Shown here piece after piece: positions 1-49,117 of a stretch of DNA of 49,117 bases. The stretch covers positions 1-49,117 of the forward strand of contig NZ_AUMJ01000047.1 of assembly GCF_000430625.1 (NCBI RefSeq). The letters run 5' to 3'. This DNA comes from Aneurinibacillus terranovensis DSM 18919. GTDB lineage: Bacteria; Bacillota; Bacilli; Aneurinibacillales; Aneurinibacillaceae. The first letter of the stretch is position 1, and each line of letters begins with the position of its first letter. Made by a program: the position numbers and the translations under genes. The notes under the pieces are model-generated. The model was given only the letters and a program-made list of their open reading frames with translations. It ran no database searches and was not told the DNA's origin.

Positions 1-208
1 ACCAGTTGTTCCGCCAGGAGCATCGCTGGGTAGCTATGTGCGGCCGGGATAAGCGCTGAAAGCATCTAAGCGTGAAGCCCCCCTCAAGATGAGATTTCCC
101 ACAGCACAAGCTGGTAAGACCCCTTATAGATGATGAGGTAGATAGGTTCGGGGTGGACGTGCGGCAACGCATGGAGCTGACGAATACTAATCGGTCGAGG
201 GCTTAACC
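1..208 (+). rRNA. 23S ribosomal RNA, 3' end (partial)
   Basis: The sequence matches the conserved last part of bacterial 23S rRNA, including the stretch around GTAAGACCCC, GGTAGATAGG and GACGAATACTAATCGGTCGA, and ends near GGGCTTAACC. The 5' part lies outside the window. The exact mature 3' end is estimated within a few bases. It is transcribed toward yaaC and is followed by a strong terminator rather than a 5S gene. Confidence 0.96.
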
Positions 209-326
209 CAATACTATACAACGTGAACAACATGATCTTTCCATACAAAGCGCAATGTTTTTTCTGATTCAGTTTTCAAGGTATAACTATTTTCAGGTTC
301 AAATCTGAAAGTGGCATGAACAAATG
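209..326 (+). other. 23S trailer without a 5S rRNA gene
   Basis: About 120 nt separate the 23S end from the terminator. I see none of the conserved 5S core (the ACCCGTTCCCAT-type segment) here, so this operon appears to end without 5S. Bases 268-281 (TTCAGTTTTCAAGG) are the exact reverse complement of 48856-48869 in the leader of the next rRNA operon. Such boxes flank 16S and 23S in Bacillales and form RNase III processing stems. Confidence 0.6.
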
Positions 327-385
327 TAAATACAAAAAGTAAAGGCTCTCATCAACAAAATGAGAGCCTTTACTTTTTGTATTTA
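327..385. terminator. Bidirectional terminator between rRNA operon and yaaC
   Basis: A perfect 26-bp inverted repeat (327-352 with 360-385) encloses a 7-nt loop, CAACAAA. The stem core is AAAGGCTCTCAT / ATGAGAGCCTTT, and A- and T-rich arms provide a U-tract on either strand. It lies between two convergent units, the rRNA operon (+) and yaaC (-), and overlaps the last bases of yaaC. Confidence 0.9.
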
Positions 386-1435
386 TGTAGCCTGAAAAAT
401 ATGGCGCTCTCCGAGGAGAAGGTCATACAGGAGATTGGGGAACTTGCGGCATGATACCGTTAGAAATTCATGAATGATATACATATCTTCGGAAGCGAAA
501 GAAAAGATAATTTCTCCCCATCGCTCCGTTTCATAGCGGCAGAGCATCCCAAGTACGTACATGACAATATAGTGGTTGGTAATTTCATGGAGTTTTTTTT
601 CGTTATTTATTTTAAAATAAAAATTTCCTTTGTAATCCTGAGTAAACAAACTGTTTTCAAATCCGTTTCCATTTTCTGCTACATGATTGCCTGAGGGGTG
701 GGTCCATTCAAAGCATACTAACCCGTGTGGTGCTTTATGAGAAGAAGCAGATACAAAAGAACTCCCCTCGTTAAAACGGTTGATATAGTGAATGAAACTT
801 GTATACGTTAAGTGTGCGGCATCAAGGATACGATCAGGTAAATAAAAAACGGTTGTCTGGTGGCGGAAATCGTAATCAGAAGATAGGGAAACATTGATAA
901 GGGAGCTTTTGTTATATAATTTTTGATACGCTAGTTGAAGTTCCGGAATGAGTGACAGCAAGTCCTGGATGAGATATTTATCAGACAGCGTTTCTTTGCT
1001 TAAAAAGGAGTGGACATAGGGGAGCAACCCTTCTTTTTGAATTTTCACTTCTTCTTCTGCAAACGAATATCGGCTTTTTTTGATTTTTCGGCTGGTCACT
1101 CCGTGCTGAAGCACTTTCGAATGGGACGGATAGTCGGGATCCTGTGTTAATACATACGCTTTAAGCAAACTAACCATCCCGTAGTAAAGGAGAAGGGGGC
1201 GAACCAGGATATCGCTGTTCACGGCAGCTATATAATACTGACGGGCCTGCTTTACATAATAAATAAATTTTGATGTGTTTTGGAAGGCATAAACCATGCC
1301 CTTTTTATGGTGCGTATGTTCGTAAATCCGAAAAAGGAATTGTTTCGTTGTTGGCTCACTTTCAAAATATAGAAAGCTATCCCACATTTTTTCGTATGGA
1401 TTCTCGCACGGAATGATGTGAACAGTTCGAAACAA
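383..1435 (-). CDS. yaaC: YaaC family protein
   Basis: Assigned to the YaaC family by position (between the rRNA operon and guaB, divergent from guaB, as in B. subtilis) and by similarity in the core, e.g. residues reading YYGMVSLLKAYVLTQDPDYP. Function is unknown in the family. The open frame continues upstream into guaB on the opposite strand, so the true start must be internal. I chose TTG at 1435 because GAGAGGGGAG lies 6 nt upstream; ATG at 1387 is the alternative but has no clear SD. The product is 350 aa, a little longer than I recall for B. subtilis YaaC. No signal peptide or membrane segment is visible. Confidence 0.8.
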   Translation of the reverse strand: MFRTVHIIPCENPYEKMWDSFLYFESEPTTKQFLFRIYEHTHHKKGMVYAFQNTSKFIYYVKQARQYYIAAVNSDILVRPLLLYYGMVSLLKAYVLTQDPDYPSHSKVLQHGVTSRKIKKSRYSFAEEEVKIQKEGLLPYVHSFLSKETLSDKYLIQDLLSLIPELQLAYQKLYNKSSLINVSLSSDYDFRHQTTVFYLPDRILDAAHLTYTSFIHYINRFNEGSSFVSASSHKAPHGLVCFEWTHPSGNHVAENGNGFENSLFTQDYKGNFYFKINNEKKLHEITNHYIVMYVLGMLCRYETERWGEIIFSFASEDMYIIHEFLTVSCRKFPNLLYDLLLGERHIFQAT

Positions 1436-1541
1436 ATCTGTCTCCCCTCTCTGAATATTCGTTAAATAGTTAAATTTAAGGTTTATATTAACTATTTTTC
1501 CTTTATTATGTCCAATAAAACCGAACAATATATCTGGTTTC

Positions 1542-3101
<1,560 letters not shown>

Positions 3102-3139
3102 AAAATGATTTGAGAATCAGTGATAAAAGATGGTCTTAG

Positions 3140-3166
3140 GACAGGGTAGAAACACCCTGTCTTTTT
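3140..3166 (+). terminator. Rho-independent terminator of guaB
   Basis: Stem GACAGGGT / ACCCTGTC (3140-3147 with 3154-3161), loop AGAAAC, followed by TTTTT. It separates guaB from dacA. Confidence 0.88.
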
Positions 3167-3222
3167 CTATGTTATATGGTAGAATCAAATGTGTTGTAAA
3201 ATATGCATGGAGGTGCGGGAGT

Positions 3223-4548
3223 TTGGTCATACCGAATACAAAAACAAATAAAATACTCGCAATTTTGATGGCATTCTTATTATTTTCCATCCCTGTTTTT
3301 TCAATTAAAACCGGGGAAGTTCAGGCCGCCAGTCCTGGTCTTAATCTCAATGTGAAATCGGCTATACTGGTTGAAGCCACAACAGGTAAAATCCTTTACA
3401 AATACAATGAAAATCAAGCTTTCCCACCGGCTAGTATGACAAAAATGATGACGGAGTATCTGGTTTTGGAGGCCATTAAAAACCATAAAATTTCGTGGGA
3501 TCAGGTAATCCCAGCTGACGAATATGCGGCATTCATTGCTAAAGCCGGCGGTTCTTCATCGGCTGTTTTGCTGGCAGTGGGAGAAAAACATACGGTAAAA
3601 GAGCTTTATGAGGCGATGGCAATTTATTCTGCCAACGATGCGACGGTCCTGCTGGCTGAAGCTGTTGCAGGTTCGGAAGCGAATTTTGTCAAAGCAATGA
3701 ATGATAAAGCAAAATTATTTGGCATGACGCAATCTCATTTTGCAACATCGACAGGCTTTCCTGTTAACGAATTGGGTCAATACGCACCTCCGGCAACAGG
3801 TGGAGATAACATGATGTCCGCACGTGATTGTGCGATTATGGCAAAACGTCTCATCACCGACTACCCGGAAGTGCTCCAAACGACATCGATTCCTAAAAAA
3901 ATGTTTCGGGTTTCGCCGCGTCCGTTCCGGATGGACAACTGGAACTGGATGCTGCCTGGACTTGTCAGCTACTATCAGGGTGTAGACGGGCTGAAAACAG
4001 GGCACACTAATGAAGCAAAGTATTGCTTTACAGGAACGGCTCAACGTGGAAATGTCCGCCTTATCACCGTTGTTATGGGAACAGATACGTTCCTCAGTCG
4101 ATTTGGAGAGACGAGAAAGCTTCTGGATTACGGCTTCAGTACGTACACAATGCAGCCTCTTGCACATAAGGGTCAAGTTGTTAAAGGAAGCGAACAAGCC
4201 ACGGTGCAAAATGGCCAGGATACTGTGGTGAATGCAGTAGCCGGTAAAGATGTTGTATACCCGGTTAAACGTGGAGAAGAACAAGCCTACAAGCTGAAAG
4301 GCACGTTGAAGACTGTTGACGCGCCTGTTCAAAAAGGACAACCTTTAGGTACAATTAATGTGGTGGGTTTGAATGGACAGCCTGATGATTTTCTGACTCC
4401 GGCGGACCAGCAAACAGCAGGCGGCACTCTAGTTGCCCAAGATTCAGTTGATAAAGGAAGTTGGATTCGCCTGGCGTTCCGCTCTTTTACCCATTTCATT
4501 GGAAGTTTATTTTCCGGTCTTGGCCATATGATTAAAAGTTGGATATAG
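3223..4548 (+). CDS. dacA: D-alanyl-D-alanine carboxypeptidase (PBP5/DacA)
   Basis: A serine DD-carboxypeptidase that trims the terminal D-Ala of peptidoglycan pentapeptides on the outer face of the membrane. All three penicillin-binding motifs are present, numbered from the chosen start: SMTK (nucleophile S71, K74), SAN (136-138) and KTG (258-260). An N-terminal signal peptide ends near VQA-AS, a PBP5-type C-terminal beta domain follows, and the last ~20 residues form an amphipathic membrane anchor. The start is TTG 3223 with GGAGGT 8 nt upstream; the longer frame from 3130 runs through the guaB terminator and is unlikely. The product is 441 aa, normal for DacA. Confidence 0.95.
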   Translation: MVIPNTKTNKILAILMAFLLFSIPVFSIKTGEVQAASPGLNLNVKSAILVEATTGKILYKYNENQAFPPASMTKMMTEYLVLEAIKNHKISWDQVIPADEYAAFIAKAGGSSSAVLLAVGEKHTVKELYEAMAIYSANDATVLLAEAVAGSEANFVKAMNDKAKLFGMTQSHFATSTGFPVNELGQYAPPATGGDNMMSARDCAIMAKRLITDYPEVLQTTSIPKKMFRVSPRPFRMDNWNWMLPGLVSYYQGVDGLKTGHTNEAKYCFTGTAQRGNVRLITVVMGTDTFLSRFGETRKLLDYGFSTYTMQPLAHKGQVVKGSEQATVQNGQDTVVNAVAGKDVVYPVKRGEEQAYKLKGTLKTVDAPVQKGQPLGTINVVGLNGQPDDFLTPADQQTAGGTLVAQDSVDKGSWIRLAFRSFTHFIGSLFSGLGHMIKSWI

Positions 4549-4554
4549 TGAAAG

Positions 4555-4587
4555 AAGCTTTATGCAGAAAGCTTTGTTGTCTTTTTT
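4555..4587 (+). terminator. Weak candidate terminator of dacA
   Basis: Short inverted repeat AAGCTTT / AAAGCTT (4555-4561 with 4568-4574) followed by TTGTTGTCTTTTTT. The stem is only 7 bp and AT-rich, and the U-tract is delayed. Confidence 0.4.
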
Positions 4588-4666
4588 CATGGTTTTGATG
4601 TACTATTGTTTTATTGATTATGTTGTTTTGTACATTTCAGAATAATCGGTAGGGGGATTATAAAAG

Positions 4667-5551
4667 ATGGCAGATCAAGGAACAACTCGTGTAAAACGCG
4701 GAATGGCTGAGATGCAAAAGGGCGGCGTTATTATGGATGTGGTCAACGCTGAACAGGCAAAAATTGCGGAAGCTGCCGGTGCAGTAGCGGTTATGGCTCT
4801 GGAACGCGTTCCAGCTGATATTCGTGCCGCCGGTGGTGTAGCCCGGATGGCCGACCCGACAATCGTAGAACAGGTAATGGAGGCTGTATCCATCCCTGTT
4901 ATGGCAAAAGCCCGTATCGGTCACTTTGTTGAAGCTAAAGTGCTTGAAGCTCTCGGCGTAGATTACATTGATGAATCTGAAGTGTTAACACCTGCTGATG
5001 AAGTTTTTCATATTAATAAAAACGACTTTACCGTTCCTTTCGTGTGCGGTGCCCGTGATCTCGGTGAGGCTCTTCGCCGCATTGGAGAAGGTGCTTCTAT
5101 GATTCGGACAAAAGGAGAACCGGGAACAGGAAATATTGTCGAAGCGGTTCGCCACCAGCGCATGATGCAAAGCCAGATTCGCAAAGTTTCCAGCATGTCT
5201 GCTGACGAGTTGATGGCTGAAGCAAAAAACATTGGAGCTCCCATTGAATTATTAAAGTATGTGCATGAACACGGCAAATTACCGGTTGTAAACTTTGCCG
5301 CAGGCGGGGTTGCTACACCTGCCGACGCAGCGCTCATGATGCATCTAGGTTCGGACGGGGTATTTGTTGGTTCAGGTATCTTTAAATCGGATAATCCTGA
5401 AAAATTCGCCCGTGCGATTGTACAGGCCACAACTCATTATGAAGACTATGCGTTAATTGGTGAACTGTCCAAGAATCTTGGAACAGCTATGAAGGGTATT
5501 GATGTAACCTCTCTGCTTGAAAACGAGCGTATGGCTGTGCGTGGTTGGTAA
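4667..5551 (+). CDS. pdxS: Pyridoxal 5'-phosphate synthase subunit PdxS
   Basis: The synthase subunit of the ribose-5-phosphate-dependent vitamin B6 pathway. It condenses ribose 5-phosphate, glyceraldehyde 3-phosphate and PdxT-supplied ammonia into PLP. Length (294 aa) and sequence fit PdxS throughout. The family residues are visible: D24, K81 in KARIGHF and K149 in [11 protein letters not shown] 4667 follows a TAGGGGG SD. It is 2 bp from pdxT, so the two are cotranscribed and probably translationally coupled. Confidence 0.97.
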
Positions 5552-5553
5552 CT

Positions 5554-6141
5554 ATGAAAATAGGGGTACTTGCTTTACAGGGGGCCGTATCGGAACACAT
5601 CAGGATGCTGGAAAAAGCGGGTGCGGAAGCTATCGCAATCAAAAAAGTATCACAGCTCGATGAAGTGGAAGGCCTTGTCTTACCGGGCGGAGAAAGTACA
5701 ACCATGGGAAAGTTAATGAGAGAATATGGATTTGATACGGCTCTCAAAGACTTTTATGAACAGAAAAAACCTATTTTCGGAACATGTGCCGGCTTGATTC
5801 TTCTCGCCAATGAAATTGCCGAACAGGATTGGGTTCACCTCGGTTTCATGAATATGAAGGTGCAGCGCAATGCTTTTGGCCGGCAGCGCGAAAGTTTTGA
5901 GACGAATCTTTCACTGAAGGGAATCACCGATGAATTCCCCGCTGTGTTTATTCGGGCTCCACTTATTCTTGGTGTCGGGGAAAACGTGGATATTCTTTCA
6001 ACCTATAATGACGAAATCGTAGCAGCAAGGCAGGATCATCTGTTATGCGCTTCTTTTCATCCGGAATTAACGGACGATGCAAGAATGCATAAGTATTTTC
6101 TTGAGATGGTACGGGAATATCGTGGACAAAAAGTGAGATAA
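5554..6141 (+). CDS. pdxT: Pyridoxal 5'-phosphate synthase glutaminase subunit PdxT
   Basis: The class I glutaminase that feeds ammonia to PdxS. The 195-aa protein starts MKIGVLALQGAVSEH. It has the GGEST oxyanion loop (45-49), nucleophile C78 in GTCAG, and the H169/E171 pair in SFHPEL. The start is ATG 5554, directly after the pdxS stop; a TTG at 5545 in the same frame would overlap pdxS and is less likely. A strong terminator follows at 6155. Confidence 0.96.
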   Translation: MKIGVLALQGAVSEHIRMLEKAGAEAIAIKKVSQLDEVEGLVLPGGESTTMGKLMREYGFDTALKDFYEQKKPIFGTCAGLILLANEIAEQDWVHLGFMNMKVQRNAFGRQRESFETNLSLKGITDEFPAVFIRAPLILGVGENVDILSTYNDEIVAARQDHLLCASFHPELTDDARMHKYFLEMVREYRGQKVR

Positions 6142-6154
6142 ATGGCTTCTAAGC

Positions 6155-6187
6155 AAAAAGAGCATCTGCCAAGGTGCTCTTTTTTTC
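6155..6187 (+). terminator. Rho-independent terminator of pdxST
   Basis: Stem AAAAAGAGCA / TGCTCTTTTT (6155-6164 with 6175-6184), 10-nt loop, ending in a T-run. Confidence 0.88.
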
Positions 6188-6193
6188 CTTCAA

Positions 6194-6209
6194 CGTTTCA
6201 CGTGAAACG
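6194..6209. promoter_or_regulatory. parS: parS-like ParB/Spo0J binding site
   Basis: CGTTTCACGTGAAACG is a perfect 16-bp palindrome. Its inner 14 bp (GTTTCACGTGAAAC) match the Firmicutes parS consensus TGTTNCACGTGAAACA exactly; only the outermost T/A pair is C/G. It lies in the intergenic gap between the pdxT terminator and the serS promoter, in an origin-proximal region, which is where parS sites concentrate. ParB binding is inferred from the motif. Confidence 0.85.
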
Positions 6210-6268
6210 GGAATTTATTGCAGTATTCGACACGGGTGCTTTGAGTTTTACTAAAATAAAGATAGGTT

Positions 6269-6297
6269 TTGCATATTACGTGTATCTATAGTAAAGT
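6269..6297 (+). promoter_or_regulatory. Probable sigma-A promoter of serS
   Basis: TTGCAT (6269-6274), 17-bp spacer, TAAAGT (6292-6297). The predicted start near 6304 leaves a ~290-nt leader containing the T-box. Confidence 0.55.
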
Positions 6298-6303
6298 AGT
6301 GAA

Positions 6304-7876
<1,573 letters not shown>

Positions 7877-7941
7877 CTGTAAATGAACGTAACATTGGCC
7901 TGGACATAACAATTATATAAACATACAATCACATGGATCTG

Positions 7942-7983
7942 AAAAAGGCAGCCGTTTACGGATAAAATGGCTGCCTTTTTTAT
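7942..7983 (+). terminator. Rho-independent terminator of serS
   Basis: Perfect 12-bp stem AAAAAGGCAGCC / GGCTGCCTTTTT (7942-7953 with 7969-7980), 15-nt loop, T-run. The reverse strand also carries a U-tract. Confidence 0.9.
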
Positions 7984-8031
7984 GTTGATAAGATATAGAT
8001 TGAGAAAAGCGGTATCGCTACAGCATGTAGT

Positions 8032-8460
8032 AATTTTTATTGGAAGTTGGAAATCTACCGCTGTCATTAATTCCTGCAAGTTCATCTGTAAACTTCCATC
8101 CCCGCTAATGCAAACGACCTGGCGTCCCGGGGAAGCAAGGGAGGCTCCAATCGCGGCGGGAAGCCCGTAGCCCATCGTGCCAAGTCCTGCGGAGGTAAGG
8201 ATTTGAATCACCTTCTGAGGTTTTAAAGCAGAGAATGATGTATCAAACCGTGGAACATTTTTATGCCAGGAGGCAACCGTAGAAATCCATTCCTTTGTAT
8301 TTCCTCTGATAAGTTTGTTTTGTACCTCAGATAAAACAGTTTGAATGTCTCTTGTAACAGGAAAGTCTACTTCAATATTTTTATTTAATTCAGCCGGATA
8401 AATATTGACATGAATTTTATATGATTTAGGGGAAAATGATTTCATTACCTGATAAAATTC
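8032..8460 (-). pseudogene. Acetolactate synthase large-subunit remnant (ilvB-like)
   Basis: On the minus strand the frame encodes acetolactate-synthase-like segments: VNIYPAELNKNIEVD, then SALKPQKVIQ joined directly to LTSAGLGTMGYGLPAAIGA, then the TPP-binding GDGSLQMNLQELMTA. In intact enzymes about 35 residues (the TTDVGQHQMW region) lie between PQKVI and the GLGTMG segment; they are missing here. The N-terminal half and everything after DFQLPIKI are also absent, and unrelated sequence continues the frame. It lies between the serS terminator and the CoA-transferase gene. It cannot make a working enzyme. Confidence 0.85.
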
Positions 8461-8500
8461 GTGTGTTTACCTTGGTCAAGCATTCTTGCATCGTGATAGC

Positions 8501-10051
8501 CTACTGGTTCAGCAATGAGTGCGGGGTGGCTTCGTGAACAGTATCGGTTGGAGCTGTCATTAGCATGGTATCGTACTCACGATAATGAGAATGCCAGGAT
8601 AATGCTTTTTCCAGCACGTGTGGGGTGTGCCCTCCACGCTGACAGGCTTCAGTGAAATAGGAAAGAAGCTGTTCCCGGTATACGGGGTGTGCGCATTGAT
8701 AGATCAGAGAAAGGGCGCGCTCACGTGGGGCTAGTCCTCGTAAATCAGCTACTCCGTTTTCTGTTATAACGACTGCTACGTCGTGCTCAGTATGATCAAC
8801 ATGGGAAGCGAAAGGAACAATACTGGAGATGCGTCCATCCCGGGCCGTTGATTTTGTCACAAAGATACTGATTCGGGCATTGCGGGTAAAATCACCAGCG
8901 CCACCAATCCCGTTCATCATTTTACTGCCAAGTATATGGGTTGAATTTACATTTCCGTACACATCCACTTCCAGTGCTGTATTGATTGCGATTAAACCGA
9001 GCCGGCGAATCAGTTCCGGATTGTTTGTCATCTCCTGCGGCCGCAGGATCACTTTGTCACGGTAATGGTCCATGTTAGCCAACACATGCTCCATCTTTTC
9101 TGCGGAAAGCGTAAGGGCTCCGCCGGAGGCCGATTTTACTTTTCCAGCATCCAACAGGTCAAACACGGAATCCTGGAGTACCTCTGAATAGATCTGCAGA
9201 TCCGTAAATTCAGCCTGCATAAACCCATGAAAAACAGCGTTGGCTACTGACCCTACACCTGACTGAAGAGGTGGAAGTGGGCAAGGCAGAGTTCCTTTTC
9301 TCATCTCTTGCCGTAAAAAGGCTAGCAGATGGGAAGCAATCGCTTTTGTGTCCTCATCTGGTTGTATTAAATTCTTTGGTGTGTCGGGGCAGTGAGTGAT
9401 GACGATACCACGTATTTTCCCGGGATTAGTTTTAATATAGGTTGTCCCGATGCGTTGATCGGCTTTGATAAGCGGAATCGGAGGGCGGTTTCCCGGCATT
9501 CCCGGATCATAAATATCATGCAATCCTTCAAGTGAAAGCGGCTGGGCGAGATTGATTTCGACAATAATCTCTTTGGCATTCTGGATAAAAATCGGGGTGT
9601 TCCCACAGGAGGTTGTTGGTACAATGTAGCCTTCCTCGGTTACGCAAAGCGCTTCAACAATGGCGATATCAACTTGCGGAAGCGCAAGGGTTCTGATTTG
9701 ATCGGCTGTGTCGGATAAATGTTGGTCGATATATTGAACTTTTCCCATGTTTATAGAGCTGCGCATTGTCGGGTCAGATTGAAAAGGCAAGCGCTTGTGC
9801 ACGACACCTGCCGCTGAGAGCAGGGCATCAATAGCGGGAGAAACAGAGGCTCCAGTATAAACATTAATGTTGAATGGTTCCCTCATCACCTTTGCTCGTT
9901 CGGCAATAGCCTCTGGCATGGTCTTCGCATCACCCGAAGAAGTAAACCCGCTAAAACCAATCGTCATGCCATGCGAAATCCATGTCGCGGCCTGTTCTTT
10001 TGATACAATCCGTTCAAGGAGCCTCTTGTTTCGAATGCGGTTGGTAAGCAT
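8501..10051 (-). CDS. Acetyl-CoA hydrolase/transferase family protein (succinyl-CoA:acetate CoA-transferase type)
   Basis: A class I CoA-transferase of the Cat1/AarC type, moving CoA between succinyl-CoA and acetate (or a similar carboxylate). It is 516 aa, close to the usual ~500-520. Family signatures seen: FQSDPTMRSSINMGKVQYIDQHLS, the ALEVDVYGNVNSTH segment carrying the catalytic Glu, and GIGGAGDFTRNA. ATG 10051 is preferred because GAGGTG lies 5 nt upstream; the GTG at 10057 overlaps that SD. It may help balance acetyl-CoA made by the aco and amidase pathways nearby; that link is only inferred. Substrate specificity cannot be fixed from sequence. Confidence 0.88.
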   Translation of the reverse strand: MLTNRIRNKRLLERIVSKEQAATWISHGMTIGFSGFTSSGDAKTMPEAIAERAKVMREPFNINVYTGASVSPAIDALLSAAGVVHKRLPFQSDPTMRSSINMGKVQYIDQHLSDTADQIRTLALPQVDIAIVEALCVTEEGYIVPTTSCGNTPIFIQNAKEIIVEINLAQPLSLEGLHDIYDPGMPGNRPPIPLIKADQRIGTTYIKTNPGKIRGIVITHCPDTPKNLIQPDEDTKAIASHLLAFLRQEMRKGTLPCPLPPLQSGVGSVANAVFHGFMQAEFTDLQIYSEVLQDSVFDLLDAGKVKSASGGALTLSAEKMEHVLANMDHYRDKVILRPQEMTNNPELIRRLGLIAINTALEVDVYGNVNSTHILGSKMMNGIGGAGDFTRNARISIFVTKSTARDGRISSIVPFASHVDHTEHDVAVVITENGVADLRGLAPRERALSLIYQCAHPVYREQLLSYFTEACQRGGHTPHVLEKALSWHSHYREYDTMLMTAPTDTVHEATPHSLLNQ

Positions 10052-10097
10052 GTACACACCTCAATTAACTGTATTATTATTTGTGTTATTTATACAT

Positions 10098-10111
10098 CTG
10101 TATTAATACAG
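10098..10111. promoter_or_regulatory. 14-bp palindrome upstream of the CoA-transferase
   Basis: CTGTATTAATACAG is a perfect palindrome 47 bp upstream of the CoA-transferase start, close to a TATAAA-like -10 on the minus strand. It is a candidate operator. A second half-like copy (CTGTATTATTAT) occurs at about 10070. No regulator is identified. Confidence 0.4.
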
Positions 10112-10219
10112 TATCATCCCGGTAAATAAATAACAGTCTTTTTTGGTAATAAAGAAAATTAGACTATAAAGCAGTTTTTTTCTGATTGAAGTGAAAAAAT
10201 CGGAATAAGCAACATTACG

Positions 10220-10249
10220 TTGAAAAATACTAATAACGTATATTATAAT
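10220..10249 (+). promoter_or_regulatory. Sigma-A promoter of tRNA-Arg
   Basis: TTGAAA (10220-10225), 18-bp spacer, perfect TATAAT (10244-10249). Predicted initiation falls about 15 bp before the mature tRNA 5' end. Confidence 0.75.
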
Positions 10250-10271
10250 GTATAAGTATTGTTATTTAGAT

Positions 10272-10347
10272 GGCTCCGTAGCTCAGCGGATAGAGCGTCG
10301 GTTTCCTAAACCGTGCGTCGGAGGTTCGACTCCTCTCGGGGCCACCA
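10272..10347 (+). tRNA. tRNA-Arg (anticodon CCU)
   Basis: A 76-nt cloverleaf. The acceptor stem pairs GGCTCCG with CGGGGCC (one G-T), discriminator A and an encoded CCA end follow. D arm GCTCAGC, anticodon loop TTCCTAA with CCT at 10305-10307 (reads AGG), and T loop GGTTCGACTCC. It stands alone with its own promoter. Confidence 0.97.
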
Positions 10348-10797
10348 TACATAACAAAACGCTATTTATCAACGTTTGTCCGCACGTTAGGTATACGAAA
10401 GCTGTTCACGGTTTCGTCCTTGAAACAGGGTAGACCGTGTGAACAGTACCGCCTAAACCGTGTGAATAATCGTCTAGACCGTGAATACAACGTCTTCCAA
10501 TTGTCTGACTGATGGAGGGCGTTTTTATTATGTCTGTAAATGCAGGTGCGGAAAAAAGACGTGGCAAACGAATTATCGGGGAAAGACGTTCTTCGGCCAT
10601 TGTCAATCGTCAATAACAAATAAACGCTGGGGAAGGAAAAGAGACGAGTACCAACAGGAAAAGGGATTGTCCCCTTATACAGTTTATATTCGTATTCGTT
10701 TCCTTAAAGCAGCGATAGAAGTCAAGCAGGCTATAATCCAGCGTTGGTTTCAGACGTTCCCCCTGACCTGTCGTGTATTTAATAAGAAGAATACTTG
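10348..10797. other. Intergenic stretch with short imperfect repeats and a doubtful small ORF
   Basis: No convincing gene is seen. Just after the tRNA there is an inverted repeat CTGTTCAC / GTGAACAG (10402-10409 with 10439-10446) and three imperfect ~21-bp repeats built on ACCGTGTGAA or ACCGTGAA (about 10431-10495). A 105-codon frame at 10481-10798 (+) contains a Cys pair pattern CKCRC but has no SD and matches nothing I recognise. It may be remnant DNA. Confidence 0.4.
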
Positions 10798-10832
10798 AGT
10801 CCCCGTCCTGTCACAAGGTGGGGACTATTTTA
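10798..10832. terminator. Hairpin at the 3' end of the haem-type membrane protein gene
   Basis: Stem AGTCCCC / GGGGACT (10798-10804 with 10820-10826), 15-nt loop, then ATTTTA. It lies just beyond the stop of the minus-strand gene at 10849. The U-tract is weak, so termination is probable rather than certain. Confidence 0.5.
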
Positions 10833-10848
10833 CGCTTACGTAGAAATG

Positions 10849-11472
10849 TTATGAAGTTAATGTTTTTTTGTCTTTTATCGAATCCATAATACGCAGAATT
10901 ACCCATAAAACTACCGTAATAACTACCATTACGATGAAAAATCCGCCTGCATGAATAAACACAGCCAAGAGCCATATGTTGCTCAATATAAAATGTGAAG
11001 TACGCATGAACTTATTGCGTACACGTTTATATAACCACCCGTAAATTGCTAGTGCCAGCATGATACAGAAGGCAGCTACACCTGTTAAAAGTTTTGAATT
11101 ATGAAGGTCTGTTATTAAATAGTAGCCTCCATGTATGATAATTAAGACTAACGCCGACCAACCGGTATAAGTGTGTATGGAATACAGCCTTTTTACTACC
11201 TTCTTTAACGGTTTGGATGGGGAGCTAAGTTTTGTCTTAAATAAAAACCACCAATAGCTCACAGCTGCACATGCAATCGCGATGTTGCCTAGAAGGGTAA
11301 AATCAAATCCGTTGTTTTGTTTTGGGGGCATCCCAGCTGGTGGATTTGGAGGATTTCCTCCTTCTGGAGGCCCAGATGGATGTGGTGTTAAATATAAAGA
11401 GTAGACGATTAAAATAAGGCTCGCTAGAGTAACCATTATAACTGGAATAAATACGCGTAGTTTTGTACTCAA
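10849..11472 (-). CDS. Ferric-reductase-like/cytochrome b-type membrane protein
   Basis: A 207-aa membrane protein. An N-terminal segment (about 5-28) is followed by an outside proline-rich stretch (HPSGPPEGGNPPNPPAGMPP). Four or five more hydrophobic helices follow. Two helices each carry a His pair with similar spacing (HTYTGWSALVLIIIH and HFILSNIWLLAVFIH), the pattern of bis-haem ligands in YedZ/ferric-reductase-like domains, so electron transfer across the membrane is inferred. The start is TTG 11472 with AAAGGAG 8 nt upstream. It is divergent from the glycosylation operon and carries a CiaR-type repeat in its promoter region. The exact family is not certain. Confidence 0.75.
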   Translation of the reverse strand: MSTKLRVFIPVIMVTLASLILIVYSLYLTPHPSGPPEGGNPPNPPAGMPPKQNNGFDFTLLGNIAIACAAVSYWWFLFKTKLSSPSKPLKKVVKRLYSIHTYTGWSALVLIIIHGGYYLITDLHNSKLLTGVAAFCIMLALAIYGWLYKRVRNKFMRTSHFILSNIWLLAVFIHAGGFFIVMVVITVVLWVILRIMDSIKDKKTLTS

Positions 11473-11524
11473 ATCAATTTCTCCTTTAATTTTTACTTAT
11501 TTGCCCCTATCTAACCATATGAAA

Positions 11525-11541
11525 CTTAAAAAAAACTTAAT
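11525..11541 (-). promoter_or_regulatory. CiaR-type direct repeat facing the membrane protein gene
   Basis: Read on the minus strand: ATTAAG-TTTTT-TTTAAG, matching the NTTAAG-N5-WTTAAG direct repeat described for streptococcal CiaR. A weak -10 (TTAGAT) follows 10 bp downstream. It is the mirror partner of the site at 11557-11573. Confidence 0.6.
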
Positions 11542-11556
11542 TATTACAAATAAACC

Positions 11557-11573
11557 GTTAAGTCTTTTTTAAG
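11557..11573 (+). promoter_or_regulatory. CiaR-type direct repeat facing the glycosylation operon
   Basis: GTTAAG-TCTTT-TTTAAG fits the NTTAAG-N5-WTTAAG CiaR box, with half-sites 11 bp apart. A -10-like CATAAT (11584-11589) follows 10 bp later, the spacing I recall for CiaR-activated promoters. The linked response regulator at 16035 resembles CiaR closely, so it is the likely ligand. Confidence 0.65.
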
Positions 11574-11645
11574 TTTTGTTTTGCATAATCAGTCCTAAGG
11601 AAACAGTGGAACTAGTTTCCATACATTTAAGAGGAGTTGTATCAG

Positions 11646-11801
11646 ATGAATAAAAAAATTTTTGGTTATGTCATGACAGGTGCTTTATCATTAGGAATTC
11701 TTGGCTGAGCGAGTGGTTTATTCGCTGCTAGTACAGGTACAAGCGCGGAAACATATATTTTGGTGCTGCCTCTACTGGAGAAGCAGTTAAGTATAAATTA
11801 A
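11646..11801 (+). pseudogene. Small secreted protein gene with a premature TGA
   Basis: A GAGGAG SD precedes ATG 11646. The first 20 codons encode a signal-peptide-like sequence (MNKKIFGYVMTGALSLGILG), then TGA at 11706 interrupts. The frame goes on as ASGLFAASTGTSAETYI to a TAA at 11799. A switch to another frame near 11760 would give GAASTGEAVKYKLS, so a frameshift is also possible. It sits first in the glycosylation operon, downstream of the CiaR-type repeat. The original function is unknown. A sequencing error cannot be excluded. Confidence 0.6.
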
Positions 11802-11915
11802 GTATTGTTCTTTATACTCAGTATTGTCTTGTTGAGAGGTTGGCGGAAAGGTGAAGTCTAGGTTCTAAAACAGCTGGCAAAATGGCAAATAATTTTAAAG
11901 GAGTAGAAATGCTAT

Positions 11916-13934
11916 ATGAAAATGAGGTTCAAAGGTAGGGTGGACTTCTTATTAGTTGGGATTATTGTTTTGTCCTTTTTCCTGAATTTCTATCGATTGA
12001 AAGAAGCGGGAACGAATTCGTATTACACCGTAGCGGTTAAAAGTATGCTGACAAATTTTCATGCGTTTTTCTATGCATCGTTTGACCCGGTGGGTTTTAT
12101 TACGGTAGATAAACCTCCTGTGGCGTTATGGATTCAAACACTCAGTGCTTATCTGTTTGGATTCAGTGATTTTAGTGTCCTTTTACCGGAGGCACTTGCA
12201 GGTGTGGTATCTGTATGGCTTATGTATGTGATTGTTAAGCCTAAATTTGGTCGTAAAGCAGGTTTGTTATCAAGTTTAATCTTAGCATGTACGCCCATTT
12301 TTATAGCGGTTGTTCGTACGAATAATGTAGACAGTATCTTGATTGTCACGTTATTGCTTGCTACATGGTCATTAATGAAATCAGTAGAAAAACAAAAAAT
12401 AAGTTGGTTGTTGTTAAGTGTGCTGCTTGTAGGGATCGGATTTAACATCAAAATGCTTCAGGCGTATATGGTAGTACCGGCTTTTTATCTTTTCTACTTC
12501 CTTGCATCAAAAGGGAAATGGACTAAGAGAGTCCTCCAGTTGACTCTGGCAACTGTTGTATTAGCATCGGTCTCCCTATCATGGGCCACCATTGTAGATC
12601 TAACACCTAAGGATCAGCGTCCCTACATTGGCAGTAGTCAAACGAACTCTGTACTTGAACTGGCCTTTGGATATAATGGTATATCTCGTTTAACAGGAAA
12701 CAGGGGTCAAGGTAATCCCCCTCAAGGTATGTCAAACACAAATTCCAAAGATAACAAACAAATGCAACAACAAGCGGGAAGTGGGCAACCTCCATTTCCA
12801 GGTAGTGGGAATAATGCAAAACAAGGTCAAATGGGTCCCGGCGGCACGGGAGGAGGCATGTTCGGAACAGGAACTCCTGGCGTAGCACGGCTGTTTTCGA
12901 AAGAGTTGTCGGGACAAATCAGCTGGCTAATGCCATTTATCCTGTTTGCGATAGTGGGTCTGATTGTATCGTTTCGTAGAACACGCATGTTTACCATCCA
13001 ACATCAATTTGCGATTTTTTGGCTGGCATGGCTTCTGCCGATGATGGTGTTTTTTAGTATTGCAGTTTTTTTTCACCAATATTATTTGAGTATGATGGGG
13101 CCTGCCATCGCTGCTTTAGTAGGAATCGGATGGACGACCCTATGGGATTTATATAAAGAACAACAAGGATGGGTCATTTGGCTATTACCCACTTCAATAT
13201 TAGGAACCTTCTTGTTTGAAGCTCTCATTTTGTATGAAAACAAAACGGCTGTCTCAGCAGTATGGATCGGGGTTGCTGGTTTCCTTGGGCTGCTAATGTT
13301 CGCTTTGTTAGCTGCGATGCGTACGCGAGGCAAAATAGCGTATTACATTTCGGTAGCCGGAATGATTACTCTCCTCATATTCCCTGCTTACTGGGGTCTA
13401 TATACCGTGATACACGGTGGGAATAGCATGACGCCAATCGCAGGGCCGGACACAAATAAACAAGGTATGATGGGCAGAGGACCGGGAGGAAACCCGCCAG
13501 GTGCTAAGGCACCGACTGGTATGAGAGGTCCGGGTCAGATGAGCGGCGGGATGATGGGTAGAAACGTGGATTCAAAACTACTAAGCTATTTAGAAAAGAA
13601 TTATAAAGGTGAAAAATTTATACTGGCCACAGAAGACACACAGTCAGCTAATTCCATTATGTTAAACAGCAACTATGCGGTGATGGCAATGGGAGGCTTT
13701 CAGGGAAGTGACCCTGCTGTGACATCGCAAAAGCTTGCACAAATGACAAGGGCCGGGGAAGTAAAGTATTTCCTCATTTCACAAAGATCCCGCGGCAACC
13801 AGAATGTAAGTGATTGGATTCAAAAGAATTGCACAGAAATTCCAAGCAGTGAATGGCAGTCCTGGCAAAACACGGACACGAAACAGCCATTTGATAGGAA
13901 CGGTGGAACCAAGCTGTATATGTATAAAGGATAA
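11916..13934 (+). CDS. PMT/ArnT-family membrane glycosyltransferase (YkcB-like)
   Basis: A 672-aa polytopic GT-C transferase that moves a sugar from a polyprenyl-phosphate carrier to an outside acceptor. The N-terminal PMT domain (first ~240 aa) has the outer-loop acidic motif (FDPVGFITVDKPPVALW). About 12 hydrophobic segments are followed by a C-terminal soluble domain (YLEKNYKGEKFILATED...). Two outside loops are unusually rich in Gly, Met, Pro and Asn (about 265-335 and 510-550). It resembles B. subtilis YkcB. SD AAAGGAG is 12 nt before ATG 11916. With the GT2 and GtrA genes downstream it forms a three-component glycosylation set, probably modifying teichoic or lipoteichoic acid; the acceptor is inferred. 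Confidence 0.88.
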   Translation: MKMRFKGRVDFLLVGIIVLSFFLNFYRLKEAGTNSYYTVAVKSMLTNFHAFFYASFDPVGFITVDKPPVALWIQTLSAYLFGFSDFSVLLPEALAGVVSVWLMYVIVKPKFGRKAGLLSSLILACTPIFIAVVRTNNVDSILIVTLLLATWSLMKSVEKQKISWLLLSVLLVGIGFNIKMLQAYMVVPAFYLFYFLASKGKWTKRVLQLTLATVVLASVSLSWATIVDLTPKDQRPYIGSSQTNSVLELAFGYNGISRLTGNRGQGNPPQGMSNTNSKDNKQMQQQAGSGQPPFPGSGNNAKQGQMGPGGTGGGMFGTGTPGVARLFSKELSGQISWLMPFILFAIVGLIVSFRRTRMFTIQHQFAIFWLAWLLPMMVFFSIAVFFHQYYLSMMGPAIAALVGIGWTTLWDLYKEQQGWVIWLLPTSILGTFLFEALILYENKTAVSAVWIGVAGFLGLLMFALLAAMRTRGKIAYYISVAGMITLLIFPAYWGLYTVIHGGNSMTPIAGPDTNKQGMMGRGPGGNPPGAKAPTGMRGPGQMSGGMMGRNVDSKLLSYLEKNYKGEKFILATEDTQSANSIMLNSNYAVMAMGGFQGSDPAVTSQKLAQMTRAGEVKYFLISQRSRGNQNVSDWIQKNCTEIPSSEWQSWQNTDTKQPFDRNGGTKLYMYKG

Positions 13935-13958
13935 TATATTATATCAGGGGGCTATAAT

Positions 13959-14936
13959 ATGTTAAAACAGATAGTCTACTCCGTCATCATTCCGGTCTAT
14001 AACGAAGAAGCAGTGATTGATGAAACATATAAACGGATTAAGCGTGTGATGGACAGCACAGGAGAAGTTTATGAACTTCTGTTTGTAAATGATGGGAGCC
14101 GTGACCAAACGGCCCCCATTATAAAAAAATATGGGGTGAGAGATCGAACGGTTAAACTCATTGATTTTTCACGCAACTTTGGCCATCAAATTGCCATTAC
14201 TGCAGGTATGGACTATGCATCCGGACAGGCGATCATTGTCATTGATGCAGATTTACAAGATCCTCCAGAACTTATACTTCAGATGATTGAAAAATGGAAA
14301 GAGGGATACGAGGTTGTTTATGCCAAGCGCACCCACCGTAAGGGAGAAACGTTTTTTAAAAAGCAAACAGCCTCGCTCTTTTATCGTTTGTTACGTGCTT
14401 CTACAGATGTGGATATTCCGCTTGATACAGGAGACTTTCGCTTAATTGATAGAAAAGTGTGCGATGAAATGAAACGAATTCCGGAAAAAAACCGCTTTGT
14501 TCGTGGGTTAGTAAGCTGGGTAGGGTTTCGGCAAACTGCCGTTGAGTATATACGGGATGAACGGTTGGCCGGTGAAACCAAGTACCCGTTGAAAAAAATG
14601 TTAAAGCTATCTATGGATGGGATGACGTCCTTTTCTTATAAACCATTAAAACTTGCCAGCTACGCTGGAGGACTGGTTTCTTTCGCAGGGTTTATCTACA
14701 TGCTGGTCGTATTGTATTTAAAATTATTTACCAATAGCACAGTAGCAGGCTGGGCATCCGTAATTATCATCCAGTTGCTCTTCGGTGGAGTGGTTCTTAT
14801 TATTCTTGGCGTTATAGGAGAGTATATCGGTCGTATATATGATGAAACCAAAGATCGACCCTTGTACATTGTGCGTGAATCTCATGGGATCGAAACAAAA
14901 CCCAGAAAGGTACCGCATAGTGTCAAACATGGTTAA
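13959..14936 (+). CDS. GT2 polyprenyl-phosphate glycosyltransferase (YkcC/CsbB-like)
   Basis: Loads a sugar nucleotide onto undecaprenyl phosphate at the inner membrane face, making the donor for the PMT-type enzyme. In the 325-aa protein, the GT-A domain starts YSVIIPVYNEEAVIDETY. It has the FVNDGS motif, the metal-binding DADLQDPPE, and DFRLIDRKV. Two C-terminal transmembrane helices (about 235-260 and 268-295) are typical of CsbB/GtrB proteins. The SD is CAGGGGGC. It overlaps the following gtrA-like gene. Confidence 0.92.
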   Translation: MLKQIVYSVIIPVYNEEAVIDETYKRIKRVMDSTGEVYELLFVNDGSRDQTAPIIKKYGVRDRTVKLIDFSRNFGHQIAITAGMDYASGQAIIVIDADLQDPPELILQMIEKWKEGYEVVYAKRTHRKGETFFKKQTASLFYRLLRASTDVDIPLDTGDFRLIDRKVCDEMKRIPEKNRFVRGLVSWVGFRQTAVEYIRDERLAGETKYPLKKMLKLSMDGMTSFSYKPLKLASYAGGLVSFAGFIYMLVVLYLKLFTNSTVAGWASVIIIQLLFGGVVLIILGVIGEYIGRIYDETKDRPLYIVRESHGIETKPRKVPHSVKHG

Positions 14937-15333
14937 AAAGCTTTATACCCTACTCAAATTCGGAATCGTAGGGATTATTAACACGGGCATTGATTTTAGT
15001 TTGTTTGCCATTTTAAAGAATTTGGGTACCTCTTATATTGCTGCTCAATGTTTATCGTATGGTTGTGGGGTGTTGAACAGTTTTCTTTTTAATCGATCTT
15101 GGACGTTTAAACGTAACGCTAGGATCAACCGGCAAGAGATTGGAAAGTTTCTATGTGTAAATATCATCACGTTAGTGGTTACATCAGGCTTTTTAGTTGT
15201 GCTCATTCAGTTTGCTGGTTGGCCGATGTTGATCAGTAAATGTTTTGCCACTGCCGTCGGAATTGTTGTAAATTTTATGGGCACCCGTAACTGGGTGTTT
15301 GTAGAGCCAAAAGAAAGAGGGGAACAAATATGA
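14920..15333 (+). CDS. GtrA-family membrane protein (lipid-linked sugar flippase-type)
   Basis: A small four-helix GtrA/GtcA protein thought to help flip polyprenyl-phosphate sugars across the membrane. Typical features are [19 protein letters not shown] at the start, [13 protein letters not shown] between helices 2 and 3, and the ending GTRNWVF. The start is uncertain. GTG 14920 has AGAAAGG 9 nt upstream, and ATG 14929 is in the same frame without an SD. Both overlap the end of the GT2 gene, so translation is coupled. The stop overlaps the ATG of the galU relic (ATGA). Confidence 0.88.
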
Positions 15334-15635
15334 AAATAAAAAAGGCCGTCATACCGGTAGCTGGGTTAGGCACTCGATTTTTACCAGCAACAAAGGCCCA
15401 ACCAAAAGAAATGCTGCCCATTGTGGATAAACCTGCCGTACAATATATCGTCGAAGAAGCGGTTCAAGCCGGGATCGAAAGGTTAATAGGAGATCGCTAT
15501 GACATTGGAGATAAACTAGGTTACATGAAAGCTTCTATAGAAATGGGATTAAAACGGGATGAGCTACACCCCGAACTTCTCATGTATCTGAATGATCTAC
15601 TAAAACGCCAAACGATGGAGGAGATAAGAGTATGA
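15330..15635 (+). pseudogene. galU relic: UTP-glucose-1-phosphate uridylyltransferase with internal deletion
   Basis: The frame is open (101 codons) but joins the GalU N-terminus ([18 protein letters not shown] through [14 protein letters not shown]) straight to the C-terminal part ([27 protein letters not shown]). Full-length GalU is ~290 aa, so about 190 central residues are lost, including most of the sugar-binding site. Start and stop overlap the neighbours (ATGA at both ends), showing it was an operon member. A working product is very unlikely. Confidence 0.88.
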
Positions 15636-15960
15636 ATCCAGTACTTGTCACAGGAGGCGCCGGTTATATCGGAAGCCACACCGTACAGGAGTTAATGAAG
15701 CAAGGTACGGAAGTAGTGGTGCTTTGGGAGAAGACCATAAACCTGAAAGTCATTTGATTCCGATTGTCCTACAGACGGCTTTAGGACAAAGAGAATGCAT
15801 TTCAATCTTTGGAGATGATTACCCTACCGCAGATGGTACATGTATCGGGATTACATTCATGTGTTAGATTTAGCTAATGCTCATATTAAAGCTACAATTT
15901 TTGAAAGTGCTTGGCAGTGGCACAATATGCATCCTGGCGGATATTTGAGTAGTATCATAT
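15632..15960 (+). pseudogene. galE relic: UDP-glucose 4-epimerase fragments
   Basis: Three GalE pieces lie in order but in different frames with large gaps. They are the N-terminal NAD-binding start ([22 protein letters not shown]), a middle piece ([45 protein letters not shown]), and the C-terminal end (ESAWQWHNMHPGGY). The first frame stops soon after residue 40. The last frame runs without a stop into the response regulator gene, which can mislead gene callers into a fused protein. Confidence 0.85.
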
Positions 15961-16034
15961 CGGAACTACATAAACAGATAACGGTCCCTCGCTACACATT
16001 AATCTGCTATCATATAAAAAATGGGGTAAGGATC

Positions 16035-16712
16035 TTGCGAATATTAATTGTAGAAGATAACGAAGCACTATTAGAATCTATGCATCTGATGTTATGTGAG
16101 GAATATGAAACACAGTGTGCAACTGACGGTGAAGAAGGACTGTTTTTAGCTCTTCAAAATATTTATGATGCGATTTTATTAGATGTGATGCTTCCAGGAA
16201 TAGATGGATTTGAAATCCTTCGCCGTATACGTTCGGAACGTATTACAACCCCAGTGTTATTCATTACAGCAAAAGATGGTTTAGAAGATCGGGTAACCGG
16301 ATTAGAGATTGGAGGAGATGACTATATCGTAAAGCCGTTTCAGGTGCCTGAATTAAAAGCCAGAATTCGTGCTTTGCTGAGAAGAAGTGGTAATTTAACC
16401 ATGGATCATATGATCCGCTACAAGGGAATTGAATTGTTTGGCAAGGAACAGGAAATTAAAGTAGAAGGGACTCCTGAAAGGCTTACGATCAAACAATATG
16501 AACTCTTAGAATATCTAATCCAAAACAATGGTAAAATCTTAACCAAGGAACAGATATATGACCGAGTTTGGGGATTCGACTCTGATACAACAATCACCAT
16601 TGTAGAAGTGTATATTCACCAGATAAGAAAAAAGCTTGAGAAATATGGGTACTATAAAGATATACAAAATATTCGTGGCATTGGATATATGCTCAAAGAG
16701 GTCAGGGAGTAG
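16035..16712 (+). CDS. OmpR-family response regulator, CiaR-like
   Basis: A 225-aa regulator. The receiver domain (1-115) has the acidic pair E-D near the start (VEDN), phospho-acceptor Asp in LLDVMLPG, Thr in ITAKD and Lys in VKPF. The winged-helix DNA-binding domain (about 130-222) contains RVWGFDSDTTITIVEVYI, nearly the same as the CiaR segment I recall. The start is TTG 16035 with GGGGT 7 nt upstream. The longer frame from 15840 is galE debris. It lies 3 bp from its kinase gene. It is the likely regulator of the divergent promoters at 11.5 kb. Confidence 0.9.
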   Translation: MRILIVEDNEALLESMHLMLCEEYETQCATDGEEGLFLALQNIYDAILLDVMLPGIDGFEILRRIRSERITTPVLFITAKDGLEDRVTGLEIGGDDYIVKPFQVPELKARIRALLRRSGNLTMDHMIRYKGIELFGKEQEIKVEGTPERLTIKQYELLEYLIQNNGKILTKEQIYDRVWGFDSDTTITIVEVYIHQIRKKLEKYGYYKDIQNIRGIGYMLKEVRE

Positions 16713-16715
16713 AGA

Positions 16716-17948
16716 ATGTTTCATAAAACACGGATTAAGCTTACTATTCTAAATTCGTTAGTCTTTATTTTGCTTATTGGCATATTGGGAAGCATTATTT
16801 ATGCTTTTGTGCGGCAAAATCTATATTCAGATGTAGATAGGTCTTTACTACTGTCCATAGAACACAATGAAGGTCCAATCCCTGGCTTAGAAGTTCCACC
16901 GAGAGATCCGCGGATTACAGTATTAGTATGGACTAAGGATAACAAGATTATTGATCCTCCTCATGCTCCACCGCAAATGGATTTCTTTAAACAACATGAA
17001 TCTCTCCTCATTCCTAAATCGTTTCAAACGTTACAAGATATAAAAATTGATAATTTTTATTTTCGCACTGATACAATATTAATAGAGTTCCAAGGACAAC
17101 CTGTAAAACTTCAATTTATACGAAATATAAATGCTGAAAAATCCACGCTTAGTATGTTATTAATTATAATGGCTGCGGGTTGTGGTATTGGGAGCATTTT
17201 CGCCATTATTGCCGGGTTCTTTCTAGCAGAAAGAGCATTACGTCCTATTAAAAAGGCATGGGATAAACAACAGCAATTTGTTTCAGACGCCTCTCATGAG
17301 CTACGCACACCTTTGGCGGTTATCCAATCAAGAACCGAGTTATTGCTTCAGACTCCGTCCGCCAAGATTGAAGAAAAAATTGTTCATATCTCTACTATTT
17401 TTGGAGAGTGTCGCCGCTTGTCTAAACTGGTAGGCAACCTTTTAACTTTGGCACGATCAGACTCAAACGAAGTGGAAATAGAAAAAAAAGAATTTTCTTT
17501 AGATAAGTTACTAGCAGAAATTGCAGAACACTATTCGGAAGTAGCAGCCTATCAAGGAAAAGAAATCTGTTTACTAAGTGGTCCTCGTATTACTTTGATA
17601 GGCGATAAGGATAGAATTCATCAATTGATGGTCATTTTACTGGATAATGCGATGAAATACACAAGCAATGAAGATGGAAAAATTACACTTTCTTGTTATG
17701 AAACAAAGAATCATATTGGTATTACGGTTGAAGACAACGGTATGGGAATAAAAGAAGCGGATATTCCGCATATTTTCAATCGTTTTTATCAGGTGGATAA
17801 ATCCAGGAAAAAATCTGAAAGTTTAGGATTGGGACTTTCCATTGCAGCATGGATTATTGAAAAACATCATGGAAAAGTAAAAGTGCAAAGTAAACTGGGA
17901 GAAGGGACTCGCTTTGACATTCTTTTTTCAAAGCGTAAATTGATATAA
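16716..17948 (+). CDS. Sensor histidine kinase, CiaH-like
   Basis: A 410-aa membrane kinase with two transmembrane helices (about 10-30 and 145-170) flanking a ~115-aa outside sensor domain with no family I recognise. It has the H-box FVSDASHELRTPLAVIQ (phospho-His), then an N box (LLDNAMKYT), G1 (DNGMGI), F (FNRFYQVDKS) and G2 (GLGLSIAAWI). It is transcribed with the CiaR-like regulator upstream. The signal is unknown. The genes it stands with suggest cell-envelope or cationic stress. Confidence 0.92.
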   Translation: MFHKTRIKLTILNSLVFILLIGILGSIIYAFVRQNLYSDVDRSLLLSIEHNEGPIPGLEVPPRDPRITVLVWTKDNKIIDPPHAPPQMDFFKQHESLLIPKSFQTLQDIKIDNFYFRTDTILIEFQGQPVKLQFIRNINAEKSTLSMLLIIMAAGCGIGSIFAIIAGFFLAERALRPIKKAWDKQQQFVSDASHELRTPLAVIQSRTELLLQTPSAKIEEKIVHISTIFGECRRLSKLVGNLLTLARSDSNEVEIEKKEFSLDKLLAEIAEHYSEVAAYQGKEICLLSGPRITLIGDKDRIHQLMVILLDNAMKYTSNEDGKITLSCYETKNHIGITVEDNGMGIKEADIPHIFNRFYQVDKSRKKSESLGLGLSIAAWIIEKHHGKVKVQSKLGEGTRFDILFSKRKLI

Positions 17949-18533
17949 ACGTTTGCCGGCGAAAAAACAACGATCTCCACTAAAGGAGCACGAGCTAACC
18001 AAAATAAATACAGCACTGCCCTTAACCAACTGCTGCAAACACATGGAGACTGGCTAATGAAAAGAGCGGAGACCGCTTTAAATGTATTGAATGAAACCAA
18101 TTATCCCTCATTCTGCCGGAAAGCAGCCAAAAAGGGTACGCTCTGTCATGGAGATAGCGGCCCAAAAAATTTTGTCCTAACTAACCAGGGGAATTATCTG
18201 ATTGATTTTGAGACATTACGTGTTGAATTACGTATCTATGACCTGTTTCGCCTGATTCGTCTCACCTGTAAACGTGAAGGATGGGGGTTCATCAACGCGC
18301 GTGCGATTCTTGACGGATATCAAACGGTTTCAAAGCTTGCAAGCATTGAATATGATTTGCTGAAAATTTGGCTTCAATTTCCCTATAAAGCATGCAAACT
18401 GCTTGCTTCATACGAGAAAGCAGGTCAGAAGCGCAGGCGGCTTATCGAACATAAACTGGAAAAATCATTGAAAAACGAGCGGTACATTTCCGGCTTTTTG
18501 AAGGATTTTGATAACTACATGCATAGGGAGTAA
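17949..18533 (+). pseudogene. 5'-truncated CotS-type spore coat kinase
   Basis: The frame carries the C-terminal half of a CotS/YutH-like aminoglycoside-phosphotransferase-fold protein: KGTLCHGDSGPKNFVLTN (catalytic loop) and YLIDFETLRVELRIYDLFRLIRL. Similarity extends upstream of the first ATG (18057) to about 17949 (KGARANQNKYSTALNQLLQT), directly after the kinase stop codon and in the same frame. The N-terminal half is missing and no SD is present. The edge of the glycosylation/two-component island thus cuts a coat gene. An active product is unlikely. Confidence 0.75.
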
Positions 18534-18590
18534 TTAGAATGCGATGAGGCTCGCTTTCGCTATATTTTTATGTTCGAATCCACGCACAAT

Positions 18591-18772
18591 AAAGCGTTTT
18601 CTTAAAATTATTTAAAAGTTCAATAATAACAACTATAATTAGAAATATCTGTGATATGTTTGGTTTGTGACATGTTCCACATTTACATGTTAGGGGATGA
18701 AACATGTAATCTTTTCAAATAACTTCCTTATGCAAGCAGGAAATACCAAGCTCAAGTGTAAGTAAAGCAGCC
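18591..18772 (+). pseudogene. Relic of an AmiC-sigma-54 regulator gene: promoter plus HTH scrap
   Basis: Bases from 18591 match the region upstream of the regulator at 27801 (ATTATTTAAAA, TTCAATAATA, ATTAGAAAT, then AGGGGATGAAA-ATG). Here the ATG (18713) is followed at once by TAA. Forty bases on, 18752-18772 matches 30042-30062 in the HTH-coding part of that gene at 20 of 21 positions. The simplest reading is a paralogous regulator whose body was deleted. The acoR-like gene begins 33 bp later. Confidence 0.65.
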
Positions 18773-18804
18773 AATTTAAAAATGGAAGCAAATGGGGTGT
18801 TGTT

Positions 18805-20763
18805 TTGAAGGATCGAAAACAACTGGAAGAAATGTGGAAAAGGCTGATCTATGTTAAAAAGATTGACCCAAAGTTGGATCCGTTAGTCAAAGAATCCTGG
18901 CAGCGCTCTCTATTTTATGAAGTCGATCCTTTTCAAAAAAAGGGGAAACGAATCTTAACGTGTTCACAGCTTAAGCAGATAAAAAAGGAGAACGACGAAT
19001 TTTTTTCCATTTCCCTGTCTGTTATGGAGAGTTTATACTCTTTTGTAAAGGGTTCCGGATTTCTTGTCATTCTCTGTAATGAAAACGGTTTCTTGATAAA
19101 GGTGATCGGGGACGAAGAGCCGCTGGAGCATGCAAGGAGTATCGATTTCGTGGAAGGGGCCGATTGGAGTGAAGAATCGATGGGAACCAATGCAATTGGA
19201 ACCTGTCTCAAATTGAACCAGCCTGTTCAGATTTGTGGTGCCGAGCATTTTACCCAAATATGCCAAAGCTGGACGTGCTCAGCAGCTCCTATCCATGACC
19301 CTTCGGGAAAGCTTATTGGTGTCTTGAACATGTCCGGACCGTTTGAGCAAGTTCATTCTCATACTCTGGGAATGGTTGTTTCGGCTGTTCAGGCGATCGA
19401 ACAGCAACTAAAATTGATCGATAAATCAAGGAAAAACGAGGTCATGCAAAGTTATATAGTAGCCACCATCAATACAATGACGGATGGTGTTCTAATCACC
19501 AATCAACAAGGATTGATACTAAAAGCGAACAACAGTCTGCTCCGATTATCAGGACGAAGTGAATCGCAAATTGTTGGACATACGCTGGACATCTTATTTG
19601 AAGGGGAAACGATACTGGAAAAGGCATTGGACAATCCAAAGACCATCCACGAAGAAGTAAATGTAAAACAGGCGGACAGCGGGCAGTTCGTCCCATGTTT
19701 GCTGCATGTTAAGCCGATTTATCATCCGAATGGAGAATGGATGGGGTCAATGATTTCCTTAAAGGAAATTAAGAGTGTCCGTAAATTTGTTAATCAAATT
19801 ACAGGGAGTCAGGCTAAGGTTACCTTTTCAGATATCATCGGCTCTCACCCGCTTTTCGTGGAGTGTATAAAAGAAGCCAGATTAGCGGCTCGCTCGGACA
19901 GTACGGTGCTGTTGATGGGAAAAAGCGGAACCGGAAAGGATCTTTTTGCCCAGGCCATACACCAGGAAAGTGAACGAAGCCATAAACCTTTTATTGCGAT
20001 CAATTGCGGTGCCGTTCCTAGAGATTTGCTTGGCAGCGAACTGTTCGGTTATGTTGAAGGAGCCTTTACCGGAGCGAGGAAAGGAGGCAGTGCCGGAAAA
20101 TTCGAGTTGGCGGACGGAGGAACCCTATTTCTTGATGAAATAGGAGAGATGTCTTTGGAAATGCAGGTCCTTCTCTTACGGGTCTTACAAAATCGGGAAG
20201 TGATTCGTATGGGCGGACATCGGGTGATTCCGGTGGATGTCCGAATCATAGCTGCGACCAATAAGGATTTAGAAGAGGAATTGAGAAAAGGTCATTTTAG
20301 GGAAGACTTGTTTTACCGCTTGAATGTGATGCCTATTAAGATTCCGGCGCTGCATCAACGTAAGGAGGATATTCATCTGCTTGCCAGAAGTTTCTGCCAA
20401 AAGCTTAGCAAGAGGCTGAACAGGAATATCGAGGAAATTTCTCCTGAACTCATGCAGCAACTGGAGGCGTATGACTGGCCGGGAAATGTACGGGAACTGC
20501 AAAACGTATTAGAACGAACCATTCTTCGCTCCCAGGGGACGGTTCTATTACCGGAATATTTGCCGGCAGAACTGCAGTCCCGTTCACAACTGGAAAACCA
20601 GGTAGGCAGGCTTCCATGGAAGGAAGAAATGAAAAAACAAGCACTGGTTCGGAGCATTGAACAGTGCAGAGGAAATCTAAAAAAAGCGGCGATTCACCTG
20701 GGTATTTCCCGAAGCACGCTTTATCGCCAAATGGAAAGGTACGGATTACGGTCATCCTCTTAG
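18805..20763 (+). CDS. AcoR-like sigma-54-dependent transcriptional activator
   Basis: A 652-aa enhancer-binding protein. It has an N-terminal GAF-type sensor (about 60-200), a PAS domain (about 215-320), a sigma-54 AAA+ domain (about 340-570) and a Fis-type HTH (ending SRSTLYRQMERYGL). Walker A is GKSGTGKD (372-379), the sigma-54 loop is GAFTGA (419-424) and Walker B is [11 protein letters not shown]. The start is TTG 18805 after GGGGTG. It should activate the acoABCL operon downstream through the inverted GTGTCCC repeats and the -24/-12 promoter. Acetoin as inducer is inferred from AcoR of B. subtilis. Confidence 0.92.
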   Translation: MKDRKQLEEMWKRLIYVKKIDPKLDPLVKESWQRSLFYEVDPFQKKGKRILTCSQLKQIKKENDEFFSISLSVMESLYSFVKGSGFLVILCNENGFLIKVIGDEEPLEHARSIDFVEGADWSEESMGTNAIGTCLKLNQPVQICGAEHFTQICQSWTCSAAPIHDPSGKLIGVLNMSGPFEQVHSHTLGMVVSAVQAIEQQLKLIDKSRKNEVMQSYIVATINTMTDGVLITNQQGLILKANNSLLRLSGRSESQIVGHTLDILFEGETILEKALDNPKTIHEEVNVKQADSGQFVPCLLHVKPIYHPNGEWMGSMISLKEIKSVRKFVNQITGSQAKVTFSDIIGSHPLFVECIKEARLAARSDSTVLLMGKSGTGKDLFAQAIHQESERSHKPFIAINCGAVPRDLLGSELFGYVEGAFTGARKGGSAGKFELADGGTLFLDEIGEMSLEMQVLLLRVLQNREVIRMGGHRVIPVDVRIIAATNKDLEEELRKGHFREDLFYRLNVMPIKIPALHQRKEDIHLLARSFCQKLSKRLNRNIEEISPELMQQLEAYDWPGNVRELQNVLERTILRSQGTVLLPEYLPAELQSRSQLENQVGRLPWKEEMKKQALVRSIEQCRGNLKKAAIHLGISRSTLYRQMERYGLRSSS

Positions 20764-20836
20764 TGTCCCACTTTGTGTCAATGTGTCCCTTTAGTTTAAT
20801 GGGACACGTGTCCCAAAGTGGGACATTTTTTTTTTT
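20763..20836 (+). promoter_or_regulatory. Inverted GTGTCCC repeats: activator sites and terminator
   Basis: Repeated GTGTCCC / GGGACAC units occur at 20763, 20783, 20801 (inverse), 20808 and 20820 (inverse). The outermost pair, TGTCCCACTTTG with CAAAGTGGGACA (20764-20775 and 20814-20825), forms a 12-bp stem. It is followed by eleven T residues, so it can also terminate the acoR-like transcript. It lies 90-150 bp upstream of the sigma-54 promoter, the usual distance for an upstream activator sequence. Confidence 0.75.
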
Positions 20837-20913
20837 GCGTATTATGTGCTTATCATGCCAGGACGGGGTTACAAGGACAGGAGCGATGGGGTTTTTGATC
20901 ATGACAAAGGTTA

Positions 20914-20930
20914 TTGGCATACTTCTTGCT
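20914..20930 (+). promoter_or_regulatory. Sigma-54 (SigL) promoter of acoABCL
   Basis: TTGGCATACTTCTTGCT fits the -24/-12 consensus YTGGCACGNNNNTTGCW, with GG (20916-20917) and GC (20928-20929) separated by 10 bp as required. It is 40 bp upstream of acoA. Confidence 0.9.
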
Positions 20931-20970
20931 CTGGATATAACGTGAACAAAACGTGAAGGAGGAAATTCAG

Positions 20971-21957
20971 ATGTCAATCCCAGTGGATCACATGAAGTGG
21001 ATGTACGAAACGATGTACAAAATTCGCTATTACGAGGAAACCATGGTTCAGGCTTATACAGAAGGAAAGCAGCCTGTCTTTAATATTGGTTCAGGCCCGG
21101 TACCAGGAGAAATGCATCTGGCACCGGGTCAGGAACCGGCCGCCGTTGGTATATGCGCACATTTACGTCCGGAGGATACGGTCGCATCCCCGCACCGACC
21201 TCACCACCATGCTATTGCGAAAGGTGTCGATCTTAATCGCATGACGGCTGAAATATTCGGCAAAGTCACGGGCTTAGGCAAAGGAAAAGGCGGTCACATG
21301 CACTTGTTTGACCCGGCTGTGAAATTTTCTTGCGGAGGAATTGTTGCTGCAGGGATGCCGCATGCTGTCGGTGCGGCATTGGCTGCAAAAATGAAAGGGA
21401 AGGATTGGGTTGCCGTCGCTTTTATTGGGGAGGGGGCGGCTAACGCCGGTGCTTTTCATGAATCTCTAAATCTGGCAGCTTTATGGAAACTACCGTTTAT
21501 CGTTGTAATCGAAGACAACTCGTATGGAATTTCCGTTCCCAAGAAACAATCCACTGCCATAGCCTCCAATGATTTACGGGCATCTGCTTACGGTATTCCA
21601 GGTTATCTGGTAAAAGATAACGATCCGCTGGAGATGTACCGAGTTTCGGAGGAAGCGGTATCGAGGGCAAGACGCGGAGAAGGTCCATCCATCATTGAAA
21701 TCGAAACCGATCGGTATCTTGGCCACTTTCAGGGAGATCCCGAGCTGTACCGCGACAAGCAGGAAGTACCTGGACTGCGCCAGAGGGATCCGATCGGACG
21801 GTTAGAAGCAAAGCTGCTGCAGGAAGGTGCTGTAAGCAAAGATGATATTGAACTGATGCAAACCCGTGCAAAAAAGGCTGTCGATGATGCCTATACATTT
21901 TCCAGAGAGAGTGCTTATCCCGCTCCTCAAGATGCCTTGCAAGACGTATTTGCCTAA
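20971..21957 (+). CDS. acoA: Acetoin dehydrogenase E1 component, alpha subunit
   Basis: TPP-dependent E1 alpha, 328 aa. The TPP-binding motif runs from GEGAANAGAFHESLN to IEDNSYGISVP, and HRPHHHAIAKG and GKGKGGHMHLF are typical of acetoin or 2-oxo-acid E1 alpha. ATG 20971 has AAGGAGG 8 nt upstream; the longer frame from 20953 includes that SD. It is first in acoABCL, under sigma-54 control. The acetoin assignment rests on the AcoR-like activator and promoter type; another 2-oxo acid or diketone is possible. Confidence 0.88.
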   Translation: MSIPVDHMKWMYETMYKIRYYEETMVQAYTEGKQPVFNIGSGPVPGEMHLAPGQEPAAVGICAHLRPEDTVASPHRPHHHAIAKGVDLNRMTAEIFGKVTGLGKGKGGHMHLFDPAVKFSCGGIVAAGMPHAVGAALAAKMKGKDWVAVAFIGEGAANAGAFHESLNLAALWKLPFIVVIEDNSYGISVPKKQSTAIASNDLRASAYGIPGYLVKDNDPLEMYRVSEEAVSRARRGEGPSIIEIETDRYLGHFQGDPELYRDKQEVPGLRQRDPIGRLEAKLLQEGAVSKDDIELMQTRAKKAVDDAYTFSRESAYPAPQDALQDVFA

Positions 21958-22000
21958 GAAAAGTAGTGACAGAGAATTCTAGTAGAAAGGAATGGTGTAG

Positions 22001-23020
22001 ATGAAAACGACGGAAAAACGATTGCTGACAGGGAATAAGGCGATGGCTGAAGGGATTGCTTTAGAAATGGAAAGAGACCCGAACGTGTTTGTACTGGGAG
22101 AAGACGTGGGTAAATACGGCGGGATTTTTGGTTCTACAGAAGGGTTGCTTGATAAATTCGGATCCACGCGTGTACTCGATACGCCAATATCTGAAACCGC
22201 ATTCATTGGCGCTGCAATCGGTGCAGCAGCAGAGGGTATGCGCCCGATTGCTGAATTAATGTTTGTAGATTTTTTCGGCGTCTGCATGGATCAAATCTAT
22301 AACCATATGGCGAAAATCCCCTATATGTCTGGGGGAAATGTAAAGCTTCCTATGGTTTTGATGACGGCAGTAGGAGGAGGTTATAATGACGCAGCCCAGC
22401 ATTCACAAACGTTATACGCGACATTCGCTCACTTGCCGGGAATGAAGGTGGTGGCCCCTTCCACTCCTTACGATTTAAAAGGGATGATGATTTCCGCCAT
22501 TCGCGATGATAATCCCGTCCTGTTTATGTTCCATAAGTCGTTACAGGGACTAGGATGGATGGATCAAATCGATGCCTCCCTGGGGCATGTTCCTTCCGAG
22601 GCTTACACGGTACCGTTAGGGAAGGCCAATATTATTCGAGAGGGAAGCGATGTCACCGTTGTTGGGCTTCAGATGACACTTCATTATGCTTTAGAGGCAG
22701 CGCAGAAGCTGGCGGAACAGGGGATCGAGGCTGAAGTCATTGATTTAAGATCACTGGTACCGTTGGATAAGGAAACCATTATCCAATCGGTTAAAAAGAC
22801 GCACCGGTTGGTTATTGTCGACGAAGACTATCTGTCTTACGGGATGACTGCGGAGGTATCCGCCGTCGTTGCCGAGCACGCGCTGTATGATCTAGCGGCA
22901 CCTATTCGCCGCTTGGCAGTACCAGATGTTCCAATTCCGTACAGCAGGCCATTAGAGCAGTTTATTCTTCCGAGCCCCGCCAAAATTATCGAAACGGTTT
23001 TGGATTTAATAAACGAATAA
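22001..23020 (+). CDS. acoB: Acetoin dehydrogenase E1 component, beta subunit
   Basis: A 339-aa E1 beta that pairs with AcoA to form the TPP active site. Typical features are FVLGEDVGKYGGIFGSTEGL, DTPISETAFIGAAIGAAAEG, and a C-terminal transketolase domain with VIDLRSLVPLD and EDYLSYGM. SD AAAGGAATGG precedes ATG 22001. It lies 43 bp after acoA with no terminator between. Confidence 0.92.
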   Translation: MKTTEKRLLTGNKAMAEGIALEMERDPNVFVLGEDVGKYGGIFGSTEGLLDKFGSTRVLDTPISETAFIGAAIGAAAEGMRPIAELMFVDFFGVCMDQIYNHMAKIPYMSGGNVKLPMVLMTAVGGGYNDAAQHSQTLYATFAHLPGMKVVAPSTPYDLKGMMISAIRDDNPVLFMFHKSLQGLGWMDQIDASLGHVPSEAYTVPLGKANIIREGSDVTVVGLQMTLHYALEAAQKLAEQGIEAEVIDLRSLVPLDKETIIQSVKKTHRLVIVDEDYLSYGMTAEVSAVVAEHALYDLAAPIRRLAVPDVPIPYSRPLEQFILPSPAKIIETVLDLINE

Positions 23021-23054
23021 AATCATACAGTTCCAGCGATAGGAGGGAGATTTG

Positions 23055-24425
23055 GTGTATTCTTTCGTCATGCCCAGAATTACAGAAGAAAAAGTAGAAA
23101 GTTTAATTGTTTTCTGGCACAAATCGGAGGGGGATTTGGTAAAGAAAGGAGATGTTCTTGTCGAAGTCCAGACCGAAAAGGCAGTATCCGAAGTGGAAGC
23201 GCCGGTCAGCGGCCGGTTGGCAACCATTAACGCCAAACGTGGCGATGTTGTCGCTGAAGGTCATGTGCTTGCTGTAATTGAAGAGATGGAGGAGCATCTC
23301 GGATCCCAAAAAGAGGTGGCGGCTTCCTCTTCTGTACAGGAACAAGTAACAACGGTAAAAGGCAAACCGGAAGAGAAGAGGACCAATTCCTTTGTACAAG
23401 CTTCTCCATTTGTTCGGCGATTAGCTCAGGAGTTGAAAGTCGATCTCGCATCGATTCAAGGCTCGGGCCCTAAAGGCAGGGTTACGGAAGAGGATGTAAG
23501 GGCAGCAGCGGGTAATGATGTCGTATCCGGGCAGGAAACAATAAAAGAGCAAGTAAAACCAGATGCTTTGGCCCTTCACACCGGTGCTAACGCAACGCCT
23601 TTGGCGAAGAAAATAGCCGATGTGGAAGGAATCCCACTCGATACAATTGCCGGTACCGGTATCCAGGGAAAGGTACGTAAAGCAGACGTTCTCAGCAGCC
23701 TCGAAGGCTCAGATAGTACGCAGCTTGCGCAGGGGACAGACGATAGGATTAAAGTGGAGGGAGCGCGCCGCGTCATTGCGCACCGCATGGTCGAGAGCGC
23801 CTTTACCGCACCGCATGTGACGCTAGTGACAGAAGTCGATATGAGCGTCTCTATCGAGATGAGAAAGACACTGTTGCCTGTCATCGAGAAAAAGGACGGG
23901 CAGCGCCTGTCTTACACGGAGATTATCATGAAGGCAGTTTCCCATGGGCTTATGCTGCATCCAAAAGTCAATGCCTCCCTTCAGGGCGACTATATCGTCT
24001 TGCATCGGGATATCAATATCGGCCTCGCCGTAGCTGTGCCGAATGGATTGGTCGTACCTGTCGTCAAACATACGAATAGAAAAGGATTGTCCGATCTCGT
24101 TGAGGACTGCAAGAGGCTGGTAGGGCTGGCTAGGGAAAACAAGCTTATGCCAGATGACATGTCGGGAGGAACGTTTACGATTAGCAATCTCGGAATGTAT
24201 GCGATTGACGCTTTCACTCCGATCATCAATCAGCCGGAAAGCGCTATTTTGGGGGTAGGACGGATTCACGAGAAGCCTACAGGCGTAGAGGGAAGGATCG
24301 AACTTCGGCCAATGATGACCCTCAGCCTTTCTTTTGACCATCGCGTGATCGACGGAGCGCCAGCTGCCGAGTTCCTCCAGACGGTAAAAGATGTACTGGA
24401 AAATCCTTATCAACTGATAGTGTAG
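23055..24425 (+). CDS. acoC: Dihydrolipoamide acetyltransferase E2 with two E3-binding domains
   Basis: The E2 core enzyme that transfers the acyl group from lipoate to CoA. Domain order: lipoyl domain (1-77, lipoyl Lys K42 in QTEKAVSEVEAP); a first peripheral-subunit-binding domain (ASPFVRRLAQELKVDLASIQ); a second (ATPLAKKIADVEGIPLDTIA); and the catalytic domain (about 225-456) with FDHRVIDGAPAAEF. Two binding domains are unusual for this family, where one is the rule. GTG 23055 is preferred (AGGAGG 8 nt upstream) over TTG 23052. It is about 456 aa, longer than B. subtilis AcoC because of the extra domain and linker. Confidence 0.9.
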   Translation: MYSFVMPRITEEKVESLIVFWHKSEGDLVKKGDVLVEVQTEKAVSEVEAPVSGRLATINAKRGDVVAEGHVLAVIEEMEEHLGSQKEVAASSSVQEQVTTVKGKPEEKRTNSFVQASPFVRRLAQELKVDLASIQGSGPKGRVTEEDVRAAAGNDVVSGQETIKEQVKPDALALHTGANATPLAKKIADVEGIPLDTIAGTGIQGKVRKADVLSSLEGSDSTQLAQGTDDRIKVEGARRVIAHRMVESAFTAPHVTLVTEVDMSVSIEMRKTLLPVIEKKDGQRLSYTEIIMKAVSHGLMLHPKVNASLQGDYIVLHRDINIGLAVAVPNGLVVPVVKHTNRKGLSDLVEDCKRLVGLARENKLMPDDMSGGTFTISNLGMYAIDAFTPIINQPESAILGVGRIHEKPTGVEGRIELRPMMTLSLSFDHRVIDGAPAAEFLQTVKDVLENPYQLIV

Positions 24426-24437
24426 GAGGAAACGATC

Positions 24438-25817
24438 ATGAAATCATACAATGTTGTCGTCGTCGGCGGTGGGCCTGGCGGTTATGTAGCGGCTATCCGC
24501 GCGGCAAAAGAAGGACAAACCGTCGCTCTGATCGAAGCGGATCATGTAGGCGGCACTTGCCTCAACCGGGGCTGCATTCCATCTAAAACGCTCCTTCGGC
24601 ACGCAGAAGTAATTGAGGATATTAAGGCGGCAGAAAACTGGGGAATCCATGCCGGAGAGCTTACCCTTTCCCTGGATAAAATGATGGCTCGCAAAGACCA
24701 GGTGATCAAACGCTTACGTACAGGGATCATTTCTTTGCTAAAAGCAGGAAAAGTGGATGTTTACCAGGGGGTAGGAACGGTGCAGCCAGATAAGACCATC
24801 ATGATTTCGGCAAATGAAAATCAAGTGATTAAGGCTCACTCCATTATCCTTGCGACCGGTTCGGTACCGTTTGTTCCTTCGATAAACGGAATGGGTGAGG
24901 TGTCCTACCATACGAGCGATACGATTTTTGCAATCAAAGAAATTCCGGAATCGATCGTCATCGTTGGGGGTGGATTCATTGGGGTTGAATTTGCCTGTAT
25001 CTTTCAAAGTTTAGGAACGAAAGTAACCGTTATAGAGATGGCTGACCGTCTGCTACCAAACGAAGATCCCGATGCTTCTGCCGCTCTTCGCAAAGCTTTG
25101 CAGAAAAAGAACATCACCCTGTTAACCCGGACGACGGTGGCATCAATAGGATTCGGCAAAAACGGAAAGGTGGTTCATGTTACCGATCACGCGGGTAACA
25201 GGGATGAACTGATTTGTTCCGAGATTTTGATGGCCGTTGGCCGCAGGCCGAACCTCTCTGGCATCGCGGATTTAAGACTGAAAATGACGGGTCCCTTTGT
25301 CGAGGTAAATGATTATTTGGAGACAAGCATTAAGGGAATTTATGCTGTCGGTGATCTCATCGGCGGTTCGCAATTGGCCCATACAGCCAGTGCGGAAGGA
25401 AGTGTAGCCGCACTCAATGCATCCGGTCAGCGGATCGCTATGAATTACAAAGTCATTCCTCGCTGTGTCTATACCCAACCGGAAATTGCCAGTGTAGGGC
25501 TGACAGAAGAGGAAGCGCGTAAAAAGGGGTATCAAGTAAAAGTAAGCATGTACCATCATGTCGGAAATGGGAAAGCACTTGCCATTGATCGGAAAGACGG
25601 TTTTACAAAAATCATCGCGGAGGAAAAATACGGCGAGATTCTTGGTGCTGTGCTTGTGGGGCCGCATGTAACTGAAATGATTTCCACACCCGCTGCCTTT
25701 ATGCATCTCGAAGGAACAATAGATGAATTGGCCAGTATGATCTATCCCCATCCAACGGTATCTGAAACTATAATGGAAGCTGCCGCAAGCTGGCTTGGGA
25801 AGGGAATTCATTCATAA
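24438..25817 (+). CDS. acoL: Dihydrolipoyl dehydrogenase (E3)
   Basis: An FAD enzyme that reoxidises dihydrolipoamide with NAD+. The 459-aa protein has the N-terminal FAD fold GGGPGGYVAAIRAA, redox-active disulfide GGTCLNRGCIPSK, NAD fold IVGGGFIGVEFA, second FAD motif GIYAVGDLIGG and the C-terminal catalytic HPTVSE. SD AGGAGGAAAC precedes ATG 24438, 12 bp after acoC. It is the last gene of the operon. Confidence 0.94.
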   Translation: MKSYNVVVVGGGPGGYVAAIRAAKEGQTVALIEADHVGGTCLNRGCIPSKTLLRHAEVIEDIKAAENWGIHAGELTLSLDKMMARKDQVIKRLRTGIISLLKAGKVDVYQGVGTVQPDKTIMISANENQVIKAHSIILATGSVPFVPSINGMGEVSYHTSDTIFAIKEIPESIVIVGGGFIGVEFACIFQSLGTKVTVIEMADRLLPNEDPDASAALRKALQKKNITLLTRTTVASIGFGKNGKVVHVTDHAGNRDELICSEILMAVGRRPNLSGIADLRLKMTGPFVEVNDYLETSIKGIYAVGDLIGGSQLAHTASAEGSVAALNASGQRIAMNYKVIPRCVYTQPEIASVGLTEEEARKKGYQVKVSMYHHVGNGKALAIDRKDGFTKIIAEEKYGEILGAVLVGPHVTEMISTPAAFMHLEGTIDELASMIYPHPTVSETIMEAAASWLGKGIHS

Positions 25818-25841
25818 GAAAACCAACATGAAATCATAAAT

Positions 25842-25882
25842 AGATGAGTCCGAGAATCTATGGAAGAGGCTCGGACTCATCT
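25842..25882. terminator. Terminator hairpin between acoL and the Clp relic
   Basis: Perfect 13-bp inverted repeat AGATGAGTCCGAG / CTCGGACTCATCT (25842-25854 with 25870-25882) with a 15-nt loop. No long T-run follows on the plus strand; the minus strand reads into ATTTATGATTTC. Placed between convergent units, it probably served both. Confidence 0.6.
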
Positions 25883-26310
25883 GCATCGGTAGTATAAACA
25901 GCACTTTTTCCGTCAATTCTTCCTAGAATTTGCCCTAACACTTCCTGCTGCAGCCATTGAAAAACAAAGATGTCGTCAAATCGATTGATAAATTCAGGGC
26001 TAAATCTCTTTTCTAACTGGTTAAGCACAAGATCTTTTAGAAAATCCTGTTCATTCATCCCCCAGTGAGAAGGACGAAGAAACCATAGCAGCTTGCGGAT
26101 GGCATAGTTAAAGTTTCCATTTGCGTAACTTATAATCTCCTTTGCGCCAAGGTTACTAGTCATAAAAATTAAGGAGTTCCTAAAGTTAATCACTTTTTTT
26201 CACGAGGTCATAACCAATAGTCCATTGTCCATTACATTGAGAAGAGAGCAAATGACTTGATCGCTTGCTTTTTCTAATTCATCAAATAGCACAATTCCTG
26301 GCTTACTGTA
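25858..26310 (-). pseudogene. Clp/Hsp100 AAA+ ATPase fragment
   Basis: On the minus strand two frames carry ClpB/ClpC-like second-AAA-domain pieces. The first is PGIVLFDELEKA (Walker B) with SLLNVMDNGLLV, ending at a TGA near 26200. After a frameshift comes LIFMTSNLGAKEI and NQLEKRFSPEFINRFDDIFVF. The N-terminal domain, first AAA module and Walker A of the second are missing. It is a decayed fragment, probably old, since intact Clp genes are expected elsewhere. Confidence 0.8.
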
Positions 26311-26429
26311 TGATCCTTCGATTTTCTGCGGCTTTTTTCTAACGGTTCTTCGACTTTAGTATATTGATTCAGATCCTTTAATTTACTTGTTATAAAGGTC
26401 ATAATAGGCGCCTCCCATGATTACAAAGG

Positions 26430-26452
26430 AGGTCAGGCATCAACCCTGACCT
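26430..26452 (-). terminator. Hairpin downstream of amiE
   Basis: Stem AGGTCAGG / CCTGACCT (26430-26437 with 26445-26452), 7-nt loop, lying just past the amiE stop. On the minus strand the following bases are CCTTTGT, so the U-tract is poor. Confidence 0.5.
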
Positions 26453-26468
26453 TAATTACTTTGTTTTT

Positions 26469-27518
26469 TTACTTAGCACCGGCGGCTTGTTCTTTCCCTT
26501 CATGGGGAATGCCTGCAATTGGACATTCAGATGTACCTACTGTTGATCGCGTAAATTTCTCTGCATTATCCCGTGCTTTTTCTGCGTCAAGCACCCATGT
26601 GCGATAGAAATCAAATGGACACTCTGCTACGCCACGATCTCCTTCTCCAGAATTAATGAGCCCAGTGTAGCCACGATGAAGCAGTTTGAATAAGTGATTC
26701 TGCGATTGTGCATTTTTACGGAAATCACGGATTTGTGAGATCGAGATTTCGGCGTACTGAACCCCGTTTTCTTCCGTTCCACACTCCCCGAGAGTACGGC
26801 CATCGAATCCGATAATGGACGAGTGTCCAAAGTAAGAATACACTCCGTCAAAACCTGTTGCATTAGCCACTGCTACATACGTATTGTTCGACCAAGCCAT
26901 AGCCCTAGCCATGATAATTTGTTGTTCTTTGGCTGGATACATGTAGCCCTGGCATCTGACAATAAGTTCCGCACCTTTCATGGCGCAGTCACGCCAAATT
27001 TCTGGATAGTTTCCATCATCACAGACGATTAAACTTACTTTGAGACCTTTTGGCCCTTCTGCAACATACGTACAGTCTCCGGGGTACCAACCTTCAATTG
27101 GACACCAGGGAATTATCTTCCTGTATTTCTGAACGATTTCGCCTTTATTATTCATTAAGATCAGGGTATTGTAAGGAGCTTTATTCGGATGATTCTCGTG
27201 TTTTTCTCCTGTTAAAGAGAAAACACCCCAGGTATTCGCTTTGCGGCAAGCTTCTGCAAAGATGGCTGTTTCTTCACCTGGAATAGAAGAGGCGGTGTCA
27301 TACATTTCTTGTTCGTCATACATAATTCCGTGTGTGCTGTACTCAGGGAAAATAATTAAATCCATACCCGGTAATCCTTGTTTAATTCCAACCACCATAT
27401 CGGCTATATTACGGCAATTCTCCAGAACTTCGGCTCTCGTATGCAGCCGTGGCATTTTGTAATTCACCACTGCTACGCCGACCGTGTCGTGACTGCTAGA
27501 AATGTCTCCATGTCTCAT
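26469..27518 (-). CDS. amiE: Aliphatic amidase
   Basis: Hydrolyses short aliphatic amides such as acetamide to the acid and ammonia. The 349-aa protein follows the Pseudomonas/Geobacillus-type AmiE closely from [20 protein letters not shown] on. The nitrilase-superfamily triad is in its standard place: E59 (FPEY), K134 (YRKIIPW) and C166 (CDDGNYPE). The start is ATG 27518 with AAAGGAG 7 nt upstream; an eight-codon upstream extension is not needed. A perfect sigma-54 promoter lies 87-103 bp upstream, and the divergent regulator at 27801 carries an AmiC-type amide receptor, so induction by amides is inferred. Confidence 0.96.
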
Positions 27519-27604
27519 TTGTATACTCCTTTCCCCAATCAAAAAATTATGAGATAGGCAAGTAGAGGCGAATTCCTCAATTCATCTATCTGTCTTTATT
27601 TAAA

Positions 27605-27621
27605 AGCAAGAAGGGTGCCAA
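27605..27621 (-). promoter_or_regulatory. Sigma-54 (SigL) promoter of amiE
   Basis: Read on the minus strand: TTGGCACCCTTCTTGCT, an essentially perfect -24/-12 element with GG-N10-GC spacing. It matches the aco promoter (20914-20930) at 15 of 17 positions. Predicted initiation near 27594 gives a ~75-nt leader. Confidence 0.93.
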
Positions 27622-27681
27622 AAAAATTTATGTAGGAATATAAGCATTTTGGAATAGGAGAGAAAATAAACTTGTCGTATA

Positions 27682-27794
27682 GTAAAGCAGTTATTTTAAA
27701 AATTATTTAAAAATTCAATAATATCAGCTACAATTAGAAATGTCAGAAATATGTTTAATTTTGCGACAGTGTTTACTATTTATACACTAGGGGA
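27682..27794 (+). promoter_or_regulatory. Upstream region of the AmiC-sigma-54 regulator, with an 11-bp direct repeat
   Basis: Two tandem TTTAAAAATT units (27695-27704 and 27706-27715) repeat at 11 bp, and AGTGT / ACACT flank 27768-27790. The block is similar to 18591-18712 upstream of the acoR-like gene. It lies between the amiE sigma-54 promoter and the regulator start, so it may hold the activator sites for amiE, the regulator's own promoter, or both. I could not place a convincing -35/-10 pair. Confidence 0.45.
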
Positions 27795-27800
27795 TGAAAT

Positions 27801-30155
27801 ATGGAACCTGTTCGAATTGGATTTTTGTTTTCCTTGACAGGAACAACTTCCTTGACGGAAGTAGGACAGTATCAAGCCGCTCTGTACGCCCTTAATCAGT
27901 TCCAATATGAAAGGGGTAATTTGGATTTTACGTTTACTTATGAGGTACGGGACATACAGTCCGATCCCCGGGAGAGCTATCGCCATGCATTAGAGATGGC
28001 CCAATCAGGAATAAAAATTTTTGTCGGTTGCTATACGTCTGCTTGCCGTAAAGCCGTCTTACCTGTTCTCGAAGCGTATGACTGCCTTTTGGTATATCCA
28101 ACTCTATATGAGGGGCAGGAGATTCATCCAAACGTATTTTACATTGGGGAAGTGCCTAATCAGCAAATTACTTCTCTTCTTCAATTTATGGTGCAACAAT
28201 TTGGGCGGCGGGTCTATTTAATAGGGAATGACTATATCTATCCACGGTATACTAATCAGCAAATTCGTGAAATGCTACAGAATATGAATGGAGGTGTAGT
28301 AGGAGAACAATATGTGCCACTTGGTTACACCCAATTTGTACATCTTTTTCAGGATATTCAACTTGCTTCTCCTCATGTGATCCTCTCTACCCTCGTGGGT
28401 GAAAGCGTCTTGCACTTTTATCGAACTTATTATGAATGGGGCTTCAATCCTGAGAAAATGCCAATCTTCAGCCCCATCACGACAGAACTGGAGATTCAGT
28501 CTATGGGGACCAAATATGCAGCAGGTCATTATAGTTGTGCAAGCTACTTTCAGTCCATTGATACTGTCGAGAATCGAATGTTTGTAGAAGGAATGAGGAA
28601 ATTATATGGGGCCAATACAGTTGTATCTTCAGTGATGGCAAGTACCTATTCGGGCGTACAAATGATTTTACATGCTATTGTGCATTTGCAATCTGCAGGG
28701 CGAAAGCAGATTTTAAATTACTTGTATAGGAAGAGTTTTTCATCTCCTGGCGGTAGAATTCAGGTGGATTCTAATCATCATATATCACGCGAGGTGAGAA
28801 TTGGGAGGGCAAATTTAGATGGCCAATTCTCAATTATCTGGAGTTCCAAACAGCCAATACCGGCTAAACCTCTTATGACGAATATGATTCTTAATGAACC
28901 GAAAGAGGAATCTATTTGGAAGTCTGTCGTTGAGACGTTAGCCCAGGAAATAAATCATGGTATTGTAGTGATCGATGACGATCGGACAGTTCTATATGTT
29001 AATTCGAGTGCTTTCTCCATACTTCGAGCCCAAAAGGGAGATCTACTTGAGGAAGATCACTTGCAAGAATTGGTTTCAACCTATGAGTGGGTTGAACGCT
29101 GGATAGATGATGATCGGCGGGTCGGTATCATCTTACTTAAAAAAAAAGAACAGGTTCCTACACTCGGAAAAAAACCGTTGGTTGAGGAATATCAGTTTGG
29201 ACGGATAGTGACATGGAGCCGCTCCTTTCAAAAGGAACTCCACGTTGCAAAGATTGCTTCTCAATCAGATGCCAATGTTCTGATTTTAGGTGAAACCGGT
29301 TCGGGCAAAGAGGTTATGGCGCGCACCATCCATGAACAAAGTCCACGCTGTAAGGGACCGTTTGTCGCTCTTAATGCCGGAGCTATTCCGCGTGAACTCA
29401 TTTCTAGTGAGTTGTTTGGCTACGTAGAGGGAGCTTTCACCGGCTCAAGGAGAGGAGGAAGTATAGGCAAGCTTGAGGCTGCTGATGGAGGTACCTTATT
29501 TCTAGATGAAATTGGCGAGATGCCCTTTGAACTGCAGGTTAGCCTATTGCGGGTCCTTGAAGAACGTAAAGTGGTTCGGATTGGAGAAAATAGGGAACGC
29601 CTTATTAATGTGCGTGTAATTGCGGCTACGAATCGGAATCTTAAGGAGCAAATTGCTTATCAAGGAACCTTCCGATCGGATCTTTACTATCGATTAAATG
29701 TGTTTACGATTCATGCACCTCCACTTCGCCAGCGGATTGAAGACATTGAATATTTGTCAGCTCAATTTTTAAATCAGATGCAACAGCATTATGGTAAAGG
29801 CCCTTTGCTTATCTCACGTTCCGCATTAAAAGTGCTCCAGGAACACCCTTGGCCGGGTAATGTCAGGGAATTAAGAAATATCATTGAAAGAGCTTTTCAT
29901 CTTGCCATCGATGAACCGGAGATTCTACCGCGTCACTTTCCGGAGGATTTGCAGCATAGTAATAGGGTCGACCTGAAGCCTTCAGCTGTTAATTTGAGAG
30001 AGATAGAAAAACAACTGATTGAACAAGTCCTTCATGAATCGTCAAGTGTAAGTGAAGCAGCCCGAAAACTCGGTATAACGAGAAGCACATTATATCGAAA
30101 AATGAGTCAGTGGAACATCTATAAGGTAAATAAATCAAGGCCCTTTCAAAATTGA
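27801..30155 (+). CDS. AmiC-like amide receptor fused to a sigma-54 activator (PAS-AAA+-Fis HTH)
   Basis: A 784-aa protein with four modules. Residues 1-~365 are a type I periplasmic-binding fold without signal peptide, close to Pseudomonas Ami[38 protein letters not shown] and QVDSNHH all have direct AmiC counterparts. The pocket residues Y78, S80, Y99, T101, Y145 and Y147 align with those I recall contacting acetamide. A PAS-like segment (about 372-450) follows. The sigma-54 AAA+ domain (about 465-700) has Walker A GETGSGKE (497-504), GAFTGS (544-549) and LFLDEIGE. The C-terminal Fis HTH ends [13 protein letters not shown]. The SD is AGGGGATG. Divergent from amiE, it is almost certainly its amide-sensing activator. 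Confidence 0.93.
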
Positions 30156-30265
30156 AAGGGGACAATTGTTCGTTTGGTACATCACGTGAGAAAAAGTTAC
30201 GAGCGTTTTAACCATGTTGCAACGGGTAAGAATAGGATGTAAACGTTTCTTAAGGAGGAAGGGGT

Positions 30266-31006
30266 ATGGAGGTCATTTTCATTGTCTCTTTTTCGGGTGC
30301 TATTCTTTTGTGCTTTTTTTGCAGCTATTTTTTAAAAGAAAGTCACAAGATTTTTTCTCTTTTTCTTGTCGTGATGGGTTCTTTGTGTTTATTCTTTGCG
30401 GCAGGGATTCTTTCCTTCGTGGGTCTTTACCCTGCTCCATCGGCTCCTTCCACGCCTATTGTAAAAACGCAGCAATCCCAGTCGTTTTCAGCCGAACCTA
30501 CCGATGTTTTGTCTCTCACGAATTCAAATCCGTCTTTTCCGGCTGACAATAGCAATCGGATCGTTGCAGAGCCCATTCAATCATCAAAAAATCCGGGAAA
30601 AAATAATGTCGTTCAACCAAGTCAACCAGTTTCAGTTACATCTGTTAAAAACCACCCTGATGCACCTAAGCAAAAACCTCAACAAACGCTATCATCTTCC
30701 GCTAAAAAACAGGCTGTTGGATCGGAAAAAAAACCTGCGTTAAAACTACAGGCTCGGCCAAACGAGGAACAGCCGGCTTCGTCCACTTCCGCGCAAGACC
30801 CGGAACCAGGTCAACAAATAAACCAACTACCAAGCCAGCCATCCGCTGATACAAATACAAACACAAACAATATGCAGGACTCACAGACAATAATAGAAAC
30901 TCAAACTCAGCCCAGAATTTCCTCATCGCCGGCGGAGAATCAAACAAATACAGATACCAATACGAGTTCAAATTCAAATGTGGATACAGGTACAGAGCAT
31001 AAATAG
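30266..31006 (+). CDS. Membrane-anchored protein with a long disordered tail
   Basis: A 246-aa protein with a strong SD (AAGGAGGAAGGGGT) and two N-terminal hydrophobic helices (about 1-22 and 29-53). The rest, ~190 residues, is Pro/Ser/Gln/Asn/Thr-rich with no Cys and no clear domain, ending in Asn/Thr/Asp runs (DTNTNTNN, NTDTNTSSNSN). The tail is probably extracytoplasmic. I do not recognise a family. It stands alone between the amide regulator and glpP; a role at the cell surface is only a guess. Confidence 0.7.
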   Translation: MEVIFIVSFSGAILLCFFCSYFLKESHKIFSLFLVVMGSLCLFFAAGILSFVGLYPAPSAPSTPIVKTQQSQSFSAEPTDVLSLTNSNPSFPADNSNRIVAEPIQSSKNPGKNNVVQPSQPVSVTSVKNHPDAPKQKPQQTLSSSAKKQAVGSEKKPALKLQARPNEEQPASSTSAQDPEPGQQINQLPSQPSADTNTNTNNMQDSQTIIETQTQPRISSSPAENQTNTDTNTSSNSNVDTGTEHK

Positions 31007-31175
31007 TGCCGCGATTTTTCTTCCACAGAATCCTCCTCTTTTCGCCACGTGAGTCTATTCCAACATAAGGGGGATTTTTTTCGTGGGAAAAAGGAGTACT
31101 GACGCAAAAACAGAATTCTATACATGCGAATAAAATTTTAAGGGTGTGTATCATGATTGAACGGCGGGTGACGAG

Positions 31176-31733
31176 ATGAGTTTTCACGGGCAAAAGATTT
31201 TACCGGCAGCCAGGAATATGAAGGATTTTGAGAAAATCGTCCATAGTTCTTATGAGTATGGCGTTTTTTTGGATACTCATATCGCGCAATTAAAAAATTT
31301 ATATCAAATGGCGCATAAGTATAACAAAAAAATGTTCCTGCACGCAGATTTAATCCAGGGGTTAAAAAATGATGAGTATGCAACGGAGTATTTGTGTCAG
31401 GAAATCAAACCATTTGGGTTAATTTCAACGAGAGCAAGCGTCATTATGAAGGCGAAACAAAAAGGGGTGCTGGCGATTCAGCGAATGTTCCTCTTAGATA
31501 CAAATGCTTTGGAAAAAAGCTATTCCCTCATAGAAAAAACTCAGCCCGACTTCATTGAAGTGTTGCCGGGGGCCATGCCGGCTATCATTACAGAAGTACA
31601 GGAAAGAACAGGACTCCCTATTTTTGCCGGAGGGTTAATCCGGTCGGTCGAAGATGTGGAGAATGCCTTACAGGCTAAGGCAACTGCCATTACCACTTCC
31701 AATCGAAGCCTCTGGGAGCATTACGCACGCTAA
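31176..31733 (+). CDS. glpP: Glycerol uptake operon antiterminator GlpP
   Basis: An RNA-binding antiterminator that, with glycerol-3-phosphate, lets transcription pass leader terminators of glpF and glpD. The 185-aa product aligns with B. subtilis GlpP throughout ([79 protein letters not shown]). ATG 31176 follows GGCGGGTGACG, a modest SD. It is the first gene of a complete glp cluster, and two matching target leaders lie downstream. Confidence 0.95.
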
Positions 31734-31763
31734 AGAAAATTCTAAAAAAATTGTGAAGATATA

Positions 31764-31792
31764 TTGACGTTTTTTAAAATTTAAATTAACAT
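31764..31792 (+). promoter_or_regulatory. Sigma-A promoter of glpFK
   Basis: TTGACG (31764-31769), 17-bp spacer, TAACAT (31787-31792). The predicted transcript starts at about 31799, exactly where the glpF and glpD leaders begin to resemble each other. Confidence 0.75.
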
Positions 31793-31799
31793 AATAATC

Positions 31800-31880
31800 A
31801 AGTTAATAATCGTGATGGAGACACGGAGATCCACATCAAATTCCACCGTTTACGGGGGTTTTGTTGTGGATCTCTTTTTT
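31800..31880 (+). promoter_or_regulatory. GlpP-responsive leader and terminator of glpFK
   Basis: The leader begins AAGTTAATAATCG and contains CGGAGA before a terminator stem GAGATCCACA / TGTGGATCTC (31826-31835 with 31865-31874) followed by TTTTTT. The same layout and first bases recur upstream of glpD. GlpP-glycerol-3-phosphate should bind here and prevent termination. Confidence 0.88.
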
Positions 31881-31923
31881 CTTTCACAAGTTCCTCGGTC
31901 ATTCGCTTTTATTAACCTTATTT

Positions 31924-31937
31924 TTAAAGCGCTTGCA
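31924..31937 (+). promoter_or_regulatory. cre site (CcpA) upstream of glpF
   Basis: TTAAAGCGCTTGCA matches the cre consensus TGWAARCGYTWNCW at 13 of 14 positions. It lies between the leader terminator and the glpF SD, so CcpA would act as a roadblock for carbon catabolite repression. Confidence 0.7.
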
Positions 31938-31962
31938 AAAATATTTAAAGGAGGAAAGTCCA

Positions 31963-32787
31963 GTGTCACCATTTTTAGGAGAACTTGTAGGAACGATGAT
32001 TTTAATTATTTTAGGTGGAGGTGTATGTGCGGGAGTTTCATTAAAAAAATCATTCGCCGCCAATTCGGGTTGGATTGTTATATCGTTTGGATGGGGGTTA
32101 GCCGTTGCAGTAGGAGCTTATTCGGTTGGAAAAGTAAGCGGTGCCCATCTGAATCCTGCTTTAACATTGGCGTTGGCTTTTAATGGTGATTTTCCGTGGA
32201 CAAGCGTGCCGTCCTATATTTTAGCGCAAATGATCGGAGCTTTTCTTGGCGCTGTTATCGTATACTTGCATTACTTGCCGCACTGGAAAGAAACAGAAGA
32301 CCCTGCTGCAAAACTTGGCGTATTTTCAACAGGTCCCGCTATCCCTAATCCTTTCGCAAATCTGCTCAGTGAAATCATTGGAACATTCGTATTGGTTTTA
32401 GGAATACTGGCAATTGGCGCAAATAAGTTTACGGAAGGACTGAATCCACTTGTTGTCGGGTTTTTAATTGTTAGTATTGGTCTTTCACTCGGTGGGACAA
32501 CAGGATATGCGATCAATCCTGCCCGTGATTTAGGACCAAGAATCGCCCACTTTTTCCTGCCTATCCATGGAAAAGGCAGTTCAAATTGGGGATATGCATG
32601 GATTCCGGTGGTTGGCCCCATACTGGGAGGTTCGTTTGGAGGAGTGTTCTTCAAGGCATTTTTCCAGGGAAAAATGACAACAAATTTCTGGTATATTACA
32701 GTGGTTATGGTTGCGGTATTATTGATCGCGTATGTAATGGGGAAAAAGCGGCAAGGCAGCATTCATAATGAAAAGTTAGTTGCATAA
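31963..32787 (+). CDS. glpF: Glycerol uptake facilitator (aquaglyceroporin)
   Basis: A 274-aa channel with six transmembrane helices and two NPA half-helices: HLNPALTLA and NPARDLGPR. The Asp after the second NPAR marks a glycerol-conducting GlpF rather than a strict water channel. The start is GTG 31963 with AAAGGAGG 9 nt upstream; the long upstream extension in this frame is leader sequence. It is followed by glpK after 36 bp. Confidence 0.95.
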   Translation: MSPFLGELVGTMILIILGGGVCAGVSLKKSFAANSGWIVISFGWGLAVAVGAYSVGKVSGAHLNPALTLALAFNGDFPWTSVPSYILAQMIGAFLGAVIVYLHYLPHWKETEDPAAKLGVFSTGPAIPNPFANLLSEIIGTFVLVLGILAIGANKFTEGLNPLVVGFLIVSIGLSLGGTTGYAINPARDLGPRIAHFFLPIHGKGSSNWGYAWIPVVGPILGGSFGGVFFKAFFQGKMTTNFWYITVVMVAVLLIAYVMGKKRQGSIHNEKLVA

Positions 32788-34314
<1,527 letters not shown>

Positions 34315-34325
34315 AAGAAGGTTTG

Positions 34326-34334
34326 TGGTATACT
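34326..34334 (+). promoter_or_regulatory. Extended -10 promoter of glpD
   Basis: TGG-TATACT (TG at 34326-34327, TATACT 34329-34334) forms an extended -10; the -35 region (TTTAAG) is poor. The predicted start near 34341 coincides with the AAGTTAATAA block shared with the glpF leader. Confidence 0.65.
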
Positions 34335-34340
34335 GAAATT

Positions 34341-34430
34341 AAGTTAATAAATCGGTAGGAGCTTCGGAGAGACCGCACTGCATTATAGCTGGAAAGATGG
34401 CTATATTGTTTGTCGCGGTCTCTCTTTTTT
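34341..34430 (+). promoter_or_regulatory. GlpP-responsive leader and terminator of glpD
   Basis: Starts AAGTTAATAAATCGG, then CGGAGA, then a perfect 10-bp stem GAGAGACCGC / GCGGTCTCTC (34367-34376 with 34415-34424) followed by TTTTTT. It has the same architecture as the glpF leader, so GlpP antitermination is inferred. Confidence 0.87.
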
Positions 34431-34432
34431 AT

Positions 34433-34695
34433 CCGTTAAAGAAAGTATATGTTGCTTTACAGTGTTAAAGCGACATATACTTTCCTCCATGGGTCACCTG
34501 AGAAAAACTCGCGGGAGTGTGCCGAACGTTGCTTTTTCGATGTGGAGCGTGTGGCCGGAAGGTCGCTCAGACCGACAATTGTCTCCATCATTGAGGTACC
34601 CGGATGTTTTGTCGGTCCGACCTTCCGGTCACTAAGCGGCCGTTTCGCTTCCCTGCAGAAAAAGGACGAGCGGCAACGCCCGCGAGTTTTTCTTA
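34433..34695 (+). repeat. 263-bp structured repeat, copy 1 (in the glpD leader)
   Basis: This is about 98% identical to 42212-42474 (two substitutions, one inserted and one deleted base). Hairpin I is an 18-bp stem (34441-34458 with 34467-34484). The outer stem of hairpin II is AGAAAAACTCGCGGG with its complement (34501-34515 / 34679-34693). An inner stem is CCGGAAGGTCG plus GACCGACA with their complements (34555-34577 / 34610-34628). Weak open frames inside do not survive the indels, so it is not coding. It sits between the leader terminator and the glpD SD and must be transcribed in the glpD mRNA. Confidence 0.92.
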
Positions 34696-34733
34696 TCATT
34701 AGGAGAGTATAACTTCGAGGAGGGCGATTCTAT

Positions 34734-36425
34734 ATGAAAACATCATTTTCAAGCAGGGAAAGAATGAGCATAGCTGACGGGTTGAACGAACAAACATTTG
34801 ATTTACTCGTAATAGGCGGAGGGATTACCGGATCAGGTATTGCGTTAGACGCGGCCACGCGCGGAATGAAAACCGCTCTGGTTGAAATGCAGGATTTTGC
34901 GGCCGGAACGTCCAGCCGTTCCACAAAGCTTGTCCACGGCGGATTGCGCTATTTAAAACAATTTGAAGTCAAAATGGTGGCGGAAGTGGGAAAAGAGCGG
35001 GCGATCGTTTATGAAAACGGCCCTCATGTCACAACGCCTGAATGGATGCTGCTGCCCATTCACAAGGGTGGGACGTTCGGCAAGTTCAGCACGTCAATCG
35101 GTTTAAAAGTGTATGATTTTCTCGCAGATGTGAAGAAAAGTGAACATCGTAAAATGTTAAATCCGCAGGAGACGGTAGAAAAAGAGCCGCTGCTTAAAAA
35201 AGAAGGACTGAAAGGTGGCGGATACTATGTGGAATACCGTACGGATGATGCCCGGTTAACGGTAGAAGTCGTCAAGGAAGCCGTTAAGCAAGGAGCTACG
35301 GCCATTAACTATACGAAGGTGGAAGAATTCATATATCGCGATGGAAAAGTGGCAGGCGTCCGTGTTGTCGATCAAATTAGCCATAAAATGTACGAAATTT
35401 ATGCGAAGAAAATTGTAAATGCCGCCGGACCATGGGTGGATTCATTGCGGGAAAAGGACGGTTCCCGAAGGGGCAAAACCCTTCAATTAACAAAAGGGGT
35501 CCATCTTGTCATTGACCAAAAGCGGTTCCCGTTAAGGCAGGCGGTTTACTTTGACACGCCAGACGGAAGGATGGTGTTTGCAATTCCCCGCGATGGCAAA
35601 ACATATGTTGGGACAACGGACACTTTTTATGATGAAGATATTGCCCAGCCGAAAATGACGGTAGCTGACAGAAAATACGTGATCGATGCGATCAACTATA
35701 TGTTTCCGGATGTCCGTATTACCGATCGCGATATTGAATCAAGCTGGGCGGGGGTTCGGCCGCTCATTCTGGAAGAGGGAAAAGATCCTTCAGAAATCTC
35801 CCGGAAAGATGAAATTTGGCAATCAAATTCCGGACTGATAACGATTGCAGGCGGGAAGCTGACAGGGTACCGGAAAATGGCTGAAACGGTTGTCAATCTT
35901 GTTGCGAATTTATTAAAAAATGAAGGACACAGCTCATTTCCTGCATGCAGGACGAAGAACTTCCCCATCTCCGGTGGAAATGTAGGCGGCTCAGCTAATT
36001 TCCCGGCCTTTATTAAGAAGAAAACAGCAGAGGGGATGCATCTCGGGTTTACAGCAGTGCAAGCGGAAAGATTAGTGCGCCTATATGGTTCCAATGTCGG
36101 CCGGTTATATGAAATGGCGGCGCTCTATGAAACAGAAGCCGAAGCGGGCGAATTACCGCTCGACCTTTTCGTTTCTGTCCACTATGCGATAGAGGAAGAA
36201 ATGGCGTATAAACCGGTGGACTTTTTTATTCGTCGGACCGGTGCCGTATTCTTTCATATTGACTGGGTATACAAATGGAAGGAATCGGTTATCAACTATA
36301 TGGCAAAACGGCTGCAGTGGAGCCGGGAAGAAAAGACAAAGTACAGCAATGAGCTTGAAATGTGTTTGCATGATGCGACCGTACCTGTAGATGACAAGAA
36401 TCATAATAAAAAGTTTGCCATATAA
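34734..36425 (+). CDS. glpD: Aerobic glycerol-3-phosphate dehydrogenase
   Basis: A membrane-associated FAD enzyme oxidising glycerol-3-phosphate to dihydroxyacetone phosphate and passing electrons to menaquinone. The 563-aa protein has the N-terminal FAD motif [21 protein letters not shown], then [20 protein letters not shown], the substrate-site region [10 protein letters not shown], and [11 protein letters not shown] 34734 follows GAGGAGGGCG. The mRNA leader is long (~390 nt) because the repeat lies in it. A terminator follows. Confidence 0.96.
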
Positions 36426-36459
36426 AGCAGGTACTAATAGTATAAGAAGAAAAAGTATG

Positions 36460-36490
36460 TCCACCAGAAAAACTGGTGGATTTTGCTTTT
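36460..36490 (+). terminator. Rho-independent terminator of glpD
   Basis: Stem TCCACCAG / CTGGTGGA (36460-36467 with 36473-36480), loop AAAAA, then TTTTGCTTTT. Confidence 0.88.
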
Positions 36491-36836
36491 AATTACTGTA
36501 TACGGCTGTTTACTCTCTTAACGATTAAGGTTTTGATTTGGTGTTGTAATAACCTCTAGTTTTGTCTGAGGAATATAAATAGAAAAGCAGGTACAACAGC
36601 GTTGACATTTTCAATAAGCGGTGATTTTCCAAACTGTAAATAAGGATGAGATAATTGGACATTTTTCTGCCGCTCCAGCGTACGGGTAATGCCGCCCATT
36701 GCAATGTCATAACTTACTAATTTTATCCTTACGACAAATACTTTGTGGAGATCAATGAAAACTACCCGAACCTGTGCCGGCTTCTTGTCCATAAAATTTC
36801 TCATGGATAAAACCAGAACGGTGAACAAATGAACTT
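36491..36836. other. Region downstream of glpD and the DUF2653 gene, no confident gene
   Basis: A 90-codon minus-strand frame (36556-36828) lies 8 bp past the DUF2653 stop but begins with TTG, lacks an SD, and matches no family I know. Its hydrophobic stretches (VRVVFIDLHKVFVVRIKLVSY) could be a decayed gene. Nothing else is seen apart from AT-rich sequence. Confidence 0.35.
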
Positions 36837-37130
36837 TTACACTACCATAATATCGGCTTCTATTCCTGTTTGCTGGTTGAAAGACAGGGAAACTCTCAGA
36901 TTTTCCGGTATAAAATTATGATAGTCCGCCAGATAAACGGCAATTGCATCAATTAAATCCTGTTCAGTCAACCGGATATTTTGATACCCTTTACGGGCAT
37001 CTGCCGCGAATCCGGAGCCGGGATTGAATTGAAGGTCGACATCTACCTCTTCAGGTATCCCAAAATGCCTCTTCGCTACAAATACACAGCAAGCATCCAC
37101 TACATCCTGTTCAATAAAATGAATCTTCAT
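36837..37130 (-). CDS. DUF2653 family protein (YxcD-like)
   Basis: A 97-aa protein starting MKIHFIEQDVVDACCVFVAK, with two similar halves: FIEQDVVDACCVFVA...GIPEEVDVDLQFNPGSGFAAD and LTEQDLIDAIAVYLA...FIPENLRVSLSFNQQTGIEAD. The internal repeat suggests a duplicated fold. Function is unknown. The start is ATG 37130 with GGAGGG 8 nt upstream; the longer frame to 37310 has no SD. The family name is from memory. Confidence 0.75.
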   Translation of the reverse strand: MKIHFIEQDVVDACCVFVAKRHFGIPEEVDVDLQFNPGSGFAADARKGYQNIRLTEQDLIDAIAVYLADYHNFIPENLRVSLSFNQQTGIEADIMVV

Positions 37131-37523
37131 ATTACGTTCCCTCCGAAATTTTTCGTATAATAAGTTTTTAACTGAGAGCGTGGTACGGCGTAAAGTGGTG
37201 AGGTTTGATTGAGCAATGATTTGATTTTCTTTATCGTCGCTCTTACTTACTCCCCTGCGAGATGAAATATCACTTTGAACCTGTATCATAAAATGAACTG
37301 GGCCAGCCATACAGTGTATACGATAACGACTAATATGCCTGCTGCAAAAAATTATAGCACATTATTTATATTGATATACAGCAAACGATAAGAGAAGGTT
37401 GGGAATCATAACCCACTTAAAAGCATAAAGACGCCATAAAACTGAAATAATATAACAAGTAAAAACGTCATTCATTCATGTGGTATACGGCTTTAAAAGT
37501 TAACAGAGCGAGGAGAGTCACAG
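37131..37523. other. AT-rich gap between two divergent small genes
   Basis: No gene is supported. The region should hold the divergent promoters for the DUF2653 and zinc-ribbon genes; several TATA-like stretches (TATAGCACATTATTTATATTGATATAC around 37360, named by position only) make a single choice unsafe. Confidence 0.4.
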
Positions 37524-37778
37524 ATGATTAGCCCCTACTTTTGCCCATCATGCAGAAACCGAACCAGGTTCACGGTGATTGAACAAGTCCCCCACTATAT
37601 CAAAATTGACCCGGGCAGCGGTGAGATTATGGAGAAATATGCGGAGGACCTCGAACTGTTTCAGGTACGGTATACGGGCAGTCCGCAACGTATCCAGTGC
37701 GGGGCCTGCGGAATGATTGATGATGACAAAATCTTTATGAAAATGGCGCAAAATTTTAATCAAAAAGGCTCTATGTAG
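37524..37778 (+). CDS. Small zinc-ribbon protein
   Basis: An 84-aa protein with two CxxC knuckles (CPSC at 7-10 and CGAC at 59-62), the layout of a zinc ribbon. The segment between is acidic (IDPGSGEIMEKYAEDLELF). A GAGGAGAG SD precedes ATG 37524 and a good terminator follows, so it is expressed on its own. Function is unknown. A nucleic-acid or protein-binding role is possible. Confidence 0.75.
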   Translation: MISPYFCPSCRNRTRFTVIEQVPHYIKIDPGSGEIMEKYAEDLELFQVRYTGSPQRIQCGACGMIDDDKIFMKMAQNFNQKGSM

Positions 37779-37798
37779 GTAACGAATCAAGGATTATG

Positions 37799-37839
37799 GC
37801 TCCCGCACAGCTTTTAACAAAGTGATGGGAGCTTTTTTT
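37799..37839 (+). terminator. Rho-independent terminator of the zinc-ribbon gene
   Basis: Stem GCTCCC / GGGAGC (37799-37804 with 37827-37832), then TTTTTTT. The loop is long (22 nt) but can pair further. Confidence 0.75.
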
Positions 37840-37916
37840 ATTTCATCCAATAATTTTTATCACTTCTTGTAAAAGATTGTTAAACAAAGCGAAGGGAGAT
37901 TCAAGAAAGATTAATA

Positions 37917-38642
37917 AAATATCAACAAAATCCTCTGTTGCATGATTGGCTTGATTATTTATTTATTCGCTATGCAATTTAGAAAACGCGTTTTGCAAAA
38001 CCTGGTTGAGCTGTTAACGAATCAATCTTTGCGTGAAATACGTTCTTATTGCAGGACTTATTTTTATCATATATGCATCACAATGTATGAAATTCTTATT
38101 GACTCACCGACTTTGGAACGGACAAAAAAAGAAAATATGCGTGTTTAACAGTGGCTACGGCAGGAAGTAAGGAACTTCGACCGCTCTATCTTATGTTTGA
38201 ACGAATGGGGTGTGCAGGATTAGATTATGACACTGTGCCTCCTATCCAATTACTCCGGACATCACGGCGGCATTTGGGCGCTAACGGTGTGATTGTACTT
38301 CTTGGTGATTTTTGGCGCCCATCATTTCCGATGGCAAGGTTTTTTGATCGAAACACCCGTAGTCCTGCAGGAACAGCGATATTAGCAATAGAACAACAGG
38401 TGCCTGTTGTACCTTTTTATGGATATCGAACTCGGGGGTTTGAACATCGTATAAAATTTGAAAGGCCTATGTTTTTGTATGAGAATTTTGATTCCAATGA
38501 ACGAACGGAAGCCACGAATGCATTAAATGCCGTTTTAGAAAAAATAGTCGTCGAAAAACCAGCGCAGTGGTTTTATTGGTTTAATGCGGATGAAAGGTGG
38601 GAGGCAAACACAGTTCAGAAGAATGGCTTTGATAGTCAATGA
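37917..38642 (+). pseudogene. LpxL/HtrB-type acyltransferase, frameshifted and internally deleted
   Basis: Three frames carry consecutive pieces of a lysophospholipid/lipid-A-type acyltransferase. LHDWLDYLFIRYAI ends at a TAG. Next is FRKRVLQNLVELLTNQSLREIRSYCRTYFYHICITMYEILIDS, ending at TAA 38146. Then comes HLGANGVIVLLGDFWRP through PAGTAILAIEQQVPVVPFYGYR and a C-terminal WFYWFNADERWE. The catalytic H-x4-D region between pieces 2 and 3 is missing. The frame that starts at GTG 38151 has no SD. Not functional as read. Confidence 0.75.
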
Positions 38643-38914
38643 GGAAAACGAATGGAGGAGACGATAAAAGGATTCACCTCGACATGCTAGCCATTTTTGA
38701 ACCCTTTTTGTTTTTGCTCCATGCAGGAGGATTGATTTTTTGGTTTGGGCTCCATTATCAGCCCGATACCGGGGAAATTGTGTATGGCAGGGTGAATCTG
38801 GAGGATGTCTATTCAAAACAAAAAAAGGATGCCGTTATCCAGGCCACGCTTGCAACCGACACGGTATGTGTGTTTTTGGAATTTGCACAAACAGTAAGAA
38901 AAGGATATCCCTGA
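38639..38914 (+). CDS. Hypothetical small protein (doubtful)
   Basis: A 91-codon frame whose ATG overlaps the end of the acyltransferase relic. It has one hydrophobic stretch (MLAIFEPFLFLLHAGGLIFWFGL) followed by a soluble part (YQPDTGEIVYGRVNLEDVYSK). ATG 38684 is an alternative start, but GGAGGAG is 27 nt away. No family is recognised. Another frame overlaps it from 38740. It could be debris. A hairpin begins near its stop. Confidence 0.35.
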   Translation: MRKTNGGDDKRIHLDMLAIFEPFLFLLHAGGLIFWFGLHYQPDTGEIVYGRVNLEDVYSKQKKDAVIQATLATDTVCVFLEFAQTVRKGYP

Positions 38915-38955
38915 AATACAGTCATAGGGCATATTCATTTTCAAGGATATCCTTT
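38900..38955. terminator. 17-bp inverted repeat with AAAGGATATCC ends
   Basis: AAAGGATATCC plus TGAAA pairs with TTTCA plus GGATATCCTTT (38900-38916 with 38939-38955), one mismatch and a 22-nt loop. No long T-run follows (TTTATG), so it is either a weak terminator or another structured element. The rest of the gap up to 39180 holds no gene I can support. Confidence 0.4.
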
Positions 38956-39180
38956 ATGTCGTTTATTCTTTTCCGGGTATATTCATATCCGGATTCTACA
39001 CAAGCTATCGTTTTGGAAAAGTCGAGCATCCAATGGAGCGGACTTCAGGCTGCAAAACAATGTCGGCTTTACTTACTAATTGTTTTGCTTGAATGGCGAG
39101 ATTTACGCTTACAACGCGTAATAAGATGTTTTTTTGCTCTCTGGAAGGGAGTGCAGGCAATGTTTGCAGTTTTTTTCGGT

Positions 39181-40296
39181 TTACTTCAAGTTCTCCGGAT
39201 TCAATCCTTCCAGTTCAGGAACAACAAACTTTCCATCTTTGCGGATGAGTCGGTCGTCAAACCAGATTTCTCCGCCGCCGTATTCCGGACGTTGGATTAA
39301 CACCATATCCCAGTGAATGGCCGACTGGTTGCCATTAAAGGCATTATCGTAGCACTGGCCAGGTGTAAAGTGAATCGAACCATCAATTTTTTCATCAAAC
39401 AGGATGTCTTTCATCGGCTCACGTATATACGGATTGACGCCGATTGCGAATTCCCCGATGTAACGGGCTCCTTCATCGGTGTCGAAAACTTTGTTAATGC
39501 GTTCCGTGTTATTCGCCACTGCGTCCACAATTTTTCCATTTTCAAAAGTGAGTTTCACTTTCTCGAACACAAAGCCGTTGTAAGGGGAAGGGGTGTTATA
39601 CGATATGACACCATTTACTGAATCCTTAACAGGGGCGGTATACACTTCCCCATCCGGAATATTTAAATCTCCGGCACATTTGATGGCAGGGATATCTTTA
39701 ATGGAGAATTGCAAATCTGTTCCTGGAGCAACGAGGCGGACTTTATCCGTTTTGTTCATTAAATCAACAAGCGGACTCATAGCTTTATTCATTTTTTCAT
39801 AGTCCATTGTACAAACGTTAAAATAGAAATCTTCAAACGCTTCCGTGCTCATGTTGGCCAGCTGGGCCATGGACGGATTAGGGTAGCGCAGTACAACCCA
39901 CTTCGTTTTTTTAATCCTCACTTTTGTATGTACTTCGGCTCCGTAAATTTGCTGGTATAATTTTGATTTCTCATCGGGCACATCGGAGAGCTCGTTGATA
40001 TTTGCCCCGCCGCGTATTCCAATATAAGCGTTCATCATGCTCATTTGTTTTGTATCGTATTCGGCCCACGTCCGGATTTGCTCGTCGGTAGCATTGAGAA
40101 GCAGTTGTCGGATAATCTGGTGGTCTCTAATGTTTACATAAGGATTCCCGCCTGCTTTATGAACTTCGCGTATAATTGCCTTAACAAGTGCGTTATCAAT
40201 ACCAAAAGCTTCAATCAGGACATTTTCACCAGATTGTGTTTTTGTGGAATAGTTAACTAATAAAGCGGCTAAACGTTCCAAACGCGGATCTACCAT
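39181..40296 (-). CDS. Aminopeptidase, M29 family (AmpS/PepS-like)
   Basis: A 371-aa metallo-aminopeptidase of the thermophilic M29 family. Recognisable parts are DPRLERLAALLVNYSTKTQSGENVLIEA at the start, ANNTERINKVFDTDEGARYIGEFAIGVNP, the metal-binding HFTPGQCYDNAFNGNQSAIHWDMV and the ending GEIWFDDRLIRKDGKFV. ATG 40296 follows AGAAGGTAGG. It is cytosolic, with no signal peptide. It stands alone. Confidence 0.9.
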   Translation of the reverse strand: MVDPRLERLAALLVNYSTKTQSGENVLIEAFGIDNALVKAIIREVHKAGGNPYVNIRDHQIIRQLLLNATDEQIRTWAEYDTKQMSMMNAYIGIRGGANINELSDVPDEKSKLYQQIYGAEVHTKVRIKKTKWVVLRYPNPSMAQLANMSTEAFEDFYFNVCTMDYEKMNKAMSPLVDLMNKTDKVRLVAPGTDLQFSIKDIPAIKCAGDLNIPDGEVYTAPVKDSVNGVISYNTPSPYNGFVFEKVKLTFENGKIVDAVANNTERINKVFDTDEGARYIGEFAIGVNPYIREPMKDILFDEKIDGSIHFTPGQCYDNAFNGNQSAIHWDMVLIQRPEYGGGEIWFDDRLIRKDGKFVVPELEGLNPENLK

Positions 40297-40532
40297 AATT
40301 GATTCCTACCTTCTGTGGAGTTTTGTTAGAGCTGTATTTAGCTAGGTAAACTGACATACCACAGGTTTACCATATTTAAATAACCGTATTCAAGTAATCA
40401 TTCCATTATAACGGCCAATCCAATGGAGAACAACAGTAAGAATAAAGGCCTAGATGAAACTTCTTACCTTGGATTTCGTATAGATATACAGTACCGCGTT
40501 ATCAATTTCCGGCTTGAGAAAGAAGGTGCTTC

Positions 40533-41042
40533 ATGGAACAACCGGATGTTAAATCGTATACATTCCCTCAGCGGGTAGGGCGAAAAATAAAGCATGAATA
40601 TTATAAGCTAATTAGAAATAAAGGGGCCTTATCTATTGTAGCCCGCAGTTTTGCGATTGGATTATTCATTGAATTTGTAACTCTGCCTACATTTGGGATA
40701 GCTTTCCTGGCGCTGTTCCCTTTAATTCGATTATTCGGAGGGATCACGAGTATAGCCCTGATCGGTTTTTTGTTAGGAAAAGTTATTCTGCCTGTATTCT
40801 TTTACCTTAATTTTAATGTAGGAAGGTTTCTCATTGGAAGAGATGTCGGGAATACAGTGAGCCATGAGCTCCATCATACGTTCTCCCTTGCTTTTTTTAA
40901 GGAAAAGGGGCTAGCATTATTAATGGGAAGCTTTGTAGACGGGTTAATTATGGCCGGCATCAGTTATTTTGTCGTCTATTTCTTCCTTCTTGTATATCGT
41001 AAAAGAAAAGAAAGGCAAACCAAAAGAAAAACATCCCGTTAA
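40533..41042 (+). CDS. DUF2062 membrane protein
   Basis: A 169-aa protein of the DUF2062 type: an N-terminal basic stretch, then FAIGLFIEFVTLPTFGIAFLALFPLIRLFGGITSIALIGFLLG, a hairpin-like membrane region, a soluble linker (RDVGNTVSHELHHTF) and a last helix (SYFVVYFFLLVYRKRKERQTKRK). SD AGAAGGTG precedes ATG 40533. Function is unknown. A terminator follows at 41069. Confidence 0.8.
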   Translation: MEQPDVKSYTFPQRVGRKIKHEYYKLIRNKGALSIVARSFAIGLFIEFVTLPTFGIAFLALFPLIRLFGGITSIALIGFLLGKVILPVFFYLNFNVGRFLIGRDVGNTVSHELHHTFSLAFFKEKGLALLMGSFVDGLIMAGISYFVVYFFLLVYRKRKERQTKRKTSR

Positions 41043-41068
41043 TATAAAAAAGTACAAAAAACATAAAC

Positions 41069-41101
41069 AAAAATCCGCTTGCTGTGTCTATCGGATTTTT
41101 T
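41069..41101 (+). terminator. Rho-independent terminator of the DUF2062 gene
   Basis: Stem AAAAATCCG / CGGATTTTT (41069-41077 with 41092-41100), 14-nt loop, T-run. Confidence 0.8.
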
Positions 41102-41260
41102 GCGTAGGGTCCATTTCAATAGCTCACCATCATACGTTTCTTAGTTGACAGAAAAATCGAATATAACTATAATTATAACGAACGTAGTCATTTACATTAT
41201 AAAAATCACCAACGATTGAGCAGAGGAAATTCCTATATTATAAAGAGAGTAGGAGATCAT

Positions 41261-42169
41261 ATGAGCCTCAATCATTTTATGGATGTATCCCCCGCAGACG
41301 AACGTTGGGGACATGGAATGGCACCCGGAGTAGAAGGTGTACAACTGCATTATGTGCGGCAGGGAATGGGTCCGTCGGTTATTCTGCTGCATGGCTGGCC
41401 TGGCTTTTGGTATGATTGGCGGCATGTTATACCGAAATTGGCCTTACAGGCGGACGTCATCGCCCCGGATTTTCGTGGATATGGGGATTCAGAAAAACCG
41501 GATCTTCCTCCGGCGCAAGGATATACTCCGCAGGTTTTCGCAAAGGATATTATCGCTCTACTGGAACATTTGAATCTCGATAAGGTTATTGTGGCTGCAC
41601 ACGATATAGGAGCGACGGTGGCCCAGGCTCTTGTCCGAATCGTTCCCGAAAGAATTCACTCTTTAATTTTATTGAACCCGCCGTATCCGGGAATCGGCAC
41701 GAGAAGGTTCGATCCTTCCGTTCAGGGACAGTTCTGGTACCAGCATTTACATAATCAACCCTGGGCCGAGCAGCTTATCGGGTATGACCGCAATACAGTA
41801 AAGCTGTACATAAGCCACTTTTATCAACACTGGGCCGGCCGCAAAGAGTCGGTTCGTCCGAAAGAATTAGAGGCCATCATTGATGTGTATTCCCGCCCTG
41901 GTGCTGTGAAGAGCAGTATTGCTTACTACAGGGCACGCGCCGGAGCCCGTGCGCAAGAAGCGGCTGCAGACCCCACATCCATTCAAGTCCACCATCCCAC
42001 TACAGTACTGTGGGGGGAAGACGACCCGGTCATGCTTGCGGCCTGGTCTGATAAACTTGGTGAATATTTTAGCCGCTTATCGTTCCGCATGCTTCCCGGC
42101 ATCGGGCATTTTGTTCCGTGGGAAGCTCCCAATGCAGTGATTGAAGCCATTCAGGCTCATTTGGAATGA
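41261..42169 (+). CDS. Alpha/beta hydrolase, epoxide-hydrolase/haloalkane-dehalogenase type
   Basis: A 302-aa alpha/beta hydrolase. The oxyanion motif is HGWPG, the nucleophile elbow is AHDIGATVA with Asp in place of Ser (typical of epoxide hydrolases and dehalogenases), the acid region is WGEDDPV, and the catalytic His is in GIGHFVPWEAP. A cap domain lies between about 140 and 225. The start is ATG 41261 with TAGGAG 5 nt upstream; an earlier in-frame ATG at 41216 lacks an SD. The substrate cannot be told from sequence. Confidence 0.85.
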   Translation: MSLNHFMDVSPADERWGHGMAPGVEGVQLHYVRQGMGPSVILLHGWPGFWYDWRHVIPKLALQADVIAPDFRGYGDSEKPDLPPAQGYTPQVFAKDIIALLEHLNLDKVIVAAHDIGATVAQALVRIVPERIHSLILLNPPYPGIGTRRFDPSVQGQFWYQHLHNQPWAEQLIGYDRNTVKLYISHFYQHWAGRKESVRPKELEAIIDVYSRPGAVKSSIAYYRARAGARAQEAAADPTSIQVHHPTTVLWGEDDPVMLAAWSDKLGEYFSRLSFRMLPGIGHFVPWEAPNAVIEAIQAHLE

Positions 42170-42211
42170 AGCAGAAAAATGAAGCGCGGAATTTCCCGGC
42201 CGCGTTTTTAA

Positions 42212-42474
42212 CCGTTAAAGAAAGTATATGTTGCTTTACAGTGTTAAAGCAACATATACTTTCCTCCATGGGTCACCTGAGAAAAACTCGCGGGAGTGTG
42301 CCGAACGTTGCTTTTCGATGTGGAGCGTGTGGGCCGGAAGGTCGATCAGACCGACAATTGTCTCCATCATTGAGGTACCCGGATGTTTTGTCGGTCCGAC
42401 CTTCCGGTCACTAAGCGGCCGTTTCGCTTCCCTGCAGAAAAAGGACGAGCGGCAACGCCCGCGAGTTTTTCTTA
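42212..42474 (+). repeat. 263-bp structured repeat, copy 2
   Basis: Same orientation and same length as 34433-34695. Differences from copy 1 are A for G in hairpin I (A-U instead of G-U), one T fewer in an unpaired run, one extra G just before the inner stem, and A for C in the bulge. None breaks a stem. It lies between the hydrolase and the metallopeptidase gene; an open frame from 42228 links it to that gene but is not real coding. Confidence 0.92.
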
Positions 42475-42581
42475 GTATGGCGGTCGGGCATCAAGCCGAC
42501 ATTTTATTGACATATTGGAGAGATAGAATAGAAGAGACAGGATATAATTTCCGTGGGTTGGTTAGAAAGGGGAAACACAAC

Positions 42582-43607
42582 ATGAAGACATTGTTTTTGG
42601 CTGCTATGCTTGCGACAACATCTTTGTCCGGACATACCCATGCAGATGTCATTCAATTCCAACATAAAATGGTAAAATACGCTCAACAGAACCCTTCTCT
42701 TGATGAATGGATAAATAAAATGATTAACGATATGAATCGGTTAGAGGCATCTCCGGATAATATTGAGAGTCTTAATCAACAGATGAGCCAGGTTTTTGAT
42801 GACATAGATCAGGTCCATAAGCTGATGACTTTGCACCGGATTGGGATTAAGCAGCTGCCTGGGCCGGGATCGAATTCGTCACAGAATGTATCGCCTCAAA
42901 TACAGATTTCCGTCGGCGACAATCAAGTATCAGGCAACACGCTCGCTCTTGCCGGTCAAACGGTGAAAGATATCTCTCTCCCTATCCTAAAAGAAAATTT
43001 GGGCTACGTACCGGATAAATCTACGCATGTAGTGCTGTTTTCAACAAAGAATTCATATAGGAAAGCGCTGAAGCGAGCGGGAGTTCCGACTGATCAGATA
43101 TCAAAAATTGTGAACGAGACGGGTGGACTCACCGTACAGTCTGATATTTGGATCCCTTTATACGCTCTGCAGGACCAATCCGAGTTAGCGAATGTGCTTA
43201 CCCATGAGTTAACACACGTGGTGCTGAATCAGCAAAACATTGGAGATGAAATTCCGGTTTGGTTGAATGAAGGCATTGCCTGGCATGATGGAATGCTGGC
43301 CAAAAGTCAAGTAAGCCCATTAAAGGCGCAGCAGGAATGGGATGCTTTAAATGCCCAGCTACAACAGGCGGTTGATGCAGGTATAGCCGTCCCTCTTACC
43401 GCAAGTGAAGATGATATCTTAAACGCCCAGTATAATGTAGAATGGGAAGATTATCTCGCCGTTCGCCAGCTGATTCAAAATGGTGGACAGGAAAAATTCA
43501 AGTCGTTTATTCAGCAGGTAGAAAAAGATGGGGTAGAAAAAAGCTTCCTTACGACATTCGGGATTCCGATGAAAGAATATGAAAATAATTTTTACCAATC
43601 CATTTAA
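42582..43607 (+). CDS. Secreted zinc metallopeptidase (HExxH, peptidase MA-like)
   Basis: A 341-aa exported protein. It has an N-terminal signal peptide (MKTLFLAAMLATTSLSGHTHA), a helical region (about 25-90, many Gln/Asn), then a gluzincin-type catalytic domain with HELTH in VLTHELTHVVLNQ and the downstream Glu in WLNEGIAWHDG. ATG 42582 has AAAGGGG 9 nt upstream. The open frame continues 118 codons upstream through the repeat; that part is noncoding. The target is unknown. A terminator follows. Confidence 0.85.
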   Translation: MKTLFLAAMLATTSLSGHTHADVIQFQHKMVKYAQQNPSLDEWINKMINDMNRLEASPDNIESLNQQMSQVFDDIDQVHKLMTLHRIGIKQLPGPGSNSSQNVSPQIQISVGDNQVSGNTLALAGQTVKDISLPILKENLGYVPDKSTHVVLFSTKNSYRKALKRAGVPTDQISKIVNETGGLTVQSDIWIPLYALQDQSELANVLTHELTHVVLNQQNIGDEIPVWLNEGIAWHDGMLAKSQVSPLKAQQEWDALNAQLQQAVDAGIAVPLTASEDDILNAQYNVEWEDYLAVRQLIQNGGQEKFKSFIQQVEKDGVEKSFLTTFGIPMKEYENNFYQSI

Positions 43608-43622
43608 CTATCAATACGACAG

Positions 43623-43654
43623 AAAAGGAACAACCGGCAAGGTTGTTCCTTTTT
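43623..43654 (+). terminator. Rho-independent terminator of the metallopeptidase gene
   Basis: Stem AAAAGGAACAACC / GGTTGTTCCTTTT (about 43623-43635 with 43641-43653) and loop GGCAA. Confidence 0.88.
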
Positions 43655-43699
43655 CATGATCTAAGAAAGAACATGGCTCACATACCCGCTTCTTCGGGA

Positions 43700-43942
43700 T
43701 TATACTAAACGGCTTTCCACTTGTTTACAAATTTCTTCTGCCGTTAGTCCGCGGGCATCAATAACTGATCCGTTGGTTACAACGTTATGATACCCCATAA
43801 CATTTTTATCGCTGCCTGTAATGACACAGCAGTCGCAATTCTTCGCGTCATTTTCCTGTTTGAGAGTGACCACTTGATACCCCCTACTTTCAAGCGCTTG
43901 TCTAACGTCTGTTAGAGATTGTTCTACACCGATTCTCGCCAT
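43700..43942 (-). CDS. UPF0180 family protein (YkuS-like)
   Basis: An 80-aa protein starting [27 protein letters not shown], with [17 protein letters not shown] and [17 protein letters not shown], the YkuS/UPF0180 pattern. Function is unknown. The start is ATG 43942 with GGAGGTGG 5-6 nt upstream; an ATG seven codons earlier contains that SD. Divergent from the ABC transporter operon. Confidence 0.88.
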
Positions 43943-44025
43943 GCTGTCCACCTCCTTGTTCATAATGTTCCCAACGAAATTCCGCTTATTCCCATACTCT
44001 ATAAGAAAAAGGATTATTTATAGGC

Positions 44026-44046
44026 TTTTATACATAATGTATAAAA
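44026..44046. promoter_or_regulatory. 21-bp palindrome upstream of the amino-acid transporter operon
   Basis: Perfect 10-bp arms, TTTTATACAT and its complement, around one central A. It lies 31 bp upstream of the -35 of the operon promoter and 84 bp from the divergent ykuS-like start. It may be an operator (an ArgR/AhrC-like AT-rich box would suit rocB) or activator site; the sequence does not match a consensus I can name. Confidence 0.45.
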
Positions 44047-44076
44047 ATAACGAAATTATTTATATTTTATAGACGA

Positions 44077-44105
44077 TTGTGAGTATTGTGTACAAACACT
44101 ATGAT
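44077..44105 (+). promoter_or_regulatory. Sigma-A promoter of the transporter-rocB operon
   Basis: TTGTGA (44077-44082), 17-bp spacer, TATGAT (44100-44105). Predicted start near 44112, 33 nt before the first gene. Confidence 0.65.
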
Positions 44106-44144
44106 GTAAATAACAATGGAACCCAATTTATTCGGAGGTGTCAT

Positions 44145-44867
44145 ATGATTCGGGTACGCAGCTTAAGGAAATCATTTGGTTCCTTTGAAGTCCTTAAAGG
44201 AATCGACCTGACTGTGAATGAGAAAGAAGTTGTTGTTTTATTGGGAGCCAGCGGTTCCGGAAAAAGCACGTTATTAAGATGCCTGAATTTCCTCGAGATT
44301 TACGATCAGGGGGAAATTGTAATCAATAAAGAAGTAATCAAGCCCAATGAAACGGATTTGAATAAATTCCGTACCGAGGTTGGGATGGTATTTCAACATT
44401 TTAATTTATTTCCGCACAGAACTGTGCTGGAAAATATCATGGAGGCACCGATTTATGTAAGAAAGATGAAAAAGGACCACGCGAAAATGAACGCCTATGA
44501 TTTGTTAGAGAAAGTCGGTCTGAAAGATAAGGCGCATATATATCCTGAAATGCTCTCAGGCGGACAAAAACAACGTGTGGCTATTGCCAGGGCACTTGCT
44601 ATGAATCCTAAAATTATGCTGTTCGACGAACCTACTTCAGCGTTGGATCCGGAATTAGTCGGGGAAGTTCTTCAGGTAATGAAGCAGTTAGCTAAGGAAG
44701 GAATGACAATGGTCGTTGTCACACATGAAATGGGTTTTGCAAGAGAAGTGGCTGACCGCGTTGTTTTTATGGACGATGGACAAATTTTGGAGGAAACTAC
44801 ACCTGTTAAATTTTTTGAAAATCCTGAAAGTGATAGAGCGAAACAGTTTTTAAGAAGCATTATGTAA
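44145..44867 (+). CDS. Polar amino-acid ABC transporter, ATP-binding protein
   Basis: A 240-aa ATPase of the GlnQ/ArtM/TcyN family. Walker A is [10 protein letters not shown], the Q-loop is [12 protein letters not shown], the signature is [15 protein letters not shown], Walker B is [14 protein letters not shown] and the switch His is in [12 protein letters not shown] 44145 follows GGAGGTG with 4 nt spacing; the frame from 44079 covers the promoter. First gene of a four-gene operon with the binding protein, permease and rocB, which points to a basic amino acid as substrate. Confidence 0.93.
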
Positions 44868-44894
44868 CATTTAACAAATAAAGGGGGCAAAAAA

Positions 44895-45698
44895 ATGAAA
44901 AAAACATGGATGGTATTTCTTGTTTCTACGGTGTTGGCTGGTTCACTGTTCGTAACCGCATGCGGCGGGAAGCAGGAAGCTGCAAAACCGGCACAAAATC
45001 AAGGCACTGAACAACAAGCGTTTCATTTTGGATTGAGCGGTTTATATAAACCGTTTAATTTCAAAGAAAATGGGAAACTTGCAGGATTTGATGTGGAGAT
45101 AGGGGAAGCCCTGGCGCAAAAGATGGGGATGAAACCAGACCCGGTAACCAATCCTTGGGAAACCATAGTTCAAGGGCTGTTGGCCAAAAAGTACGACGCC
45201 ATTCTCGGGAGTATGACGGTCACGGATGAACGTAAAAAGGTAGTTAATTTTACGAATCCTTATTATCGCTCAGGCTCGCAAATTTTTGTGGCTGAGAATA
45301 ATGACACAATTAAATCTGCTGCCGATTTAAAAGGGAAAAAAATCGGTGTCGTAAAAGCGAGTCCTTATAAAACTCTCGCTCTTACGTATACCGATAAGGA
45401 TAAAGTTATTGAATACGATAGCGATTTAACAGCTATTATGGATTTGCCAACGGGTCGGCTCGATGCTGTTATCACGGACCAGATGGTTGGATTTCGCGTA
45501 ATAAAGGAAGGGTCGGCTAAAATTAAGGACGTTGGCAAACCTCTCAGCCATGATGATCAGGCCATTGCCGTAAGAAAGGAAGATAAGGAGCTCCTCGATA
45601 AATTAAATAAGGCACTGGATGAAATCATTAAGGATGGAACCTACGATAAGATTAGCAACAAATGGTTTGGTCGTAATATTCTAGGAGATGAAAAATAA
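44895..45698 (+). CDS. Amino-acid ABC transporter substrate-binding lipoprotein
   Basis: A 267-aa SBP-bac-3 family lipoprotein. A signal peptide ends in lipobox VTAC with Cys23 as the lipid anchor. Then FGLSGLYKPFNFKENGKLAGFDVEIGEALAQKMG, DAILGSMTVTDERKKVVNFTNPYY and GRLDAVITDQMVGF are typical of cystine/polar amino-acid binding proteins. SD AAAGGGGGC precedes ATG 44895. A hairpin just after it probably raises its level over the permease. Confidence 0.93.
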   Translation: MKKTWMVFLVSTVLAGSLFVTACGGKQEAAKPAQNQGTEQQAFHFGLSGLYKPFNFKENGKLAGFDVEIGEALAQKMGMKPDPVTNPWETIVQGLLAKKYDAILGSMTVTDERKKVVNFTNPYYRSGSQIFVAENNDTIKSAADLKGKKIGVVKASPYKTLALTYTDKDKVIEYDSDLTAIMDLPTGRLDAVITDQMVGFRVIKEGSAKIKDVGKPLSHDDQAIAVRKEDKELLDKLNKALDEIIKDGTYDKISNKWFGRNILGDEK

Positions 45699-45736
45699 GA
45701 AAAACACGAGGGTGCCTTCATGGCACCCCTGTTTTT
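45699..45736 (+). terminator. Intercistronic hairpin after the binding-protein gene
   Basis: Stem GAAAAACA with GGGTGCC pairs with GGCACCC and TGTTTTTC around loop TTCAT. The U-tract is part of the stem, so it is likely a partial terminator or an mRNA stabiliser between binding protein and permease. Confidence 0.7.
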
Positions 45737-45769
45737 CAGCAACCTAAACCATTCGGGAGTGATTATGGC

Positions 45770-46474
45770 ATGATTGATATTTTTCTATCGACATACAAGG
45801 TATTTCTGCCCGCAACAGTTCTCACACTACAGTTAACTATAACCTCTCTTGTTCTCGGAATCGTGATTGGACTGATTTTTTCTTTTTTTCGCCTTTCTAA
45901 CAATAAGATGTTAAATTATTTATCTACTTTATATCTTGCAGTCGTTCGGGGAACGCCGCTTATCGTCCAAATTGCAATTCTTTATTTTGGGATTTCCAGC
46001 GTTGTAACTTTGTCACAGTTCTGGGCGGGTGCCCTCGCATTAGCGATTCACAGCGGAGCCTATATTGCGGAGATTTTTCGCGGTTCCATTCAGTCGGTCG
46101 ACCGGGGGCAGGTGGAAGCGGCCCGGTCTTTAGGAATGTCTTACCCTCTGACTATGAGAAGGGTGGTTCTTCCGCAAGCTTTTAAGCTGGCTATCCCTCC
46201 TTTGGGCAATCAATTTATTATCGGTCTTAAGGATTCCTCTCTCGTTGCTTATGTTGGTATGCAGGATTTATGGGGTTCAGGCTTGAGTGAAGCGGCCTCC
46301 AACTTTCAGCAGCTGACCACGTATATTGTAGTCGGGTTGTATTATTTTGCTCTTGTCTTAGCTTTTTCCTATTTTGTTACGAAACTTGAAGCCAGGTTTG
46401 ATATAAGGAAAAAACAAAGAAATAATCAGGCGAAAAATTCGAGCGGCAATGTTACAGTGGTAGATATAAACTAG
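45770..46474 (+). CDS. Amino-acid ABC transporter permease
   Basis: A 234-aa HisM/GlnP-type permease with about five transmembrane helices. It carries the EAA loop that contacts the ATPase (GQVEAARSLGMSYPLTMRRVVLPQAF) and the family region VVRGTPLIVQIAILYFG. ATG 45770 follows GGGAGTGATTATGGC. It acts with the ATPase and lipoprotein encoded upstream. Confidence 0.93.
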   Translation: MIDIFLSTYKVFLPATVLTLQLTITSLVLGIVIGLIFSFFRLSNNKMLNYLSTLYLAVVRGTPLIVQIAILYFGISSVVTLSQFWAGALALAIHSGAYIAEIFRGSIQSVDRGQVEAARSLGMSYPLTMRRVVLPQAFKLAIPPLGNQFIIGLKDSSLVAYVGMQDLWGSGLSEAASNFQQLTTYIVVGLYYFALVLAFSYFVTKLEARFDIRKKQRNNQAKNSSGNVTVVDIN

Positions 46475-46506
46475 CCATTATTTTTGTGTTGGAGAAAGGG
46501 TGCTGT

Positions 46507-48135
46507 GTGTTGAATACGGACAAACCAAAGTGGCAGACAAAAGCTCAATTGACGGATCTTCTCTCAACGCTGGTAGGGTTCCCTAGTATAACCGGTTCCA
46601 AGGATGAAATTGCAATTGCTGAATTTATCGCCCGTGAGTTAGGGGAGACGGTTTATTTTAAAGAACACCCTGAACATTTGCGACTCCACACGATAAGTGA
46701 CGGACGCAAAATCGTGACCGGCCTTGTTAAGAAAACGAATGAGACCAAAAACACGGTGATTCTTATTTCTCATTTTGATGTGGTAGAAGTTGAAGATTAC
46801 GGCAGATGGAAAAGCATCGCTTTTCACGTTCGTGAATTGACCCGGGAATTTTATGCGAATAAGATTTCTATGCCTGTGGATGTACAAGAGGATTTGACGA
46901 ATGGAGACTGGGTGTTCGGCAGAGGTACGATGGATATGAAATGTGGGCTGACGCTGCATATGTCTATGATAGAAAAAGCCTTCAGCGGGACGTTTGATGG
47001 CAATCTACTTCTCTTGGCTGTTTGCGACGAAGAAGTCAATTCAATGGGGATGAGGGACGCTGCTCCTCTGCTCGTGCAAATCGCTAAACAGCACCAACTG
47101 GAATATAAAGCATGCTTAAATTCTGAACCGATATTTTCCTGTTATCCCGGGGATCGTGGAAAGTATATTTACACCGGTTCTATCGGAAAGATTTTACCCG
47201 GATTTCTCTGCTACGGAAAAGAGACGCATGTCGGTGAACCGTTCATGGGACTCAATGCGAGCTACATGGCATCACAGATTACGTGTGAATTGGAGTTAAA
47301 TACAGAACTATGTGAAGTGGTGGGAGGAGAAGTAACACCACCGCCGACGAACCTTTTTCAAAAGGACTTAAAAAAGGAATACTCCGTACAAATTCCCCAC
47401 CGCGCCGTTTCCTTATTTAATTTATTCTTGTTCGAAAAATCCATGGGTGAAGTTCTCGAACAACTCCGCTTCCATGTGAAAAAGGCGGCTGGACGCATCG
47501 AAGAAGGCTATCACAAACAAGCCGAAAAGTTCTCTACACTTGCACATTCAACTATTGGCAAGATGAATATTAGGGTGTTAACCTATAAAGAATTAATGGA
47601 TTATGCATTGGAAAGATATGGCCAAGAGGAAATCAGCCGTATCGAAACCAATGTGCTGAAAAATAAAGGAGATGACCGGGAAGCAACCATTCAATTGGTA
47701 GATGAACTGGCAATCCAATGTAAAGAACTGGCACCAATGATCGTTCTCTTTTTTGCACCACCGTACTATCCGGCGGTCAGTTCCCGGAACCATTCCCGAA
47801 TTAGAAAAGCGGCGGATGAATTGATTGCATATGCCGGGAAAGAGCACGGTATTGCGATCCGGGAAAAACATTATTTTCCGGGAATCTCGGATTTAAGTTA
47901 TGCAGGGTTAGAAAAACCCGCTTCTTCCTTACAGCCGTTGCTTTCTAATCTCCCGCTCTGGGGAAAGAATTATACGCTTCCTTTAGACAGTCTGGAAGAG
48001 CTCAACGTTCCGGTTATAAATTTGGGACCGGTAGGAAGGGATGCTCATAAATGGACGGAACGATTGGATGTTGACTACGCCTTTGAGCCTTTAGTGGACA
48101 TGGTAGAGGTTTTAATAAATCAATTATTACAATAG
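46507..48135 (+). CDS. rocB: RocB-like M20 family peptidase
   Basis: A 542-aa protein of the M20 family resembling B. subtilis RocB, whose exact role in arginine use is unclear. Metal-site motifs are HFDVVEVED, GRGTMDMKCGLTLH and CDEEVNSMGM; the C-terminus has PVINLGPVGRDAHKWTERLDVDYAFEPL. The start is either GTG 46507 (6 nt after GGAGAAAGGG) or TTG 46510; GTG 46486 contains no SD upstream. It lies 32 bp after the permease gene. The pairing suggests uptake and breakdown of arginine, ornithine or a related compound. Confidence 0.85.
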   Translation: MLNTDKPKWQTKAQLTDLLSTLVGFPSITGSKDEIAIAEFIARELGETVYFKEHPEHLRLHTISDGRKIVTGLVKKTNETKNTVILISHFDVVEVEDYGRWKSIAFHVRELTREFYANKISMPVDVQEDLTNGDWVFGRGTMDMKCGLTLHMSMIEKAFSGTFDGNLLLLAVCDEEVNSMGMRDAAPLLVQIAKQHQLEYKACLNSEPIFSCYPGDRGKYIYTGSIGKILPGFLCYGKETHVGEPFMGLNASYMASQITCELELNTELCEVVGGEVTPPPTNLFQKDLKKEYSVQIPHRAVSLFNLFLFEKSMGEVLEQLRFHVKKAAGRIEEGYHKQAEKFSTLAHSTIGKMNIRVLTYKELMDYALERYGQEEISRIETNVLKNKGDDREATIQLVDELAIQCKELAPMIVLFFAPPYYPAVSSRNHSRIRKAADELIAYAGKEHGIAIREKHYFPGISDLSYAGLEKPASSLQPLLSNLPLWGKNYTLPLDSLEELNVPVINLGPVGRDAHKWTERLDVDYAFEPLVDMVEVLINQLLQ

Positions 48136-48137
48136 CT

Positions 48138-48187
48138 AATAGCAGGAAGGCAAGGAGGTATAACCGCCCTTGCTTTCCTGCTATTTC
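48138..48187 (+). terminator. Rho-independent terminator of the transporter-rocB operon
   Basis: Stem of 17 bp with one mismatch: AATAGCAGGAA-GCAAG with CTTGC-TTCCTGCTATT (48138-48154 / 48169-48185), 14-nt loop, then TCTG. The last bases of the stem supply the U-rich part. Confidence 0.78.
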
Positions 48188-48285
48188 TGTCTTGCTTCTA
48201 TGTGAGTGATAGGGGATTTACGATTCTAGCCATGTTTTCTAAATACTTTTACATGGCTGGGATCCTGTCTCCCGTCAACATACTC

Positions 48286-48325
48286 TTGACATAATCGAAA
48301 GGTATAGTAAGGGTAAGGATACCTT
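48286..48325 (+). promoter_or_regulatory. Promoter-like and inverted-repeat region of the small membrane protein gene
   Basis: TTGACA (48286-48291) is a perfect -35, with a poor -10 (TAAGGG) 16 bp on. AAGGTAT / ATACCTT (48299-48305 with 48319-48325) form an inverted repeat over the expected start region, a candidate operator. Confidence 0.4.
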
Positions 48326-48384
48326 AACATCGTGTCTTCGAAAATCGGGTCATTTTTTTATTTTTATAACAAGGAGAGAGAAAA

Positions 48385-48558
48385 ATGACGAAGATTGAGA
48401 AAGTAATTGTAAGTATAATTTCAGGAGGCTATATTGGTTTTCTTTGCGGAAACGGGCGGATCTGGGCAGGCATCGTTTACTTTGCCTTGACTTGGCTGCT
48501 GTTTATTTTCTCCGAAGACAAAAATCGGGTCAATAAAAGTATGAGCAATCATGAATAA
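48385..48558 (+). CDS. Small membrane protein (57 aa)
   Basis: A short gene with a strong SD (AAGGAGAGAG, 4-5 nt before ATG 48385). It encodes MTKIEKVIVSIISGGYIGFL..., with two hydrophobic stretches (about 6-20 and 26-42, the second AGIVYFALTWLLFIF) and a charged tail (SEDKNRVNKSMSNHE). Probably two membrane segments. No family is recognised. Confidence 0.7.
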   Translation: MTKIEKVIVSIISGGYIGFLCGNGRIWAGIVYFALTWLLFIFSEDKNRVNKSMSNHE

Positions 48559-48791
48559 AGTTAATGATGGGAGCTTAGCAGGTAAAGATGTGAGTACGGA
48601 GTTTCAGATTATATTTTCCTGTTGTGTTTGTTGTTGAATCGTGATAAATTATTTCTTGTCGCTTCTGCAGCGCAAACTTATCAAATACGCTTTTCATTAA
48701 ATAGAGCTGAAAAAAGACTGGTAATAAACTATCAATCAATTGGTAACAACGTGACGATAGACAAATATTGATGAAAAAATTACCGGTTGCG

Positions 48792-48820
48792 TTTTTGCTG
48801 GACATTTGATAAGATATACA
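48792..48820 (+). promoter_or_regulatory. Possible promoter of the downstream rRNA operon
   Basis: TTTTTG (48792-48797), 17-bp spacer, TATACA (48815-48820), about 200 bp before the 16S gene. The -35 is poor for an rRNA promoter; other promoters may lie in 48559-48790, where I see no gene. Confidence 0.4.
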
Positions 48821-49018
48821 AGTCGCCGCTGAGAGCGGATGGCGGGAATGAAGTTCCTTGAAAACTGAACAGTGAAATGCCAAATGTGCGATATAACCCG
48901 GATACAATTCTGGATTTTAAGTAAGACCAGCTTTTTAAATGAGTATTAAGGAACGTCGACTAAGAACGCAACATCGTGTTGCAACGTCGACGTTAGCCCA
49001 TCCGTGGGCGTCAAACTT
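48821..49018 (+). other. rRNA operon leader with processing boxes
   Basis: CCTTGAAAACTGAA (48856-48869) is the box that flanks rRNA genes in Bacillales and is complementary to 268-281 after the 23S gene. AACGTCGAC / GTCGACGTT (48952-48960 with 48986-48994) encloses GCAAC / GTTGC, a strong hairpin. GCCCA / TGGGC follows at about 48996-49009. These fit precursor processing or antitermination structures. Confidence 0.6.
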
Positions 49019-49117
49019 TTTTGGAGAGTTTGATCCTGGCTCAGGACGAACGCTGGCGGCGTGCCTAATACATGCAAGTCGAGCGGACTTTTAAAAGCTT
49101 GCTTTTAAAAGTTAGCG
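49019..49117 (+). rRNA. 16S ribosomal RNA, 5' end (partial)
   Basis: Contains the universal 16S start AGAGTTTGATCCTGGCTCAG (from 49025) and ACGAACGCTGGCGGCGTGCCTAATACATGCAAGTCGAGCG. The variable V1 stem AACTTTTAAAAG-like loop follows and the gene runs off the window. The first mature base is estimated. It is the first gene of a second rRNA operon, in the same direction as the first. Confidence 0.96.

Follow-up and report, generated by a model that had tools for sequence, protein, structure and literature searches.

Probable mobile hairpin elements that target transcription terminators in Aneurinibacillus, with a folded core shared by other Bacilli and absent from Rfam

Introduction

IS1272 transposes into stem-loops, and one of the routes proposed for it duplicates the whole stem-loop (PMC5678879). 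The bcr repeats of the Bacillus cereus group are short, high-copy, lineage-restricted and MITE-like; some have conserved folds or are transcribed, and their mobility has been tied to a TTTAT motif (PMC6542083, PMC3446304). Group IIC introns are directed to their insertion sites by intrinsic terminator hairpins (PMC3898094, citing Robart 2007).

Here we describe an element of about 263 bp that is present twice in a 49,117-nucleotide stretch of the Aneurinibacillus terranovensis DSM 18919 genome (contig NZ_AUMJ01000047.1, referred to as the window). Like IS1272 and the IS1182 family, it has stem-loop targets that share no sequence, and its copies in the relatives G054 and G096 show whole stem-loop duplication. 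Unlike IS1272, which is autonomous and replaces the stem-loop, the element has no transposase, leaves the hairpin in place or duplicated, and contains a conserved folded core. It resembles bcr1 and other bcr repeats in being short, high-copy and MITE-like, and its sites carry a T-run plus A or AT where bcr repeats have TTTAT, a comparison based on published descriptions; stem-loop duplication, in contrast, is not described for bcr repeats in PMC6542083 and PMC3446304. As in group IIC introns, insertion is guided by terminator hairpins, but the element is much smaller and lacks ribozyme domains and reverse transcriptase. With REP/REPIN, ERIC and BOX sequences it shares the character of a non-autonomous intergenic palindrome in tens of copies. 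It differs from these by an internal core that is conserved across bacterial families and by nearly exclusive targeting of terminators. The literature searched contained no description of a terminator-targeting hairpin family.

Results

The sequence-only reading of the window had claimed two same-strand copies, about 98% identical, with an 18-bp hairpin and a long nested hairpin. Both copies lie on the plus strand, their measured identity is 98.5%, and both hairpins are present in the predicted fold (Table 1). The four differences between the copies are also real, but the claim that they spare every stem was only partly right according to the predicted fold. The change at position 34472 swaps a G-U for an A-U pair within a stem, and the change at 34566 (C to A) affects an unpaired base. 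However, the missing T (34533) belongs to a T5 tract that is paired, and the extra G (34552) is located at a stem, so that "every stem" is too strong. The predicted fold of copy 1 has a free energy of -134.1 kcal/mol, compared to -77.7 +/- 4.8 kcal/mol for shuffled sequences (z -11.9, none of 200 shuffles as good), and folding as DNA gave a similar excess stability (z -11.1). Open reading frames inside the element matched no Pfam family.

Table 1. Features of the two element copies in the window
Feature	Position	Strand	Details
Element copy 1, ~263 bp	34433-34695	+	flanked by glpK at 32806-34314 and by a glpD-like gene at 34734-36425
5' palindrome of copy 1	34441-34484	+	stem 18-19 bp; predicted fold and self-match on opposite strand
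Long nested hairpin of copy 1	34499-34695	+	outer arms TGAGAAAAACTCGCGGG / CCCGCGAGTTTTTCTTA; predicted fold
Conserved core of copy 1	34538-34643	+	model R1, 116 bits
Conserved apical motif inside copy 1 core			TGTCTCC-TC-TTGAG-TACCC-GATGTTTTG
Insertion target of copy 1	34367-34431	+	abuts element upstream; intrinsic terminator-like hairpin GAGAGACCGC..GCGGTCTCTC and T-run
Element copy 2	42212-42474	+	3' of alpha/beta hydrolase gene (41216-42169), 5' of Peptidase_MA_2-like gene (42582-43607)
Conserved core of copy 2	42316-42422	+	model R1, 119.8 bits
Insertion target of copy 2	42184-42211	+	abuts element upstream; hairpin CGCGG..CCGCG and T-run

Copy 1 may occupy the leader of the glpD-like gene, and a terminator hairpin precedes it between glpK and glpD (window 34315-34433). 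In B. subtilis, leader terminators controlled by GlpP are known between the two genes; the insertion of copy 1 could affect glpD regulation. An open frame (42228-42581) starts inside copy 2 and is in phase with the Peptidase_MA_2-like gene, adding 118 codons; this is probably due to chance, and the gene starts at an ATG of its own (42582). Both ends of the contig are ends of rRNA genes (LSU, 1-210; SSU, 49018-49117), so that it probably reaches from one rRNA operon to the next. A Bacillaceae-1 RNA is located at 48944-49008.

A BLAST search of the own genome, a draft of 98 contigs and 4.25 Mb, extended the pair in the window to at least 40 dispersed full-length copies that are 95-100% identical. 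Model R1, a covariance model that covers the core (107 nt), had 67 matches in the same genome. The mean pairwise identity of 97.2% across 40 aligned copies argues for a recent burst. Among these copies, changes are less frequent in paired columns (84 in 200) than in unpaired ones (62 in 63), but 54 of those 84 disrupt the base pair, as expected for a recent burst. The ends of the element are fixed across copies, with hairpins close to both ends and a constant 3' end (TTTTTCTCA/TTTTTCTTA). Inverted ends consist of the outer hairpin arms alone, and about 66 bp of the element precede the left one. The length of 263 bp, the 40 aligned copies and the inner frames without family match are features of MITEs. 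In one case (L012), a copy follows the 3' end of another copy of the element in tandem. The genome also contains a second repeat family, B (L057-L086), of about 90 bp (GCGTATAAGAAAGTATAACTTTCTTATACGC ... GGCTTGGCGCTAGCCAAGTTTTCTTTA), with some 20 or more copies. Family B ends like a terminator; copies of the main element are found after B copies, and B copies after those of the main element.

In a simple test, the element was found to start directly 3' of an intrinsic terminator (hairpin and T-run) at 38 of 40 sites, compared to 20 of 280 random positions; by eye, the two sites that did not pass look like weak or overlapping terminators. The element always has the orientation of the terminator, starts at most two bases from the T-tract in 32 of 40 copies, and is mostly preceded by a T-run plus A. 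As for IS1272-type elements, the stem-loop targets are of unrelated sequence. By eye, insertion sites in three other Aneurinibacillus relatives look like those of the own genome. No direct repeat common to the upstream and downstream flanks was seen for the own-genome copies. Neither a strict empty site nor an uninterrupted close paralogue was recovered. Three copies (L019, L026, L030) lie within diverged members of the same class, and the sequences at these sites suggest simple insertion.

Other genomes were searched with covariance models. Model R1 detected the core in all 11 sampled genomes of the host's family (Aneurinibacillus relatives), in 4 to 89 copies each; the 4 sister-family genomes searched had no match. 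Model R2, built from diverse members and run on 398 Bacilli genomes, added 7 of the 387 Bacilli genomes outside the family; these 7 belong to three other families and mostly have several copies each. Further copies in related genomes, the lack of which the sequence-only reading had regarded as damaging to its interpretations, are thus present. A second genome of the genus, apparently Aneurinibacillus sp. Ricciae_BoGa-3, contains a related repeat family that is 72-77% identical, and A. tyrosinisolvens is a further carrier. The ends vary between lineages, and only the core is common to all. Several copies in Ricciae_BoGa-3 (L189 5476-5653, L170, L176, L156, L154, L158 and L178) share an insert of about 72 nt in the apical loop; these copies still multiplied, so an insertion in the loop is tolerated. 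Divergent pairs of members, with facing 5' ends about 240-320 bp apart, lie between unrelated genes in other species (L191, L192, L193, L194, L106, L116 and L209). A divergent pair is also present on one IMG/VR contig that has tail genes and is apparently a prophage; the plasmid and phage collections had no match for either core type.

Covariation analysis, named earlier as a check on the repeat's fold, gave values far above shuffled and slid controls, both within the family and across Bacilli. In 94 distinct sequences, 89.4% of cells pair and 231 cells are changed on both sides, versus a shuffled mean of 48, in alignments that were fitted to the model and are hence biased towards it; when the partner was slid by one base, pairing fell to 32-44%. 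The models were built from genomes other than those that hold most of these stem changes. For 27 sequences from outside the family, aligned in the same way, the covariation score was 0.578 compared to 0.161 after shuffling, and none of 500 shuffles scored as high.

Such conservation might indicate a family of non-coding RNA genes, of the host or of a mobile element, in which a discrete structured RNA with a regulatory or a guide/cofactor role is under selection and spread is secondary. Covarying stems over distant Bacilli and the apical motif TGTCTCC-TC-TTGA--TACCCAGATGTTT, which is kept in sequence across members, fit this explanation. So does the strand preference of A-type copies from Aneurinibacillus relatives, as expected of RNA: the sense strand folds better than the antisense strand by a mean of 11.5 kcal/mol (9 of 10 copies), and G-U amounts to 11.5% against 5.5%. 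A strand test on consensus pairs, with 61 G-U against 48 A-C, gave no clear direction. However, there is no strand asymmetry in other lineages. Moreover, helix 7 has a G-U in just 3 of 243 cells in the outside set, though all Watson-Crick types are present and many changes are two-sided. Such a pattern fits better with repair of one palindrome arm from the other, at the DNA level, or with selection on a DNA fold than with RNA. A scan for sigma-70 promoters had no match in or just 5' of either window copy, which also speaks against an RNA gene; an internal promoter spotted by eye (TTGCTT-N18-TATACT) was not supported by the scan. The element had no match in Rfam 15 at gathering score, and microRNA-like Rfam matches were weak and represent chance hits on a hairpin. 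On balance, we regard an RNA gene family as unlikely.

Evidence on the target comes from two distant genomes, G054 and G096, in which the core lies within elements of 250-344 bp that, in contrast to those of A. terranovensis, are bounded by clear terminal inverted repeats (CAGACTGAAGACAAA ... CAGCGTGTAGACAAA). Direct repeats of 19-35 bp flank 23 of 25 copies bounded in this way. They abut the element ends and are whole hairpins (for example AAGCGTTGAATCTCTCTTGATTCAACGCTT on both flanks), whereas none of 600 mismatched flank pairs reached the score of true pairs. At one locus, the element-hairpin unit is present three times, with four hairpin copies, forming a tandem array. These repeats indicate that the target in G054 and G096 is a stem-loop that is duplicated whole. 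The absence of flank duplication in the window's genome suggests that the insertion step there may differ. A plain MITE, as outlined beforehand, would combine many copies and target duplications with a lack of compensatory change. The first two were found, the duplications only in the distant relatives; compensatory changes, however, are plentiful when lineages are compared. Y1 enzymes are not known to produce terminal inverted repeats with stem-loop duplications, and group IIC introns are not known to duplicate whole hairpins.

These observations bear on the possibility that the element derives from a Y1/HUH system (IS200/IS605-like or REP/RAYT-like), which would imply single-stranded transposition, subterminal hairpins and insertion 3' of a short T-rich target without duplication. 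The copies in the window's genome look much like this, with their fixed orientation, flanks without duplication, constant 3' end, hairpins near both ends and T-run plus A at the left, and Y1 transposase genes exist in this genome. However, nothing like the element's ends was found at the best Y1 gene, most of the 15 Y1 matches are fragments, and the G054 and G096 relatives, which share the core, combine terminal inverted repeats with duplicated stem-loops. We therefore consider a Y1/HUH origin quite unlikely. Other candidate enzymes in the genome are two group II intron loci and one IS1182-like gene. A retroelement satellite, whose RNA would be copied into DNA after terminators by the reverse transcriptase of a group II (IIC-type) intron in trans, is very unlikely, for although group IIC introns take the terminator hairpin as a target determinant (PMC3898094) and the genome has group II intron reverse transcriptases, no group II ribozyme domain was detected in the element by an Rfam library that finds real introns elsewhere in the genome, the L100 intron is located within a transposase gene and not 3' of a terminator, and whole hairpins are duplicated in G054 and G096.

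Searches for a mobilising enzyme found no transposase or autonomous partner linked to the element ends in the own genome, where a search with the left-end motif recovered small repeats alone and no autonomous transposon. In G054 and G096, no autonomous IS or inverted-repeat pair at transposon distance was evident among the matches listed. An open reading frame of 659 amino acids (L190 7528-9507, genome G005) is enclosed by two divergent members whose distance is about 3.8 kb. It was rejected as a general autonomous partner, since it is present in one genome, with a fragment in one other family genome, and no Pfam family matches it above cut-off.

Discussion

The element had at first been read as either a small non-autonomous mobile element or a conserved RNA. 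This interpretation is supported. For mobility speak at least 40 scattered, near-identical copies with fixed ends, their precise position 3' of terminators, and target duplications in distant relatives; for a conserved fold speaks the covariation. We think it likely that the element is a MITE-like palindrome that is mobile but non-autonomous, contains a conserved folded core and depends on an enzyme that acts in trans and recognises stem-loops. Comparison with IS1272-type elements, group IIC introns and bcr1 established no membership in any named element family.

We propose that an enzyme encoded elsewhere would recognise stem-loops, probably as single-stranded or cruciform DNA, and would join the element to the foot of a terminator hairpin. 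Insertion after terminators would spread the element to gene ends, where harm is small. The element's own 3' hairpin arm and T-run would then become a new target, giving rise to tandem arrays. The core may be retained either for recognition by the mobility machinery or for an additional RNA role. More speculatively, and with considerable doubt on our part, the core itself could be part of mobility, with the folded RNA or single-stranded DNA recruiting the stem-loop-recognising enzyme in trans. The elements might then form a new, class-wide family that is guided by structure and locates its sites through the shape of terminators rather than their sequence, with some lineages duplicating the whole hairpin.

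Altogether, the element belongs to a widely distributed family of mobile hairpins that target terminators; the family is absent from Rfam, and its behaviour resembles that of MITEs and of IS elements directed by stem-loops. The family makes shape-directed transposition testable, with terminators as natural traps and duplicated hairpins as a record of each event. The range of copy numbers, from 4 to 89, makes it possible to look for the enzyme through patterns of presence and absence. The family also bears on the evolution and multiplication of terminators in Bacilli.
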